DNA of 64,000 nt from Candidatus Pseudothioglobus aerophilus (lineage in GTDB: Bacteria > Pseudomonadota > Gammaproteobacteria > PS1 > Pseudothioglobaceae). Below are positions 1-64,000 of the stretch, in pieces. The stretch is taken from assembly GCA_014384565.1 (NCBI GenBank), contig JACNFO010000030.1, positions 1 through 64,000 of the forward strand, given 5' to 3'. The translations under genes and the position numbers were made by a program. The notes under the pieces are model-generated. The model was given only the letters and a program-made list of their open reading frames with translations, was not told where the DNA came from and made no database searches. Position 1 is the first letter of the stretch; the number at the start of each line of letters is the position of its first letter.

Positions 1-132
1 GGTGTTGATGATTTTAATCATTTCAAGATTGACCAGGCTCCAACAAGAGAGTTTGATGAAGATGCCTGGATCGAGCTTCAAAGAAAAGAAGGCCTAATAC
101 ATAAAACCTACAACAAAATGAAGACTGACTAA
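1..132 (+). CDS. C-terminal end of an unidentified protein (partial)
   Basis: An open frame enters from the left edge and ends at TAA 130-132, giving 43 residues of C-terminus (GVDDFNHFKIDQ... ending NKMKTD). The tail is charged and hydrophilic with no membrane segment. I do not recognise the family from so short a piece. It points the same way as the next gene but is separated from it by about 165 bases containing a good promoter, so it probably ends an upstream operon. Confidence 0.6.
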   Translation, partial: GVDDFNHFKIDQAPTREFDEDAWIELQRKEGLIHKTYNKMKTD

Positions 133-189
133 ATAGAATGCCTATATATTAGCCAAACATTAGTAAATTCCCCGCTCATCTGAGAGGGT

Positions 190-218
190 TTGAACTTAAG
201 TTCATGCTGACTTATAAT
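190..218 (+). promoter_or_regulatory. Sigma-70-like promoter with palindromic operator
   Basis: TTGAAC at 190-195 and TATAAT at 213-218 are separated by exactly 17 bases. A perfect 14-bp palindrome, TGAACTTAAGTTCA (191-204), covers the -35 box. The flanking TGAA...TTCA halves resemble LysR-type MetR sites, which normally have five bases between halves, whereas here there are six. The next gene is a MetE-like methionine synthase, so control by a methionine regulator is plausible but inferred. Confidence 0.6.
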
Positions 219-298
219 AAACCAAATTTTACTGATTCTCATGGCTCTTTTGATTATCGCACTTCTATTATTTTGCTTTCTATAAGGAAAGATTGTTA

Positions 299-1369
299 AT
301 GTTAAATCCCCTTGAAACGACAACTATAGGTTCTTTTCCCAAGCCAAGTTTTGTGCCTGTTCGAGATTGGTTTGATTTGGCCCGTGAAAAAGGAGCCATG
401 GATACAATTGAAACAACGCTCCAATATAATCTGGATATACAAAAAAACAGAGACACCCATGAGCCTCTATTTTTGAAAGCTACTAAAGAAATTTTAGACA
501 TCCAGCTTCGCGCAGGCGTTTCAATTCCAACAGATGGCGAAGTGCGACGAGAAAATTATATCCATTACCATTGTCGTCATTTAGAGGGTTTTGATTTTAT
601 GAGGCTTGAGCGACGTATTTTAAGAGACGGCGCTTATGAAACCGATTTGCCGGCAATTCGAAGTAAAATTAAACATTCTGGAGTAAATTATAGCGTTCAT
701 GACTACTTAGCAAGTCAGGCCTTAACTCCGAGAAATATCAAGTTTACTTTGCCAGGGCCTTTGACAATTATGGATACAACGGCTGACTGCTACTATGATG
801 ATCGCCCGAAACTGAATGCCGTCCTCGCCGATTCAATAAATAAAGAAATACTTGCACTTGTAGAAGCGGGCTGTAGGCATATCCAAGTTGACGAGCCTCT
901 TTTTGCGCGCTCAGTAAAAGATGCTTTAGATTTTGGCATGGAGGGCTTAGAAAGGTGCTTTCACGGCGTTCCTAAATCGGTAAGCAGGATAGTTCATATG
1001 TGTTGCGGCTACCCCGAGCACTTGGACGATTTTGATTACAAGAAGGCTGACCCACTGAGTTACCATCACCTTAGCAAGGCGATTGATGAGGCAGCCTTTG
1101 ATCAAATATCAATTGAAGACAAGCATTGCTGCAATGACCTAGGCTTACTGGAGAAATTCCAACATAAAACCGTTATATTTGGCTCTATTGCTATTGCATC
1201 CAGTCATCTAGAGACTGTCGATGAGGTTGTTGATAGACTTAAGGCCGCTGAAGAGCACATTGACAGAAATCGTTTGGTGGTAGCACCAGATTGTGGCTTA
1301 GGGCTTCTTTCTTCAAAATTGGCAGAGGAAAAATTACGTGTAATGTGTCAAGCGGCAGCATTAGTTTAA
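299..1369 (+). CDS. Core-type cobalamin-independent methionine synthase (MetE C-terminal domain protein)
   Basis: This 356-residue protein matches only the catalytic C-terminal half of MetE (the E. coli enzyme is about 750 residues). It begins with the family's IGSFPKP motif. The four zinc ligands can be placed by motif: VHMCCG (H233, C235), QISIEDKH (E273) and APDCGLG (C332); QVDEPLF is also present. Such proteins transfer a methyl group to homocysteine. Stand-alone cores may use a different methyl donor from full MetE, such as methylcobalamin, a methyl-corrinoid protein or monoglutamyl methyl-THF. ATG 299 is chosen over TTG 293 because AAGGAAA (285-291) is correctly spaced for 299. A promoter with a palindrome lies at 190-218. 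The methyl donor and exact product cannot be told from sequence. Confidence 0.8.
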   Translation: MLNPLETTTIGSFPKPSFVPVRDWFDLAREKGAMDTIETTLQYNLDIQKNRDTHEPLFLKATKEILDIQLRAGVSIPTDGEVRRENYIHYHCRHLEGFDFMRLERRILRDGAYETDLPAIRSKIKHSGVNYSVHDYLASQALTPRNIKFTLPGPLTIMDTTADCYYDDRPKLNAVLADSINKEILALVEAGCRHIQVDEPLFARSVKDALDFGMEGLERCFHGVPKSVSRIVHMCCGYPEHLDDFDYKKADPLSYHHLSKAIDEAAFDQISIEDKHCCNDLGLLEKFQHKTVIFGSIAIASSHLETVDEVVDRLKAAEEHIDRNRLVVAPDCGLGLLSSKLAEEKLRVMCQAAALV

Positions 1370-1431
1370 CTTTATACACCCTCCCTTACACATCAAACGA
1401 AATTTGGACTTAAGTTTAAGTTAGAGTTAAT

Positions 1432-1653
1432 TTAATACCATCGTACCATTCCAATAATTCCTGCTGTTGCGTAGAAGAACTGAAGAAAAAGTATCCCTTT
1501 ATGCCTTCCTAGGTAAGCCCAGTATCCAATTGAAAAGGCAGACACTAACAATAAAAGGAAGCCAGCAAATTCGACTCCAATATTCAATGCCACCATCATG
1601 GAATACATTATTGCTGTTACAACTCCAAACCACTCTAAAACTTTACTTTTCAT
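1432..1653 (-). CDS. Small integral membrane protein, function unknown
   Basis: A 73-residue protein starting MKSKVLEWFG and ending GMVRWY, made almost entirely of three hydrophobic helices with short loops. An open frame continues upstream, but the start at ATG 1653-1651 is preferred because it has the Shine-Dalgarno AGGGGT just before it and lies 4 bases after the stop of the ABC exporter gene. This implies translational coupling in the same operon. No catalytic motif is visible and I do not recognise the family with confidence. Confidence 0.6.
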   Translation of the reverse strand: MKSKVLEWFGVVTAIMYSMMVALNIGVEFAGFLLLLVSAFSIGYWAYLGRHKGILFLQFFYATAGIIGMVRWY

Positions 1654-1657
1654 ATTG

Positions 1658-3448
1658 CTACCCCTGAGTTTGCTTATTGACTTGTATTTGCCAAAGTCTC
1701 GCATATTGTCCATTGAGATCAAGCAGCTGTTGGTGCTTGCCTTGCTCGACAATAGTGCCATTGCCAAGCACAATAATTTGATCGGCATCGACAATGGTGG
1801 AAAGGCGATGAGCAATCACCAGCGTTGTGTGCTTATGCGCCAAACTCGCTAACGCCTTTTGTACCATTTTCTCTGAATACGAATCAAGCGCCGAAGTGGC
1901 CTCATCAAAAATCAATATCGTCGGATTTTTTAACAGCACCCGTGCAATCGCTAGGCGTTGCTTTTCACCACCTGAGAGTTTTAAGCCTCTCTCGCCAACC
2001 AGTGTGTCATAACCTTGCGGCAAGGAGTCAATAAAGCTGTCAATAAAACTGAGCTTCGCTGCCTGTTTAACTTCGGCTTCGGTTGCACCCGCACGACCGT
2101 AAGCAATATTGTAATAAATACTTTCATTAAACATCACCGGATCTTGCGGCACCACCCCCATAACCCCGCGCACTGAGTCTTGGGTGAATTGTTTAATGTC
2201 TTGCTGGTCAATAAGTATTTCACCGCTAGAAATATCGTAAAAACGAAACAGCAGCTTAGCAAGTGTTGATTTGCCTGCACCAGAGGGACCGACAATTGCT
2301 ACTTTCTGCCCCGGCTTAAGAACAAAGTTAATATTGCTTAGCACCTCCTGCTTGCCAGCATAAGCAAAAGAGACGTTGTTAAATTTCACCTCACCTTGAG
2401 TGACTTTGAGCGCTGACGCATTGGCGACATCGGTGACCTTGGAGGAGCGATCTAATAGGTCAAACATATTGTTCATATCGATGAAATTATGTTTAATTTG
2501 ACGATAGATAATACCCAAGCCACCGAGCGGAATAAAGAGTTGTAAGAGGAGCGCTTGAATCATGATAAGGTCACCCAAGCTAAGACTCTTATCGACTACA
2601 CCTTGTGCCGCCATAATCAACACAATGGTCACACCGATCGCAATCACCGCGCCTTGGACAAAATTAAGCGCTGTCATGGAGGTAAAGCTTTTGGTGGCTA
2701 GATCCTCCCAGCGCTGCATCGTCTGGGCGTAACGATCGACTTCAAATTTTTCTTGATTGAAGTATTTGACGGTCTCGTAATTAATCAAACTGTCGACCGC
2801 ATTGGTATTGGCCTCGGATTGCATATCGTTCATTTGGTAGCGATACTTCATCCGCCAAGTGGTAATGGCCAATGTTAACGCAACATAAAAGAACACAGTT
2901 AATAAAGAGACGCCAGCAAAAAGAAGGTCATAATTTAGCCATAAAATACCGATTACTAAGCATATTTCAAATAATGAAGGCAGAATATTAAAGACAAAAA
3001 TGGAAAGCAAGGTGGAGACACTTAGCGTACCCCGATCAATATCACGGGTAATACCGCCAATGCGACGATCCAAATGAAAGGATAAATCCAAAGTGTGTAA
3101 ATGCCTAAAGACGCCCAGTGCAATCAAATTCATCGCGTGGTAACGAACTTTGGCAAAGATCGCATCACGAAGCTCATTAAACAGTGAACTTGCCAGTCGT
3201 AAAAGGCCATAAGCTAGTAGCATGCCAAGCGGCAACACCAAGACTAAATTCGTTTGATCAAGTCCATCAACGATCTCTCTTAGAGCAAGGGGAACGCCAA
3301 CATTTGCCAATTTCGCCAACATTAAAAAACTAACAGACCAAACAACACGAGCTCGCATTTTCAGTAAATACGGCAAGAGCTTTTTTAAAACCTTAATATC
3401 TCTGGTTTTAAAATCGTAAGCCTTAGTTTGGTTACTGCTTGAACTCAT
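1658..3448 (-). CDS. Atm1/HMT1-type ABC exporter (fused permease and ATPase)
   Basis: This 596-residue half-transporter has an N-terminal six-helix exporter domain (about residues 20-320) and a C-terminal nucleotide-binding domain. Visible motifs are Walker A GPSGAGKST, signature LSGGEKQR, Walker B ILIFDEATSALD and the switch histidine in VIAHRLST. The IGGITRDIDRG loop and overall layout resemble the heavy-metal/glutathione-complex exporters related to mitochondrial Atm1. The protein would work as a homodimer in the inner membrane. Family members export glutathione polysulfide or metal-thiol conjugates, but the cargo here cannot be deduced. It precedes a small membrane protein gene with a 4-base gap on the same strand. 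Confidence 0.85.
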   Translation of the reverse strand: MSSSSNQTKAYDFKTRDIKVLKKLLPYLLKMRARVVWSVSFLMLAKLANVGVPLALREIVDGLDQTNLVLVLPLGMLLAYGLLRLASSLFNELRDAIFAKVRYHAMNLIALGVFRHLHTLDLSFHLDRRIGGITRDIDRGTLSVSTLLSIFVFNILPSLFEICLVIGILWLNYDLLFAGVSLLTVFFYVALTLAITTWRMKYRYQMNDMQSEANTNAVDSLINYETVKYFNQEKFEVDRYAQTMQRWEDLATKSFTSMTALNFVQGAVIAIGVTIVLIMAAQGVVDKSLSLGDLIMIQALLLQLFIPLGGLGIIYRQIKHNFIDMNNMFDLLDRSSKVTDVANASALKVTQGEVKFNNVSFAYAGKQEVLSNINFVLKPGQKVAIVGPSGAGKSTLAKLLFRFYDISSGEILIDQQDIKQFTQDSVRGVMGVVPQDPVMFNESIYYNIAYGRAGATEAEVKQAAKLSFIDSFIDSLPQGYDTLVGERGLKLSGGEKQRLAIARVLLKNPTILIFDEATSALDSYSEKMVQKALASLAHKHTTLVIAHRLSTIVDADQIIVLGNGTIVEQGKHQQLLDLNGQYARLWQIQVNKQTQG

Positions 3449-3632
3449 TGAGTGTCGCTATAGTTAGAAAAAGCTAAAAAAGACAACATTATCATGTTTA
3501 TTTGATTATTGATGGAGATATTATCCCCCTCAGGTATCAAACGAAGTTTTGACTTTTTTAGTGCCATAAATATTTATCTAAAAAACTCCTAATCTACACC
3601 TACCCTTTCACCTATTATTTATAATTAACATT

Positions 3633-3941
3633 ATGATCAGAACATATTTATTTTTATTCTTAATTAGCCTTTCAAGTCTTTCATATGCAAATTATTTGGA
3701 AGATTGGACTGACGAGGATCTCTGCAGATGGATGGATGCAGCTTTAATTCCTGAGCATATTTCACAAGAGATTTATACGAGAAAGATAGTATGCTTTAAT
3801 GATTCTGAGGCTATTGAGTTAACAAGTCAAGCGACCTATATTAGTGAAAATGGTACTGTTTTTCCTTCACCTAAGGCTTCTGCAAAAGCAAATATGGGTG
3901 GTGGTTTGCGTTTTAAATTCACCTATAAGATAACTTTATGA
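3633..3941 (+). CDS. Small secreted hypothetical protein
   Basis: 102 residues with a clear N-terminal signal peptide (MIRTYLFLFLISLSSLSYA, cleavage expected after SYA), followed by an acidic, tryptophan-containing mature part of about 83 residues with two cysteines that could form a disulfide. The phrase WTDEDLCRWMD suggests a short helical domain, and the C-terminus looks like beta structure. I do not recognise the family. It ends 13 bases before djlA and may share its transcript. Confidence 0.6.
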   Translation: MIRTYLFLFLISLSSLSYANYLEDWTDEDLCRWMDAALIPEHISQEIYTRKIVCFNDSEAIELTSQATYISENGTVFPSPKASAKANMGGGLRFKFTYKITL

Positions 3942-3954
3942 AGAAGCTTCGACT

Positions 3955-4734
3955 ATGAGTTGGTGGACATCAGTTTTAGGCGGGGCGCTAGGCTATATGA
4001 TTGGTGGCCCACTTGGTGCGATGCTTGGTGTTGCATTCGCGGGTAACCTTTCAAAAGGTAAGTCTAATTTCCGTGGATCTGCTTCAGATTATCGGCCCGG
4101 TGATCAGCAGCGCGTTCAAGCAGCATTTTTTAGTAGTGTATTTTCAGTTATGGGCTACATTGCCAAAGTAGATGGTAAAGTCTCAAAGTCTGAAATTCTT
4201 CTAGCTCAGCAAGTTATGCAGCACATGCAGTTATCTGAAGATATGCAAAAAGCTGCAAAAGAGCTCTTTAACCAAGGTAAGCAAAATGATTTTAATCTCG
4301 ACGAAGTGCTTGAGCAGTTCCGCAGCGAATGTCATAGGCGCACGCACCTAGTCCGGATGTTTTTAGAGATTCAAATTCAAGCTACCTATGCAGATGGTGT
4401 GTTCGATGATAAAGAGTACGACGCTCTTAAATATATTGCTCAAAAACTGCGCTTCCCTATTCATGAGCTAGAGCGACTTATTCAGCAGTTTGCTGTTGCG
4501 AGTGGCAAATCTAGCAAACTAACAATCGATGATGCATATGTAATATTAGGCGCTGACAAAAGCCTTACTGATAAAGAGCTTAAGAGGGCCTATCGCAGAC
4601 TATTAGCTCAGCACCATCCAGATAAACTTGTTGCTAAAGGCTTACCGGATGAAATGATAAAATTAGCAAATGATAAAACGCAAGAAATCATTAGCGCTTA
4701 TGAGCTCATTAAAAAGCACCGTGGCATGCGCTAA
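3955..4734 (+). CDS. djlA: Co-chaperone DjlA (TerB plus J domain)
   Basis: The 259-residue protein has the DjlA order: an N-terminal glycine-rich membrane anchor (about residues 7-30, with GGPLGAMLG), a TerB-like helical domain (about 50-180) and a C-terminal J domain (about 192-259) with the HPD signature at residues 221-223. The J domain stimulates the ATPase of DnaK at the inner membrane, with the TerB part probably a sensor or interaction module. Its length is close to E. coli DjlA (271). ATG 3955 follows the preceding secreted-protein gene by 13 bases. Assignment is firm; which envelope processes it serves here is unknown. Confidence 0.9.
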   Translation: MSWWTSVLGGALGYMIGGPLGAMLGVAFAGNLSKGKSNFRGSASDYRPGDQQRVQAAFFSSVFSVMGYIAKVDGKVSKSEILLAQQVMQHMQLSEDMQKAAKELFNQGKQNDFNLDEVLEQFRSECHRRTHLVRMFLEIQIQATYADGVFDDKEYDALKYIAQKLRFPIHELERLIQQFAVASGKSSKLTIDDAYVILGADKSLTDKELKRAYRRLLAQHHPDKLVAKGLPDEMIKLANDKTQEIISAYELIKKHRGMR

Positions 4735-4757
4735 TTAAGTTACCTCTCTCGTATTAA

Positions 4758-5885
4758 ATGATAAAGAAATCAGTCAAGTTGTTAGTGGGCGGAGTTATTG
4801 TGTTAACAACAATCGCCCTACTAGGACACAGAGCAATTATTCCAAGGTTAATACCATTAGCAGATCTGCCAACGCCATCTGGTGTTTATGCTGTTGGAAC
4901 AAGAATATTTGAATGGACCGATGACTCCCGTGACGAGTGGTTTACAGAAGAAAAAGATGATAAACGACGCATTGTTGTTCAGGTTTGGTATCCAAGTGAA
5001 GATACAAATTCAGGTCCGGTTCCATACTTAGTGTCAGCAGATAAGTGGCTACCAGCTCTGAGTGGTATTCTGGAGATCCCCCAATTTCTTTTTAATCATT
5101 TACGATACATAGGGACGCATTCAGTCCTTGATGCCTCTGTGAATAAACAGATAAAAGGCGCCCCTTTGGTTCTTTTTTCGCACGGCATTTGGGGTATGCG
5201 TTTTCAAAATACAGCGCAGTTCGAAGCACTAGCGAGTAGGGGCTATATTGTTGCTTCTGTAGACCATGCATATGATGCAAGCCTTACGCTTTTTAAGGAC
5301 GGAACCATTGCAGACTTTAGGTCTGGATATGAGGGTGAGTTAAGCGAGGAGGAGTTTTGGGCGTTACGTAATCCTCAGCTCAAAACTCGTGTAAGTGATA
5401 TTCGTTTTATGATTGACACTATCGACATCAACAAGCAAAAAGGAGACGAAGTTTGGGCTGTCGTTGATATGGAGCATATTGGTGTTTTTGGTCATTCTTA
5501 TGGAGGGGCGACAAGTCTAATTGCCAGCATCCAAGACGAGCGTATTGACGCCGCAATAGCACTTGATGGGTGGATGATACCCGTGCCACTGGATATTATT
5601 GATAGCGGCTCTGATAAGCCTTTTTATTATATTGGCAGGGAGTCATGGCCTGATCCACTTAACTACCAGCAGCTTAATAAGTTTCTTGATAGCAGCACAA
5701 GCCAATCAACTTTATTTTTGACAGGGACAGAGCATTTTGATTACTCGGATGCGCCTCTTTTTTCTCCTTATATGCAAACACTTGGCTTGTCTGGTGAAAT
5801 TCCTGCTACTGAATTAGCTAAAAAACTTGAGGATGAGATTGTTGGCTTTTTCGATCACCACCTAAATCATGAATCAAAAATTTAG
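4758..5885 (+). CDS. Platelet-activating-factor acetylhydrolase-like esterase
   Basis: 375 residues with an alpha/beta-hydrolase fold. An N-terminal hydrophobic segment (about residues 7-27) is a signal anchor or signal peptide. The nucleophile elbow is GVFGHSYGG, with an oxyanion-region motif VLFSHGIWG upstream and a late GTEHFDYSD that probably supplies the catalytic histidine. This matches the plasma/type II PAF-acetylhydrolase family, whose bacterial members hydrolyse short or oxidised acyl esters of lipids. It starts 23 bases after djlA. Substrate is inferred only at family level. Confidence 0.75.
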   Translation: MIKKSVKLLVGGVIVLTTIALLGHRAIIPRLIPLADLPTPSGVYAVGTRIFEWTDDSRDEWFTEEKDDKRRIVVQVWYPSEDTNSGPVPYLVSADKWLPALSGILEIPQFLFNHLRYIGTHSVLDASVNKQIKGAPLVLFSHGIWGMRFQNTAQFEALASRGYIVASVDHAYDASLTLFKDGTIADFRSGYEGELSEEEFWALRNPQLKTRVSDIRFMIDTIDINKQKGDEVWAVVDMEHIGVFGHSYGGATSLIASIQDERIDAAIALDGWMIPVPLDIIDSGSDKPFYYIGRESWPDPLNYQQLNKFLDSSTSQSTLFLTGTEHFDYSDAPLFSPYMQTLGLSGEIPATELAKKLEDEIVGFFDHHLNHESKI

Positions 5886-5978
5886 ATCAGTGGATAACGC
5901 TTCTTGTAATGACAAAATGAAATAAAATCTTAGTATAAATAGAATTATTCCTTTGATGAGAATGCTAAGTAGAAAAAT

Positions 5979-6101
5979 ATGAATAAACTCTTAACGTCGT
6001 TAACTTTCCCTCGAGGGAAAAGAATTAAGAATCGCTTTATGCTCGCACCCATAACAAATACTCAAATAGATGCAGAGCGAGTAATGTCTGAGAGTATCTA
6101 A
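5979..6101 (+). pseudogene. N-terminal remnant of an Old Yellow Enzyme (NADH:flavin oxidoreductase) gene
   Basis: A 40-codon open frame reads MNKLLTSLTFPRGKRIKNRF followed by MLAPITNTQ, which closely resembles the start of NADH:flavin oxidoreductase/NADH oxidase family proteins (typically LT.PRG..MKNRFMLAPMTN.Q). After NTQ the resemblance stops, and the frame ends at TAA 6099-6101. The rest of the roughly 350-residue TIM barrel is absent. The simplest reading is a gene deleted down to its first 29 codons or so. A perfect 16-bp palindrome, TTTCCCTCGAGGGAAA (6005-6020), lies inside it. Confidence 0.55.
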
Positions 6102-6105
6102 TCAT

Positions 6106-6300
6106 ATGGCAAGAGGGCAAAAATCTTTTAAGCATTCTAATAATGGTCCAGCGGTTACCGATGATGAAATTTATATGATGGTAATGCTTTATACCTATCA
6201 ACATAAAAGCATTGATTATCTTGCTCGGAAATTTAACGTCAGCCCCCCTGTAGCTAAAGAAATTATCATTCGAAGTCGTTTTGGTGGGGCTTGTGGCTAA
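6106..6300 (+). CDS. Small helix-turn-helix-like protein
   Basis: 64 residues, starting MARGQKSFKH. The middle, with ...IDYLARKFNVSPPVAKEIIIRSRFG, looks like a helix-turn-helix of the kind that recognises DNA (LARKFNVS turn followed by a recognition-like helix), but no longer family can be named. The start is ATG 6106 and the stop overlaps the start of the next gene by a few bases, so the two are probably cotranslated. It could be a DNA-binding regulator or a small structural protein. Confidence 0.45.
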   Translation: MARGQKSFKHSNNGPAVTDDEIYMMVMLYTYQHKSIDYLARKFNVSPPVAKEIIIRSRFGGACG

Positions 6301-6925
6301 GGCAAATATACTGCCTCTAATTATTTTTATTCTCGCAGGCCAAGTCTTCGCAGACAAAAATGATGTATTCCTTGAGGGATTAGAAGGGGTTGTCAGGATT
6401 GATTTTTCGGATGGAAGTGTCTATAAAGGACAAGTTGATGAATGCTTGATTGACTTGACTAAAGCAACCTGTATGTCGGGGATGGGGGTCTATGACTCCA
6501 TAGATGGCTCAAAATATTTTGGAAGTTTTAAGGGTAATAAACCCAATGGTAGTGGTTTATTTATTCATCTAGATGGCCAAACCTATGAGGGAAATTTTAA
6601 AGATGGAGCTATTCACGGGAAAGGCATTATGACTTATTCAGATGGTCAAAGGTATGAGGGTGGCTTTAAAAATAATCTGCGCAATGGCTATGGCGTCATG
6701 ACCTATCGAGATGGCCGAAGGTATGAGGGTGGCTTTAAAAATAATATGCGTAATGGCTTTGGCATCATGACCTATCAAGATAGGGGGAAATATGAAGAGG
6801 GCAGTAGCTATCAAGGAGAGTGGTTAGATGACGAGCGAAATGGCCAGGGAGTTATGATTTATTCAAATGATGGTAGGCGCTTGAAAGGAGAGTTTAAGGA
6901 TAATGTTTTTATTAACTATAATTAA
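6293..6925 (+). CDS. Secreted MORN-repeat protein
   Basis: About 210 residues with a signal peptide (AKANILPLIIFILAGQVFA) and then five to six MORN repeats of about 23 residues, each with the YEGxFKxxxxNGxGxMTYxDG pattern. Bacterial MORN proteins are membrane- or envelope-associated scaffolds. The frame can begin at TTG 6281, GTG 6284 or GTG 6293; 6293 gives the most compact signal peptide, with GGTGGGG just ahead. The start overlaps the end of the HTH-like gene. Two adjacent repeats are nearly identical at DNA level with a 69-bp period, suggesting recent duplication. Function is not predictable. Confidence 0.7.
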   Translation: MAKANILPLIIFILAGQVFADKNDVFLEGLEGVVRIDFSDGSVYKGQVDECLIDLTKATCMSGMGVYDSIDGSKYFGSFKGNKPNGSGLFIHLDGQTYEGNFKDGAIHGKGIMTYSDGQRYEGGFKNNLRNGYGVMTYRDGRRYEGGFKNNMRNGFGIMTYQDRGKYEEGSSYQGEWLDDERNGQGVMIYSNDGRRLKGEFKDNVFINYN

Positions 6926-6954
6926 AGCTATTAGGATAATTTGGAGATGAGCTA

Positions 6955-7647
6955 GTGGACATAAAAATTATATATTTCGATTTACCTTTTTGGCGTGCTG
7001 AAATATCAAGACTACCTTTATTTATTGCAAATATAAAGTTTGATGATGTCAGGCCTAGTGACGATGATTGGGATTATGCCAAAGAGAATGGGAAAATGAA
7101 AGACGGTACGATAATTCCTTTCCGTGAATTACCTGTACTTCTTATAAATGGAGAAAGCATTGCACAAACAATGGCAATTGCAAGAATATGCGGAAAGCTT
7201 GGAGGTATGTACCCTGAGGATATTATTGAGGCAGGCAAGGTAGACCAAATCGTTGTTGCTGTTGAGAATATTAATGCCCTTTTAAGTCCCTCAATGAAAG
7301 AAAGTGATCCAACGAAAAAGAAGGCGATGAGAAAGGAGCTGACCTCTAATGAACTGCCAACATACTTTGGTTATTTGCAAGATATTTTAAGTGCCAACAG
7401 CTCAGACTGGTTTGTTGGAGAAAATATGACGATTGCTGATCTTGCAGTTTGGAGTCTTTTAGGGTGGATTGCTTCGGGAGTTATTGATGATATCTCAGCA
7501 GAAGTTATTCAACCTTTTGAGGGTTTAGTCAAGCTATATAACCAGATCAATAAAAATCCGCGCGTCAAAGAGTGGAAAATTCAGACCTATTATTATGATA
7601 AAGATCAATCTGATGAATACGCAGATGACATTCCAGATAGCATATAA
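6955..7647 (+). CDS. Glutathione S-transferase family protein
   Basis: The 230-residue protein has a thioredoxin-like N-terminal domain (about 1-85), with the cis-proline ELPVLLINGE and the glutathione-binding ESIAQTMAI motif, and an all-helical C-terminal domain with the N-capping MTIADLAVWS. The F-D-L-P-F-W-R-A-E start resembles sigma-class-like GSTs. GTG 6955 is the only reasonable start and is preceded by GGAG. It probably conjugates or isomerises small electrophiles with glutathione in the cytoplasm; the natural substrate is unknown. Confidence 0.8.
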   Translation: MDIKIIYFDLPFWRAEISRLPLFIANIKFDDVRPSDDDWDYAKENGKMKDGTIIPFRELPVLLINGESIAQTMAIARICGKLGGMYPEDIIEAGKVDQIVVAVENINALLSPSMKESDPTKKKAMRKELTSNELPTYFGYLQDILSANSSDWFVGENMTIADLAVWSLLGWIASGVIDDISAEVIQPFEGLVKLYNQINKNPRVKEWKIQTYYYDKDQSDEYADDIPDSI

Positions 7648-7653
7648 AGAGAG

Positions 7654-8427
7654 TTAATTGAGTTTTCTCGCGTCATCTAAATAAGGTAATTTCTTGCGTA
7701 CTAATGAAATTTGATCGGTATTGATTTCACCAACAATAACTTTTTCATCTTCATTTGCGTTGTTAATATCTAATCCATCGGGGCCAATAATTTTGCTCTC
7801 ACCCATAAAGCTTATACCGTTGAGTGTTCCGGTGGAGTTGGCATATATCACAAATATGCCATTTTCAAATGCCCTAGTTCTGCAATTATATAGAGCTGCA
7901 GCTGGCCAATTGGATGACTGGCCGGTTGGAGCGATAATCAATTCAACGCCTTGTAGGGCTAATTTACGAATTAGCTCTGGAAATTCTAATTCATAACAAA
8001 TGACGATCGCAGCTTTAATTCCATTGATAGTAATGATCGAGTTCTCAATACCCGGTTCAAATATCTTTGATTCATCAGCAGTAGGTGGCAACATTTTTTT
8101 ACGATGATTTGATACTGAGAGGCCTTGGTTGTCAAAATACTGAGCTGAGTTAAACAGACTGTTTCTAGATATTTCTGGATAACCATAAACAATAGCAGTT
8201 GAATACTTTTTTGCAAGTAGGCTTATTTTTTTTGCGTACTCGCCACCGCTCTCCTCACAAAACTCTTTGATTTTGTCAAAGCTCCCGTATCCGGAAAGGA
8301 ATAGCTCAGGGCAAACGATTAAGTCTAATCCAGCAGTTTGCTGTAATTCTTTCTCTAACCTTTGAACTTTTCTTAAAGGAGTTTCATCGCGCATTTTGTA
8401 TTGAAATATACCTGCATTAATTTTCAT
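7654..8427 (-). CDS. Carbon-nitrogen hydrolase (nitrilase superfamily amidase)
   Basis: 257 residues with the complete Glu-Lys-Cys triad of the nitrilase superfamily: E in CPELFLSGYG (about residue 41), K in NHRKKMLP (about 110) and C in VICYELEFPE (about 143). This matches the aliphatic amidase / N-carbamoyl or omega-amidase branch rather than true nitrilases. It would hydrolyse a small amide in the cytoplasm. It overlaps the upstream membrane-protein gene by 4 bases (ATGA arrangement). The substrate cannot be told from sequence. Confidence 0.8.
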   Translation of the reverse strand: MKINAGIFQYKMRDETPLRKVQRLEKELQQTAGLDLIVCPELFLSGYGSFDKIKEFCEESGGEYAKKISLLAKKYSTAIVYGYPEISRNSLFNSAQYFDNQGLSVSNHRKKMLPPTADESKIFEPGIENSIITINGIKAAIVICYELEFPELIRKLALQGVELIIAPTGQSSNWPAAALYNCRTRAFENGIFVIYANSTGTLNGISFMGESKIIGPDGLDINNANEDEKVIVGEINTDQISLVRKKLPYLDDARKLN

Positions 8428-8672
8428 TTTTTTTCTCGCGCTTTACGAATTTTCTTGATCCAATTATAGGGTTTTATAACAATCCAGTAAATCCATACAG
8501 GAGAGCCAACGATATAGAATATATGCCAATAAACATTGTAAAGATCAAACCAACTAATAATTATTTGATCATTTAGTTTCGAGTAGGTTGTCGCAATGAA
8601 AAACGAAAACAATAGCCAGAAAATACTGAAATAAAAACTAATCCTTGTTTTTAATGAGAAACTTATCATCAC
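8424..8672 (-). CDS. Small membrane protein, function unknown
   Basis: 82 residues with two strongly hydrophobic segments (about 12-30 and 45-65), aromatic-rich, ending in a basic tail (KKIRKAREKK) expected to face the cytoplasm. Its stop overlaps the start of the carbon-nitrogen hydrolase gene, so the two are coupled. No recognised domain. Confidence 0.55.
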   Translation of the reverse strand: MMISFSLKTRISFYFSIFWLLFSFFIATTYSKLNDQIIISWFDLYNVYWHIFYIVGSPVWIYWIVIKPYNWIKKIRKAREKK

Positions 8673-8737
8673 AAATTATTGCACTATATGTCCTTAAGGT
8701 AACTATAATTTAATTTCTAATTTTATAGGGACTTTTG

Positions 8738-9745
8738 ATGATAAAAACATTGCAGATAAGTGAGAAAGAGGCCTGGGATTTAGCGTTTAATGCCTTAACA
8801 AATAACCAGACTTCTGATGAGAATGCAAGGGAAGTCGCTGACGCATTAATCAATGCTGAGTTTGATGGACAGGCTGGCCATGGCTTATCGCGAATACCTT
8901 CTTACGTTGAGCAGGTATTGTCTGGCAAGGTCGCTGGTAATGTATCCCCCTCACTCTTAAGTTCAAAGGGGAGTGTCATTCGAGTTGATGCCAATCATGG
9001 CTTTGCCTTTCCTGCCATCTCATTAGCCCTTACTGAGATAACAAAGACCTGTAAGAGTTTTGGTATAGCAGCCGCTAGCATTTCTCGCTCGCATCATTTT
9101 GGCCAGGCCGGAAGGCACGTTGAAAGACTCGCTGAAGATGGCCTTATTGGATTGATGTTTGGTAATACGCCTAAAGCGATTCCACCATGGGGCGGATCAA
9201 AGCCCTTATTTGGAACCAATCCGATTGCATTTGCCTCGCCAAGAGAAACTGCTGCTCCATTAGTCATTGATATGAGTTTAAGTAAGGTAGCACGCGGCAA
9301 GGTGATGGTGGCCAATCAACTCAATGAAAAAATTCCAGAGGGCTGGGCGATAGATAAAGAAGGGAGGCCAACAACGGATGCAAAAAAAGCACTTGAGGGG
9401 GCGATGCTGCCAATTGGAGATGCCAAGGGGAGTGCGCTTGCACTTATGGTAGAGATGCTTGCAGCTGGACTTACTGGCTCTAACTTTGGCTTTGAGGCGA
9501 GTTCTTTTCTGAACGCTGAGGGTGATTCACCGGGCGTTGGTCAGCTGATTATTGCCATTGACCCTAGTTTTTTCTCTGGAGAGAGTTTTGCAGAGAGAAC
9601 AGAAACTTTAGTCGGTGCGATCCTTGAGCAGCCTGCTACAAGACTTCCAGGTGATAGGCGTATTGAAAAAAGAAAGGTACGTGAGAAATCAGAAACGATA
9701 ACTATCTCCAAAGACCTATATAAAAAAATAGAATTATTAACTTAG
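8738..9745 (+). CDS. Malate/L-lactate/ureidoglycolate dehydrogenase family (Ldh_2) oxidoreductase
   Basis: About 335 residues with the Ldh_2 family pattern: DGQAGHGLSRIPSY near residue 50, SRSHHFGQAGRHVERLAEDG with the catalytic histidine, the nucleotide-binding FGTNPIAFASP, DMSLSKVARGKV, and GDAKGSALALMVEMLAAGLTG late in the protein. Members reduce or oxidise 2-hydroxy acids (malate, sulfolactate, ureidoglycolate, delta1-piperideine-2-carboxylate) with NAD(P). The start at ATG 8738 is preferred over TTG 8735 because AGGGA (8727-8731) is better placed. No pathway neighbour fixes the substrate. Confidence 0.8.
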   Translation: MIKTLQISEKEAWDLAFNALTNNQTSDENAREVADALINAEFDGQAGHGLSRIPSYVEQVLSGKVAGNVSPSLLSSKGSVIRVDANHGFAFPAISLALTEITKTCKSFGIAAASISRSHHFGQAGRHVERLAEDGLIGLMFGNTPKAIPPWGGSKPLFGTNPIAFASPRETAAPLVIDMSLSKVARGKVMVANQLNEKIPEGWAIDKEGRPTTDAKKALEGAMLPIGDAKGSALALMVEMLAAGLTGSNFGFEASSFLNAEGDSPGVGQLIIAIDPSFFSGESFAERTETLVGAILEQPATRLPGDRRIEKRKVREKSETITISKDLYKKIELLT

Positions 9746-9788
9746 AAATTTCAAAAAATTATGGTAATAAATAGTCCATTTTGAAATA

Positions 9789-9817
9789 TATACATCTAGT
9801 AATTGCCCCTTTATAAT
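9789..9817 (+). promoter_or_regulatory. Candidate promoter for the inverse-autotransporter gene
   Basis: A perfect -10 TATAAT at 9812-9817 is preceded at 17 bases by TATACA (9789-9794, four of six matches to TTGACA). It sits about 42 bases before ATG 9859. The -10 is convincing; the -35 is weak. Confidence 0.4.
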
Positions 9818-9858
9818 ACACCTTGTTTTAAATTATTTATTTATCGGGGATATATGAT

Positions 9859-10785
9859 ATGAAAATATCAAGTTCAAATTTAACAAGGATTTCACTTAGT
9901 GCAGTTTTGACAATGTCACTTGGTGTTTCTTTGAGTGTAAGTGCAGATGATTCTGAGCAAATTAAATCATCATTAATGAGCAGAATGACAAGCTCTGCCA
10001 GTTCTTTTGTTTCAACTGGAATAGGGGCGCTTTTAAGTCCAAACTTCAATACCGTTGAGGTCAGCACCAACCTAAAAGAGGGTGACTCTTCAGTGGACAT
10101 TGGCGTACTTAGAGCTTTTGGCGATAACCCAAACTCATTCATCTTTAACCAGATCAACCTCAATCGTTTTGATGATAGGACAACGCTTAATCTTGGCCTT
10201 GGTTACCGAATGCTTAATGCTGATGAAACCTGGATGACAGGCGTAAATGCATTTTATGATCACGAGTTCCCAAATGATCACAAGCGAAATGGTGTTGGTA
10301 TTGAAGTCATTAGCTCAGTCTTTGAGACAAGAGTGAACACATACAACGGCACCACAGGCTACATTAAAGATAAGAGCGGAACCGACTCAAAGGTTTTAGA
10401 TGGAAGGGACATGGGCTTCAAGGTGGCACTTCCTTACCTTCCTGGCATGATGTTTGGAATGAACGCAGTGCAGTGGGATGGTATCGATGGCCTAAAAGAT
10501 CAAAAGATGCGGAAGTACTCTTTAGGTGGAAGCTTATCTGATAACTTATCTTTGAATTACGTCCGTACCGATTATAAAGATGCTACTAAGAAGGATACTG
10601 ATTCAATTTCTCTTAACTATACATGGGCCTTTGGTCAAGAGAAACACGTAAGACCAACACTATTTACCTTTGCCGATAATGCCTATGAACTTAAAAAGCT
10701 TGGCGCAGAAAGGTATGACCTTGTTAAGCGTGAAAATCAGCTTGTTAAGAAAAAGTCTGGCACATTAACAGTAACTGGAATCTAA
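9859..10785 (+). CDS. Stand-alone inverse autotransporter beta-barrel (intimin/invasin-type)
   Basis: 308 residues with a signal peptide (ending SLSVSA) followed by an inverse-autotransporter beta-domain. Diagnostic pieces are FNQINLNRFDDRTTLNLGLG, the WMTGVNAFYDHEFPNDHKRN strand pair typical of the intimin/invasin barrel, and the terminal ERYDLVKRENQLVKKK, which in intimins links barrel to passenger. Here the protein ends about 15 residues later, so there is no extracellular Ig-like passenger. The barrel should sit in the outer membrane. The next gene starts one base after the stop and encodes a secreted protein, a possible separately encoded partner. Family assignment is from motif recognition; the missing passenger is directly visible. 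Confidence 0.75.
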   Translation: MKISSSNLTRISLSAVLTMSLGVSLSVSADDSEQIKSSLMSRMTSSASSFVSTGIGALLSPNFNTVEVSTNLKEGDSSVDIGVLRAFGDNPNSFIFNQINLNRFDDRTTLNLGLGYRMLNADETWMTGVNAFYDHEFPNDHKRNGVGIEVISSVFETRVNTYNGTTGYIKDKSGTDSKVLDGRDMGFKVALPYLPGMMFGMNAVQWDGIDGLKDQKMRKYSLGGSLSDNLSLNYVRTDYKDATKKDTDSISLNYTWAFGQEKHVRPTLFTFADNAYELKKLGAERYDLVKRENQLVKKKSGTLTVTGI

Positions 10786-10786
10786 T

Positions 10787-11797
10787 ATGAAAACACTTAA
10801 CTTAAATAAAATAATTTTATTAACTACCTTATTTTTAGCGGCAATAGCATTTTCAAACAGTGCCAATGCGCTTTGCGTGGTTAATGGAGCTGGAGCTATT
10901 GTTATTGCTGCTGATGGTAGTGGTAATTCAAGAGCACCTGTTAAGGGCGATACCACACTTTATGATACTGAAGGAAATGTGGACTATACGGCGAACACCG
11001 CAACCACTGATTGCGGAATCACACCCGATACATATAAGCTGAACCTATACAAAATGGGTCTTTGCACAGCTGACCCAGACCTAAATGACTTGACGAGTTG
11101 TCAGATGTTCTTTGAGAGCGCTGCAGGAATTGAACTTGATATCCAGGCAGGCGTTAGTGCAACCCTTGATATTCCAGAGTTTTCAATTGATCCAGGGACC
11201 TATCCATTCGTGTATGTTCTTTTGAGTAACAAGTTGGGTATGCAGTGGTCAGGAAGAATGTCGGCTGCGGTTGATGGGTCATCGGGTGATGGAAATGGCG
11301 GCACGTATTGTTGGACGAGTAATGCCGGTCTATATCCAACAGCGTTTCAAAATAGTGATAACGATGCAGTAGCTACTGTGCACGGCACCTCTTTTGAAGG
11401 TGGCGTAAAGAATATGGACTGCGGCACGTCTGAAGGAACAGTGGTCTTTGCTAATGAAGTAATTGTTAGGTTTAGTGAGGCTTATTGTTCGGCCGCTTTA
11501 GGGGCTAACGGCGATAAAATGTCGTTTGAAAAAGAGGGTACTGGTTCGGCACGCGGAACGCCAACAGTTAATTTACTTACGACTGCCGATGTCTTTGCAA
11601 CAACCTGTCAAACTGCTGCAAAAATTGCATGGATAACTGATCTTGATACCTCATACACTGTAACAGAAGATTCTACTTTTGCTATGAGCGTTAAAGCAAC
11701 AGATGCAAACTCCCTTCAATTTAGTGAAGGTGACAATAACGATATAATAAAGATTATGTCGGGTGCACCTAAAATTTTCTTGAGCGTCACAGACTAG
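10787..11797 (+). CDS. Secreted cysteine-containing protein paired with the beta-barrel gene
   Basis: 336 residues with a signal peptide (ILLTTLFLAAIAFSNSANA, cleavage after NA) and a mature part rich in Gly, Thr, Ala and Asp, with about ten cysteines spaced through it that could form disulfides. The composition and predicted beta-rich segments suit an extracellular or periplasmic protein. No catalytic motif or named domain is evident. It begins immediately after the barrel gene (one-base gap), so the two are almost certainly coexpressed. It may be surface cargo or an unrelated envelope protein. Confidence 0.6.
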   Translation: MKTLNLNKIILLTTLFLAAIAFSNSANALCVVNGAGAIVIAADGSGNSRAPVKGDTTLYDTEGNVDYTANTATTDCGITPDTYKLNLYKMGLCTADPDLNDLTSCQMFFESAAGIELDIQAGVSATLDIPEFSIDPGTYPFVYVLLSNKLGMQWSGRMSAAVDGSSGDGNGGTYCWTSNAGLYPTAFQNSDNDAVATVHGTSFEGGVKNMDCGTSEGTVVFANEVIVRFSEAYCSAALGANGDKMSFEKEGTGSARGTPTVNLLTTADVFATTCQTAAKIAWITDLDTSYTVTEDSTFAMSVKATDANSLQFSEGDNNDIIKIMSGAPKIFLSVTD

Positions 11798-11825
11798 CTA
11801 GTTCTTATCTTTTATGGCGGCTGAG

Positions 11826-12542
11826 TCAGCTTAGGGCTGATCTTCCGCCATCAACCCCAATGATTTGTCCTGTCACCCAAGAACTCTCATCGCTCAGAAG
11901 AAACTTAGCAAGCGCTGCCGAGTCTTCTCCTTCACCGAGTCTTTTAAGTGGATGCGCTTTAGCTAGAGCTTCAGCGACAACTGGGCTCTTTAGCATGGAC
12001 TGTGAAATTTTTGAATTTGTTAAGCTTGGCGCAATACAGTTAACGCGAATACTTGGGGCAAACTCTGCGGCAAGCGTTACTGTTAGGCCCTCAATCGCTG
12101 CTTTGGCAGTTGCAATAATTGTGTGATTGGTAAAGCCTTTTTGGGCGGCAACGGACGAGAATAAAACGATTGACCCATTATTTTTCTTTAACCCTTCTTG
12201 AAAACCCTTAATCGACTCAATTGCCGAGTAGAGGTTTAACTTCATGCAGTTATGTAAGTCACTTTCGCTCACTCTCTTAAGCGGCTTTAAGTCAATTGAT
12301 CCAACGCAGTATGCAACGCCCTTTACATCAAAGTCTGAAGTATCTGCTTTAACCCTGTCAATAAAATTTTCTTCTAACACGTCAGTAATAGAGAAAGTAC
12401 AGCCAAGTTTTTCTGATAATGGTTTTAATTCATCCACATTTCTGGCAATTAAATGCACTTCATGATCTGAGTTTGTAAGCTGCTCAGCAAGGCTTGATCC
12501 AATAGATCCAGTAGCACCAAAAATTAGATATTTTTTTGACAT
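11826..12542 (-). CDS. Short-chain dehydrogenase/reductase (SDR), atypical active site
   Basis: 238 residues with a Rossmann fold: FGATGSIGSS at the N-terminus (glycine-rich dinucleotide motif), an NxSS-type LFSSVAAQKG with the catalytic serine region, and a C-terminal GQIIGVDGGRSALS typical of FabG-like members. In the YxxxK position the sequence is IATAK (TNHTIIATAKAA), so the usual catalytic tyrosine is isoleucine while the lysine is kept. Some SDR subfamilies show the same replacement. It may be a non-classical reductase or a binding protein. Convergent with the secreted-protein gene upstream. Confidence 0.8.
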   Translation of the reverse strand: MSKKYLIFGATGSIGSSLAEQLTNSDHEVHLIARNVDELKPLSEKLGCTFSITDVLEENFIDRVKADTSDFDVKGVAYCVGSIDLKPLKRVSESDLHNCMKLNLYSAIESIKGFQEGLKKNNGSIVLFSSVAAQKGFTNHTIIATAKAAIEGLTVTLAAEFAPSIRVNCIAPSLTNSKISQSMLKSPVVAEALAKAHPLKRLGEGEDSAALAKFLLSDESSWVTGQIIGVDGGRSALS

Positions 12543-12668
12543 ATAAGTTTTTTAAATGAGTGAAAAGACCAGCTCATTATTTTAGCAACTATTAATCACT
12601 AAAGACATTATTTGGATAACTATTTTGTTTATACTTTATTAATTCTTCAAATTAATTTGCTTTTATTT

Positions 12669-13238
12669 ATGAAAAAACTATTTACTATCTTATTACTATC
12701 CATCGGATTTATGAGCCCATCTTATGCGGACACAAAAGTTTCAGAAGAGGCAATAAGATGCTCAGCACTTATTTATATTCAGCTTACCAGGCCAGAGATG
12801 GCCGGCCTCACTGCCGGTGAAGAAATAATGAATAGAATTTATGCCTATCACGCCATTGATGGAACGGATATGGAGATGACTAACGGCCAAATTGTTGCGG
12901 CTCAAACAGAGGCCATAACTACGCTCTCTCAAGAGTATATAAAGGGCGCTAATCTTGCAGCAGAGTACCGTCACTGTATTTATTGGATGACAGACATTGC
13001 CAACTTTATTAATATCAGCGAGTATGTTTCTCCAGAAAATCAGACTGAAGAGGCTGAGGCTGAGGAGATGGCATTATTTTTAGCAGCGCCGACAGAGTCC
13101 TCTGTTACAAGCTTTAAAAATCCTATCGAGACATGGGGGCAGCAGGTTGACTTAGGGTTTGCATCATGGGCTTCACAGGAGTTAAAGGTGCCCTATAAAG
13201 AAGCTATACTAAGTAAAGTAAGTGAGAAGTTTGAGTAG
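12669..13238 (+). CDS. Secreted hypothetical protein
   Basis: 189 residues from ATG 12669, chosen because it gives a textbook signal peptide (MKKLFTILLLSIGFMSPSYA). The longer open frame upstream would bury it. The mature protein is helical and acidic, with two cysteines (CSALIYIQL and YRHCIYWMTD) that could pair. No known family recognised. It stands between a divergent SDR gene and a ureohydrolase gene 30 bases downstream, with which it may share a transcript. Confidence 0.6.
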   Translation: MKKLFTILLLSIGFMSPSYADTKVSEEAIRCSALIYIQLTRPEMAGLTAGEEIMNRIYAYHAIDGTDMEMTNGQIVAAQTEAITTLSQEYIKGANLAAEYRHCIYWMTDIANFINISEYVSPENQTEEAEAEEMALFLAAPTESSVTSFKNPIETWGQQVDLGFASWASQELKVPYKEAILSKVSEKFE

Positions 13239-13268
13239 ATTTTTTTCCCACCTATAGAGACTAAAAGC

Positions 13269-14267
13269 ATGGATAAGAAAACTAGAGATAACGCTGCGAT
13301 GATGAATGGTCTCTATTGGTGGGGCGTGCCAACGCTATTTCGTTGTCCTCATAATCCTGAGACCGAGGGCTGCGATATTGCACTCGTTGGCGTTCCTCAT
13401 AGCACTGGAAATGGCACTACTCAGCGCGATCAACATTTGGGCCCTAGAGCAGTCAGAAATATTTCTGCGCAGGGAAGACGTGGACACCTTAAGTTTGGTA
13501 TTTCCCCTTGGGAGATGTGCGAAATTAGAGATTTTGGTGACGTTCCTCTGCCCGAAGCTAATAATAACGAGAGATGCATAGAGCGCATTACCGAGTTTTA
13601 TGACATTATTGCCAAGTCGGGTGTTAGGCCAGTTTCAATTGGCGGTGACCACTCAATTACTGGCGGAATCCTTCAGGCAATTGCAGGTCCAAAATCGAAA
13701 TTAACGGGCGGTGAGAAAGCGGTGCTTGTTCACTTTGATGCGCACACAGATGCGTTTCATCAGCTTGATCATTTTTTGGGCGCGGTTAAATCAGCGGCTC
13801 ATTGGGCGAGCTACCTAGTTAGAGATGGCTTTGTAGATGCTTCAAAAAGTATTCAGGTTGGAATCAGGGGCAATACTAGAACCCTAGATTGGCTTAACTC
13901 TAGTTACGAGCTGGGCTATGAAATAATTACTAAAGACCAGTATGACGAGTACGGCGTTGAAAAATGCATCGAGATGATCCAGGAGCGAGTTGGTGACTCG
14001 CCTATTTATGTCACCTTTGACTTAGACTGTTTGGACGTCACTGTGGCGCCAGGTGTTTCAAATCTGGAGCCGGCAATTGAGGGCTTTAAGATGCCAGATG
14101 TGCTTCAGATGCTGCAAGGGCTTCGTGGAAAAAACGTAATTGGTGGTGACGTCGTTTGCCTTATGCCAACGGTTGATTCACCGAACCAAATTACAGCGCA
14201 TGTTGCTAATGCAATAATGTTCGAAATAGTTTGTTTGATTGCTGACAATATAGGCAAAAAAACGTAA
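13269..14267 (+). CDS. Ureohydrolase (agmatinase/arginase family)
   Basis: 332 residues with the three manganese-site motifs of the family: GGDHSITGGI (about residues 123-132), HFDAHTD (about 157-163) and TFDLDCLDV (about 248-256). The enzyme would hydrolyse a guanidino compound to an amine and urea. The usual DP..APGTGTPEPGG is altered to DVTVAPGVSNLEPAIEG, so the specificity may differ from classical agmatinase; guanidinobutyrase, guanidinopropionase or guanidine hydrolase are alternatives. A Dabb protein gene follows after 18 bases. Confidence 0.8.
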   Translation: MDKKTRDNAAMMNGLYWWGVPTLFRCPHNPETEGCDIALVGVPHSTGNGTTQRDQHLGPRAVRNISAQGRRGHLKFGISPWEMCEIRDFGDVPLPEANNNERCIERITEFYDIIAKSGVRPVSIGGDHSITGGILQAIAGPKSKLTGGEKAVLVHFDAHTDAFHQLDHFLGAVKSAAHWASYLVRDGFVDASKSIQVGIRGNTRTLDWLNSSYELGYEIITKDQYDEYGVEKCIEMIQERVGDSPIYVTFDLDCLDVTVAPGVSNLEPAIEGFKMPDVLQMLQGLRGKNVIGGDVVCLMPTVDSPNQITAHVANAIMFEIVCLIADNIGKKT

Positions 14268-14285
14268 CTTATTTTTATATAGCAC

Positions 14286-14594
14286 ATGATAAAGCACTGC
14301 GTATTTCTTAATTTTAAATCTGAGATAAGTGAGTCTGAGCAATTTGATATTTTTGAGGGCCTTTCAAATCTCAAGAATCAGGTTGAAGGTTTGAATGATT
14401 TTGAGTATGGGAATAATCTAGATTTTGAGCAAAAATCAGCCGACTATAATTCTGGCTTTATAGTAAGTTTTGAGAATCACCAGGCACTGCTTGAATATAA
14501 CGAGCATCCAGGACATGCCCTTCTTGGAAGTAAACTAGTTTCGATGTGTAAAGGTGGACACAAAGGGATTATTGTTTTTGATATAGAAACTTAA
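14286..14594 (+). CDS. Dabb (dimeric alpha/beta barrel) domain protein
   Basis: 102 residues starting MIKHCVFLNFK, with the signature layout of the stress-responsive A/B barrel family: an N-terminal beta strand (HCVFLNFK), a helix, FEYGNNLDFE, a YNSGFIVSFE strand, and the HPGH motif at about residues 77-80. These small proteins dimerise into a barrel and include enzymes and unknowns. It follows the ureohydrolase by 18 bases and is probably cotranscribed, but nothing links it to a defined reaction. Confidence 0.7.
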   Translation: MIKHCVFLNFKSEISESEQFDIFEGLSNLKNQVEGLNDFEYGNNLDFEQKSADYNSGFIVSFENHQALLEYNEHPGHALLGSKLVSMCKGGHKGIIVFDIET

Positions 14595-14977
14595 CCCTTA
14601 TAATTTTCAAGGTGAATATCTAGCGCCTTAGTTGAAATTAATGTTTCAAGCAGCGCAAAAATTAAAGATGCTGACAGCATTAAAAGCCCAAAGCCAAAAA
14701 TATAATATGCAAGAGAAATTTGTTCAATATAAAAACAAATAATTGTCATTAGATTGAAAATAAAACTTACAATTCCAAAGACCTGCATCCTTTTAATATA
14801 AGTAACGCGCTTCTTGAGAATATCCAGCTGCTCCTCCGTATGTTTTGTCTTTGACTCATCACTACCCTCAGTTGTCATTGCCCTAATAAGGACACTTAAA
14901 GAATGAAGGCGATTTGTATAGGCTACAAATAGTAAAGAAATTGCGGGGAAAAGCAGTGCGGGTGTTGTCATATCCAT
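14591..14977 (-). CDS. DUF2721 family membrane protein
   Basis: 128 residues with an N-terminal hydrophobic segment (TPALLFPAISLLFVAYTNR), a charged coiled-coil-like middle (residues 35-60) and two C-terminal transmembrane helices. The pattern LFPAISLL...TNR...L..R matches the DUF2721 family of small inner-membrane proteins. Function unknown. It is convergent with and overlaps the Dabb gene by four bases at the 3' ends. Confidence 0.7.
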   Translation of the reverse strand: MDMTTPALLFPAISLLFVAYTNRLHSLSVLIRAMTTEGSDESKTKHTEEQLDILKKRVTYIKRMQVFGIVSFIFNLMTIICFYIEQISLAYYIFGFGLLMLSASLIFALLETLISTKALDIHLENYKG

Positions 14978-15041
14978 AACGCCCTATTTTAATTAGTAAT
15001 CTAGCGCAATGGACTTAAATCCTAATTTAGTAGGACTAGTT

Positions 15042-17345
15042 TTAAAGTTTTGTTGACTTTATAACGCTCAATAGTTGATCGATATCTTCCTCATCATTAT
15101 AGATGTGGGGAGATATTCGGATTCCATGGCTTCTTAGATCAACGCTAATGTTATGCTCTGTAAGTTGCTTTAATATTTTCTGTTGGTTACCCCCAAAGTC
15201 CAATATCATCGTGCCTCCTCTAATCGCCTCTTCCCTTGGAGAGACGAATTCCAAGTCAAGCGCATTTGCAGTCTTTTCAATTAAGAGTTGGTTGTGTTTT
15301 CTTATATTTTTTAAACCAATATTAGTAAAGTAATTTATGCTGTGAGCTGCTATAGCGTAGGGCGCAATTGATGGAGTGCCTCCCCAGAATTTAAGTGCAC
15401 TGTCACGGTAGCGAAAATTATGAATATCAAACTCAAATGGATTCTCATGGCTAAACCAGCCCACATCTTTAGGATTGCAAGTAGCTAGGCAATCTGAGTT
15501 GACCCATAAATAAGCAGCTCCAGGGCCGCCGCACAACCACTTAACACTTGATCCAATCATAAAATCAGGGTTTAATGCCTTTAGGTCTATCGGCACAATA
15601 CCCACAGACTGGGCAATATCTAAAATAGAGATGATATTTCTAGCTCTTGCAATTGAAAGCACCTGTGAGATTGGCGACAGCTGACCCGTATTTGAGTAAG
15701 CGTGACTGACGAAAACTAAATCAACATCCTTGGTCAGGTACTCGTCCCACACTCTTGCATTCGTTATATCAACATTGGAGGGAATAAATCTAATCTCGCA
15801 GTCTTCAGGCAATGATTTTTGTAAGGCAAAACCCATTCCTGGAAAGTCAATTTCACTAACCAATATGACGCAGTTTTTGCTTTGAGCTTGGTCTAAAGAC
15901 ATCAATATTTTAGTTAATCCACTTGACAAATTCACTTGTGGGCAGAATTCAGATTGCTTTGCATTAAAGAGCTTCGCTAAGGATGCCGTAAACTCATTAA
16001 TAATCCCAAGCCATTGCTCCCAAGGCTCGCTAATTGAATTTTTCCAAGGAGTATACAGCCGCTCTGAAAAGTTTTTTTCAGAGGTTTTTAATGGCCTTCC
16101 AACAGAGTGATTAAGGAGATAATTTGCTTTCGTTAAAATAAAGTCCTCTTTAAAGCTAGGCTTATTTATTTTGCCATTAGTTAACAAGCGCTTTTTGAGG
16201 AGCGCAATATCAGCAAAGCGCGTTCGTATATCACTGCGATCAGCAGCTGCCCTTCGATCCCTTAATTTTTCAAGTGAGTCCAGTAAAACTTTTAATGGCG
16301 GGCCGCTCGCGGTAATATTACTAAGTTGAGATTCTTTAAGGTCTGCTGAGGGCTGCGCAATATATTTCTCAACGAGCTGATTATGGTGCTGGGTAGCAGC
16401 GTCACCATGAAGCTGACAAATTTCAAGGAACAGAGTTAGATTGTCCTTGTACCAATTTTTAGAGGAAACGTCAGCACTTAGGAACTCATCCATAATGCTG
16501 GTTCTTCTCATGCAGTCTCTTAGAATACTTTGATCTTCTGGGACCATATATAGAAATTTATCAACGAGCATTTGTGAATAAGCGGGCTCATTAGCAAAGC
16601 AGAGTCCAAGCAAAATATCAATGACATTTATTCCTGCAAAGTCACCTGCATTTGCTCCTCGATACACCTGAAATCCAACATGATAGGGCTTATAGTAGGG
16701 ACGAACACAGTAAAAGAAGTCATCAACACTAAGCTTATTAAATAATGCAGCATTCGATTCAATGACTTCTTCAAGCGCCTCTTTAACGACTACTAATAGT
16801 TCAGGACACATCGGATGAGAAATGCCTAGTGGGTGAAGTTTGAGTAACGCGTCAGCGGCTCTTTTATAGGCAAGAATTGCTTTAGTGTTGTAATCAAGAA
16901 ATAATTTCTCAGCAGGCAGATTTGTAAAGCTTTTATATACTCCGTCAACCGCCTTGTTATGTGTTGAAAGGTGCGCGGTAGCAAAGCGAGGCGTAACACC
17001 AATTGAGGCTCCTATATTCATAGCAAGCCCTGAGGCCTCTTTCAATGGTGAAGTGGATTGTTTTGAAGGGTCGGTGATTTCATGTCTTCGACATGCCGCC
17101 ATATAGAGGCCAACATTCCCTAATAAATCGAATGCATTATCAAACCCTTCATCAGTATTTCCCTCCGATAAAAGTGTTTTAATTATCTCCCTGCCTTCAT
17201 CTTCAAGCGCTTGCTTTAAATGGCCACCAACGGACTCAACATTAGTGCGTTCGCTTTGACTTGAGTAAAGAGCCTCAAGCTCTGAATTTAATTCAACAAA
17301 GCGATTTCTAATCCAGTAATCAAAGGTTTGCGAGTTTGGAGTCAT
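15042..17345 (-). CDS. PrnB/IDO-like domain fused to a kynureninase-type PLP enzyme
   Basis: The 767-residue protein has two parts. The N-terminal half (about 1-330) resembles the PrnB-like (DUF1864) haem proteins related to indoleamine/tryptophan 2,3-dioxygenase; the stretch RPYYKPYHVGFQVYRGANAG and then DFAGIN is the strongest marker. The C-terminal half (about 385-765) is a class V aminotransferase fold of kynureninase type, with FVSHAYSNTG, DIAQSVG, the PLP lysine in SVKWLCGGPG (K602) and FWGGTPSIAPY. If both are active, one polypeptide could open an indole ring and then cleave a kynurenine-like product. A formamidase is not nearby. It is divergent from an Lrp/AsnC regulator, the likely controller. 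Domain identity is from recognition; activity is inferred. Confidence 0.7.
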   Translation of the reverse strand: MTPNSQTFDYWIRNRFVELNSELEALYSSQSERTNVESVGGHLKQALEDEGREIIKTLLSEGNTDEGFDNAFDLLGNVGLYMAACRRHEITDPSKQSTSPLKEASGLAMNIGASIGVTPRFATAHLSTHNKAVDGVYKSFTNLPAEKLFLDYNTKAILAYKRAADALLKLHPLGISHPMCPELLVVVKEALEEVIESNAALFNKLSVDDFFYCVRPYYKPYHVGFQVYRGANAGDFAGINVIDILLGLCFANEPAYSQMLVDKFLYMVPEDQSILRDCMRRTSIMDEFLSADVSSKNWYKDNLTLFLEICQLHGDAATQHHNQLVEKYIAQPSADLKESQLSNITASGPPLKVLLDSLEKLRDRRAAADRSDIRTRFADIALLKKRLLTNGKINKPSFKEDFILTKANYLLNHSVGRPLKTSEKNFSERLYTPWKNSISEPWEQWLGIINEFTASLAKLFNAKQSEFCPQVNLSSGLTKILMSLDQAQSKNCVILVSEIDFPGMGFALQKSLPEDCEIRFIPSNVDITNARVWDEYLTKDVDLVFVSHAYSNTGQLSPISQVLSIARARNIISILDIAQSVGIVPIDLKALNPDFMIGSSVKWLCGGPGAAYLWVNSDCLATCNPKDVGWFSHENPFEFDIHNFRYRDSALKFWGGTPSIAPYAIAAHSINYFTNIGLKNIRKHNQLLIEKTANALDLEFVSPREEAIRGGTMILDFGGNQQKILKQLTEHNISVDLRSHGIRISPHIYNDEEDIDQLLSVIKSTKL

Positions 17346-17435
17346 TGCTAAGGTTATTTATATAAAAAAGTCATAATATCATTATTTATCAAGTTTTAAT
17401 CACCAAAACTAACTAATAAATAGTATAATAATAGA

Positions 17436-17473
17436 GATATTCATTAATAATAAGTATTTTATTATTGAATATC
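17436..17473. promoter_or_regulatory. Inverted repeat in the divergent kynureninase-fusion / Lrp promoter region
   Basis: GATATTCA at 17436-17443 and TGAATATC at 17466-17473 are perfect inverted arms, and AATAATAA-type sequence inside extends the symmetry imperfectly. The repeat lies 23 bases before the Lrp/AsnC start. AT-rich imperfect palindromes of this kind suit an Lrp-type site, so autoregulation and control of the divergent fusion gene are plausible. Confidence 0.45.
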
Positions 17474-17495
17474 ACTAATTTATTTGAAATTAAGA

Positions 17496-17972
17496 ATGAA
17501 TATTAATATTGATACTAAGGATTTAAGCATTTTATCTATTCTTCAGACTAGGGGAAGAATAGCTATTTCAGAGTTGGCTGCAAAATTAAACATGTCAGAT
17601 ACGCCCTGCCTTAGAAGGGTTAAAAAACTTGAAGAGGCTGGAGTCATTAGTGGCTATAGCGCAAATATAAAGCCAGAATCGATGGGCTTTAATGCAATGG
17701 TCTACGTCTTTATAAGGCTAACTGAGAATTCAAATATCAGCGCTGACTTATTTGAAAATGCAATGAAAAAATTACCAGAAGTACTAGAATGCTCTGTCAT
17801 AACTGGCTCGCATGATTATCTTTTAAAGATTATTGCAAATGATTTACTTGGCTATGAAAGTTTTGTTAAAAAATCGCTTGGTAGTTTGACCTGTATTGCC
17901 AGTATTGAATCAACAGTAGTATTAAAGCAGACATTTGCTAGAGGTGAGCTTCCAATTGAGATAATAAATTAA
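17496..17972 (+). CDS. Lrp/AsnC family transcriptional regulator
   Basis: 158 residues from ATG 17496, preferred over TTG 17484. An N-terminal winged helix-turn-helix (LSILSILQTRGRIAISELAA, then LNMSDTPCLRRVKKLEEAGV) is followed by the RAM/AsnC ligand-binding domain (from about residue 65, with VLECSVITGSHDYLLKI). Such regulators bind amino acids or their metabolites and often control the adjacent divergent gene. The divergent gene here is the PrnB-kynureninase fusion, so tryptophan or kynurenine is an attractive ligand, by inference. An inverted repeat lies just upstream. Confidence 0.88.
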   Translation: MNINIDTKDLSILSILQTRGRIAISELAAKLNMSDTPCLRRVKKLEEAGVISGYSANIKPESMGFNAMVYVFIRLTENSNISADLFENAMKKLPEVLECSVITGSHDYLLKIIANDLLGYESFVKKSLGSLTCIASIESTVVLKQTFARGELPIEIIN

Positions 17973-17997
17973 TGAGAAAACTAAGAGAGGAGATAAA

Positions 17998-18171
17998 ATG
18001 GAAATACAGCAACTAGAACCACGCTTAGAAAATATCCCAGATGAATATGAAAAGGCTCAAAAATTTAAAGAGTATGTTCAAGGCATCTTCATAGAGAATA
18101 ACTCTCAAGAGGAGTTTAAAAGAAGAGTAGATGCAATCTTTAATGAAACATTTAAGGGTACGCGTTTATGA
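17998..18171 (+). CDS. Small acidic helical protein
   Basis: 57 residues (MEIQQLEPRLENIPDEYEKA...), preceded by AGAGAGGAGAT, a strong Shine-Dalgarno, 25 bases after the Lrp gene. The sequence is charged and probably all helical. Its stop overlaps the start of the next small gene (ATGA arrangement). Family not recognised. Confidence 0.5.
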   Translation: MEIQQLEPRLENIPDEYEKAQKFKEYVQGIFIENNSQEEFKRRVDAIFNETFKGTRL

Positions 18172-18329
18172 CACTTGCCAAATATAATACGAAAAATGGC
18201 TCTCCAAATGATAGGCGCAAGAGAAAGAGAGCTTTAGAGAAAGAGTTAGAGGAGCTGCGTATTAAGAGTCGCAGTAATACAGGTCTTCATGAAGAGATTG
18301 ATCTTCTTAAAGATGAAGAGAGTGAGTAA
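18168..18329 (+). CDS. Small coiled-coil protein
   Basis: 53 residues starting MTLAKYNTKNGSPNDRRKRK, with a basic N-terminal stretch (RRKRKR) followed by a heptad-like KELEEL helix and an acidic end. The ATG overlaps the previous stop by four bases, which supports real translation. It could be a small nucleic-acid-binding or regulatory protein; nothing more can be said. Confidence 0.45.
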   Translation: MTLAKYNTKNGSPNDRRKRKRALEKELEELRIKSRSNTGLHEEIDLLKDEESE

Positions 18330-18405
18330 AAATAACTTTTACTTCATCCTCTGGATTCTATTTAACGTAATAGTTAGCGTTATCTTTTTGGCTCTAATCT
18401 ACTAA
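18322..18405 (+). CDS. Candidate 27-residue transmembrane peptide
   Basis: GTG 18322 opens a 27-codon frame (VSKNNFYFILWILFNVIVSV then IFLALIY) overlapping the end of the previous small gene by eight bases. The peptide is a single perfect hydrophobic helix with a short polar N-terminus. Its overlap with the preceding gene suggests translational coupling, but it is short and unconfirmed. Confidence 0.3.
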   Translation: MSKNNFYFILWILFNVIVSVIFLALIY

Positions 18406-18449
18406 TCAAATTTTATTGGGTGTGCGGGAGTAATAATTTTTTCATACCA

Positions 18450-19160
18450 CTAATTTAGAGCAGTTACTAATCCACAGCTTTGATTTGCTGGAACGGATAC
18501 TTTTATTTTTTTTGGCATGCTTAACTTTAAATTGTTTACATTTTTAATAAATGTTTGTTGATCAAAGGACTCTCTAATCATTGAGTTAAACTTCTTCTCT
18601 TCACCAATGGTACTAACTGATAATCCGTTGTAATCATGGGCTGGATATATTTCGGTAGTATCAGGAAATTTAAAAAGTTTATGAATTGATTCATAAAGAG
18701 ATATAGCTGAGCCTCCTTGAAAATCACATCGTCCAGTACTTCTTATAAATAATGCATCACCAGTAAGGATTTTATTACCGATCTTATAAGACATGCACCC
18801 TAAGGTGTGCCCTGGGGTTTCTATTGCAGTAATATCATAATTACCAATCGAAAGAATATGGCCTTCACTTGCCATAATGTCTGAACATGCCTCTGCATCA
18901 ACATTCTCCATGCCTATAACAATTTTAGCTTTAGGATAGAATTTTTTTAGAGGGCACGCACTGGTTATATGGTCAGCGTGGATATGTGTTTCAATAATAA
19001 ATTTTAAGTCTAGATCTAGCTCTTTTAGCAAAGCCGTATCTCTGCCAATCATAATGTCTACCGCGTCTACAATTGCGGCTTCTTTCGAGTCACTATCTGC
19101 AATAAGATAGGTGTAAGTACAGCTTTCTCTTTCGAATAGTTGTTTGAAAATTAGACTCAT
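18450..19160 (-). CDS. ETHE1-like persulfide dioxygenase (MBL fold)
   Basis: 236 residues of metallo-beta-lactamase fold with THIHADHITSA (metal site HxHxDH, about residues 58-63), TPGHTLGCMSY (third metal histidine), GDALFIRSTGRCDFQGG and PAHDYNG. The GRCDFQGG loop is typical of ETHE1/Blh-type sulfur dioxygenases, which oxidise glutathione persulfide to sulfite using one iron. This fits sulfur metabolism but is not linked to neighbours: nagB lies 43 bases upstream on the same strand, so a shared transcript is possible. Confidence 0.8.
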   Translation of the reverse strand: MSLIFKQLFERESCTYTYLIADSDSKEAAIVDAVDIMIGRDTALLKELDLDLKFIIETHIHADHITSACPLKKFYPKAKIVIGMENVDAEACSDIMASEGHILSIGNYDITAIETPGHTLGCMSYKIGNKILTGDALFIRSTGRCDFQGGSAISLYESIHKLFKFPDTTEIYPAHDYNGLSVSTIGEEKKFNSMIRESFDQQTFIKNVNNLKLSMPKKIKVSVPANQSCGLVTALN

Positions 19161-19203
19161 TTTCTTGGACCCAATATATTTGAATTAAATTATTAACTAA
19201 CAC

Positions 19204-19983
19204 TCAACACATAAACTTTAGGTGCATTTTTTCAGTGTGTATGTAGTAATCATACAACTTTAATTCAGATGCTGCAAGATTATCTAAAACAATAACAACA
19301 TTTTGATGATTTTGCAGAGCGCTGCCTGGACAGAATGATGATATAGGGCCCTCAACTAAATCAGCAACTGCCTTACTTTTGTGTTTACCTAGGCCAATGA
19401 GAATAATAGTGTCAGCATCCATAATTGTTCCAATACCCATTGTCACTGCAATGGATGGTTGAAATTCATTATCATCAAAGAAGCGCGCATTATTTGCAAT
19501 CGTATTCTCAGTTAACGTCTTTATTCTTGTCCTTGAGCTGAGGCTAGAAGTAGGTTCGTTAAATCCAATATGACCATTTGTGCCTAAACCTAACAATTGA
19601 AGATCTATTCCGCCAATTGACTTAATCTTAGACTCATAATTTTCACAACAAAGCTCATAATCCTTATTAAAGCACTCAGGAATATAAGTATTTTTCTTAT
19701 CAATATCAATATGGTTAAATAATTTATTGTTCATATAATGACGATAGCTTTGAGTGTGGCCTGGTTTTAAGCCAACGTACTCATCCAAATTAAAAGTCGT
19801 AGTATTTATAAAGCTTAGGCTATTGGTACGGTTTTTTTTAATTAATGCCTCATAAGTTAAAAGAACTGAGCTTCCAGTTGCAAGTCCTAGAGCCACATTT
19901 TCTTTTTCGATAATGAAATTTTCAATAAATACTGCAGCAAAATTGCTTGCCTCATTTTCATTTGGAAGAATAACAACTCTCAT
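19204..19983 (-). CDS. nagB: Glucosamine-6-phosphate deaminase NagB
   Basis: 259 residues with LGLATGSSVLLTYEAL, FNLDEYVGL, the catalytic region LGLGTNGHIGFNEP and VTMGIGTIMDADTI, all hallmarks of NagB. It converts glucosamine-6-phosphate to fructose-6-phosphate and ammonia in the cytoplasm. Length is close to the family norm (about 260). Its start overlaps the nagA stop by four bases, so it is translated with nagA as the last step of the amino-sugar route. Confidence 0.93.
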   Translation of the reverse strand: MRVVILPNENEASNFAAVFIENFIIEKENVALGLATGSSVLLTYEALIKKNRTNSLSFINTTTFNLDEYVGLKPGHTQSYRHYMNNKLFNHIDIDKKNTYIPECFNKDYELCCENYESKIKSIGGIDLQLLGLGTNGHIGFNEPTSSLSSRTRIKTLTENTIANNARFFDDNEFQPSIAVTMGIGTIMDADTIILIGLGKHKSKAVADLVEGPISSFCPGSALQNHQNVVIVLDNLAASELKLYDYYIHTEKMHLKFMC

Positions 19984-21128
19984 GACGCCTCTTGTTTTAG
20001 ATGTTTGCCAGCAACCCAGACATTTTGAATATTAAAGTCAAGGTCAAAGTGAGCAAGGTCAGCTCGATAACCTGATTCCAATGAACCAAGATAATTTCCA
20101 ACACCAAGGTAATTTGCAGGATAACGTGTTGCCATTGCAATCGCATCATTCAATGGGATATTACAACTAAGATAGGCATTCTTAATGGCATCAATTTGTG
20201 TTATTGAAGAGCCAGCTAATTTGCCTTCTGAGTTAATAAGACGGCCATTGGATTCACTAACTACCTCATCATACAGCTCAAAAGAAGGCTCTCCATGATT
20301 AATTGTGGCCATAGAATCTGAAACAAAAAATAGCTTCCCTTGAGGTTTTTGATTGTAAGACATCTCAATTAATGAAGGGTGAACATGATGCAGGTCAACA
20401 ATAATACTTGCTGAGGTGTTATCAAAACATAATGCCGAACCAACGACGCCAGGCTCACGTGCTGAGATCTGCCCCATAGCATTAAACAGATGTGTAAAGC
20501 CATCAAGGCCATATTTAATTGCCTCTTCTAGCTGGTCATAGCTTGCATCAGTATGGCCCGCTAAAATTTTAAAGCCAAGTGACTTAAGATGCTTTAACTG
20601 TCTGATAGAAATACATTCTGGAGCCAATGTAAGCATCACTGGAAAGCCTTGTAGGGTTTCAAATAAGTTTAAGTAATCATTGTTTATCGTGTTGATATAT
20701 TGTTTTTGATGAACCCCTCGATATTTAACATTAAAGAAGGGGCCTTCAATATGAAGCCCTAGGAGGGATTTATTATTATTAACTTCATTAGTTATTGTTG
20801 ATGTGCATCTTTTAAGAACATTCAATGAGTCACTAATAACAGTTGGCATTATGCTGGTCGTGCCAAAGTGTTGATGGGCTTTTATTATTTCATCTAAGCT
20901 CTTTTTATCTGGCGAGTTATTAAACAGTTTTCCACCACCACCATTTACCTGAAGATCAATAAATCCTGGAGAGAGGATGCCACCGTTTAGTTTTTGAATT
21001 TTGAAGTTATCTTGAATAGAATTCTCATTAACAATATCAATAATTTTTTCACCATCAATTAGGAGCGCTTTATGGTCAAAGAATTCATTACCAGAAAATA
21101 TTTTAGCGCCTTTGATTGCTTGTTTCAT
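19980..21128 (-). CDS. nagA: N-acetylglucosamine-6-phosphate deacetylase NagA
   Basis: 382 residues of amidohydrolase fold. GGILSPGFIDLQVNGGGG is the N-terminal signature, LLGLHIEGPFFN carries the metal-binding glutamate, and AGHTDASY and THLFNAMGQ hold the metal-ligand histidines. FVSDSMATINHGE includes the catalytic aspartate. The enzyme removes acetate from GlcNAc-6-phosphate. It overlaps both neighbours by four bases (GntR regulator upstream, nagB downstream). Confidence 0.93.
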   Translation of the reverse strand: MKQAIKGAKIFSGNEFFDHKALLIDGEKIIDIVNENSIQDNFKIQKLNGGILSPGFIDLQVNGGGGKLFNNSPDKKSLDEIIKAHQHFGTTSIMPTVISDSLNVLKRCTSTITNEVNNNKSLLGLHIEGPFFNVKYRGVHQKQYINTINNDYLNLFETLQGFPVMLTLAPECISIRQLKHLKSLGFKILAGHTDASYDQLEEAIKYGLDGFTHLFNAMGQISAREPGVVGSALCFDNTSASIIVDLHHVHPSLIEMSYNQKPQGKLFFVSDSMATINHGEPSFELYDEVVSESNGRLINSEGKLAGSSITQIDAIKNAYLSCNIPLNDAIAMATRYPANYLGVGNYLGSLESGYRADLAHFDLDFNIQNVWVAGKHLKQEAS

Positions 21129-21877
21129 CCAAGCTCCACAACATAGTCGTAGCGATCACCACGATAATAAGATTGAGTATATTCAACAACTCTTCCAGAA
21201 GAATCCTTGCCTCTTCTTTCCACAAACAACACCGCACTTCCTGGCTTTATTTCAAGCTTATCTGCTAGGTTATCGTCTGCAATGATGGCATGGATATTTT
21301 GTTTTGCAGAAACTGGGTTCATATTCTTGGACTCAAGAAGTTCATAAAGTGAGTCATCAATTGCAGATGTGATAGATATAATTGCTGCAGGTATAACAGC
21401 AATTTCATAAAGTAGTGGCTCATTAACTAAATACCTGACTCTATTAAGCCGATGGACATGTTCATCCTCATCTAAATTTAAAATCAAAGCCTCTTTAGCA
21501 CTTGCTTTACCTTCCTCACGCAAAATGGTTCTAGAGTACGATTCGAGACCTCTCTTTTTCATATCTGCTGTGAAGCTGTTAAGAGACGAAAGACTTTTAT
21601 GAAGAACTAAATCTACGCTTTCAGCGACAATTGTTCCAGCACCCTGACGTTTATTTAATAGGCCCACTTCAACAAGCTGATCAATTGCCTTACGAACAGT
21701 AATTCTAGACATATTAAGCTTAGCTGCTAACTCTCTCTCAGGCATCAAGGCATCTCCAGGGGCTAAAAGACCTTGTTGAATTGCTCTATTAAGTGACCTG
21801 GATAATTGTTTATATAGCGACTCTGGCCTGTCAGTAGAGGGCATTAAAAAATTAACTAGACTATTGATATCATCCAT
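21125..21877 (-). CDS. GntR/HutC family regulator of amino-sugar genes
   Basis: 250 residues with an N-terminal GntR winged helix (LYKQLSRSLNRAIQQGLLAP, then PERELAAKLNMSRITVRKAI) and a C-terminal UTRA ligand domain (about 90-245, including YTQSYYRGDRYDYVVEL). This matches the HutC subfamily containing NagR/DasR/YvoA, which bind GlcNAc-6-P or GlcN-6-P. It heads the nagA-nagB operon and is divergent from the hexosaminidase/ABC operon. Near-identical 19-bp sites at each promoter are the probable operators. Confidence 0.9.
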   Translation of the reverse strand: MDDINSLVNFLMPSTDRPESLYKQLSRSLNRAIQQGLLAPGDALMPERELAAKLNMSRITVRKAIDQLVEVGLLNKRQGAGTIVAESVDLVLHKSLSSLNSFTADMKKRGLESYSRTILREEGKASAKEALILNLDEDEHVHRLNRVRYLVNEPLLYEIAVIPAAIISITSAIDDSLYELLESKNMNPVSAKQNIHAIIADDNLADKLEIKPGSAVLFVERRGKDSSGRVVEYTQSYYRGDRYDYVVELG

Positions 21878-21899
21878 TATGTTTAAATAAAATAAAATA

Positions 21900-21918
21900 T
21901 TGGTACTAAATTGGTATT
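21900..21918 (-). promoter_or_regulatory. Candidate GntR operator at the nag regulator promoter
   Basis: Read on the minus strand the site is AATACCAATTTAGTACCAA. It directly follows a perfect minus-strand TATAAT (+ strand ATTATA at 21919-21924). It differs at two of 19 positions from the site at 22116-22134 and has the same orientation relative to its own gene. A bound regulator would block the promoter of the gntR-nagA-nagB operon. Confidence 0.6.
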
Positions 21919-22115
21919 ATTATATTCTATCTTAATTTAAAAAGTAAATTTTTTATAATAAATTCAATATGAAGTGAAAAGAACTAAATTATTCGTATAT
22001 TTTTTCTACTTTAACCTCTTATATAAAGAGATTTATTAGGATTATAGGTATTTTAATACGTCCTTATTTGGAAAAAAATAAAACTTATCCACTTTTTAAT
22101 CGACACCTGTTATAT

Positions 22116-22134
22116 AATACCATTTTATTACCAA
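22116..22134 (+). promoter_or_regulatory. Candidate GntR operator at the hexosaminidase/ABC operon promoter
   Basis: The site AATACCATTTTATTACCAA overlaps a perfect TATAAT (22113-22118) upstream of the GH20 gene. It is 17/19 identical to the site in front of the divergent regulator gene. The remaining 334-base intergenic stretch (21878-22211) is AT-rich with no convincing small gene. Confidence 0.6.
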
Positions 22135-22211
22135 TTTTTATATAGATTAGTAGGTATTCATAGCCCTGTATAGGTTATTTTTACAATAATACTAGTCAGC
22201 GAGGAGAAATA

Positions 22212-24203
22212 TTGTTTTCTACAGAGTTTTCTTTGACAACATCTATCAATTTAGATAATCACTTTTGCTCAAGGCTTATTAATAAGTCTAGTGAGTCGAT
22301 TGAGAATTTTATGTTCTGTTTTAGTTTACTAGCGCCCGCAAAGGCTATTGAAAATTGCAGCATTTTTAAGAGTGCTGGTGGGTATATCGAGTTAACCCAT
22401 CTTGAAAATTTCGTTTTAAAGCCAGGGGAAGAATGGAATTTCAAATACGCCTATAATGAATCTAGACATAAGCCAATGAATCACAGGTGGGCTCCCCAGG
22501 GCGTTTTTTTAAAAAATAATAACGGCGAAGTAGTTAATCTTGAAATGATTGATTTGGATCTTAAAGGAATCTCCTCCGTGGCACCAACCCCTCATTATTC
22601 AAGTGATAAGGTAAATTATGATTCACTAAGATTGGTGCCACATCCTTATGCATGGGAGGCTAGCGCTGGTGTATGTAATTTATGTGCTCCTATCAATATA
22701 CTATTCAATGACAGTGAGATGATAAACAATGCCTACAAGTCAGCCTCTGATCTAGGTAGCCGATTAAATCTTAATCTTTTTTCTGGCATTGTGAATGAAA
22801 TTAATGAGAAGGCATCCTGTTCTGTAAAACTTAAACTTCAAAACCATTCAAGTGACTCCTCATACCAAATTACTATTACCAGTGACGATATTGAAATTAC
22901 TGCTGGAGACGAGTCAGGTTTTTATTATGGCCTTATTTCTTTACTGCAATTAAATCAAACATATCACCAATTAATTCCATGTGGGTCAATCATTGATAAG
23001 CCTCGGTTTAGTTGGAGAGGCCAGCATTTGGATACTGTTAGGCATTTTTATTCAGTAGACAGTTTATTAAAATTACTCGATTTAATGAGCCTCTTTAAGC
23101 TTAATAAGTTTCATTGGCATGGGGTTGATGACGAGGCCTTTCGTTTCAAGTTTGATAGAAATCCTGAAGTTGCAACGGAAACTTCTAAAAGAGGAAATGG
23201 ATTACTAGTGCCGCCTGTTTTTGGCTCTGGACCAGATGCAACTGGCGGTTGTTATGATAGAGAAGATATGCATAAAGTAATCAATAGAGCATCAGCTAAC
23301 TTTATTGAGGTAATGCCAGAGTTTGATTTGCCTGGCCATAATATGGCATTAATTAGTCTCTTTCCAGGTTTGCGTGACCCTGAAGATCAAAGCTGTGAGG
23401 TCTCAGTTCAAGGCTATTCAGAAAACACACTTAACCCTGCAATGCCAGAAACATTTTCGCTTGTTGAATCTTTGATTGATGAGTTATGTGACATCTTCCC
23501 AGGTGAGTATATTCATTTAGGTGGTGATGAGGTTGCGCCAGAGTCTTGGACAAAATCACCTGCAATTGATGTATTAAAGACAAAGCATAGGCTTAATAAT
23601 GGTAAAGATGTTGCTTCTTGGTTTATTAATAAACTTTCTAAAAGAGTAGAGTTTAATAATAAAAAAACGGCTTCTTGGCAAGAGGCTGAGGATGGGCAGC
23701 ATCATGATGATAAATCAGAAAAGTTATTATTCTCATGGCAGAATCTGGAGTCTGGTTTTAATCTGGCAAGAGAAGGCTATAAAGTGGTCCTATGTCCTGC
23801 AGAGCATATTTATTTTGATATGGCTCAGAGCAGAGATTATGCTGATCGTGGAGCAAATTGGGCAGCAGTCATACCTTTTGAGAAAGTTGTTGATTGGCCT
23901 ATTATTCCTAATAATGAGCCAGAACTTGAATCTAATATCCAGGGAATTCAAGGGCATCTTTGGTGTGAAACAATTCTGAAGGATAGCGAAATGGAATCAA
24001 TGCTTTGTCCAAGGATTCTGGGCCTAGCAGAAAGCGCTTGGTCGAGTGAATCAAATAGACGTAAAGGTCCCGAACTAGAAAATTTAGCTATAACTAGCTA
24101 TCGAGAATTATTCAATAAAATTAAATGGGACTATTATAAAGCTGAGAACTTTGATATCATGTCCGATCCGTTAACGAGAAAGGAGGCTTTTGTCAGTGAG
24201 TAG
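22212..24203 (+). CDS. GH20 beta-N-acetylhexosaminidase, cytoplasmic
   Basis: 663 residues with a beta-rich N-terminal domain (about 1-135), a GH20b-like domain (about 140-260) and the catalytic TIM barrel (about 265-620). WRGQHLDTVRHFY starts the barrel, LNKFHWHGVDDEAF follows, and HLGGDEVAPESW carries the catalytic Asp-Glu pair. There is no signal peptide, so it should act in the cytoplasm on imported chito-oligosaccharides or other terminal beta-HexNAc. The start is TTG 22212 behind GAGGAG. The 3' end overlaps the first permease gene. The operon would release GlcNAc for the nagAB route. Confidence 0.88.
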   Translation: MFSTEFSLTTSINLDNHFCSRLINKSSESIENFMFCFSLLAPAKAIENCSIFKSAGGYIELTHLENFVLKPGEEWNFKYAYNESRHKPMNHRWAPQGVFLKNNNGEVVNLEMIDLDLKGISSVAPTPHYSSDKVNYDSLRLVPHPYAWEASAGVCNLCAPINILFNDSEMINNAYKSASDLGSRLNLNLFSGIVNEINEKASCSVKLKLQNHSSDSSYQITITSDDIEITAGDESGFYYGLISLLQLNQTYHQLIPCGSIIDKPRFSWRGQHLDTVRHFYSVDSLLKLLDLMSLFKLNKFHWHGVDDEAFRFKFDRNPEVATETSKRGNGLLVPPVFGSGPDATGGCYDREDMHKVINRASANFIEVMPEFDLPGHNMALISLFPGLRDPEDQSCEVSVQGYSENTLNPAMPETFSLVESLIDELCDIFPGEYIHLGGDEVAPESWTKSPAIDVLKTKHRLNNGKDVASWFINKLSKRVEFNNKKTASWQEAEDGQHHDDKSEKLLFSWQNLESGFNLAREGYKVVLCPAEHIYFDMAQSRDYADRGANWAAVIPFEKVVDWPIIPNNEPELESNIQGIQGHLWCETILKDSEMESMLCPRILGLAESAWSSESNRRKGPELENLAITSYRELFNKIKWDYYKAENFDIMSDPLTRKEAFVSE

Positions 24204-25137
24204 TTTGATACAAATGCTTAAACCTAAAACCAAATCACAAACAACAACAATGTTTGCCTGGGCATTAATTGCGCCTGCTGCAATGGTTATGTTTTGGATT
24301 GTGCTTTGGCCCCTGTATGAAACCTTTCGCCTTTCTTTTACTAATTCGAACCTCGGAACCTTAATGGGAGGCGCTGATTTTATAGGCTGGGAAAATTATG
24401 AAAAAGCTATCGGGGGACGTAAGTTTCCTTCAATTGTCACAAGAACCTTTTATTGGATGTTCCTTTCAGTTGGTTTTAAAATGATTTTAGGCTTAATCGG
24501 CGCGACACTTTTAGCAAGCAATATAAGAGGACGCGGTCTTATGCGAGCTCTAGTTATGCCGCCATGGATCGTGCCAATTGCTATTGGTTGTTTTGGATGG
24601 TTGTGGTTATATAATGGCCACTTTGGACTGCTCTCAAACTTTGCAGAAATGGTTGGGATTACCAATGGACCATTTAGTTTCTTGGCATATAAACAGAGTG
24701 CTTTTTACTCAGCAGTTGTGACCGATGTTTGGATTGGAACGCCAATGGTAACCTTATTCTTTTTGGCTGCAATGCAAGGCGTACCAAAAGATTTGTATGA
24801 GGCTGCTTATGTTGATGGCGCATCTAGGTGGTATCGTTTTAGAAGAATTACTTTACCTCAAATTATGCCTACGATTGTTTCTATGGCATTACTATCTGCA
24901 ATCTGGACTTTTAATTCATTTGAAATTATTTGGATTTTGACAGAGGGTGGTCCTCGTGGGGCAACCACTACGTTAATTATTGATACTTTTAAAACTGCAA
25001 TCTTTAGCTATAAGTTTGGCGCTGGCGCGACAAGAGCAGTTCTTGTTGTTTTAATACTAGGTGTATTTTCAGTAATTTACCTAACTGTACTGGGAAGATT
25101 GAGTAAAAAATATGGCTATGGTGGGGTTCAGAAATGA
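24196..25137 (+). CDS. Sugar ABC transporter permease (MalF/UgpA type)
   Basis: About 313 residues with six predicted transmembrane helices and the cytoplasmic EAA loop YEAAYVDGASRWYRFRRITL, then PQIMPT. GTG 24196 is preferred to TTG 24190 because AAGGAGG (24180-24186) is better spaced; either way it overlaps the hexosaminidase gene. With the next permease it forms the membrane channel of a CUT1-type importer. The substrate is probably a chito-oligosaccharide or GlcNAc-containing sugar, judged from the adjacent hexosaminidase. Confidence 0.9.
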   Translation: MSSLIQMLKPKTKSQTTTMFAWALIAPAAMVMFWIVLWPLYETFRLSFTNSNLGTLMGGADFIGWENYEKAIGGRKFPSIVTRTFYWMFLSVGFKMILGLIGATLLASNIRGRGLMRALVMPPWIVPIAIGCFGWLWLYNGHFGLLSNFAEMVGITNGPFSFLAYKQSAFYSAVVTDVWIGTPMVTLFFLAAMQGVPKDLYEAAYVDGASRWYRFRRITLPQIMPTIVSMALLSAIWTFNSFEIIWILTEGGPRGATTTLIIDTFKTAIFSYKFGAGATRAVLVVLILGVFSVIYLTVLGRLSKKYGYGGVQK

Positions 25138-26018
25138 TGGATAAGTACTCATTACTTCATAAGATTGGAATTTATGCCTCTCTCGCATTATTCATATTAT
25201 TTATGTTGCTTCCTTTCGTTGAAATGTTTGTCGCTTCTCTCAGGCCAATTACTCATTTATTTAGTCGTCCAGAATTAGAGGTTGGTGAAACAATGGGCTT
25301 TGTTGATTTTATGAGCAGGTTTTGGTCGGACACTATGAGTTTTCAGGCCTACAGAGATATGTGGGTTACCGTACCTCAATTGCCTCGATATATATTTAAT
25401 AGCGTATTCATAGCATCAGCCGTCACTCTTTTATCAATGTGCTTTATTATTCCAGCTGCTTATGCCTACGCACGTTTTAACTTTCGAGGAAAAACTACTA
25501 GTCTTACGCTCTTTTTAGCTGTAAACATGTTTTCAGGAGCAGTCCTTTTAATACCTTTATACAAATTATTACGCTCTTATGGCTTATTAAATACCTATTG
25601 GGCTATGATTATTCCTGGAGTAGCCTTCCTTATACCAACAGGAATATGGCTGCTTAAGTCTTTTTTAGAGAAGATTCCATACGAACTGGAGGAGGCTGCA
25701 TTTGTCGATGGCGCATCTCGCCTTTATACACTTAGACGAGTTATCTTGCCCCTAGCAGTTCCAGGTTTAATTGTTGTTGGTGTTGCAATGTTTATTGGTG
25801 CTTATGCCCAACAGTTTTTATTTGCAATTACTTTTAATCAAGATCGGGATTACATGCCGTTACCCGCTGGTATATTTGAATTTGTTGGGTATCAGACAGT
25901 GCTCTGGAATGAAATGATGGCAGCTAGTCTTGTTGGAATTCTGCCCGTGTTGTTAATTTTCCTGTTTATGCAGAAACATCTCATATCAGGTTTAACTTCA
26001 GGGGCAGTAAAGGAGTGA
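25134..26018 (+). CDS. Sugar ABC transporter permease (MalG/UgpE type)
   Basis: 294 residues with six transmembrane helices and the EAA loop ELEEAAFVDGASRLYTLRRV. The start ATG overlaps the stop of the first permease (ATGATG at 25134). The final stop lies within a short hairpin (26015-26034) before the binding-protein gene. It pairs with the preceding permease. Confidence 0.9.
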   Translation: MMDKYSLLHKIGIYASLALFILFMLLPFVEMFVASLRPITHLFSRPELEVGETMGFVDFMSRFWSDTMSFQAYRDMWVTVPQLPRYIFNSVFIASAVTLLSMCFIIPAAYAYARFNFRGKTTSLTLFLAVNMFSGAVLLIPLYKLLRSYGLLNTYWAMIIPGVAFLIPTGIWLLKSFLEKIPYELEEAAFVDGASRLYTLRRVILPLAVPGLIVVGVAMFIGAYAQQFLFAITFNQDRDYMPLPAGIFEFVGYQTVLWNEMMAASLVGILPVLLIFLFMQKHLISGLTSGAVKE

Positions 26019-26034
26019 GAGGTAAATCTCTCAC
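26015..26034 (+). other. Intercistronic hairpin between permease and binding-protein genes
   Basis: GTGAGAG and CTCTCAC form a perfect 7-bp stem with a 6-base loop spanning the permease stop codon. No T-run follows, so it is more likely an mRNA processing or stability element than a terminator. This fits the need for more binding protein than permease. Confidence 0.45.
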
Positions 26035-26096
26035 ATAAAGCGTTATTAGGATAATTTAATTCTAGTAATTTGATGTAAATAGAAAAGGAGAAGTAA

Positions 26097-27302
26097 ATGA
26101 AAAATATAAAAAAAGTAATCTTCTTAGCTGTGTTGGGCGCAGGTTTAATGGCCCCAGTTCAGGCTGAAGAAGTACACATGATTATGTGCGGCGGAGAGAT
26201 CCGTGAAGCTGATCAAGTAGTAATTTCAGCTTTTGAAGCTAAATACTCAGGCGTTACAGTGAATGCTGAGGCAGTTCCTTGGGGAACATGCCAGGACAAA
26301 TCAATGACACTAGCTGCTGCTGGTGACCCAGCTGGTTTGGCTTATATGGGTTCACGTACACTTAAGCAACTAGCTCGAAGCGGTTTGATTATTCCAGTGG
26401 ATATAGCTGATGATCAGAAGGAAATGTACCAACCTGGTATTCTTAATACTGTAACAGATGGTGGAAAAACTTGGGGCTTCCCTCACGCTTTCTCTACTAA
26501 GGCTTTGTTTATCAACTGTGGTTTAGTTGAAGAAGCAGGCATGGCTTGTGTTGCTCCTAAGACGTGGACAGGGATGTATGCAATGGCTAAAGCTATCAAT
26601 GATAATACTTCGGCTGCGGGTGTTGGCTTAACTGGAAAGGACTTTGATAACACTATGCACCAATTCTTAAATTACTTATATAGTAATGGCGGCTCTGTAA
26701 ATGATGCAGCAACTGGTGAAATCACTTTTAATAGTCCTGAGACTATCGAGACTCTTGAGTTCTATGGCAAGTTAGCAGGTGTTGCTCAGGAAGGTCCAAT
26801 GGGTTACGAGCGTTCTCAATTGACTCAGTTGTATAACGATGGTCAGATTGGAATGTACATTAATGGTCCATGGGGTGCTGGGCAGCATAATGACAACATT
26901 GCTGAAATAGTTGTCCCTATTCCTGCTGGTCCTAGTGGCTCAAGTGGTACATTATTAATTACTGACTCAATTGCAGTATTTAAGGGTTCTGCTAATGAAG
27001 ATTTAGCAATGGAGTTAGCTTCTATGCTTTCATCTGGTGAAGCACAGTATGACCTAGATAAGAGCTGGGGTTTAACACCAATCATGCAGTATGAGAAAAT
27101 GATGGACGATGTTTACTATTCTACTGACTACTGGCAGACGTTTGTTGCGCCAATTGGTAGTGGTGGTCCAGAGCCAATGTTTGAAGACTTTAAAGCATTG
27201 CAAGCTGGCATCAATGGTGCTATCCAAGGCATGATCTTGGGCGAAGGTTCTGCTGCTGATCTAGTTGCAGAGGCTGCTGAAATTTTAGCAGAAGGTAATT
27301 AA
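26097..27302 (+). CDS. Sugar ABC transporter substrate-binding protein
   Basis: 401 residues with a signal peptide (KVIFLAVLGAGLMAPVQAEE, cleavage after QA) and a family 1 extracellular binding-protein fold. The mature part has an early cysteine pair (MIMCGGEIR and WGTCQDK) and another later (INCGLV, MACVAPK), suggesting disulfides. There is no lipobox, so it should be a free periplasmic protein. Strong AAAAGGAG precedes ATG 26097. It delivers the sugar to the two permeases; the ligand is inferred to be an amino-sugar oligosaccharide. Confidence 0.88.
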   Translation: MKNIKKVIFLAVLGAGLMAPVQAEEVHMIMCGGEIREADQVVISAFEAKYSGVTVNAEAVPWGTCQDKSMTLAAAGDPAGLAYMGSRTLKQLARSGLIIPVDIADDQKEMYQPGILNTVTDGGKTWGFPHAFSTKALFINCGLVEEAGMACVAPKTWTGMYAMAKAINDNTSAAGVGLTGKDFDNTMHQFLNYLYSNGGSVNDAATGEITFNSPETIETLEFYGKLAGVAQEGPMGYERSQLTQLYNDGQIGMYINGPWGAGQHNDNIAEIVVPIPAGPSGSSGTLLITDSIAVFKGSANEDLAMELASMLSSGEAQYDLDKSWGLTPIMQYEKMMDDVYYSTDYWQTFVAPIGSGGPEPMFEDFKALQAGINGAIQGMILGEGSAADLVAEAAEILAEGN

Positions 27303-27319
27303 GTCAATTAGTTGACTAT

Positions 27320-27354
27320 TTCAGGGGTAGCTATTTGTTACCCCTGAATTTTTT
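27320..27354 (+). terminator. Intrinsic terminator/attenuator after the binding-protein gene
   Basis: A 10-bp perfect stem (TTCAGGGGTA with TACCCCTGAA) closes a 9-base loop and is followed by six T. It should end most transcripts after the binding-protein gene, with read-through supplying the ATPase gene. Confidence 0.85.
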
Positions 27355-27435
27355 AAAGGCTTACTCCAAAAAGACGCTTATCTCAAAGCGCACTTTTGAA
27401 GCTTGCTTTAAAAACAAGTAATAGTTAATTTAAAT

Positions 27436-27459
27436 GCGCACTGAACGTGCGCTCTTTTT
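27436..27459 (+). terminator. Second hairpin with T-tract before the ATPase gene
   Basis: GCGCAC and GTGCGC form a 6-bp GC-rich stem with a 5-base loop, then TCTTTTT. It lies directly before the Shine-Dalgarno of the ATPase gene (AAGGAAG). It could be a second attenuator or a protective structure at a processed 5' end. Confidence 0.6.
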
Positions 27460-27471
27460 AAGGAAGAAAGA

Positions 27472-28560
27472 ATGGCAACAGTAAAACTTGAAAATATTTA
27501 TAAAAGTTTTGATGAAACAGAGGTTTTATTTGATATTAATTTAGAAATTAAGGATAAAGAATTCGTTGTTTTTGTTGGACCCTCAGGATGTGGAAAAACT
27601 ACGTTATTAAGAATCATTTCAGGTTTGGAGGAGGCTACATCGGGCAGTGTAATTATTGATGATAAAGATGTTTCTAATGCACCTCCAGTTGAAAGAGGTA
27701 TCGCAATGGTTTTTCAATCTTATGCCCTCTACCCTCATCTGTCAGTTTTTGAAAATATAGCGTTCCCACTTCGGGTCGCAAAAGTTAATGAAAAGGAGCT
27801 GGAAGAAAAGGTATTTAAAGCTGCTGAAATTCTTCAGTTAAGAGATCGTTTAGATTTCAAACCAGGCCAACTATCAGGAGGCCAACGCCAAAGGGTCGCC
27901 ATTGGCCGTTCTATTGTTAGAGATCCAAAAGTATTTCTTTTTGATGAGCCTTTATCCAATCTTGATGCAGCTCTTCGCGGAGATATGCGGGTTGAGCTGG
28001 CAAAGCTCCATCAAAATTTAAAGACAACAATGATTTATGTGACTCATGACCAGATTGAAGCGATGACAATGGCTGATAAGATTGTCGTATTGCGTGATGG
28101 CGTTATAGAGCAGGTGGGATCACCAATGGATTTATATCATAATCCTAGAACAAAGTTTGTAGCAGGCTTTATCGGCCAACCAAACATGAACTTCCTTAAA
28201 ACAACTGATACAGAAATTAAAAATAATAATCTGTTTACAAATATTGGAGACCTGGCTTTGGACTTGGCTGTTGATATCTCAAGTATAAAAGCAGGTGACG
28301 AAATAGATATCGGAATAAGGCCAGAGGATCTGGGAGTTTCTGCTTCAAAATTAGGAATTCCAATGAGTGTAGATGTTGTTGAACATATTGGAGCAACAGT
28401 TATTTTGCATGGCTCTGTTTTAGGTAACAGTAATTTCTGTGCTGTAGTGCCAAGTGACTCAACTATTAAACCAGGTGAGACTGTGAACCTGGTCTTTGAT
28501 TCTTCCAAGTGCCACGCTTTTAATTCATCGGGACAAGCACTTATGAAAACAAACAAGTAG
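27472..28560 (+). CDS. Sugar ABC transporter ATP-binding protein (UgpC/MalK type)
   Basis: 362 residues. The ATPase domain (1-235) has Walker A GPSGCGKTT, LSGGQRQR, Walker B VFLFDEPLSNLD and the switch histidine in VTHDQIEAM. A C-terminal OB/TOBE regulatory domain follows (about 240-362, with IGIRPEDL). It energises the two permeases upstream. It lies behind two hairpins, so its level is probably set separately from the binding protein. MalK-type ATPases can serve several importers. Confidence 0.92.
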   Translation: MATVKLENIYKSFDETEVLFDINLEIKDKEFVVFVGPSGCGKTTLLRIISGLEEATSGSVIIDDKDVSNAPPVERGIAMVFQSYALYPHLSVFENIAFPLRVAKVNEKELEEKVFKAAEILQLRDRLDFKPGQLSGGQRQRVAIGRSIVRDPKVFLFDEPLSNLDAALRGDMRVELAKLHQNLKTTMIYVTHDQIEAMTMADKIVVLRDGVIEQVGSPMDLYHNPRTKFVAGFIGQPNMNFLKTTDTEIKNNNLFTNIGDLALDLAVDISSIKAGDEIDIGIRPEDLGVSASKLGIPMSVDVVEHIGATVILHGSVLGNSNFCAVVPSDSTIKPGETVNLVFDSSKCHAFNSSGQALMKTNK

Positions 28561-28576
28561 ATATAAGGAAATAATC

Positions 28577-29731
28577 ATGAAGACTGGAATTGTTGGTTTA
28601 GGTTTAAGAGCGGCAAATGTTCTTAAAATCCTCATAGAAGATTTACCAGAGCTAGATCTAGTTGGCTATGTTGATCCTGATCCTTGCGGCTTATCAATCC
28701 TTGATGATGTCTCGCATAATTTGATTAGATTTGAAAGCCTTGATGAGATGATTGAAAAATGTAATCTTGATCTTCTATGGGTTGCTTCCCCAAATCATCT
28801 TCATCTCGACCATATTAGAGTTGGTCTTGAAGCTGGCCTGAAAGTCTTCTCTGAAAAACCTATTGTGACAACGAAAGAGGATAGCTTTAGTCTCGCAAAA
28901 TTAATAAAAAAATATGGTGAAAGTCAATTAATTGTTGGGCTTGTTTTGCGTTACTCATTGCACATGAGAGAAATGAGGCGAATCCTTGATGCTGGGACTT
29001 TAGGTACTATAACTTCTCTTGAAGCTAATGAACATATAGCCCCATTTCATGGATCATTCTTTATGAGAGATTGGCGCCGACTTGAAAAATATTCAGGCGG
29101 CTTTATGTTAGAAAAGTGCTGTCATGATATTGATCTTTACAATAGCATTGTTGGTGATAGGCCAACAAGAGTAGCTAGTTTTGGAGGTCGAAATAATTTT
29201 GTTCCCTCTGAGGCGCCTATTGGCAATCAGCATGATGATGTTTACCAAATAAAAAAATCTTATTGGGAAAGCGCTGATGATCCATTTACGAGTAACGCTG
29301 ATATTATTGACCATCAAAATGCATTAATAGAATATCCAAATAATGTAAGTTTCACTTTTCATACAAGTCTAAATGTTCCTGATGAGCAGAGACGTTTTTG
29401 TATTATTGGTAGTCGAGGGATGGCTGAAGGAGACTTTGGTCGAGGCGGCCTTAAAATTACAGATGCACGAACTGGAGAGTGTTTAGAGGATCATGATTTT
29501 AGTGTTTCCAGCGCCCCTGACGCAGTAAATTACCCATCACATTACGGCGCAGATAAGTTGATGTGCGAGGATATTGCAAGCTTTCTTAGAGGGGAGTTAA
29601 AATCTCTACCTGTTGGACCAAAAGAAGCCATTACTGCTGGTTTAGTTGCTCTGGCAATTGATGAAAGCATGGTTTCAGGACAAGTTGTTAATATGGCTGA
29701 GACTTGGAAAGAATTGGACTCATTATATTAA
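28577..29731 (+). CDS. Gfo/Idh/MocA family oxidoreductase 1
   Basis: 384 residues with an N-terminal Rossmann domain (GIVGLGLRAANV), the SEKPIVT lysine motif (about residues 94-100) and a C-terminal alpha/beta domain with MLEKCCHDIDLYNS, which supplies the catalytic His/Asp. It would oxidise or reduce a sugar hydroxyl using NAD(P). It sits 17 bases after the ABC ATPase gene and 12 bases before an isomerase-like gene, so it belongs to the imported-sugar pathway. A hydrolytic GH109-type role is an alternative that sequence alone cannot exclude. Confidence 0.85.
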   Translation: MKTGIVGLGLRAANVLKILIEDLPELDLVGYVDPDPCGLSILDDVSHNLIRFESLDEMIEKCNLDLLWVASPNHLHLDHIRVGLEAGLKVFSEKPIVTTKEDSFSLAKLIKKYGESQLIVGLVLRYSLHMREMRRILDAGTLGTITSLEANEHIAPFHGSFFMRDWRRLEKYSGGFMLEKCCHDIDLYNSIVGDRPTRVASFGGRNNFVPSEAPIGNQHDDVYQIKKSYWESADDPFTSNADIIDHQNALIEYPNNVSFTFHTSLNVPDEQRRFCIIGSRGMAEGDFGRGGLKITDARTGECLEDHDFSVSSAPDAVNYPSHYGADKLMCEDIASFLRGELKSLPVGPKEAITAGLVALAIDESMVSGQVVNMAETWKELDSLY

Positions 29732-29743
29732 AGGAGTTGGGTT

Positions 29744-30598
29744 TTGATTAAAGGCATAAGCTATCTTTCTTTTGAAAACGGACTGGCAAATACTGAGTCA
29801 ATAGAATCTGCATTAGCTCAAACAAAAACTTTTGGCTTTGATGCGCTTGAGCTTGGGATATCAACAGACGGCGTTTTAACAACTAACACCACTAAATCTG
29901 AATGTTTAAAGATACGACAAACTATTAATGATTCAGGGGTTTTTGTAGATAGTTTGGCTACTGGAATAAGTTGGGGAGTAAGTCCAACTAGTAATGATGA
30001 GATTACCCGTAAAAAATCAATTAGTCTGCACCAAGATGCGCTAAAGGTTGCTGGTAATCTCGGATGTAAGGCATTACTAATAGTCCCTGGCGTAGTTAAA
30101 AGCCCAATCTCTTCTGATATTGTTCGTTATGATAGAGCTCTAGATCGGCTAAGGGATGCGGTCAATCAGCTGCTGCCAATTGCGGAAGATCTTGATGTTG
30201 ACTTGTGTCTTGAAAACGTATGGAATGGCTTCTTTTATTCGCCTATTGAGCTTAGAGATTTTATTGATTCTTTTGATTCAAATAAATTAGGCGTTTACCT
30301 AGATATAGGCAATCTTATTGGTTACCAGCAACATCCACCTCACTGGATTGAGTTACTTAACTCAAGAATAAAAAGAGTTCAAATAAAGGATTTTCAAGAA
30401 AATTTTGACTGGACTGGTAGTTTTAGTTTTTGTGATATTGGCGCTGGAGATGTTCCATGGAAGGAGACGATAGCTGCCTTAAATTCGATTCACTACCAAA
30501 ATACAATAATTGCTGAAATGCTTCCTTGGGATGAGACAATTCTGGCCCGAACATCTGTAGCTATGGATCAATTATTTGACTTTAATTCAAAACCTTAA
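29744..30598 (+). CDS. Sugar phosphate isomerase/epimerase-like TIM-barrel protein
   Basis: 284 residues of xylose-isomerase-like AP_endonuc_2 fold. The metal-site glutamates and histidine appear in LCLENVWNGFFYS, LGVYLDIGNL, RVQIKDFQ and IIAEML. The start is TTG 29744 with AAGGAG seven bases before it. Such proteins isomerise or epimerise sugars or keto-sugars with a divalent metal. Flanked on both sides by MocA-type oxidoreductases, it suggests an oxidise-epimerise-reduce sequence on a sugar; substrate unknown. Confidence 0.82.
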   Translation: MIKGISYLSFENGLANTESIESALAQTKTFGFDALELGISTDGVLTTNTTKSECLKIRQTINDSGVFVDSLATGISWGVSPTSNDEITRKKSISLHQDALKVAGNLGCKALLIVPGVVKSPISSDIVRYDRALDRLRDAVNQLLPIAEDLDVDLCLENVWNGFFYSPIELRDFIDSFDSNKLGVYLDIGNLIGYQQHPPHWIELLNSRIKRVQIKDFQENFDWTGSFSFCDIGAGDVPWKETIAALNSIHYQNTIIAEMLPWDETILARTSVAMDQLFDFNSKP

Positions 30599-30609
30599 AT
30601 TATAAAATT

Positions 30610-31644
30610 ATGATTAAAAAACTTAAAGTCGGAGTAATCGGCCTAGGAAGTATGGGCTCAACACATTTAGATATCTATTCGCAGTTAAGTAATGTCGAAG
30701 TGATTGCCATTGCTGACTCAATACAAAGTAGGCTTGATGGTTCTAGTAAGGCTGAGGGTAACATTAGTGGCCAAGCCCAAGGGGGTGTTATGAGTTTGGA
30801 TACTAAAAAATACCTTGATGGAATGGACCTGATTAATGATCCAGAAATTGAACTAGTTGATATTTGTGTTGGAACAGACCTTCATTTTATTTTTGTTGAG
30901 GCTGCATTAGCTAAAGGTAAACATGTGTTAGTAGAAAAACCACTCGCAAGATCGTATGAAGAGGCTAAAAAAATACTCCAATTAGCGAAAAACTCATCCT
31001 CTAATATTATGTCTGCAATGTGTCTTCGTTATTGGCCCGCATGGGTTTGGCTTAAAGAGGCTATAGAAAGTGAAGAGTACGGTAAATGTCTATCTTTGAA
31101 TTGTAAGCGTCAAACGAGCTTCCCTGGCGGCCCTTTTTACTCAAGCCATGAGCAATGCGGTGGTGCATTATTAGATCTACATGTCCATGATACTGACTTT
31201 ATCAACTATTGCTTTGGAGTTCCAGTTGCAGTTTTTAGTCAAGGGTATGAAGGACCTAGTGGTGGAATAGATCATGTTGTAACAAGTTATATTTTTGATA
31301 AAGCAAAGCTTTCTCCCTTGGTGAGCTCTGAAGGATCATGGACAATGCAAGATGGGTATGGATTTGATATGTCTTATACAGCTAATTTTGAAAATGGAAC
31401 CGCTACATATCTTCTTGATGAAAAAGAGACACTTAAACTTTTCAGATCAGGCTTTGAGCCAGAAACTATTGAACTGAAAGCAGGTATGGGATATGAATTT
31501 GAAATACGGGCATTTGTTGATGAAATTCTTACTGGAAGAGTAAGTAATCTTGATTTATTAAATCAGGCAGCAGAGACAATTGCAATTATTGAGGCTGAGA
31601 AAATAAGTATTGAAACATGCTCAGTTGTAACTGTAAAAGCCTAA
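30610..31644 (+). CDS. Gfo/Idh/MocA family oxidoreductase 2
   Basis: 344 residues with VGVIGLGSMGSTH (Rossmann), VLVEKPLARS (EKP motif, about residues 109-118) and LLDLHVHDTDFINYCFG with the catalytic histidine region. It is a different subfamily from the first copy. It follows the isomerase-like gene by 11 bases and ends the operon. A 31650-31681 inverted repeat (TAGCTAAG/CTTAGCTA) lies between it and the convergent Sel1 gene and may help stop transcription. Confidence 0.85.
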   Translation: MIKKLKVGVIGLGSMGSTHLDIYSQLSNVEVIAIADSIQSRLDGSSKAEGNISGQAQGGVMSLDTKKYLDGMDLINDPEIELVDICVGTDLHFIFVEAALAKGKHVLVEKPLARSYEEAKKILQLAKNSSSNIMSAMCLRYWPAWVWLKEAIESEEYGKCLSLNCKRQTSFPGGPFYSSHEQCGGALLDLHVHDTDFINYCFGVPVAVFSQGYEGPSGGIDHVVTSYIFDKAKLSPLVSSEGSWTMQDGYGFDMSYTANFENGTATYLLDEKETLKLFRSGFEPETIELKAGMGYEFEIRAFVDEILTGRVSNLDLLNQAAETIAIIEAEKISIETCSVVTVKA

Positions 31645-31678
31645 CTTAATAGCTAAGCTTCTGAGAGTAATATCTTAG

Positions 31679-32212
31679 CTAATAAGTTCCAAGTTTATAG
31701 TCATCCCAAACTTGTTGTGCAAGTGCACCAATATATGCATCGTTGTTTTCTAGAGCTTGTTTAATCCAAAATCTAGCCTCCAATATATTTTCATCATCTC
31801 CTTTACCAAGAAGATACATTCTTCCAAGGTTGTATTGAGCTGGAGCATCACCCTGTTCAGCAGCTTTTATAAACCAACTAAAAGCAAGTTTATCATTTTG
31901 GGCAGCTCCCTGGCCTCTGAGATATAGGTTGGCTAAATTATATTGCGCATTAACATTGCCCAGTTTGGCAGATCTTTTATACCATTCAATTGCTTCCTTA
32001 AAATCTTGCGCAGTCCCTTTGCCATTTGCATGCATCCAACCAAGGTTGTATTGAGCTCTTGCATCTCCATCTTCAGCAACTTCTGTCCAGTCAATAATAG
32101 CTCCTTCATAGTTACCACTGACGTATTCTCTCTGCCCAGATATATAATCAGCAAAGGAACTAGTAAATAGCATAGACATTAGAAAAGCTAAAAGAATTTT
32201 ATTTTTTGACAT
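31679..32212 (-). CDS. Secreted Sel1-repeat protein
   Basis: 177 residues with a signal peptide (ILLAFLMSMLFTSSFA) and three to four Sel1-like repeats of 36 residues, each with AxYNLGxMYxxGxGxxxxxxxA (for example ARAQYNLGWMHANGKGTAQD). Sel1 repeats form a helical solenoid for protein-protein contacts, here in the periplasm. No catalytic domain. It is monocistronic and convergent with the sugar operon. Confidence 0.82.
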   Translation of the reverse strand: MSKNKILLAFLMSMLFTSSFADYISGQREYVSGNYEGAIIDWTEVAEDGDARAQYNLGWMHANGKGTAQDFKEAIEWYKRSAKLGNVNAQYNLANLYLRGQGAAQNDKLAFSWFIKAAEQGDAPAQYNLGRMYLLGKGDDENILEARFWIKQALENNDAYIGALAQQVWDDYKLGTY

Positions 32213-32361
32213 ATTTTTCCTTAAAAGTGGAAGTAGTTCTTAAGTGGTAATCCTAATGTGGGATATATTAACATAGTTGCATAAAAATTTGCAGTTTTGA
32301 ATGACCTTAATCTTATTAATTAATTTCGCAATTCACTATAGAATATATTTTTAAATAGGCG

Positions 32362-33141
32362 ATGAAAAATAATATGTTTAACACTAAGTTGAAGATGATT
32401 AATTTTTTATTAATCTCTATTGGGCTAAGCTTCACTCAAATTGCTGCAGATGAAATTAAAGTTGCAGTTGCAAGTAATTTTTATCCAGCAATGAAAGAAA
32501 TTGTATTGCAATATGAGTTAAAACAATCCCATTCTTCTAAGAATCATAAGATAATCCTTATTTCAGGCTCTTCAGGCAAACACTACGCGCAAATTTTGAG
32601 TGGTGCTCCTTTTGACATATTTTTCTCGGCTGATAAGGTAAGACCAATTCTATTAGAAAAAAAAGGAATATCTGAAGCTGGATCAAGATTCACCTATGCA
32701 CTAGGAAGACTTGTTCTTTGGAGCTCATTAGATGGTTTTGTAGAGAAAGACGAGCGGCTTTATAGTAATGATTTAAGGTTTTTAGCAATAGCTAATCCTA
32801 AAATTGCGCCGTATGGAGTGGCAGCTAGAGAGACTCTTATATCAATTAATCTATGGGAAGATGTTCAAGGTAAGATAGTAAGCGGTGAAAATATTGCACA
32901 GACTTTTCAATTTGTTAATAGTGGAAATGCTAAACTAGGATTTATTTCTTACTCACAACTCATGAACCCTAGCTACCCTGTGGCTGGTTCATTTTGGGAA
33001 GTGCCCCAATCACTTTATACGCCAATAGAGCAGCAAGTAGTGCTGTTGAAGAAAAGTTCGCTTGCAAGAGACTTTTTGTCATTTATTGAATCAGATGAGT
33101 CTTTAAATATTATCTCAAAATTTGGATATGATTTACCATAA
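32362..33141 (+). CDS. modA: Molybdate ABC transporter binding protein ModA
   Basis: 259 residues with a signal peptide (ending IAADE) and the ModA fold: VAVASNFYPAMKEI, ISGSSGKHYAQILSGAPFDI, FFSADKVRP, and NSGNAKLGFISYSQL. It captures molybdate or tungstate in the periplasm. The stop overlaps the modB start by one base. The molybdenum formate dehydrogenase about 16 kb downstream is an obvious consumer. Confidence 0.9.
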   Translation: MKNNMFNTKLKMINFLLISIGLSFTQIAADEIKVAVASNFYPAMKEIVLQYELKQSHSSKNHKIILISGSSGKHYAQILSGAPFDIFFSADKVRPILLEKKGISEAGSRFTYALGRLVLWSSLDGFVEKDERLYSNDLRFLAIANPKIAPYGVAARETLISINLWEDVQGKIVSGENIAQTFQFVNSGNAKLGFISYSQLMNPSYPVAGSFWEVPQSLYTPIEQQVVLLKKSSLARDFLSFIESDESLNIISKFGYDLP

Positions 33142-33824
33142 TGTTAAATGAATACGATCTTTCAGCCCTTCTAGTTACTATAAAGCTAGCCTCGATAACT
33201 ACAGTTATTCTCATTTTAGTTGGCACTCCAATTGCATGGTGGCTTTCACAAACACGTTTTAAATTTAAGGCAGTAATTGAAGCGATCATTGCTCTACCAC
33301 TAATTCTTCCTCCTACTGTGTTAGGTTTTTATTTGCTTATGACTTTGGGCACTAATGGCCCAATCGGAAATTTTTTGGAGTCCTTAGGTGGAAGCTCAAT
33401 CGCTTTCACATTTACTGGGCTCGTTGTTGGGTCAGTTATTTATTCACTACCTTTTGTAGTTCAGCCACTTCAGAATTCTTTTGGATCTATTGGCAAGCAG
33501 CCCATGGAGGTGGCAGCAACCTTAGGCGCATCAAAACTAGATCGCTTTTTTACAGTCGCAGTCCCTTTGGCTCGATCCGGATTTATCACTGCCAGTGTTT
33601 TAGGCTTCGCCCACACAGTAGGAGAGTTTGGTGTTGTCCTAATGATAGGAGGCAACATTCCAGGGGAGACAGGCGTTTTATCAATAGCAATTTATGATCA
33701 TGTTGAGGCAATGGAATATGGGCAGGCCCATTTATTAGCTGGAGGCTTGCTTGTCTTATCTTTTGTCATGCTCCTTGTTGTGTATATCTTTAATCGCCGA
33801 TTTTCTATCATGAGGAGTAATTAG
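33141..33824 (+). CDS. modB: Molybdate ABC transporter permease ModB
   Basis: 227 residues with five to six transmembrane helices. Diagnostic pieces are ALPLILPPTVLGFYLL, the EAA-type loop EVAATLGASKLDRF and FAHTVGEFGVVLMIGGNIPG. It overlaps both modA and modC by one base, a tight three-gene operon. Confidence 0.92.
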   Translation: MLNEYDLSALLVTIKLASITTVILILVGTPIAWWLSQTRFKFKAVIEAIIALPLILPPTVLGFYLLMTLGTNGPIGNFLESLGGSSIAFTFTGLVVGSVIYSLPFVVQPLQNSFGSIGKQPMEVAATLGASKLDRFFTVAVPLARSGFITASVLGFAHTVGEFGVVLMIGGNIPGETGVLSIAIYDHVEAMEYGQAHLLAGGLLVLSFVMLLVVYIFNRRFSIMRSN

Positions 33825-34885
33825 TGATTGAATGCCAGATAAAGATTGAGTTAGAGAGCTTCATTCTTGATGCAAATTTTAGTATTCCTGATAAAGGTGT
33901 AACTGTTATTTTTGGTCCTTCTGGATCTGGCAAGACAAGTTTATTAAGGGTATTGGCCGGTCTAGAAAAGACTCATAAAGGATTTCTAAAAATAGGCGAT
34001 TCAATTTGGCAGGATAGTGAAAATTTTGTTTTAACTCACAAGCGTCAAATTGGCTATGTGTTCCAAGACACTACTTTATTTGAACACCTTAATGTCCAGG
34101 GTAACCTCGATTATGGGATTACAAGATCGTCAAATATAGAAAAAGAATTTATAGACTCTATCCTTAATTTATTAGATATAAAAACATTACTTAATCGATC
34201 TATAGCGCAACTTTCAGGGGGTGAAAAGCAGCGAATTGCAATTGCTAGAGCTTTACTGGTTAAGCCTAAAATTTTATTAATGGATGAACCATTATCAGCG
34301 CTTGATAATAAGCGTAAACAAGAAATTTTGCCTTACCTTGATGCGCTTCATAATGACTTAGATATTCCAATTATCTATGTAACTCATTCTCCTGATGAAG
34401 CATCAAGATTGGCTGATTATCTACTCCTTCTTGATCATGGAAAAGTCATTGGATCTGGACCAATAAACACTATGCTTACTAGGTTTGACCTCCCAATGTC
34501 CCATGGCAGCGAAGCCACTTCATTAGTTGAGGCTAAAGTAATTAGCCGTGAAAAAGAATTCAATCTAATGCATCTAGATTTCCCAGGCGGTGAATTTTTA
34601 GTTCCAGATAATCACTTGCCAATTGGCAGTATTGTTCGCTTGAGAGTTTCAGCACGTGACGTAAGTCTCACAAAAGAAAAGCAGATTGACACAAGTATCT
34701 TAAATATCTTTCCAGCAATAGTTGAAGAAATGTCACCTGAAGGAAAGGCTCAAATTATGGTTCGGCTTAAAATAAATGAGACCACTTTACTCACGCTGAT
34801 CACAAAAAAGTCTGCTAAAATTTTGGCTCTAAAAAAAGGATTGAAGGTTTTTGCGCAGGTTAAAAGTGTAGCAATACTTTCGTAA
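33824..34885 (+). CDS. modC: Molybdate ABC transporter ATPase ModC
   Basis: 353 residues from GTG 33824. The ATPase domain has FGPSGSGKTSLLR, LSGGEKQRIAIARAL, LLMDEPLSALD and VTHSPDEASRLADY. A C-terminal Mop/TOBE domain (about 285-350) is the usual molybdate-sensing part of ModC. It is convergent with the MFS gene, six bases away. Confidence 0.92.
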   Translation: MIECQIKIELESFILDANFSIPDKGVTVIFGPSGSGKTSLLRVLAGLEKTHKGFLKIGDSIWQDSENFVLTHKRQIGYVFQDTTLFEHLNVQGNLDYGITRSSNIEKEFIDSILNLLDIKTLLNRSIAQLSGGEKQRIAIARALLVKPKILLMDEPLSALDNKRKQEILPYLDALHNDLDIPIIYVTHSPDEASRLADYLLLLDHGKVIGSGPINTMLTRFDLPMSHGSEATSLVEAKVISREKEFNLMHLDFPGGEFLVPDNHLPIGSIVRLRVSARDVSLTKEKQIDTSILNIFPAIVEEMSPEGKAQIMVRLKINETTLLTLITKKSAKILALKKGLKVFAQVKSVAILS

Positions 34886-34890
34886 CAGCG

Positions 34891-36111
34891 TTAGCTAGTT
34901 CTTTCAGCGACCCTTAATCTTTTAATTGGTCTCTCGTCTATGAAGACATGAATCAGTGCTGTAATTGCTGCAATAATCGCAGCCCACCACCACACCTGGT
35001 TGTATGACCCTGTTGTATCAAAAAGGTATCCGCCTAGCCATACGCCTGTGAATGAGCCAATTTGGTGGTTCAAAAAAACAATACCATATAAGGTGCCCAT
35101 AAATCTCAATCCAAACATCTGCGCGACTAGGCCAGAAGTAGGAGGGACTGTTGCTAGCCAAAGCAACCCAGTTGCAAAGGAGAATGCATAGATTGTAAAA
35201 GTTGAAATTGGAATTAAAAGAAATAAAACAATCACAATTGACCTTGCGCCATATATGACAGCAAGTATCCATTTCTTTGAATAAATACCTGAAAGGTGAC
35301 CCGAAACTAAAGAGCCAAAAATATTACTAAGACCAATAATTGCTAGGCTTGCTGCAGCAATTGAGCTGTCAAAACCCTTGTCTGCAAGGTATGAAGGCAT
35401 ATGAACCGTGATAAATGCTAACTGAAAGCCACAAACAAAAAAACCTGCAATTAAAAGCCAATAATGAATATGTCCTGACGCCTCATTAAGGGCCTCTTTG
35501 AGGTTTTGAGAGGTCTCATTATCAATATCACTGTTCGTTTTTTCATCACCTTTAAATACTGGCGCAAAAAGAATCATCGAAAGTGCGCCTATTGCCATTA
35601 TTATTAATGCTGTTTGCCATCCATAAGCAACAAGAAATTCTCGCGCAACAGGAATAAAAAGGAATTGCCCAGCAGAGCCTGCAGCAGTTCCAACACCTAA
35701 GGCCAGGGCTCTTTTTTCAGGGCTAACCATTCTTGCCATCGCAGGAAGAATAACCCCCAGCCCAGTTCCAGCAATTCCCATTCCTATAAGTATTCCAGCG
35801 CCTATATGAAGACTAACAAAGCTGTCTGCAGTGGCTGTAATATATAGCCCTAAAGAATAAAGAATACTTCCAACTACAATTACTCTTGCAGTTCCAAACT
35901 TATCTGCAAATGCGCCTGCAAGCGGTTGAGTTAAGCCCCAAAACAGATTTTGTAAGGCTAATGAGAAAGCAAAAACTTCACGCCCATAGCCAAAGGTTTC
36001 AGAAACTGGTTTTAGAAAAAGCCCCAGGGAGGATCTAAAGCCAAAATTAATAGCTAACAGGATGCAAGCCAAAGCAATAGCGAGACTTATTATTTTTTTA
36101 TGTTGATTCAT
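34891..36111 (-). CDS. MFS transporter (monocarboxylate/OFA-like)
   Basis: 406 residues with twelve hydrophobic helices and a central cytoplasmic loop. The start at ATG 36111 (MNQHKKIISLAIAL) is chosen over longer frames because the segment upstream (to 36192) is not membrane-protein-like. NFGFRSSLGLFLKPVSETFG and LAGAFADKFGTARV (motif A region) suit carriers of organic anions such as oxalate-formate or monocarboxylates. The substrate is not determined. The 475-base stretch upstream holds the riboswitch region of metF. Confidence 0.8.
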   Translation of the reverse strand: MNQHKKIISLAIALACILLAINFGFRSSLGLFLKPVSETFGYGREVFAFSLALQNLFWGLTQPLAGAFADKFGTARVIVVGSILYSLGLYITATADSFVSLHIGAGILIGMGIAGTGLGVILPAMARMVSPEKRALALGVGTAAGSAGQFLFIPVAREFLVAYGWQTALIIMAIGALSMILFAPVFKGDEKTNSDIDNETSQNLKEALNEASGHIHYWLLIAGFFVCGFQLAFITVHMPSYLADKGFDSSIAAASLAIIGLSNIFGSLVSGHLSGIYSKKWILAVIYGARSIVIVLFLLIPISTFTIYAFSFATGLLWLATVPPTSGLVAQMFGLRFMGTLYGIVFLNHQIGSFTGVWLGGYLFDTTGSYNQVWWWAAIIAAITALIHVFIDERPIKRLRVAERTS

Positions 36112-36386
36112 ATAAATACTATTATCTATAGTTGGGAAGTATAACCATAATTTAAAACATTTTGGTATTTTAAGAAAACTATTACACATCAAATGTATTT
36201 TAGAATTTGAAGAAATCGATGACTTGTCACAATATGCTAAGTTATATGTGTTTCTGTTAATGCATATGATTTTTTTTTGGCTAATAAGTAACTTAATAGA
36301 AAATAATTCTAATAATTTATAGTTAATCTAGAAACAAAATTCTTTTTTTTTATGCAATAAAAATAAACATTATTAATTACTATAAT

Positions 36387-36415
36387 TTGGAAAATTAACA
36401 ATCAGATTGTATTAC
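36387..36415 (+). promoter_or_regulatory. Candidate promoter of the riboswitch-metF transcript
   Basis: TTGGAA (36387-36392) and TATTAC (36410-36415) are 17 bases apart, each with four of six consensus matches, and would start RNA just before the riboswitch. Another TATAAT-like sequence lies at 36381. The AT-rich stretch 36193-36386 shows no gene. Confidence 0.35.
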
Positions 36416-36426
36416 AGTTTTAAACC

Positions 36427-36488
36427 TGCCAAGGGGCGTTGCATTGAGATTCACCTCAATCAGGCTTGGCAATTATAACGACGCTCAT
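36427..36488 (+). promoter_or_regulatory. S-adenosylhomocysteine (SAH) riboswitch
   Basis: The layout matches the SAH riboswitch. P1 is GCCAAG (36428-36433) with CTTGGC (36465-36470). The conserved GGGGCGTTGCA (36433-36443) and CAGGCTTGGC (36461-36470) resemble consensus G-AGCGCTGCA and CAGGCTCGG. A variable hairpin ATTGAG/CTCAAT (36443-36460) sits between, and the pseudoknot pairs GGGCGT (36434-36439) with ACGCTC (36481-36486). SAH riboswitches switch on ahcY, metH and metF when SAH builds up; metF follows here. The 3' pseudoknot strand can pair instead with the start region of a leader ORF (36511-36518). Confidence 0.85.
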
Positions 36489-36512
36489 TTTTTTAACTTA
36501 ACGGGAAAATAA

Positions 36513-36590
36513 ATGAGCAGCTCTAACATTCAAAATAATTACTTTAAAGTAACCAATCTCAATTTAGCGTACTTAGGTGAAAAAATATGA
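36513..36590 (+). CDS. Leader ORF between SAH riboswitch and metF (25 residues)
   Basis: ATG 36513 opens a 25-codon frame (MSSSNIQNNYFKVTNLNLAY then LGEKI) that ends at TGA 36588-36590, overlapping the metF start ATG 36587 (ATGA). AAATGAGC at its start is exactly complementary to GCTCATTT (36483-36490), part of which is the riboswitch pseudoknot strand. The likely role is translational: when SAH is bound the leader start is free, ribosomes translate the leader and restart at metF. The Shine-Dalgarno (CGGGA) is modest, and the peptide is not recognised. Confidence 0.45.
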   Translation: MSSSNIQNNYFKVTNLNLAYLGEKI

Positions 36591-37540
36591 GTTTATATAT
36601 GCACAATCTATTAACTCATGTACAGCACCCCAAGTCACCAAAAGAGTATCAAGCTGAGGAAGATTCGGACGCTATAAGGGTTTCAGAATATTGGGGTAAA
36701 AAAACTAATCAAATCCAAAGTCCAAAAATTAGTTTTGAGTTTTTCCCGCCCAGGTCGGTCTCTGCAAAAAAATCTCTAAAGGAGACGCACCTTAAATTAA
36801 GTAGTATAAATCCTGAGTATTATTCGGTAACATTTGGTGCGGTTGGAACATCTCAAGATGCTACATTTGATACTATAGTTAATCTTTCACAAGATACTGA
36901 AATTCCAATTACACCTCATCTCACTTGTGTAGACACAAACAAAAAACAAGTCACTGATTTAATTGATAAATATATTAGCTATGGTGTAAGTCAGGTGATG
37001 GTTCTCAAAGGCGATACTCCGAGCAAGCCTTTACATAAAGGTGACTTTGAATATGCAAATGAGATGGTTAAATTCATTAAAGAACATTATGACAATATAG
37101 ATATTCTTGTTGCAGCTTACCCTGAGAAGCATCCCCACTCAATGGATGTTGGAGCAGATATTGATTTTTTTGTCGACAAAGTTAATTCAGGAGCAACTCA
37201 GGCTATCACACAATATTTTTATAATATTGATGCTTATTTTCACTTTATAGATGAACTACAAAAACGCAATATTGATATTCCGATTACTCCTGGCATAATG
37301 CCAATAACAAATTTTGAGCAACTAATAAACTTTTCAAAAACTTGTGGTGCTGAAATTCCAGCATGGATTTTTAATCGTCTAAAACTTTATAGGCATGATT
37401 CAGAGAGCTTGAGAGAATTTGGGCAAGATGTTGTAAGTGAAATGTGTATGAATCTTAAGGAAAATGGAGTAAATAGTTTTCATTTCTACAGTATGAATAA
37501 GGTCGAACCAGTATTATCGTTATCGAAAATAATTATATAA
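36587..37540 (+). CDS. metF: 5,10-Methylenetetrahydrofolate reductase MetF
   Basis: 317 residues. The catalytic TIM barrel begins around residue 46 with ISFEFFPPRS. PHLTCVD, VLKGDTP, AYPEKHPHS, AITQYFYN and PGIMPITNF are diagnostic for the FAD enzyme. It interconverts methylene-THF and methyl-THF, serving methionine synthesis or, run backwards, methyl oxidation. It has an unusually long N-terminal extension of about 45 residues. It is preceded by an SAH riboswitch and a leader ORF. The next gene lies 117 bases away, so metF may be its own unit. Confidence 0.92.
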   Translation: MSLYMHNLLTHVQHPKSPKEYQAEEDSDAIRVSEYWGKKTNQIQSPKISFEFFPPRSVSAKKSLKETHLKLSSINPEYYSVTFGAVGTSQDATFDTIVNLSQDTEIPITPHLTCVDTNKKQVTDLIDKYISYGVSQVMVLKGDTPSKPLHKGDFEYANEMVKFIKEHYDNIDILVAAYPEKHPHSMDVGADIDFFVDKVNSGATQAITQYFYNIDAYFHFIDELQKRNIDIPITPGIMPITNFEQLINFSKTCGAEIPAWIFNRLKLYRHDSESLREFGQDVVSEMCMNLKENGVNSFHFYSMNKVEPVLSLSKIII

Positions 37541-37657
37541 AAGGAATAGATGAATACTAATAAAAAATCACTTTTTCTCCGATTTACCATTTTGAGTAAT
37601 GATTTCCATTAATATACTTAATGCTTACTTTGATTAACTTAATATAGAGGTTTAGTA

Positions 37658-38371
37658 ATGCGCATACTTGTTTTTCAACATGTCGACTGTGAACATCCTG
37701 GCTCTTTAAGACAGTTTTTAGCCGAGGATGGGATAGAGTGGGATGCAGTGTATCTTCATCGAGGCGATAAGATTCCTAGCTTTGATAATTATGATGCGCT
37801 TTGGGTAATGGGCGGCCCAATGGATGTCTGGGATATAGAGGAAAACCCCTGGTTGGTTGATGAAAAAGCAGCAATTAGGCATTGGGTTAGGGATTTAGGT
37901 AAACCATATTTAGGTCTATGTTTAGGCCATCAGTTGCTTGCAGATGCCCTTGGAGGAACATGTGGTCCTCAAAAAATACCTGAAATTGGCGTTCTTGAAG
38001 TTGAACTTACTGATGAGGGAAAGTCAGATCCACTTTTCAAAGGCACAGCTCATCATCAGCAATGCCTTCAATGGCACTCTGTTAGGGTCGCACAAGCTCC
38101 AGAAGGTGCTGTTATTTTAGCTAAGTCAGATGCCTGCTCTATTCAGGCAATGCGGATAGGAGTAAATGCATGGTCCATGCAATATCACGTTGAAATAGAG
38201 TCAGATACTGTCGAAAACTGGGGCGCTATCCCTGCTTATGCAGAAGCTTTAATAAATACACTTGGCCAGGGCGCATTGTCAGATCTTAAAAAAAATACTG
38301 ATGAAAATATGAGCCAATGTTTGAGTTGCGCAAAACAAATTTATAAAAACTTTATGCAAATAATGGTTTAG
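37658..38371 (+). CDS. Class I glutamine amidotransferase-like protein
   Basis: 237 residues with the class I amidotransferase triad: GLCLGHQLLADALGG (nucleophile Cys about residue 88) and MQYHVEIESDT (His and Glu). It resembles the GMP-synthase-like GATase1 group, without a synthetase domain. It may hydrolyse glutamine or another gamma-glutamyl compound for a partner enzyme. It lies between metF and the corrinoid operon. Its 3' end, including the last 14 codons or so, is duplicated in the next intergenic region. Confidence 0.8.
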   Translation: MRILVFQHVDCEHPGSLRQFLAEDGIEWDAVYLHRGDKIPSFDNYDALWVMGGPMDVWDIEENPWLVDEKAAIRHWVRDLGKPYLGLCLGHQLLADALGGTCGPQKIPEIGVLEVELTDEGKSDPLFKGTAHHQQCLQWHSVRVAQAPEGAVILAKSDACSIQAMRIGVNAWSMQYHVEIESDTVENWGAIPAYAEALINTLGQGALSDLKKNTDENMSQCLSCAKQIYKNFMQIMV

Positions 38372-38447
38372 TTAAATTCAAGTTTTTTACAAAACAAATC
38401 TATAAAAACTTTATGAAATAAAAGTTTAGTTAAATTCAAGTTTTTTT
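38331..38447 (+). repeat. Imperfect tandem duplication of the amidotransferase gene end
   Basis: Two units of about 58 bases (38331-38389 and 38390-38447) are nearly identical, both beginning CAAAACAAAT and ending CAAGTTTTTT. The first contains the last codons and stop of the amidotransferase gene; the second is intergenic. It looks like a local slippage duplication. No gene is seen in 38448-38642 beyond the promoter. Confidence 0.75.
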
Positions 38448-38566
38448 GTGAATTATTTCACATATACAGATAAGTAGAATAATCATATATAACAACATCT
38501 TAAAGGTAAATTCGTTCTAAATTATCATACGAATTATGTAAAAAAATTAAAATGTAAATTTAATGA

Positions 38567-38595
38567 TTGACACCGAATTTAATTCAAGGTATCTT
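38567..38595 (+). promoter_or_regulatory. Promoter of the corrinoid methyltransferase operon
   Basis: A perfect TTGACA (38567-38572), a 17-base spacer, and TATCTT (38590-38595) lie about 48 bases before ATG 38643. It is the best sigma-70 match in the region and should drive the corrinoid-protein operon. Confidence 0.65.
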
Positions 38596-38642
38596 TCCAT
38601 TTTTTAAGTGTTTTATTTTACATCCTAGCTAAGGGGAAACTA

Positions 38643-39347
38643 ATGAGTGATGAAGACGATTTCGACTTAAATGACTTAGATGATAAAGAATTAGTCGAGC
38701 AGATTCAAGATGACCTTTATGACGGTCTTGATGCAGAAGTCACTGAAGGCACGGAAATTTTGCTTGCTCGGGGCTGGGACGCTAACGATGTATTAGGTGA
38801 AGCTTTGGTTGGCGGCATGAAAATTGTAGGAATAGACTTTAGGGACGGTATTTTGTTTGTACCTGAGGTTCTCAAGTGTGCCGGCGCAATGAAGGGTGGA
38901 ATGGGAATACTTAGGCCTATCCTTGCAGAGTCTGCAGAAGACACTTCATTAGGGAAGTTTGTAATTGGAACCGTTAAAGGCGATATCCACGACATTGGTA
39001 AAAACTTAGTTGCTATGATGTGTGAAGGCGCAGGGTTTGAGGTTATTAATTTAGGTATCAATAATCCTGTAGAAAATTATCTTGAAGCCATTGATGAGCA
39101 TGAGCCAGTAATTGTTGGAATGTCGGCCTTACTTACAACAACTATGCCTTACATGGGCGTTGTTGTTGAAGAGATGGAAAAAAGAGGTATGCGTAAAGAT
39201 ACTCATATAATGTGTGGCGGTGCTCCTCTGAACCAAGAATTTGCTGATTCAATTGGAGTTCCTGCATATGGCCGTGATGCCGCAAGAAGTGCTGAAATGG
39301 CTGAGGAGCACGTTCTTGGTTTGCGTAATAAGCGTGATCATCGATAA
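38643..39347 (+). CDS. Corrinoid-binding methyl carrier protein (MttC/MtbC type)
   Basis: 234 residues. A helical cap domain (about 15-95, with PEVLKCAGAMKGGMGILRP) precedes a Rossmann B12-binding domain with GDIHDIGKNL (DxHxxG, lower axial His116), GMSALLTTTM and MCGGAPL. It carries the methyl group between the MttB-type and MtgA-type methyltransferases of this cluster. The N-terminal stretch is unusually acidic (DEDDFDLNDLDDKE). Its 3' end overlaps the DUF1638 gene by 14 bases. Confidence 0.9.
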   Translation: MSDEDDFDLNDLDDKELVEQIQDDLYDGLDAEVTEGTEILLARGWDANDVLGEALVGGMKIVGIDFRDGILFVPEVLKCAGAMKGGMGILRPILAESAEDTSLGKFVIGTVKGDIHDIGKNLVAMMCEGAGFEVINLGINNPVENYLEAIDEHEPVIVGMSALLTTTMPYMGVVVEEMEKRGMRKDTHIMCGGAPLNQEFADSIGVPAYGRDAARSAEMAEEHVLGLRNKRDHR

Positions 39348-39978
39348 GAAAAATACTGATAAGGTTAAAAAAAGATTAGTTTTAGGCTGTGGCGCATTAG
39401 TATACGATCTTCTGAGGTTAATCAAACAAAATCCATCACTCTCAGATAAAGTAAATTTGCAGTGTTTGCCGGCCAGCTGGCATAACAGCCCTCAATTAAT
39501 TGCTCCTGGTGTTGAAGAATATTTGTCTGAGAATGCCCATCTTTATGAGGAAGTATATATTGCGTATGCAGACTGCGGAACTGGAGGCGCTCTTGATAGA
39601 GTGTTAGAAAAGTTTGATGCAAAACGTATAAAGGGTGCACACTGTTATGAGTTTTTTGCTGGAACAGATGTTTTCGAGCAGTTATCAGAAGAAGAGTTAG
39701 GTACTTTTTATTTGACAGATTATTTGGTTAAAAATTTTAATAGGATCATGATTAAAGGCTTGGGTCTAGATAAGCACCCCGAGCTATTTGATGTTTATTT
39801 TGAGCATTATAAAAAATTAGTATATTTGGCTCAAACTGAAAATGAGCAGTGGCAAAAAGATGCTCAGCAGTATGCAAAAGATTTTGGCTTTGAGTATGAA
39901 TATAGACTTGTAGGAACGGGAAGCCTTGATAGTGTTTTTGAAGAAATTGATATCCAGCCTTTGGAAATAAAAGATTAA
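39334..39978 (+). CDS. DUF1638 family protein
   Basis: About 214 residues. GTG 39334 is chosen because upstream codons lie within the corrinoid gene and the family's start (KRLVLGCGALVYDL) comes soon after. LGCGAL, LPASWHNSPQLI, YADCGTGGALD and GAHCYEFFAG keep cysteines and a histidine that could bind a metal. DUF1638 genes are typically found beside corrinoid methyltransferases but have no established function. Here it sits directly after the corrinoid protein; maturation, metal delivery or repair of the corrinoid are possibilities. Confidence 0.8.
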   Translation: MIIDKKNTDKVKKRLVLGCGALVYDLLRLIKQNPSLSDKVNLQCLPASWHNSPQLIAPGVEEYLSENAHLYEEVYIAYADCGTGGALDRVLEKFDAKRIKGAHCYEFFAGTDVFEQLSEEELGTFYLTDYLVKNFNRIMIKGLGLDKHPELFDVYFEHYKKLVYLAQTENEQWQKDAQQYAKDFGFEYEYRLVGTGSLDSVFEEIDIQPLEIKD

Positions 39979-39991
39979 TGGAGTATGAAAA

Positions 39992-40042
39992 ATGTTTAAG
40001 GAATTAATTATAAAAAATAGCTGGAAAGCTAGGCTGGGTTAA
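39992..40042 (+). CDS. Candidate 16-residue micro-ORF
   Basis: ATG 39992 to TAA 40042 encodes MFKELIIKNSWKARLG in the 66-base gap between the DUF1638 gene and the MetF-like gene, behind a GGAG-like site. It ends two bases before the next start, so it could serve translational coupling. Unconfirmed and unrecognised. Confidence 0.2.
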   Translation: MFKELIIKNSWKARLG

Positions 40043-40044
40043 TA

Positions 40045-40950
40045 ATGTCATTATTAAATCTCTTTTCTTCTAAAGAAGAAATCCCAAAAGTAAGTGATCA
40101 TCTTAAGGAATTTTTAACTGATTTTTCGATTGAAGTTATGCCTCGCACTGCGGCCAATATTGAAAGCTTTGAAGAGTTGCTTCCAAAAAAAACCAGAGTT
40201 TATATTGCTCATATTGAAGGTGTTCCTATTGGGGAGATGGTGCAGACAGCCAAACGGATAAGCCGCGAAGGGTTCAATGTTATGCCTCACTTTCCAGCTC
40301 GAATTATTAAGGATAAGAGTGCCTTAGAAGAGTGGATAAATATTTACCAAGGGGAGGCGGGCATCAATCAAGCTTTGCTTTTAGCTGGTGGTGTGGATAA
40401 ACCACAGGGTGTGTTTGAAGATTCAATGCAGCTGGTAGAAACAGAGCTATTTGAAAAATATAATTTTAAAAACTTACACTTTGCAGGTCACCCTGAAGGT
40501 AATAAAGATATCGATAATGATGGCTCAAATAAAAATGTTGATGACGCACTGCAATGGAAGCAAAAATATAATGAGCGCTCAGATATTGATATAGCAATAA
40601 CAACCCAGTTTTGTTTTGAAGCAGAGCCAGTAATCGAGTGGGCAAACTCATTGACTAATAATGGAATAAATATACCAATTCATATTGGAGTAGCTGGACC
40701 CGCAAAACTTCAAACTTTAATTAAGTTTTCAATTGCTTGCGGAGTGGGGCCTTCATTAAAGGTGTTACAAAAAAGAGCAAAAGATGTGAAGAAACTGTTA
40801 CTTCCATTTGATCCAAATGACTTTTTAGAAACGTTAGCTAAACATAAAAAAGAAAATCCAAAATTTAATATCAGTAATATTCATTTTTTCCCTCTAGGCG
40901 GCATAAATACCAATGCTTCATGGATTAAAAATGCAATTAATAATTCATAG
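40045..40950 (+). CDS. MetF-like methylenetetrahydrofolate reductase paralogue
   Basis: 301 residues with a MetF-type TIM barrel but a divergent sequence: SIEVMPRTAANIESF at the start of the barrel, MPHFPARIIKD, LLLAGGVDKPQG, HFAGHPEGN, ITTQFCFE and IPIHIGVAGPA. Compared with the MetF at 36587 it lacks the FFPPR motif (here EVMPR) and the PGIMP motif. Family members in methylotrophic and betaine-using bacteria are thought to oxidise methyl-THF. In this operon it probably serves the oxidative direction, while the other MetF is controlled by SAH. The FAD- and folate-binding residues cannot all be verified by eye. Confidence 0.8.
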   Translation: MSLLNLFSSKEEIPKVSDHLKEFLTDFSIEVMPRTAANIESFEELLPKKTRVYIAHIEGVPIGEMVQTAKRISREGFNVMPHFPARIIKDKSALEEWINIYQGEAGINQALLLAGGVDKPQGVFEDSMQLVETELFEKYNFKNLHFAGHPEGNKDIDNDGSNKNVDDALQWKQKYNERSDIDIAITTQFCFEAEPVIEWANSLTNNGINIPIHIGVAGPAKLQTLIKFSIACGVGPSLKVLQKRAKDVKKLLLPFDPNDFLETLAKHKKENPKFNISNIHFFPLGGINTNASWIKNAINNS

Positions 40951-40964
40951 AAGGAGTAAGTAAA

Positions 40965-41861
40965 TTGACAACAACAACACTATCCTCAGCATCAAAAGAG
41001 GTAACTATTGGCTTTGGCCATCCATTTGTAATGATTGGCGAAAGAATAAACCCAACTGGCAGAAAAATTCTAGCGGCAGAAATGAAGGTTGGTGATTACT
41101 CACGTGTAGTTGCCGATGCTATTGCGCAGGTTGCTGCAGGCGCCCAGATGTTAGACATCAATGCAGGCATCCCTCTTGCAGATGAGCCAGCAATTCTTGC
41201 TGAAGCAATAAGGCGCGTTCAGGCTGTTGTGGATGTTCCTATTTCAATTGACTCATCAATTATAGAGGCCCTTGCATCTGGCCTAGAAGCGTATCAGGGA
41301 AGAGCACTAGTAAATTCTGTTACGGGCGAAACTGAAAATTTGGAGCGCGTGCTGCCACTAGTTAAAAAGTATGGTGCAGCAGTTGTAGCGATCTCTAATG
41401 ATGAAACTGGTATTAGTGAAGATCCAAACGAGCGTTTTAAGGTCGCAAAAAAAATTGTTGAACACGCTGCAGACTATGGAATTAAGCCAGAAGATGTTGT
41501 TGTAGACCCATTAGTTATGCCAATTGGCGCGATTTCTCAAGCCGGCAATCAAGTTTTTGAGTTAGTTAGGAAGCTTCGCAGTGAGTTAAAAGTTAATACA
41601 ACGTGCGGGGCATCAAATGTTAGTTTTGGTTTGCCTCAACGAAACGGTATTAATAATGCTTTCCTTCCTATGTTAATTGCAGCAGGAATGACTTCTGCAA
41701 TTGTAAACCCATTACACCCAGAGTTAGTTCAGGCAATTAGAGCTGGAGATGTTTTAACGGGTGTTGATGATGGTTGTGGAAGTTGGATTAAAGCCTATAG
41801 AGAACCAACAGCTGATGGAAGTGATGTTAGGGATGGGAGACGCCGCAGAAAACGTGCGTAA
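40965..41861 (+). CDS. Methyltetrahydrofolate:corrinoid methyltransferase (MtgA-like)
   Basis: 298 residues from TTG 40965, behind GAAGGAGTAAG. It has the pterin-binding (DHPS/MeTr) fold: MIGERINPTGRK, AQMLDINAGIP, PISIDSS, VNSVTGE, VVVDPLVMPIGA and NTTCGASNVSFGLP. It transfers the methyl group between the corrinoid protein and THF. The last 20 residues are a basic tail ending DGRRRRKRA, absent from typical family members and similar to tails on two other proteins of this operon. Confidence 0.88.
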   Translation: MTTTTLSSASKEVTIGFGHPFVMIGERINPTGRKILAAEMKVGDYSRVVADAIAQVAAGAQMLDINAGIPLADEPAILAEAIRRVQAVVDVPISIDSSIIEALASGLEAYQGRALVNSVTGETENLERVLPLVKKYGAAVVAISNDETGISEDPNERFKVAKKIVEHAADYGIKPEDVVVDPLVMPIGAISQAGNQVFELVRKLRSELKVNTTCGASNVSFGLPQRNGINNAFLPMLIAAGMTSAIVNPLHPELVQAIRAGDVLTGVDDGCGSWIKAYREPTADGSDVRDGRRRRKRA

Positions 41862-41869
41862 CAATAACA

Positions 41870-42280
41870 ATGACTAGTATTGAATATAAAGGATCTTGCG
41901 TTTGTGGCCAAACAAGCTATAGGGCCTTTGATTTGGCTGACGTATCCTATTGCCACTGCGTGCAGTGTCGAAAAATGACTGGTCACTATATGGCTGCATG
42001 CCAGGCCAAAAGAGATAAAATTAAAATTATTGGAAAAATTAAATGGTTTTATACTCATGAGGAATCAAGGCACGGTTTTTGTGATAATTGTGGAGCACAT
42101 ATGTTTTGGCAAAACGACAGTTTGCCAACTATAAGCATAACTGCCGGTAGTTTAGACGATGCAAAAAATTTGACTGTGAAACATAATATTTTTACTGAAG
42201 AAAAAGGGTGTTATTACACAATTAGTCCTAACGAGCGTCAAATTGAGGGCTATGGTAATAGCCATAATAGTAAGGAGTAG
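41870..42280 (+). CDS. GFA/CENP-V family protein (glutathione-dependent formaldehyde-activating type)
   Basis: 136 residues with the zinc-binding pattern of the GFA family: GSCVCGQTSY, YCHCVQCRKMTG and GFCDNCGAHMFW. These proteins bind zinc and, in some, glutathione; the founding member was reported to speed formation of S-hydroxymethylglutathione, though that activity is debated. Its place inside a demethylation operon, eight bases after the MtgA-like gene, suggests a link to formaldehyde or thiol chemistry, but this is inference. Confidence 0.8.
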   Translation: MTSIEYKGSCVCGQTSYRAFDLADVSYCHCVQCRKMTGHYMAACQAKRDKIKIIGKIKWFYTHEESRHGFCDNCGAHMFWQNDSLPTISITAGSLDDAKNLTVKHNIFTEEKGCYYTISPNERQIEGYGNSHNSKE

Positions 42281-42284
42281 TATT

Positions 42285-44225
42285 TTGGAAGATGTCCAGC
42301 AAGTTTGCTTTACCCCATCAGGCCGCCAATTCAAGGGTGAGGCTGGAGATACTTTGCTGCAAGTTGCTCAAGATGCAGGTGTAGCTATACGCTCATTATG
42401 TGGTGGCTATGGTCAGTGCCATCAGTGCTGGATTGAGGTTTCAGAGGGCTCGCATCCTAAATTTGGTGTTGATTGTAAGCCTGAAAATGTTAGCGGAATT
42501 ACCAGTCTAGAAAAACAATTAATCATCGATAATCCAAGTTACAAAGGTAAGCGGCTCGCATGTCAAACTTGTATCCAGGGTGACTTAGTAATAGATGTTC
42601 CTGAAGATAGCCAAGAACATAAGGCCTATATAAGTAAAAAAAATGCTAAACAAGATTACTCTATTTCAAGTTCAATCACTCTTTTAGATTGCACGCTTGA
42701 AGAGTCAACATTGGATGAAAACCCCTCCGCCTCAGAAAACCTTTTGGCGCAACTTGAAAAGCAAGGTGTCAAGGCAAGTATTGACTTCAACCTATTAAGA
42801 GGTTTGCAACCTTTAATTCATGAAACTAAGGGTAATCTTACTGTTGCAGTTCGGGATAAAAATCAAATTGTTGCAGCCTATCCTCAAGGGAGTCATAAAG
42901 TATTTGGGGGTGCAATCGATATTGGTTCCACTACTTTAGCGCTTTATGTTTACGATTTGAAAGATGGTGAATTAGTTTTTGAGTCTTCTGCAATGAACCC
43001 ACAGATTCGATTTGGCGAAGACTTGATGAGTAGGGTTTCTTATGTGATGATGAATAAGGGCGGTGATGAGAAATTGACTGCTGCAGTAAGAACTAAAATT
43101 ACAGAGATGCTCCATGAGGCTTGTGAAAATCTAGAAATTGAGTGGGATAAATTATTAGAGGTTGTGTTAGTTGGTAACCCAATTATGCACCACATATTTT
43201 TTGGGATTTCGCCTGTAGAGCTTGGTCAAGCTCCGTTTACATTATCAATAAGAAGCTGGCTTGATGTTGATGCAAAAGACTTGGGTTTTGATTTACATCC
43301 TAAAACACGACTATCATTTTTGCCTTTGATAGCGGGCCATGTTGGTGCTGATACTGCTGCTGCTTATCTTAGTCAAATGGATACAATGCATTCTGAAACT
43401 ACCTTGCTGGTTGATATTGGAACCAATGCAGAAATTATGCTTGCTAAAGATGGGCGAGTATATGCCACATCCTCTCCAACTGGGCCAGCCTTTGAGGGCG
43501 CTGAAATTAGTTCTGGAGTGAGAGCAACCTATGGGGCTATCGAGAGAGTAAGGATAGATAAAGACACTCTGAAGGTTCGATTTAAAGTGATTGGATGTGA
43601 TGCTTGGTCAGATGAGCCCGACTATGAAATGCTTAAAATGCATGCAGTTGGTATATGTGGAAGTGGAATTATTGAGGCTATTGTGGCATTTGCAGAGGCA
43701 GGTATTATTGATCAAAGCGGACTTTTTGTTGAATCAATTGCACCAGAACTTTTCTCAAAGAAAGGAAATACGTCTCGTTTTTTATTAGTTGAGCAAGGCG
43801 ATAAATCGATTTATGTAGAGCAAGTAGATATTCGCTCTATTCAATTGGCTAAGGCCGCATTATCTGCGGGCGTTTCTATACTGATGGATTATCTCGAGTG
43901 CACAGAGTTTGATAAAGTCTTGTTAGCAGGGGCTTTTGGTGCTCACTTAGATGCCAGATATGTTGCTCTTTTGGATATCATTCCAACCTCAACTGCAGAA
44001 AAGATTATTTCAGTAGGCAATGCTGCGGGTGTTGGTGCTAGCGCTGCATTATTAGATGTTAATAAGCGGAAAACAATTATAGATGCAGTAGACAAAGTTG
44101 TTAAAATTGAAACTGCAACTGAGCCAAAATTCCAAGAGTATTTTGTTGATGCAATGAAATTCAGTGTATCACCAGTAAAACAACAGCAAACCAAAAAAGT
44201 TAGACGCCGTAAAAGAGTGCCTTAG
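42285..44225 (+). CDS. RamA-like corrinoid reductive activator (2Fe-2S, ASKHA ATPase)
   Basis: 646 residues from TTG 42285, chosen because TAAGGAG (42271-42276) is correctly spaced; upstream codons overlap the GFA gene. An N-terminal 2Fe-2S ferredoxin domain has LCGGYGQCHQCW plus RLACQTC (C-x5-C-x2-C...C). The large C-terminal part is an ASKHA ATPase (DUF4445), with GAIDIGSTTLALYVYD, LLVDIGTNAEIML and LLAGAFGAHLDARY. Such proteins use ATP to re-reduce Co(II) corrinoid to Co(I). The C-terminus ends in a basic tail, QTKKVRRRKRVP. Confidence 0.9.
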   Translation: MEDVQQVCFTPSGRQFKGEAGDTLLQVAQDAGVAIRSLCGGYGQCHQCWIEVSEGSHPKFGVDCKPENVSGITSLEKQLIIDNPSYKGKRLACQTCIQGDLVIDVPEDSQEHKAYISKKNAKQDYSISSSITLLDCTLEESTLDENPSASENLLAQLEKQGVKASIDFNLLRGLQPLIHETKGNLTVAVRDKNQIVAAYPQGSHKVFGGAIDIGSTTLALYVYDLKDGELVFESSAMNPQIRFGEDLMSRVSYVMMNKGGDEKLTAAVRTKITEMLHEACENLEIEWDKLLEVVLVGNPIMHHIFFGISPVELGQAPFTLSIRSWLDVDAKDLGFDLHPKTRLSFLPLIAGHVGADTAAAYLSQMDTMHSETTLLVDIGTNAEIMLAKDGRVYATSSPTGPAFEGAEISSGVRATYGAIERVRIDKDTLKVRFKVIGCDAWSDEPDYEMLKMHAVGICGSGIIEAIVAFAEAGIIDQSGLFVESIAPELFSKKGNTSRFLLVEQGDKSIYVEQVDIRSIQLAKAALSAGVSILMDYLECTEFDKVLLAGAFGAHLDARYVALLDIIPTSTAEKIISVGNAAGVGASAALLDVNKRKTIIDAVDKVVKIETATEPKFQEYFVDAMKFSVSPVKQQQTKKVRRRKRVP

Positions 44226-44246
44226 TTATAAATTAGGAGAAATGTA

Positions 44247-45791
44247 ATGGCTAGAGAAAGAAGAAGACGTAGAGGCGGTACAGAGGATTCTGAAGCACAA
44301 GAAATTCCTAAAGCACCTGCATATATAAAAAGAAAAATTCCCCACTACAGTATTCTCAGTGATGATGACCTTAGTATTATTGAAGAAAATGCTGACACTA
44401 TTTTAGAAGAGATTGGTATTGTTTTTTCTGAAGACCAAGAGGCGCTTGATATTCTTAAAAAAGCCGGCGCTAGTATTAACGGTGAGAGAGTTAGATTTCC
44501 AAAAGGAATGTGCCGCAAATTAATACAAGATAACGCTCCAAAGCAGTTTACTCAATTCGCTCGTAATCCCCAGAGAAATGTTGAAATTGGTGGTGATAAT
44601 ATGGTGTTAGTTCCTGCTTATGGCCCTCCTTTTGTTCATGATCTTGATGAGGGTCGACGTTATGCAACAATAGAGGATTTTAGGAATTTTATCAAACTTG
44701 CTTATATGTCAGATAATATTCATCACTCCGGTGGTACTATTTGTGAGCCAGTAGACTTGCCAGTCAATAAGCGCCACTTTGATATGGTTTATAGTCATAT
44801 TAAATACTCAGATAAAGCCTTTATGGGCTCTGTTACTGCAGCTGAGAGGGCTCAGGACACTGTTGATATGGTCAAAATAGTATTTGGTGATGATTTTGTC
44901 GATAAAAATTGTGTACTAATAAGTTTGATTAATGCAAGCTCTCCAATGTCCTTTGATGCCACTATGCTGGGAGCACTTAAAGTCTATGCAAGAAACAATC
45001 AGGCAACAATTGTAACCCCATTTATTGTTGCTGGTGCGATGGCTCCAACAACCGCAGTAGGTGTTGCAGCTCAAAGTCTTGCGGAAGGGCTAGCAGGCAT
45101 GGCATTTGCTCAACTCATCAGGCCCGGCACACCTGTTATTTATGGTAATTTTGTAACGGCAATGTCTATGAAATCTGGCGCTCCAACTTTTGGAACTCCT
45201 GAGGCTGCGCACATGATGAATATTTCTGGGGCTTTAGCCAGAAGACTTGGCGTTCCATTTAGGAGTGGTGGTGGCTTTAATGGCGCCAAAATGCCTGACG
45301 CTCAAGCTGGCTATGAGGCAGCTAATACAATGCAAGCAACTCTAAACGCAAGTGTTAATTTTAATTTACATACTGCTGGCTGGTTGGAAGGTGGTTTATG
45401 TATGAGCTATGAGAAATTCATAATGGATGCTGATCAAGCAGGCATGATGAGAGTATCTGCAGAGGGAATTGATATGAGCGAAAATGGTCAAGCAATGGAT
45501 GCAATTCGTGAAATTGGCGCTATGTCTGATGATGTACCCAAGCATTTTCTGGGGTGTGAGCATACTAAAAAGAATTTCAAGAGCGCTTTTTATATGTCAG
45601 AGGTTCTTGATGATAATAGTTTTGAGCAGTGGGTTCAAGACGGCTCAAGAGACACAGCAATGATTGCTAATGGTATATACAAAAAAATGCTGTCTGAGTA
45701 TGAACTGCCCCCACTTGATCCAGCTATAGATGAAGCTTTATTAAAATATATTAAAGATCGCAAAGATAGTTTTGAAGATTCAAATATTTAA
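44247..45791 (+). CDS. MttB-family methyltransferase without pyrrolysine
   Basis: 514 residues of the trimethylamine methyltransferase (MttB, COG5598) family, a TIM-barrel enzyme that moves a methyl group from a quaternary or tertiary amine to a corrinoid protein. Landmarks include YGPPFVHDLDEGRRYATIED, ILEEIGIVF, SGGTICEPVD and HTAGWLEGGLCMSYEKF. There is no in-frame amber codon, so it belongs to the non-pyrrolysine branch, whose known members demethylate glycine betaine, proline betaine, carnitine or butyrobetaine. The N-terminus is a basic MARERRRRRGG tail. The gene closes the corrinoid operon; 182 bases without a visible gene follow. Confidence 0.9.
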   Translation: MARERRRRRGGTEDSEAQEIPKAPAYIKRKIPHYSILSDDDLSIIEENADTILEEIGIVFSEDQEALDILKKAGASINGERVRFPKGMCRKLIQDNAPKQFTQFARNPQRNVEIGGDNMVLVPAYGPPFVHDLDEGRRYATIEDFRNFIKLAYMSDNIHHSGGTICEPVDLPVNKRHFDMVYSHIKYSDKAFMGSVTAAERAQDTVDMVKIVFGDDFVDKNCVLISLINASSPMSFDATMLGALKVYARNNQATIVTPFIVAGAMAPTTAVGVAAQSLAEGLAGMAFAQLIRPGTPVIYGNFVTAMSMKSGAPTFGTPEAAHMMNISGALARRLGVPFRSGGGFNGAKMPDAQAGYEAANTMQATLNASVNFNLHTAGWLEGGLCMSYEKFIMDADQAGMMRVSAEGIDMSENGQAMDAIREIGAMSDDVPKHFLGCEHTKKNFKSAFYMSEVLDDNSFEQWVQDGSRDTAMIANGIYKKMLSEYELPPLDPAIDEALLKYIKDRKDSFEDSNI

Positions 45792-45973
45792 TAATTTTAA
45801 TTTTCATATTTATTATAATTCAAGCAGTTATGAATTTAATTATTAAAGTGTGATTGATTTTGTAAGATAATGTTCCGACTATTATATATAAAGCTAAAGA
45901 GCTATTTTCACTTGAAAATTACAGGTGTTATTGTTCTTTATTTTTTTACTTTCATGGGTATTTAGGAGAAAAA

Positions 45974-47653
45974 ATGAGTGAGTATAAAACAGATATTGAT
46001 ATTGCCAGAGAGGTTACCGGTGAACACATTAATGACATTGGTGCAAAACTCAATATTGATCAATCTGACTTGGTGCCTTTTGGGCATGACAAGGCCAAGA
46101 TTTCATGGGGCGCTATAGACGCAGTCCAAAAGAATAAAAATGGCAAGCTCATTCTGGTTACTGCTGTAACGCCTACACCAGCTGGCGAGGGTAAGACAAC
46201 TACTTCTGTTGGTCTTACAGATGGCCTTAATAAGATTGGCAAGCAAACAACAGTTTGCCTCCGTGAGCCAAGTTTAGGACCATGTTTTGGTATGAAAGGT
46301 GGAGCTGCTGGTGGCGGTTATGCTCAAGTAATCCCAATGGAAGATATTAATCTTCATTTTACTGGTGACTTTCATGCAATTACTTCAGCGCATAGCTTGC
46401 TTTCTGCAATGATTGATAATCACATTTACTGGGGAAATTCAACAAATATAGATAGCAGAAAAGTAGTATTTCGCCGCGTTGTTGATATGAATGATCGCTC
46501 TTTAAGAACAATTACATCTTCTTTGGGCGGTTCTACAAATGGTTACCCGCGTGAAGATGGTTTTGATATTACTGTTGCTTCTGAAGTTATGGCTATTTTT
46601 TGCCTGTCACAAAACTTGGCAGAGCTTGAAGAAAAATTGGGAAATATCATAATCGCCTATACTCGTGATTTAACGCCCGTAAGAGCAAAACAAATTAATG
46701 CTCATCATGCAATGACCGTTCTACTAAAGGATGCATTTAGACCAAATTTAGTTCAAACTTTAGAGGGCAATCCTGCGCTGATTCACGGCGGCCCATTTGC
46801 AAATATAGCTCATGGTTGTAATTCAGTTATTGCTACAAAGACAGCGCTTAAATTATCGGATTATGTTGTAACAGAGGCTGGATTTGGAGCTGATTTAGGT
46901 GCAGAAAAATTCTTTGATATTAAATGCCGCAAAGCAGGACTTGCTCCTGATGCCGTTGTTTTAGTTGCAACAGTTAGGGCTTTAAAGCATCAAGGCGGCG
47001 TCGCTAAGGAAGATTTAAATAATGAAAATACTGATGCGCTTGGCCAAGGCTGTGTGAATCTTGGAAGGCATATTCGTAACCTCAGCCAGTTTGGAGTCCC
47101 ACTTGTCGTTGGTATTAATAAATTTGTATCGGATACTGAAGCTGAATTTCAAGTAATCAGAGATTATTGTGAGCAGTTTAATGTAGAAGTGAGTGTTACC
47201 AGTCACTGGGAACATGGTGGTGAAGGCGCAATTGACTTAGCAGAAAAGGTAGTTAAGCTAGCTGACTCGGGTACTTCGCAATTCAAAACATTGTATGATG
47301 ATGAGTTATCTCTATTAGAGAAAGTAGAAACTATTGCTAAAAAACTCTATGGTGCAGATGAGGTTTTAGCCGATAAAGTTATTAGGGCTGAACTTGCTAG
47401 GTATCAAGATAACGGTTTTGGTCATTTACCGGTTTGTATCGCCAAAACACAGTATAGTTTTTCTACTGATCCTCAATTATTAGGCGCCCCTACTGGACAC
47501 TCAATGTCGATTCGAGAAGTTAGGCTTTCAGCAGGTGCTGAGTTTGTTGTAGTGGTTTGTGGTGCAATTATGACTATGCCAGGCTTACCAAGAGTTCCTG
47601 CAGCAGATAAGATTAAGCTGGACGAACATGGGCTAGTGCAAGGTCTTTTTTAA
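45974..47653 (+). CDS. fhs: Formate-tetrahydrofolate ligase Fhs
   Basis: 559 residues with the ATP-binding [36 protein letters not shown] and [14 protein letters not shown]. The enzyme interconverts 10-formyl-THF plus ADP and Pi with formate plus ATP. Beside the demethylation operon and the formate dehydrogenase it most likely runs toward formate, yielding ATP. AGGAG precedes ATG 45974; fdhD follows after three bases. Confidence 0.95.
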
Positions 47654-47656
47654 GCT

Positions 47657-48502
47657 ATGACTATTAGTGATATAGTTCATTACGACATCCATAGGGTTGA
47701 AAATTCGACCCTTGAAGAGTCTAGTGACTGCATTGCTATTGAAGAGCCACTAGAGATTGCTATTCGTTATTTCAAGAATAATGAATGGATTATAGATCCA
47801 CTTATGGTAACCATGAGAACGCCAGGGGATGATGAAGCTTTGGTTAGTGGACTGCTGTTTTCTGAGGGTATTATTCAAGATAAGGATGCTATTGATACGA
47901 TTGATGTAAATGGTGAAAATAAGGGGAAATATGATGTTGATAACTCGCTAATTGTTACTTTATCAAAAGGCAATCAGTTAGATTTGAAAAATTTACAGCG
48001 TCACTTTATGGTTAATTCAAGTTGTGGAGTTTGTGGGAAGGGTACTTTAAATGCCATTGAAATAGCCTATGAGCCAAATATTGATAAAGCTGGCCCAATT
48101 GTAAATATTGATTTGATTACAGAACTGCCTAATATATTAAGAGCGAGACAAGAACAATTTGCTAATACTGGAGGGGTTCATGCCAGTGCACTATTGACTG
48201 AGGGTGGGAAAGTACTCCATCTAGCAGAGGATGTGGGTAGACATAATGCGCTTGATAAATTGATAGGCCACGTAAGGTGCAATGATATACTGAGACCGAT
48301 TGAGCAATTTGTTATGTGTTCTGGTCGACTAGGGTTTGACATTATACAAAAAGCAGTAATGTCTAGAATAGGAATGATCGTTGGTATCGGAGCTCCAACT
48401 TCATTAGCACTTGATTTAGCGAAAAAATTTGATATTACTTTGATTGGTTTCATCAAAAAAAATAAATATAATATATATACCGGTGCTTGGCGCATTAGTT
48501 AA
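47657..48502 (+). CDS. fdhD: Formate dehydrogenase sulfurtransferase FdhD
   Basis: 281 residues with the FdhD markers NSSCGVCGKGT (CxxC sulfur-carrying pair, about residues 121-124), GGVHASAL, AEDVGRHNALDKLIG and SGRLGFDIIQK. It passes sulfur from a desulfurase to the Mo-bis-MGD cofactor, which formate dehydrogenase needs for activity. It lies between fhs (3-base gap) and the FDH beta gene (17-base gap). Confidence 0.93.
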   Translation: MTISDIVHYDIHRVENSTLEESSDCIAIEEPLEIAIRYFKNNEWIIDPLMVTMRTPGDDEALVSGLLFSEGIIQDKDAIDTIDVNGENKGKYDVDNSLIVTLSKGNQLDLKNLQRHFMVNSSCGVCGKGTLNAIEIAYEPNIDKAGPIVNIDLITELPNILRARQEQFANTGGVHASALLTEGGKVLHLAEDVGRHNALDKLIGHVRCNDILRPIEQFVMCSGRLGFDIIQKAVMSRIGMIVGIGAPTSLALDLAKKFDITLIGFIKKNKYNIYTGAWRIS

Positions 48503-48519
48503 AGATCTTAGGAGATTAA

Positions 48520-50160
48520 ATGTCTAGAAATATCAGTTTATTGTCAGGAAAAAAAGATGACAAAAATAGCTTGTTTGGAAAGATTTCGGTCAGTCCAACA
48601 GATGCAAGTGATTCCGAGCTTGCAGCTGAATATAATTTAGGTGTTTCTACGGTTCACAGTACTAAGAGCTTCTATGACTTTCTTAATGAAGACTTTAAAA
48701 GTAAAAAAGCCTATGTATGTTCTGGAAGTGCCTGTCTTTGTAGGGGCACTCAAGATGCTGTTTCTGATAAGCTGAATCAAAAATTTGGAGAAGAAAACGT
48801 TGGTGAGATGATTTGCCTTGGAAGATGCTATGAAAACAGTGCATTTAACTATAACGGTGAAAACTATTCAGGCGATGACATCAATAAATTAGATCAGATC
48901 ATTGCTGGAAAGCATACCAGCCCTGCTTACACAATGAAATCATTTTCAAATACTCCGTTCTTAGTAGAGCAGAGTGTTTTCTCTACTTATGACGATTTTA
49001 AAGATTTACTTGAAGTATGTTTTGCAACTGATAAAGACGATTTAATAGCGTCTTTAAAAGATTCCGGACTTCGCGGCCGAGGAGGTGCAGGATTTCCAAC
49101 TGGAATGAAATGGGAGTTTTGTAAAGATCAAGAAGTTTCAACGAAATATGTTGTGTGTAATGCTGATGAAGGCGATCCTGGAGCATTTTCTGATAGGTAT
49201 TTGATGGAAGAGCAGCCACTTAAAGTTTTATTTGGTATGGTAATTTGCGCCTATATCATTGGTTCAAAACAAGGTTTTTTGTACATTCGAGGCGAGTATC
49301 CTGAATCCATTACTATTACGAATGACTCATTAGCAAAACTTCGTGAACTAGGGCTACTTGGCGATAATATTTTAGGCACTGGTTTTGACTTTGATATGAA
49401 TGTTGTTGAAGGTCAAGGCGCTTATATTTGTGGTGAAGAAACTGCATTAATAGCATCTATTGAAGGGCGACGTGCAGAAGTTGATGTGCGACCCCCTTTT
49501 CCAGTCGTAGAGGGCTTATACAAAAAACCAACTGTAGTTAATAATGTTGAAAGTCTAGCAGCGGTTGCTGCAATATTCAAACTTGGAAGTGCGGCTTACA
49601 AAACTATTGGAAATGGCAGATCATTAGGGACTAAATTAATCTCTTTAGATGGTTATTTTAATAATCCAGGCCTCTATGAAGTTGATTTGGGAACCCCAAT
49701 TAGTTTTATTATTGATGAGATTGGTGGCGGCTTCAATGACGATATCAAAGCTCTGCAGATTGGCGGTCCTCTTGGTGGGATTGTTCCAGTGGATATCTTA
49801 AAAACTCTAACCTTAGATTTTGAAGCTTTTTCTGAGGGCGGATTCTTGCTTGGACACGCAAGTTTTGTATGTATTCCTTCGGCATTCTCGGCAGTAGAGT
49901 ATGCGAAACACTTGTTTGCTTTTACTGCACATGAGTCATGTGGCAAATGCTTTCCTTGTAGATTAGGCTCTGTTCGCGGCAAAGAAATGCTAGAATCAGC
50001 TATAGAAGGTAAACAAAAATTTTCTGAAGAATTGATTTACGATTTATTAGAAACAATGGAAGTAGGATCGCTATGTGCTTTAGGCGGCGGCCTTCCTCTT
50101 GCAATTAAAAATTTACTCGAGCACTGCGGTGACGAGTTCCAACCTATGATGGAGAAGTAG
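48520..50160 (+). CDS. NAD-dependent formate dehydrogenase beta subunit (NuoE-NuoF fusion)
   Basis: 546 residues. The N-terminal 150 residues are a NuoE-like thioredoxin-fold 2Fe-2S domain (CSGSACLCRGT and MICLGRCYEN). The rest is NuoF-like, with GLRGRGGAGFPTGMKW (NADH/FMN loop), ADEGDPGAF, GEETALIASIEGRR and ESCGKCFPCRLGS (4Fe-4S). It passes electrons from the alpha subunit to NAD+. Soluble Fds/Fdh complexes often carry NuoE as a separate gamma subunit; here it is fused. The alpha gene starts two bases after the stop. Confidence 0.9.
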   Translation: MSRNISLLSGKKDDKNSLFGKISVSPTDASDSELAAEYNLGVSTVHSTKSFYDFLNEDFKSKKAYVCSGSACLCRGTQDAVSDKLNQKFGEENVGEMICLGRCYENSAFNYNGENYSGDDINKLDQIIAGKHTSPAYTMKSFSNTPFLVEQSVFSTYDDFKDLLEVCFATDKDDLIASLKDSGLRGRGGAGFPTGMKWEFCKDQEVSTKYVVCNADEGDPGAFSDRYLMEEQPLKVLFGMVICAYIIGSKQGFLYIRGEYPESITITNDSLAKLRELGLLGDNILGTGFDFDMNVVEGQGAYICGEETALIASIEGRRAEVDVRPPFPVVEGLYKKPTVVNNVESLAAVAAIFKLGSAAYKTIGNGRSLGTKLISLDGYFNNPGLYEVDLGTPISFIIDEIGGGFNDDIKALQIGGPLGGIVPVDILKTLTLDFEAFSEGGFLLGHASFVCIPSAFSAVEYAKHLFAFTAHESCGKCFPCRLGSVRGKEMLESAIEGKQKFSEELIYDLLETMEVGSLCALGGGLPLAIKNLLEHCGDEFQPMMEK

Positions 50161-50161
50161 T

Positions 50162-52876
50162 ATGTCAGAAAACCCGCAAGGTGTATTTATTGATGATGTT
50201 GAGTTTCCGTTTGATGACTCATCATCTATTTTAGCGTTTACTGATAAGGCTCTTGGAGACAAGATTATCCCAACGCTCTGTAATGACGACAATTTACAAC
50301 CTTATGGAGCTTGCAGGGTTTGTTCTGTTGAGGTTCAGCAATCAGAAGATGGGCCAAAGAGAACAGTAGCATCATGTCATACGCCGATTGTTCCTGGTAT
50401 GCGAATTCATACAAATTCTACTAGTATTAAAAAACTGCGTAAGAATATTGTTGAACTGGTTTTGAGTGATCATCCACCCGACTGCCTGACTTGTGAAGTT
50501 AATGGTAACTGTGAATTACAAGATGTTGCAGCGAGTGTAGGTGTTCGCCAAATACGTTATGCAAAAGGTGAAAACCATTGTGATCGTGAAAAAGACTTAT
50601 CTCATGCTTATATGAGAATGGACCTATCAAAGTGTATCAACTGTTCAAGATGTGTCCGTGCTTGTGACGAAGTGCAAGGTCAATTTACGTTAACGATGAC
50701 AGGAAGAGGTTTTGAGTCACGTATTACAACAGATAATGACATGCTCTTTGGAGATTCTTCATGTGTCTCTTGTGGAGCTTGTGCACAAACTTGCCCAACA
50801 TCAGCAATATCCGATGTGTTCCAGTCAAAGTCAGTTGAAGCAGACAAAACTGTTAGAACGACATGCTCATACTGTGGAGTAGGCTGTAATCTTGAGGTTG
50901 CTGTAAAAAATGATGAAGTGCTATCAATTCGTGCACCTCAAGATGCTGTTAATGCAGGGCATACTTGCTTAAAGGGGCGTTATGCGTTTAAATTTTATAA
51001 CCACGAAGACAGGCTAACATCACCACTTATTAGAAAAAATGGAGAATTGGTCCCTTGTTCTTGGGATGAAGCTTTAGATTTCATTAAAGACAAATTTGAA
51101 TCAATCAAAGAGAATCATGGCCCTGATGCTATCGCTGGGATTTCTTCTGCACGCTGTACTAATGAAGAAAATTATATGTTTCAAAAAATGATTCGTCAAT
51201 TAGTTGGTACTAATAATATTGACTGTTGTGCCCGTGTTTGCCACTCACCTACTGCCTGGGGAATGCAGCAAAGTTTTGGAACGGGGGCTGGAACTAATTC
51301 GACTGCTGACATTCCTTTAGCTGACTGCATGATGGTTATTGGTGCAAATCCAACTTCAGCGCATCCTGTAACTGGCGCAAAAATCAAGCAGCAAGCGATG
51401 TCTGGAGCGACACTTATTGTCATTGACCCAATTCGCACCGAATTGGCTAGGATGGCTGATCACCACTTACAGCTTAAACCTGGAACAAATGTTGCAGTAT
51501 TAAATATGTTTCAGCATTTCATAGTAGAGGCCGATCTTCTAGACCAAGAATTTATTAAAGATCGATGTGAGGGCGGTGAAGAGTTTATTGAACAAATTAA
51601 AAATCTTGATGTGGATGCAATGGCTGCAATTAGTGGCCTTGATAAAGACGATGTTAAAGCAGCAGCGATTGCATATGCTTCTGCCAAAAATGCTATGGAG
51701 TTTCATGGCTTAGGAGTAACTGAGCATTCTCAGGGTACAAAGACAGTTATGTTAATTTCAAATCTGGCAATGATGACTGGTAACCTTGGGCGTCCTGGTG
51801 TGGGGGTTAACCCACTTCGTGGGCAGAATAATGTTCAAGGTGCTGCAGATATGGGCTGTCAACCTCATCATGGTCCTGGGTACTTATGGATGGATCAAAA
51901 AGAAGTTCAAGATTTCTACGAAGATAAGTTAGGTCTTCCTTCTCCAACGACTGCAGGTAGAAAGATTCCTGAAATGTTTGATGGTGCAATTGATGGCTCA
52001 CTTAAAGCGCTATGGATTTTTGCGGAAGACGTTGTTCAAACAGATCCCAATACACATCACGTTGTTAAGGCTATGCAAGGCCTTGATTTGCTTGTTGTGC
52101 AAGAGATCTTTATGAGTGAAACTGCTAAGATGGCTGACGTAGTTCTACCAGGAACAACTTTTCTTGAAAAGAGTGGTACATTTACAAATACTGAGAGACG
52201 AATTCAGCAAGTAAATGCTGCAGTTAAGCCACTTCCTGGAACAAAAACAGATGGTCAAATTATTGTAGAAATGATGCGTAAATTGGGCTTTGAACAGCCT
52301 GATTTCAATGCTGAGCTTGTTTTGAAAGAAATAGCCAGTGTGGTTTCATTTTTTGAGGGCGTAACTTGGGAGGGTTTGCGTGCAAGTCCAATGGGCTTAC
52401 AGTGGCCTGTTAATAAAAAAGGCGAAGACACTCAAATACTTCATATTGGTGAATTTAAGCGAGGTAAGGGTAAGTTTCATTATCATGATTGGAAAGAAAG
52501 TGAAGAGCTTACTAAGCACAAGAATGAGTATCCATTTATTCTTACTACTAGTCGTGAACTTCAACATTACAACTGCGCAACTATGACAAGGCGAACATCA
52601 AACGTAAAAATTTTGACGAAAGATGTAATTATGCTAAACCCAAAAGACGCAAGGGCGAAAGATCTTATCACTGGTGATCGCGCAACTTTGAAGTCTGATA
52701 GAGGTGAAATTACTCTTGATGTTGAGGTTACTGATCGTGTGAAAAAAGGAGTCATAAGAACTACTTTTCATTTTCCTGAAGTGTTAATTAATGAAGTGAC
52801 AAGTGCAGTTACTGATGAAGAGACTAAGTGTCCAGAATACAAAATTGTAGCTGTAGACGTTTTAAAAGCTTCCTAG
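50162..52876 (+). CDS. NAD-dependent formate dehydrogenase alpha subunit (molybdenum)
   Basis: 904 residues. In order it has a 2Fe-2S ferredoxin domain (YGACRVCSVEV, ASCHTP), a His/Cys 4Fe-4S motif (HPPDCLTCEVNGNCELQ), a two-cluster ferredoxin (CINCSRCVRAC, SCVSCGACAQTCP), and the Mo/W-bis-MGD domain starting TTCSYCGVGCNL. The active-site Cys lies in ARVCHSPTAWG (Cys, not selenocysteine). MTGNLGRPGVGVNPLRGQNN and QGAADMG match FdhF/FdsA. It oxidises formate to CO2. It ends the C1 block; a weak hairpin (52887-52912) separates it from the convergent ppsR gene. No FdsD-type delta gene is seen. Confidence 0.93.
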   Translation: MSENPQGVFIDDVEFPFDDSSSILAFTDKALGDKIIPTLCNDDNLQPYGACRVCSVEVQQSEDGPKRTVASCHTPIVPGMRIHTNSTSIKKLRKNIVELVLSDHPPDCLTCEVNGNCELQDVAASVGVRQIRYAKGENHCDREKDLSHAYMRMDLSKCINCSRCVRACDEVQGQFTLTMTGRGFESRITTDNDMLFGDSSCVSCGACAQTCPTSAISDVFQSKSVEADKTVRTTCSYCGVGCNLEVAVKNDEVLSIRAPQDAVNAGHTCLKGRYAFKFYNHEDRLTSPLIRKNGELVPCSWDEALDFIKDKFESIKENHGPDAIAGISSARCTNEENYMFQKMIRQLVGTNNIDCCARVCHSPTAWGMQQSFGTGAGTNSTADIPLADCMMVIGANPTSAHPVTGAKIKQQAMSGATLIVIDPIRTELARMADHHLQLKPGTNVAVLNMFQHFIVEADLLDQEFIKDRCEGGEEFIEQIKNLDVDAMAAISGLDKDDVKAAAIAYASAKNAMEFHGLGVTEHSQGTKTVMLISNLAMMTGNLGRPGVGVNPLRGQNNVQGAADMGCQPHHGPGYLWMDQKEVQDFYEDKLGLPSPTTAGRKIPEMFDGAIDGSLKALWIFAEDVVQTDPNTHHVVKAMQGLDLLVVQEIFMSETAKMADVVLPGTTFLEKSGTFTNTERRIQQVNAAVKPLPGTKTDGQIIVEMMRKLGFEQPDFNAELVLKEIASVVSFFEGVTWEGLRASPMGLQWPVNKKGEDTQILHIGEFKRGKGKFHYHDWKESEELTKHKNEYPFILTTSRELQHYNCATMTRRTSNVKILTKDVIMLNPKDARAKDLITGDRATLKSDRGEITLDVEVTDRVKKGVIRTTFHFPEVLINEVTSAVTDEETKCPEYKIVAVDVLKAS

Positions 52877-52886
52877 TAGGTTAAAG

Positions 52887-52912
52887 AAAGTGAGTCGTGA
52901 TGGGTTCACTTT
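52887..52912. terminator. Weak hairpin between the convergent fdhA and ppsR genes
   Basis: AAAGTGA and TCACTTT form a 7-bp stem with a 12-base loop. No run of T follows on the plus strand; on the minus strand only CTTT follows. It may be a weak bidirectional terminator. Confidence 0.3.
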
Positions 52913-52921
52913 AAAAAAAAC

Positions 52922-53734
52922 TTAATAGCGTCTTTCTAGCTTACTTTTTTGTAATATCCGCCCTGCGATTTCTTCAATCGAGATGTGGCTTGTATCTATA
53001 AAGGGTACATTATTTTGAACATACATATCTTCCGCTCTTCTAACTTCTTTTTGACACTGTTCAATTGATGCATAGCCACTATTAGACCTCCTTTCACCCC
53101 TTATGTTCTGAAGTCTTACTGGATTGATGCTTAACCCATAAAGCTTCTTTTTGAAAGGCTTTAAAACACTCGGAAGTTTAACTGAATCTAAGTCCTCATC
53201 TATTAATGGGTAATTAGCAGCGTATATTCCATATTGAAGCGCTAAAAAAAGACACGTAGGCGTCTTGCCTGATCTTGATACGCCAGTAAGAATTATGTCT
53301 GCCTGATCATAATTTTTAGTAGATAACCCATCATCATTAGTGAGTGCAAAATTTATACTATCAATTCGACCCGAGTATGTATTTTTATTTCCTACTCCAT
53401 GAGAAAGTCCCATTTCATGAGATGATTTAGTTTTAAGTGTGTCTTCCATTTTTGAAATAAAAGTTTCAAAAAAATCAAAAATAATCCCACCACTATTTTC
53501 AAGAAGATGAGCATATTCAGCCGATACCTGAGTACTGAAAATAAGGGCGGGCTCGCCATCAGTTTTTGAGGCTTCTTGAATTAATAAGGCAGCTGTTTGA
53601 GCTTTTTTTTGCGTATCTATAAATGCAAGATTAACCCTCTTAAAATCTATTTCAGGGAATTGAGTCAGAAGACTGTTTCCAAGTGCTTCAGCTGTAATAC
53701 CTGTTCTATCTGAAATAAAAAAAACAGTTCTCAT
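52922..53734 (-). CDS. ppsR: PEP synthase regulatory protein (kinase/pyrophosphorylase)
   Basis: 270 residues of the DUF299 family with the P-loop GVSRSGKTPTC (about residues 151-161), FFISDRTGITAEALG at the N-terminus, and DYVNAD-like features replaced by ISIEEIAGRI at the C-terminus. It phosphorylates and dephosphorylates PEP synthase, switching gluconeogenesis off and on. It follows ppsA by eight bases, which supports the assignment. Confidence 0.92.
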   Translation of the reverse strand: MRTVFFISDRTGITAEALGNSLLTQFPEIDFKRVNLAFIDTQKKAQTAALLIQEASKTDGEPALIFSTQVSAEYAHLLENSGGIIFDFFETFISKMEDTLKTKSSHEMGLSHGVGNKNTYSGRIDSINFALTNDDGLSTKNYDQADIILTGVSRSGKTPTCLFLALQYGIYAANYPLIDEDLDSVKLPSVLKPFKKKLYGLSINPVRLQNIRGERRSNSGYASIEQCQKEVRRAEDMYVQNNVPFIDTSHISIEEIAGRILQKSKLERRY

Positions 53735-53742
53735 ATTAATTT

Positions 53743-56106
53743 TTAAAGTTTACCAAGTTTATTCCAGGTTTCAACTACAGTATCAGGGTTTAGTGAGATG
53801 CTAGTTATCTCTTGCTTTAGCAGCCACTCTGCAAAATCAGTATGATCTGATGGTCCTTGGCCACATATGCCAATATATTTTCCTTGGCGATGACATGCTT
53901 CAATGGCCATGGTAATTAATTTTTTAACTGCATCATTTCTTTCATCAAACCCATCAGCTATTAAGCCTGAATCTCTATCCATACCAAGTGTTAATTGTGT
54001 TAAATCATTTGAACCAATAGAAAAGCCATCAAAATATTGTAAAAAATCTTCGGCTATAATAGCATTTGATGGAAGCTCACACATCATGATTACTCTTAAG
54101 CCATCTTTTCCACGTTCTAAGCCATTCTCTTTTAAGAGTTCAATTACTTTTGAGGCTTCAGAGGTCGTTCTAACGAAAGGAATCATTATTTCAACATTTT
54201 TAAAACCCATCTCATTTCTAACATTTTTAATTGCAAGACATTCTAATTCAAAGCATTCTCTAAAATTTTTAGAGATATATCGTGATGCACCTCGAAAGCC
54301 AATCATTGGGTTTTCTTCATGTGGTTCATAGAGCTCACCTGCAAATAAATTTGAATATTCATTAGATTTAAAATCAGACATTCTAATGATTACCGGAGAT
54401 TTGGAAAAGCTTGCAGCAATTGTTGAAATTCCTTCCGTTAATTTTTGAATATAAAAATCTATAGGAGACTTATAGCAAGAGGTTCTTTTTTGAATTTCAT
54501 CTTTAAGATCTTTTGGAAGGCTATCAAATTCAAGTAAAGCTTTAGGATGAATACCAATTGTATTATTTATAATAAATTCAAGTCTCGCAAGGCCCACTCC
54601 AGCATTTGGAATACTTGAAAAATCATATGCCCTAGAGGGGTTTCCTACATTCATCATAATTTTTACAGGAATTTCTGGCAGGTTACTTACTTCAGAAAAT
54701 GTATGCTCAAATTTTAAAACCCCTTGATAAACTTTTCCTGTATCACCTTCAGCGCAGGATGCTGTAACCACTTCAGAGCCCTTAAGTATTTCAGTTGCAT
54801 TGCCTGTTCCAACAATTGCGGGGACTCCAAGTTCTCTGGCTATAATTGCTGCATGACATGTTCTGCCGCCACGGTTTGTGATAATTGCAGATGCAAGTTT
54901 CATGACAGGCTCCCAATCAGGATCAGTCATATCAGTTACTAGAACATCACCCTTACTCACCAAATCCATTTCTGATAAGCTTTTGATTATTCTGACTTGA
55001 CCAGCTCCAATTTTTTGGCCAATTGCACGACCTTCTATAAGAATTTCAGAGGTTTCAAGGAGTTTATAACGCTCAATTTTCTGTGAACTTTGTCGACTTT
55101 TGACAGTTTCAGGTCTTGCTTGAACAATATAAATTTTGCCATCAGATCCATCAAGAGCCCACTCAATGTCCATGGCTCTTCCATAATGCTTCTCAATTTT
55201 CATTGCATATTCAGCAAGTTCTTCAATTTGAGCATCATTTAAACTAAATCTTAGGCGCTCTTGAGAGGCAACTTTAGTGGTTGTAACTGGTGAACTTGAT
55301 TTAGCGTCTGAATAAATCATTTTTATTGACTTAGAGCCAAGACTTCTAGACAAAATTGCTGGCTTCCCTAATTTTAGTGTCGGTTTATGAACGTAAAATT
55401 CATCTGGATTTACAGAACCTTGAACAACAGTTTCTCCTAGTCCATAAGCAGATGTAATAAAAACAACTTCGTCAAAACCAGACTCAGTATCTAGAGTAAA
55501 CATTACCCCACTTGCTCCAATATCACTTCTAACCATTTGTTGGACTCCAGCAGAAAGAGATACCATTTCATGTTTAAAGCCTTGGTGAACTCTATAGGAA
55601 ATAGCCCTATCGTTATAGAGTGAAGCAAATACTTGTTTAATAGAAGTCAAAATATCATCTATGCCGCTAACGTTAAGGTAAGTTTCTTGTTGACCAGCAA
55701 AAGATGCTTCTGGTAAATCCTCTGCAGTTGCTGATGAGCGAACTGCAAAGGTTACAGATGGACCATATTTTTCAGTTAATTTTTGGTAACTTTCAACAAT
55801 AGACCTATGAAGGTCATCTGGAAATGGCGCATCTTCAACCCATTTACGAATTAATGCTCCAGTTTTGGTGAGTTCTTTAATGTCAGTAATATCTAACGAA
55901 ACTAGAAGTTCATTAATTTGAGTTTTTAAATTTGAATGATTTAAAAAAGATTCAAATGCCTCAGCTGTTGTTGCAAAGCCCCCAGGAACTCGAACACCTT
56001 GCGAGCTCAACCCACTAATCATTTCACCTAAAGAAGCATTTTTACCTCCAACCTTTTCAACATCAGACATGCCAACATCATCTAGCCAGACTATATTTTC
56101 AAACAT
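53743..56106 (-). CDS. ppsA: Phosphoenolpyruvate synthase PpsA
   Basis: 787 residues. The N-terminal ATP-binding domain has [12 protein letters not shown] and [20 protein letters not shown]. The phosphohistidine domain has [20 protein letters not shown]. The C-terminal PEP-binding TIM barrel has [23 protein letters not shown] and [17 protein letters not shown]. It makes PEP from pyruvate and ATP, the entry to gluconeogenesis. Its regulator follows in the same operon. It is divergent from the tkt-gap-pgk-pyk-fba run, with 279 AT-rich bases between. Confidence 0.95.
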
Positions 56107-56318
56107 TAAGGCCCCTTTTATATTATTTATTCACTCAAGATTTGATGAAGTTGCATTCATTTTGACACAAAATGTAATACAAGAGTTTTTCATCAAAAGT
56201 ATAATTTTAATACATTAAAAATGAAGTGAATTATAGATTGTAAAGTATTTTATGATTTGATAATGATACTATATTGCAATTGAATATTATTCCTACCATT
56301 TGCTTTTATATGGGCTTT

Positions 56319-56352
56319 TTGACGATAGAAAAGTACAAAAAAAATGTATAAT
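56319..56352 (+). promoter_or_regulatory. Candidate promoter of the tkt-gap-pgk-pyk-fba operon
   Basis: A perfect TATAAT (56347-56352) is preceded by TG in TGTATAAT. A TTGACG (56319-56324) lies 22 bases upstream, farther than usual, so the -10 is convincing and the -35 less so. It is about 34 bases before ATG 56386. The rest of 56107-56385 shows no gene. Confidence 0.45.
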
Positions 56353-56385
56353 TTATGGTTCACAATATTTTCAGGGGTTTAAATA

Positions 56386-58374
56386 ATGGCGACACAAATT
56401 GAATTAGCAAATGCTATCCGAGTCTTGAGCATGGATGCTGTGCAAAAAGCAAACTCTGGACACCCTGGCGCCCCAATGGGAATGGCTGATATTGCAGAAG
56501 TTTTATGGAATAAACATCTAAAGTTTAATCCATCAAACTCAAATTGGTCAAACAGAGATCGTTTTGTTCTATCAAATGGTCATGGATCGATGCTTATCTA
56601 CTCTTTATTGCATTTGGCAGGGTTTGATTTAAGTATCAATGATCTAAAAGATTTTCGTCAACTTCACTCTAAAACACCTGGACATCCAGAATATGGTTAT
56701 GCTGATGGAGTTGAGACAACGACAGGTCCATTAGGCCAAGGTATTTGTAATGCTGTAGGTATGGCAATTGCGGAGCGAACTCTTGCTGCTCAGTTTAATA
56801 AGCCAGGCCATTCTATTGTAGATCATCACACGTATGCTTTTATGGGTGATGGTTGTCTTATGGAGGGGCTGTCGCATGAATCTTGCGCAATGGCTGGGAC
56901 TCTTGGTTTGGGAAAACTAATAGCTTTCTGGGATGACAATGATATTTCAATCGATGGACATATAGGTGATTGGATGGAAAAAGGCGTCCCTGGTCGCTTC
57001 AAATCTTACAATTGGCATGTTATATCTAATGTTGATGGCCATGATCCTGAGGCTATTAATGCTGCAATAGTTGAAGCTAAAGCAATGAATGATAGACCCA
57101 CTTTAATATGCACTCGAACTGTGATTGGTTTTGGTTCTCCTAATCTAGCAGGATCTCATAACTGTCATGGCGCACCTTTAGGTGATGAGGAAATTGCAAA
57201 AACACGAGAGAAACTTGGTTGGAATTATGGGCCATTCGAAATTCCTGAAGAGATTTATGAAGGCTGGGATCATAAGACTGAAGGCGCTGAAGTAGAAGAT
57301 GAATGGAATGAAAAATTTAAAGCTTACAGTGTTAGCTTTCCAAGTGAAGCTGCTGAATTTCTGCGTCGAATTTCTGGAAGCTTGCCAGATAGTTTTGGCT
57401 CGAAAATGGATGACTTTATTGCTAAGACACAGCAAGATATGCCCAATATAGCATCACGTAAGGCCTCCCAAAATACAATTGAAGCTATGGGGCCAATAGT
57501 TCCTGAATTATTTGGCGGATCTGCTGATTTAACTGGTTCAAATTTGACAAATTGGTCTGGAAGTGTTGTAGTTAATGCTGAAAATGCAGATGGAAACTAT
57601 ATTTCTTGGGGTGTTCGTGAGTTTGGTATGGCTGCAATGATGAATGGTATGGTTTTGCATGGCGGCTTTAAGGTTTATGGCGCAACATTTCTTATGTTCA
57701 TGGAATATATGAGAAATGCTCTTCGAATGTCTGCAATGATGAAGATTGGAACAATTTTTGTATATACCCATGATTCAATTGGTCTTGGTGAAGATGGCCC
57801 AACTCATCAGGCTGTTGAGCAGATAGCTACTATGAGAGTCATACCTAACTTTCACACGTGGCGAGCATGTGATGCCATTGAGTCCGCAGTATCATGGAAA
57901 ATAGCTATGTTAAGAGGTGATGCTCCTACTGCATTAATTTTTTCTAGACAAAACTTGACTCCAATGGAGCGAACCATTGAACAAGTGAATAATATTGAGA
58001 AAGGTGGGTATGTACTCAAAGATTGTAGTGGTGATGCTGACATAATTTTAATTGCTACTGGCTCAGAAGTTTCATTGGCAGTTGATGCTGCTTCAATGAT
58101 GAGCGATAAGAAGGTTCGTGTTGTATCAATGCCATCCACAAATGTATTTGATGAGCAAGATCAAAGATACAGGGATTCAGTATTAACGCCTGGAGTTAAG
58201 CGCGTTGCTATAGAAGCCGGTGTCGCGGAGTCATGGTATAAGTATGTAGGTCTTGAGGGAGGGATAGTTTCAATGACCACATATGGTGAATCAGCCCCCG
58301 CTGGACAGCTATTTAAACATTTTGGGTTTACAGTGGATAACGTAATTTCCACCGTTAACAAAGTTTTAAGTTAA
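56386..58374 (+). CDS. tkt: Transketolase
   Basis: 662 residues, the usual length. [31 protein letters not shown], the thiamine-diphosphate motif [12 protein letters not shown] with NDNDISIDG-like [11 protein letters not shown], and [14 protein letters not shown] are all diagnostic. It moves two-carbon units between sugar phosphates in the pentose phosphate or Calvin route. First gene of a five-gene central-carbon operon, 21 bases before gap. Confidence 0.96.
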
Positions 58375-58395
58375 TTTTTTTAATAGGAGTTTAAG

Positions 58396-59394
58396 ATGAC
58401 AATAAAAGTTGGAATTAATGGTTTTGGCCGAATTGGTAGAATGGTTTTTCGTGCAATCGATAAGGATTTTGATAATTTAGAAGTAGTTGGAATTAATGAC
58501 TTATTGGATAATGATTATCTATCTTATATGCTGAAATATGATTCAGTGCATGGAAGGTTTGGTAAAGATGTTTCAGTAGAAGGAAATAATTTTGTCATTG
58601 ATGGAAAAAAGATTCGTTTAACTGCTGAGCGTAATCCTGCAGATTTAAAGTGGGGAGATGTTGGTGCAGATTTAGTTATTGACTGTACCGGTTTTTTCTT
58701 AACAGAAGAGGGCTGCCAGGCGCATATAGATGCAGGTGCTAAAAAAGTAATACAGTCAGCCCCTTCTAAAGATCACACACCAATGTTTGTATATGGTGTT
58801 AACCACGACTCCTATGATGGGCAGTCGATAATATCAGCTGCTTCATGCACTACAAATTGCTTAGCTCCAATTGCTAAAGTGCTTAATGATGAATGGGGTA
58901 TTAAGCGTGGCTTGATGACTACAGTCCATGCAGCAACAGCGACTCAAAAAGCTGTTGATAGCCCTTCTTTGAAAGACTGGCGTGGTGGCCGAGGTATATT
59001 AGAAAATATTATTCCATCATCAACAGGAGCAGCAAAAGCGGTTGGTAAAGTTCTGCCTGAACTTAATGGTAAATTAACTGGAATGGCTTTTAGAGTTCCC
59101 ACTTCTGATGTTTCAGTTGTTGACTTAACTGCTGAGTTGAATGATGAGTCTGATTATGAGGCGATTTGCGCGGCAATGAAGTCAGCTTCTGAGGGCCCAA
59201 TGAAAGGTGTTCTAGGCTATACAGATGAAAAAGTTGTTTCGACAGACTTTGTTGGAAGTACTTTTGCTTCAATATTTGATGCAGAGGCAGGCATGTCAAT
59301 GGACTCTACATTTGTTAAAATAGTCTCTTGGTATGATAATGAGTATAGTTATACATGCAACTTGTTGCGTTTAGCTGGACACGTTTCACAATAG
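58396..59394 (+). CDS. gap: Glyceraldehyde-3-phosphate dehydrogenase (type I)
   Basis: 332 residues with [16 protein letters not shown], the catalytic cysteine in [48 protein letters not shown] and [15 protein letters not shown]. It interconverts glyceraldehyde-3-phosphate and 1,3-bisphosphoglycerate using NAD. AATAGGAG precedes the start. Full length and clearly functional by motif. Confidence 0.96.
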
Positions 59395-59418
59395 TTTTAA
59401 TTTGACTTGGGGGGTTTG

Positions 59419-60591
59419 ATGAATTTACTTAAGATGACTGATCTTGATTTAAGCGGAAAGAGAGTTTTAATTAGGCAAGATTTAAATGTCCCAATCAAAA
59501 ATGGTGAAGTAACCAGTGATAAGCGTATTTTAGCCTCATTACCAACTATTACTCACGCACTTAAAGCTGGCGCTAAGGTTATGATAATGTCACACCTTGG
59601 AAGACCAGATGCTGGTGAGTTTGATGAAAAATATTCACTTAAACCAGTAGCTAAACATCTTTCTAATTTACTAGGCCAGCCAGTAATTCTTGAATCAAAC
59701 TGGCTTGATGGTGTAGAGATGAATTTTGGTGAAGTTGTTCTTTGTGAAAATGTCAGATTTAATGTGGGTGAAAAAGAAAATGACGAGGCCCTGTCAAGAC
59801 AAATGGCATCTTTATGCGATGTTTGTGTCCAAGACGCTTTTGGAACCGCACATAGAGCCCATGCCTCAACTTATGGCGTTGCTGAGTTCGCACCAATTGC
59901 CTGCGCGGGCCCCCTTCTAGTTGGTGAGCTTGAGGCTCTTGGTAAGGCACTTGAAAACCCAGAAAGACCAATGGTTGCTATTGTTGGAGGATCAAAAGTT
60001 TCAACTAAACTAACTGTTTTAGATGCACTTTCTAAAATTGTTGATCAGTTAGTGGTTGGTGGAGGTATTGCTAATACGTTCATTGCCGCTCAAGGCTATA
60101 GTGTTGGTCAGTCTCTTTGTGAGCATGATCTTATTCCTACAGCACAAGCATTAATGGAGCATTGTCAAATCCCTATCCCAGGTGATGTGGTATGCGGTAA
60201 AGAATTCTCTGAGTTTGCAACTGCAGAAAGTAAAAATTCAAGCAGTGTTGCTTCTGACGACATGATTTTTGATATTGGCCCTAATTCTATTGAAGAGTTA
60301 TGTGAGATTATGAAAAATGCAGGAACAATAGTTTGGAATGGGCCTGTGGGCGTATTTGAATTTGAGCAATTTGCAAATGGTACTGAGAAAATAGCGCATG
60401 CAATTGCAGATTCAGATGCCTTTTCAATTGCTGGTGGCGGTGATACCTTGGCAGCTGTTAGTAAATTTAATATCGAAGATAAAATATCCTACATCTCAAC
60501 TGGTGGAGGTGCGTTTTTAGAATTTCTAGAAGGGAAGAAGCTCCCAGTTGTTGAAGTGTTAGAGAAAAGAATGCAGGAGCAAACTAATTAA
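59419..60591 (+). CDS. pgk: Phosphoglycerate kinase
   Basis: 390 residues from ATG 59419, chosen over TTG 59407 because the family begins about ten residues before [16 protein letters not shown] and the run GGGGGG (59408-59415 region) acts as the ribosome site. [50 protein letters not shown] and [13 protein letters not shown] confirm it. It exchanges phosphate between 1,3-bisphosphoglycerate and ADP. Its stop overlaps the proposed ATT start of pyk. Confidence 0.95.
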
Positions 60592-62032
60592 TAGAAGAAC
60601 AAAAATTTTAGCTACTCTTGGACCATCAACTGATGACCCTGAGGTTTTAAAAGGAATTTTAGATGCTGGCGTAAACGTTATTCGAATTAATTTTTCGCAT
60701 AATAATGAAAAAGAACACTTAAAGCGAATTGCTCAAGTCAGAAAGTACGAAAAAGAAAATGATACCTTTATTGGTGTATTGATGGATTTGCAAGGCCCAA
60801 AAATTAGAATTTCTTCTTTTATAGATAATAAGGTATTACTTACTAAGGGAGATCAATTTACTCTTGATGCGGAGCTATCAAAATCTGAAGGCACTCAGAC
60901 TACTGTTGGCATAGCTTATAAACAACTCCCAAATGATTTAAGCGCTGGAAATACTTTACTGTTAGATGATGGAAAAATAATTCTCAAAGTTTTGCACATA
61001 GATGGGTCAAAAATTTTAACTGAAGTTCTTCAGGGCGGAATTTTATCTAACAATAAGGGAATAAATTTACGTGGTGGTGGCCTAAGCGCAAGCGCTTTAA
61101 CTGAAAAAGATAAGCAAGATATTCATACTGCGGCTAAGGCGGATGCTGATTATGTTGCTATTTCTTTTCCTATACATGCAGATGATATTCGTGAGACCAA
61201 GAGGCTTCTTAAGGAGGCTGGATCGAATGCTAGTGTTATTGCAAAAATTGAGCGAGCTGAAGCATTGCAAGAGGATGTGATTAATGAGATTATTCAAGAA
61301 TCAGCTGGAATAATGGTCGCACGTGGTGATTTAGGTGTTGAAATTGGAGATCCTCAGCTTCCTGCCCAACAAAAACGTCTAATCTTATTGGCTAGGGCAA
61401 ATGATAGATTTGTTATTACAGCAACTCAAATGTTGGAATCAATGATTACTAGCCCTATACCAACAAGAGCAGAGGTTTTTGATGTAGCAAACGCAGTTTT
61501 AGATGGAACTGATGCAGTGATGCTTTCTGCAGAAACTGCAGTAGGTGCTTATCCTGTAGAGGCAGTCAAAACAATGAGTGATGTCTGTTTGGAAACAGAG
61601 AAAAGCCCAACAGCAAAAGTATCTCATCACAGGCTTCATGAGCATTTTGAAGGTATTGATGAAACAATTGCTATGAGCTCAATGTATGCTGCTAACCATT
61701 TGGGTGCAAAGGTAGTGGCAACTCTCACTCAAACTGGAAAAACAGCGCTTTGGATGTCAAGAATTAGTTCTAACATTGCAATTTTTGCAATGTCAGATAA
61801 TTACAAAACTTTAAAAAAAGTTACTATTTATAGAGGAGTCTATCCTTGTTATATAGACAAAACAAGTGCGGATGATTGGAATGATGTCAATAGTCATGTT
61901 ATAGAAAATCTGGAGGATAAATCCCAAGTTGATAAAGGAGATATTGTTATTGTTACAAAGGGGATGCATAAGGATAAATCAGGTGGTACAAATCTGATGA
62001 AAATTTTGCGTGTAGGCGATGGAAATTATTAA
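60587..62032 (+). CDS. pyk: Pyruvate kinase (PykA type), probable ATT start
   Basis: 481 residues from ATT 60587. The first ATG in frame (60779) would remove the conserved N-terminus [12 protein letters not shown] and [11 protein letters not shown], which includes the catalytic arginine. No ATG, GTG or TTG lies between the in-frame stop at 60560 and TTG 60776, so ATT 60587, with GGAG seven bases before it, is the best start and gives the normal length. [48 protein letters not shown] and a C-terminal domain follow. It makes pyruvate and ATP from PEP. The start is inferred; the missing standard start is plainly visible. Confidence 0.85.
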
Positions 62033-62057
62033 AAGTAAATTATAAGGGTGAAAAATT

Positions 62058-63119
62058 ATGATAAATAATCAAGAAGAATTAAGACAAACTGCAAATCTAT
62101 TGGCTGCTAGAGGCAAAGGACTTCTTGCAGTAGATGAGTCTACTCCGACTATAGGAAAACGACTTGCTGGGATTAACGTAGAAAACACAGAAGAAAATCG
62201 TCAAGCCTATCGTGGAATGCTTTTTACTGCAGAAGGAATTGGTGAATATATTAGTGGAGTCATTCTTTTTGAAGAGACACTTTATCAAAACCACCTTGAT
62301 GGTGAAACTATGGTTTCTAAAATTAATAAGCTGGGAATAATTCCAGGCATAAAGGTAGATAAAGGCTTAAGTCCATTAGCTGGGGGGCATGAAGTAGAGA
62401 CGTGGTGTAAGGGTCTGGAAGGTCTTGCTGAGAGAACTGCTGAGTACTATAAACAAGGAGCGCGTTTCGCAAAATGGCGCGCTGTATTGCAAATTACTGC
62501 TGACGGATGCCCTACAGATCTTGCAATAAGGGAGAATGCTTGGGGCCTTGCAAGATATGCAAAAATTTGTCAGGAGTCAGGACTTGTTCCCATTATTGAG
62601 CCTGAAATTTTAATGGATGGGGATCACACTATTGAGAAGACAGCAGAAGTTCAAGAGAAGGTCCTGGTTGAAGTCTACAAAGCTTGCTCAGAAAATAACG
62701 TTTTCTTAGAGGGAACATTATTAAAACCTTCAATGACAGTTTCTGGTGCTGATAATTCTAATAAAGCTGGCTCAGAAGAGGTTGCTAAGATGACAGTTCG
62801 CACAATGAATCGATGTGTACCAGCTGCAGTTCCAGGAATTATGTTTCTTTCGGGCGGACTAACTGAAGAAGATGCTTCTGTTTATCTTAATACTATGAAT
62901 AGTATTGAGCATAAGAGCGCTACAAGTTTGACGTTTTCTTATGGAAGGGCTTTACAGCAATCATGTTTACAAGCCTGGAAAGGAAGTGACATTGAAGCAG
63001 GCCAAAAAGCCTTAATGGCAAGATGCCAAGCTAACTCAGAGTCCTCTACTGGTGATTATGTTGCTGGTTCTCAGCCTTCATCTCAAGACACATTATTCGA
63101 AGCTGGTTATAAGTATTAA
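62058..63119 (+). CDS. Fructose-bisphosphate aldolase, class I
   Basis: 353 residues of the classical (vertebrate-like) class I family: GKGLLAVDESTPTIGKRL, GVILFEETLYQ, ARFAKWRAV, PIIEPEILMDGDH, the Schiff-base lysine in LEGTLLKPSMT, and FLSGGLTEEDASVYL. It cleaves or forms fructose-1,6-bisphosphate without a metal. It closes the operon, followed by a strong terminator at 63179-63207. Confidence 0.93.
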   Translation: MINNQEELRQTANLLAARGKGLLAVDESTPTIGKRLAGINVENTEENRQAYRGMLFTAEGIGEYISGVILFEETLYQNHLDGETMVSKINKLGIIPGIKVDKGLSPLAGGHEVETWCKGLEGLAERTAEYYKQGARFAKWRAVLQITADGCPTDLAIRENAWGLARYAKICQESGLVPIIEPEILMDGDHTIEKTAEVQEKVLVEVYKACSENNVFLEGTLLKPSMTVSGADNSNKAGSEEVAKMTVRTMNRCVPAAVPGIMFLSGGLTEEDASVYLNTMNSIEHKSATSLTFSYGRALQQSCLQAWKGSDIEAGQKALMARCQANSESSTGDYVAGSQPSSQDTLFEAGYKY

Positions 63120-63178
63120 TCTTTGCTTTTTATCAGATTTGGACTTAAGAATTTAGTCTAAAGCTTAAAGCGTATAAT

Positions 63179-63207
63179 AAAAGGCCCGAATTATGTCGGG
63201 CCTTTTT
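63179..63207 (+). terminator. Intrinsic terminator after the aldolase gene
   Basis: AAAAGGCCCGA and TCGGGCCTTTT form an 11-bp stem with a 6-base loop, ending in a T-run. It separates the central-carbon operon from mnmG. Confidence 0.93.
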
Positions 63208-63224
63208 ATTGTTAAAAAAAATGA

Positions 63225-64000
63225 ATGAATAAAAGTAAATATTACCCAGTAATTGTTGTTGGTGGAGGTCATGCTGGAACTGAGGCAGCTCTTGCATCAG
63301 CTAGAATGGGTGTCGATACATTGCTAATAACTCATAATGTGGAGACACTTGGGCAGATGAGTTGTAATCCTGCGATCGGCGGTATTGGTAAGGGCCATCT
63401 TGTAAAAGAGATTGATGCAATGGGCGGCATAATGGCAAAAGCTATTGATTTGTCAGGTATTCAGTTTAGAACGCTTAACGCATCTAAAGGACCCGCTGTT
63501 AGGGCTACCAGGGCTCAAGCAGACAGAATATTGTATAAAGCAGCCATAAGAAAAAAAATTGAAAATCAAGAAAATCTAAGTTTATTTCAGCAGCCAGTTG
63601 ACGATTTAATTATTGAAAATAACAGAGTTAAAGGCGTTATAACGCAAATGGGCTTGGAGTTCTTTGCAGATAAAGTTATCTTAACTTCAGGCACTTTTTT
63701 AGGTGGAATTATTCATATTGGCAAACAGAATTATCAAGGAGGAAGGGCTGGCGATGCACCAGCTAATATCTTATCTGAACGGCTACGTTCTTATGATTTA
63801 GGTGTTGGGAGGCTCAAAACAGGAACCCCACCTCGCCTTGATGGAAGAACAATCAACTATAATGTCTTACAAAAACAAGAGGGTGATACCCCACTACCAA
63901 CTTTTTCATTTATGGGGAGATCAACTGATCACCCAGAACAAATTCCATGTTTTATTACACATACGAATGCAAAAACTCATGAATATATTACTAATGGTCT
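63225..64000 (+). CDS. mnmG: tRNA uridine-5-carboxymethylaminomethyl modification enzyme MnmG (5' part)
   Basis: Open frame from ATG 63225 running off the right edge (258 codons seen). [20 protein letters not shown] is the FAD-binding start, [20 protein letters not shown] and [12 protein letters not shown] are MnmG signatures, and [13 protein letters not shown] follows. With MnmE it builds cmnm5U at the wobble position of certain tRNAs. An overlapping ATG at 63221 leads only to a four-codon frame. The full protein is normally about 620 residues. Confidence 0.95.

Follow-up and report, generated by a model that had tools for sequence, protein, structure and literature searches.

An ahcY-derived relic ORF between an SAH riboswitch and metF as a putative coupling leader in Candidatus Pseudothioglobus aerophilus

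A 25-codon open reading frame derived from the N-terminus of ahcY separates an SAH riboswitch from metF in Candidatus Pseudothioglobus aerophilus, and the mechanism that we propose, in which an SAH-responsive ON switch is relayed to metF through this ahcY-derived leader, is probably the correct reading of the locus. The locus lies in contig JACNFO010000030.1 (GenBank assembly GCA_014384565.1), of which positions 1 to 64,000, hereafter the window, were analysed. The aptamer, the ahcY origin of the leader, the conserved OFF hairpin predicted over its start, its overlap with metF, the hairpin predicted over the metF start and the movement of the whole as one unit are established at the level of sequence and comparison with relatives.

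According to the proposed mechanism, an ancestor of the Thioglobus group would have acquired, upstream of metF, a copy of the segment that begins with the riboswitch and ends near codon 25-40 of ahcY. The riboswitch would have kept as its direct target the ahcY start codon with the inherited OFF hairpin, and the ahcY fragment would have decayed to a short open leader whose stop overlaps the metF start (ATGA). Without SAH, GCTCATTT would pair with AAATGAGC and close the leader start, while the metF start would be shut by its own hairpin (36585-36621), so that metF expression would be low. With SAH, the pseudoknot would take ACGCTC and the leader start would open; ribosomes would then translate the leader to its stop within the metF hairpin, melt this hairpin and re-initiate on metF. 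On balance, we lean towards capture of a riboswitch by a new gene, with the original start codon and the initial codons of the former target carried along and this relic kept as an obligatory coupling leader.

The aptamer and the hairpin over the leader start

A preliminary description of this DNA had proposed an SAH riboswitch before metF, and a search with Rfam covariance models bore this out: the aptamer (RF01057) was found at 36425-36493 on the forward strand with 47.6 bits, against a gathering score of 37 (E 1.1e-5), and the alignment covered the full model (positions 1-78 of 78). It was the sole Rfam match above any gathering score within the window, and none of the 14 control genomes searched with RF01057 gave a match. 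Sequence and Rfam alignment place the pseudoknot strands at 36434-36439 (GGGCGT, +) and 36481-36486 (ACGCTC, +), the latter exactly where it had been described, with one G-U pair between them. The linkage to the SAM cycle that goes with RF01057 is present, as metF lies downstream.

SAH loci in the genus and family are found directly 5' of ahcY, with the exception of four (and of one truncated by a contig end). These four precede metF: that of the window and those of G018 (AG-319-K19), G012 (SAT186) and G010 (Candidatus Thioglobus sp. REDSEA-S12_B1). About 40 nt 5' of the window aptamer, TATAAT (36381-36386, +) is a candidate -10 element of the metF copy, which a promoter consensus scan did not list because it has no -35 match; the same hexamer occurs at a similar site in G018, G012 and G010, and in the ahcY copies it lies immediately 5' of the aptamer. 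We infer that the locus is a genuine SAH-type ON switch, for which both the binding of SAH and the direction of switching are presumed.

The 3' strand of the pseudoknot overlaps GCTCATTT (36483-36490, +), which is complementary to AAATGAGC (36511-36518, +), and both the coordinates and the pairing reported earlier proved correct. By folding, these are the arms of an OFF hairpin whose 3' arm contains the leader start codon. A candidate leader Shine-Dalgarno sequence, GGGA (36503-36506, +), lies within the hairpin loop region, and AGGAAA or GGGAAA is kept in the ahcY copies. The hairpin (36481-36522) reaches -11.2 kcal/mol, where dinucleotide shuffles average -3.4 (z -4.4, 0/500). In folding that leaves out the pseudoknot itself and proteins, the probability that the window leader start is unpaired rose from 0.00 in the free sequence to 0.58 with the pseudoknot strands masked. 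Across the ten genus loci folded, the corresponding values for the leader or ahcY start were 0.00-0.01 and 0.23-0.62, and the OFF hairpin was predicted in all ten, so the pairing is kept in relatives. Moreover, a helix of the pseudoknot 3' strand was found at P<=0.05 against shuffles in 25 of the 26 SAH loci of the genus.

In the ahcY loci of the genus, the start codon lies 19-26 nt 3' of the aptamer and the same hairpin (GCTCAT with ATGAG) is predicted. As judged from sequence and folding, ahcY genes of the genus normally use this start-sequestering hairpin as their expression platform; it was inherited with the copied segment, and start sequestration is therefore not unusual in itself. The sequestration model of the preliminary description withstood the tests made, but the hairpin belongs to the ahcY platform and is not a device special to the leader; what is unusual is that metF captured the riboswitch along with start codons, and the proposed relay to metF through a relic.

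Origin of the leader and history of the locus

The 25-codon ORF described earlier (36513-36590, +; MSSSNIQNNYFKVTNLNLAYLGEKI) is real, but its derivation from the N-terminus of ahcY, of which it is a decayed copy, had gone unseen. Aligned to the AhcY of G011 (MSNSIIDNNDYKVADISLADFGRK) it scores 56, against a maximum of 45 in 5000 shuffles, and it is the best AhcY match among the 576 small ORFs of the window (runner-up, 37). The G012 leader, MSNSPKKNNDFQIANLKLSGLINNYKLANTNLASIGEKK, aligns with the AhcY of the same genome, MSNSSIDNKDYKVTDLNLDGLNNDYKVADINLADFGRKE, ungapped over 39 residues, with a score of 99 and a maximum of 51 in 5000 shuffles. Similarity to AhcY was also significant for the G018 leader (1/5000 shuffles) and was not significant in the shuffle test for that of G010. 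Homology between metF-type and ahcY-type copies begins near the first base of the aptamer. With 25 codons and no Pfam match, the leader is no complete AhcY enzyme; the full-length ahcY of this genome is found at G000:C6, with an SAH riboswitch of its own (G000:C6:88467-88535).

The leader frame is intact in the relatives G018 and G012, where it spans 33 and 39 codons, respectively, as the earlier reading of a coupled leader would have it. The leader peptides diverge strongly among loci, and a conserved functional peptide was rejected as the main reading on account of this fast drift and of the lack of a meaningful family match. The G010 locus (L035 / L078, G010:C31, LURN01000037) differs in that its metF has no ordinary in-frame start codon and is one base out of frame with the leader, an A7 tract lying between them; this frame break is either an assembly error or real slippage. 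As a separate observation, the N-terminus of AhcY carries a tandem repeat (FKVADLNLD..NDYKVADINLA) in many species of the genus, e.g. at L064:5034-6446, and lacks it in others.

Comparison with G023 delimits an inserted block of ~1455 bases (36153-37607, +) that holds promoter, riboswitch, leader and metF: homology to that genome ends at 36152 and restarts at 37608. The flanking MFS (34891-36192, -) and amidotransferase (37658-38371, +) genes are ~115 bases apart in relatives. Since the block is an insert between genes that are adjacent in relatives, the promoter, riboswitch, leader and metF moved as one unit. Family-wide, metF lies near tRNA-Leu(CAA), without a riboswitch and with a short N-terminus. 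In G018 and G012 the gene is still at this ancestral site (oadA, tRNA-Leu, metF, hemX-like gene) and has gained there the riboswitch, the leader and a 45-residue N-terminal extension. At the corresponding site in the genome of the window (G000:C31:15684-16485) the gene is missing, but 37 bases matching its 3' part persist; judging by this remnant, metF has been lost from the site. G008 has the same remnant, and G009 a weaker or shorter form of it.

The 45-residue MetF extension is present only in the cassette carriers (G000, G012 and G018), and no match for it was found in the genus outside them. A tree built on 134 DNA columns did not separate single from multiple captures. In the AhcY tree all cassette carriers fall within one 15-species clade but are dispersed inside it, which points to a mixture of gain, loss and transfer. 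No MetF relatives were found among viral contigs.

Coupling of the leader to metF and alternative readings

The downstream gene (36587-37540, +) is metF, encoding methylenetetrahydrofolate reductase, as had been stated (TIGR00676, 300.6 bits; equivalog cut-off, 293.7). The ATGA overlap between leader stop and metF start, also reported before, is found at 36587-36590 (+) and recurs in G018 and G012. Inside the leader, AGGTGA (36575-36580, +) is a candidate metF Shine-Dalgarno sequence, with counterparts at the same site and with good spacing in G012 (AGGTGA) and G018 (GGGAGG). A predicted hairpin at 36585-36621 (+; arms 36585-36593 and 36613-36621) closes the metF start. It was found in all three intact loci (z -3.1 in the window, -4.0 in G018 and -3.3 in G012) and was the same in either modelled SAH state, although pairing of the metF AUG is incomplete in G018 (0.34 unpaired in a short fold). 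Of 15 further gene starts in the window, a single one came close to this degree of closure. As the leader stop lies in the 5' arm of this hairpin, a ribosome finishing the leader would be expected to melt it.

The intact SAH-leader-metF loci number three, all from uncultured genomes. Their leaders differ by indels of 3, 15, 24 and 42 bases, each a multiple of three, and contain no internal stop codons. A synonymous excess was seen in two of the three leader comparisons (Fisher P ~0.0008 and ~0.0007) and not in the third, and a codon-position test gave no significant result (P 0.14-0.69). The SAH-independent metF hairpin in the three loci, together with the indels in multiples of three, makes translational coupling the best reading, and the evidence from these three short sequences, too few for proof, favours coupling of metF to the leader. 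The coupling suggested by the preliminary description, as a prediction from comparison and folding, survived the tests made; translation of the leader and dependence of metF on that translation would be its two working parts. An intrinsic terminator was looked for at the locus and none was found, and a terminator-based platform was accordingly rejected.

Alternatively, the ahcY-derived ORF could be a fossil without function, a decaying spacer behind which metF would be translated independently from its own Shine-Dalgarno sequence; SAH, if acting, would do so through mRNA stability or through Rho-dependent termination when the leader is untranslated. The strong differences among the leader peptides and the well-spaced AGGTGA or GGGAGG would suit such a spacer, and a stop-free frame is not rare by chance (22% after 37 random changes). 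Against it stand the metF start hairpin in 3/3 loci, the conserved ATGA overlap, the lengths of the indels and the synonymous excess, and we consider it unlikely. A loss of ligand binding by the metF copy of the riboswitch, which would leave a constitutive or dead leader, could be read from the scores of the metF-type aptamers (47-49 bits, the lower end) and from the G-U wobble in the pseudoknot. All of these copies nevertheless exceed the RF01057 cut-off, the GGGGCG pseudoknot variant of the metF copy is also present in the ahcY copies of G005, G007, G011, G012 and G018, and aptamer and hairpin are conserved while the leader peptide drifts, all of which renders such a loss very improbable. 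Direct closure of metF by the riboswitch, with CTCATTTTT pairing to the metF start AAAAATGAG and no part for the leader, is scarcely credible and was rejected: the metF start regions of G012 and G018 are complementary to CTCATTTTT, but this complement is interrupted at the metF start of the window, and in the fold ensemble the anti-start strand, whether taken as GCTCATTT or as CTCATTTTT, pairs with the leader start at a probability of 0.97-1.00 and with the metF start at 0.00.

Control of metF by SAH would also suit the neighbourhood of the gene. A gene cluster occupies 38643-47653 of the window, with profile matches to mtgC (38643), a metF paralogue (40045), mtgD (40965), a corrinoid activase (42243), an mttB/mtgB-like gene (44247) and fhs (45974); G000:C24:37254-38036 was considered along with it. 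No full-length MetH was found in the genome of the window (91% complete), which has only its modules, as separate genes. The arrangement is similar to the system of a split methionine synthase and a glycine-betaine demethylase described in PMC12478193. An SAH-responsive metF beside it is plausible because SAH build-up would call for methyl-tetrahydrofolate for the remethylation of homocysteine, and this need may be the rationale for the control of metF. SAH sensing would thereby be tied to metF next to a split methionine-synthase/glycine-betaine cluster in a marine lineage. Elsewhere in the window, the ORF at 287-1360 corresponds only to the C-terminal half of a B12-independent methionine synthase (TIGR01371, 78.6 bits, below the cut-off).

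SAH loci across the class and comparison with known systems

Across the class, about 120 SAH loci were surveyed. Almost all of them have ahcY as the direct target; metK takes this place in six and a MetH-like gene in three. Relic leaders were sought by eye where the main gene was distant, and among those loci no other relic of a former target gene was found. An alternative helix with changed base pairs (GTTCAT/ATGAAC) occurs in a Cycloclasticus. Outside the genus, 35 of 112 loci reached P 0.05 in a simple helix test, indicating that expression platforms vary.

One look-alike was found in G038 (L222, G038:C14; aptamer at G038:C14:14502-14576, -), where a 27-codon ORF has its start inside the anti-pseudoknot hairpin and ends in an ATGA overlap with metK; a second hairpin over the metK Shine-Dalgarno region suggests a hairpin cascade. 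Overlap and frame are absent in its sister G195, so this ORF was rejected as a coupled leader and read as a by-product of the anti-pseudoknot hairpin. A further arrangement was seen in L098 (N1D-Bin_17), where metK and ahcY are each preceded by an SAH riboswitch, the two aptamers lying 1.3 kb apart, and metF follows.

The origins of bacterial uORFs are rarely traceable. Here, related genomes still show ahcY as the donor, metF at its ancestral position and lacking a riboswitch, the cassette in place there and a cassette that was transplanted later. If the coupling is real, the locus provides a worked example of a translational riboswitch that changed its gene with its platform intact, the route being to retain the old start and first codons and then to couple. 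It would likewise represent a transferable riboswitch-ahcY'-metF cassette and the first SAH riboswitch coupled through a leader, and would make visible one way in which riboswitch-controlled uORFs can emerge; it predicts that similar relic leaders have been overlooked elsewhere.

Each half of this arrangement is known; judged by the literature searched, their union under an SAH riboswitch and a uORF whose origin can be traced appear to be new. SAH riboswitches (RF01057) before ahcY, as at G000:C6 and across Gammaproteobacteria, share the aptamer, the pseudoknot and a SAM-cycle target with the window locus, and those of the genus share the start-sequestering alternative hairpin as well. At a canonical ahcY locus, however, the start sequestered is that of ahcY itself, whereas in the window it is that of a relic ORF, with the enzyme gene one ORF downstream. 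Together, ahcY and metF form the core SAH-riboswitch regulon, and in almost every lineage examined metF belongs to an ahcY operon (Leyn et al. 2014, PMC4239095). In those operons metF is under an SAH riboswitch, as in the window, but follows a complete ahcY and not merely its first codons.

Upstream ORFs and displaced initiation regions under riboswitches of other classes offer further parallels. In the S. meliloti metA SAM-II system (PMC9373788), the controlled initiation region also lies well upstream of the start of a methionine-pathway enzyme; there, AUG1 and AUG2 are in frame, without a distinct leader ORF whose stop overlaps the next start. The Mbox of M. tuberculosis pe20 resembles the window locus in having a translational platform that targets a short uORF, rv1805A, a homologue of which exists outside the riboswitch context; it differs in responding to Mg2+ and in Rho-dependent termination, and its uORF is not said to stem from the beginning of an earlier target gene (PMC12810186). 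The proposed mechanism resembles that of M. tuberculosis ppe2, where a B12 riboswitch controls a short uORF (uPPE2) that overlaps the downstream gene by AUGA, and this gene is expressed mainly by termination-reinitiation (Kipkorir et al. 2024, PMC11260477). Control of the uORF start by alternative pairing, here predicted, and a stop/start overlap are found at the metF locus too. The ppe2 system belongs to another ligand and class, is an OFF switch and has a uORF of untraced origin, but it is experimentally proven, whereas the ahcY-derived leader of metF is put forward from sequence, with its ancestry in view.
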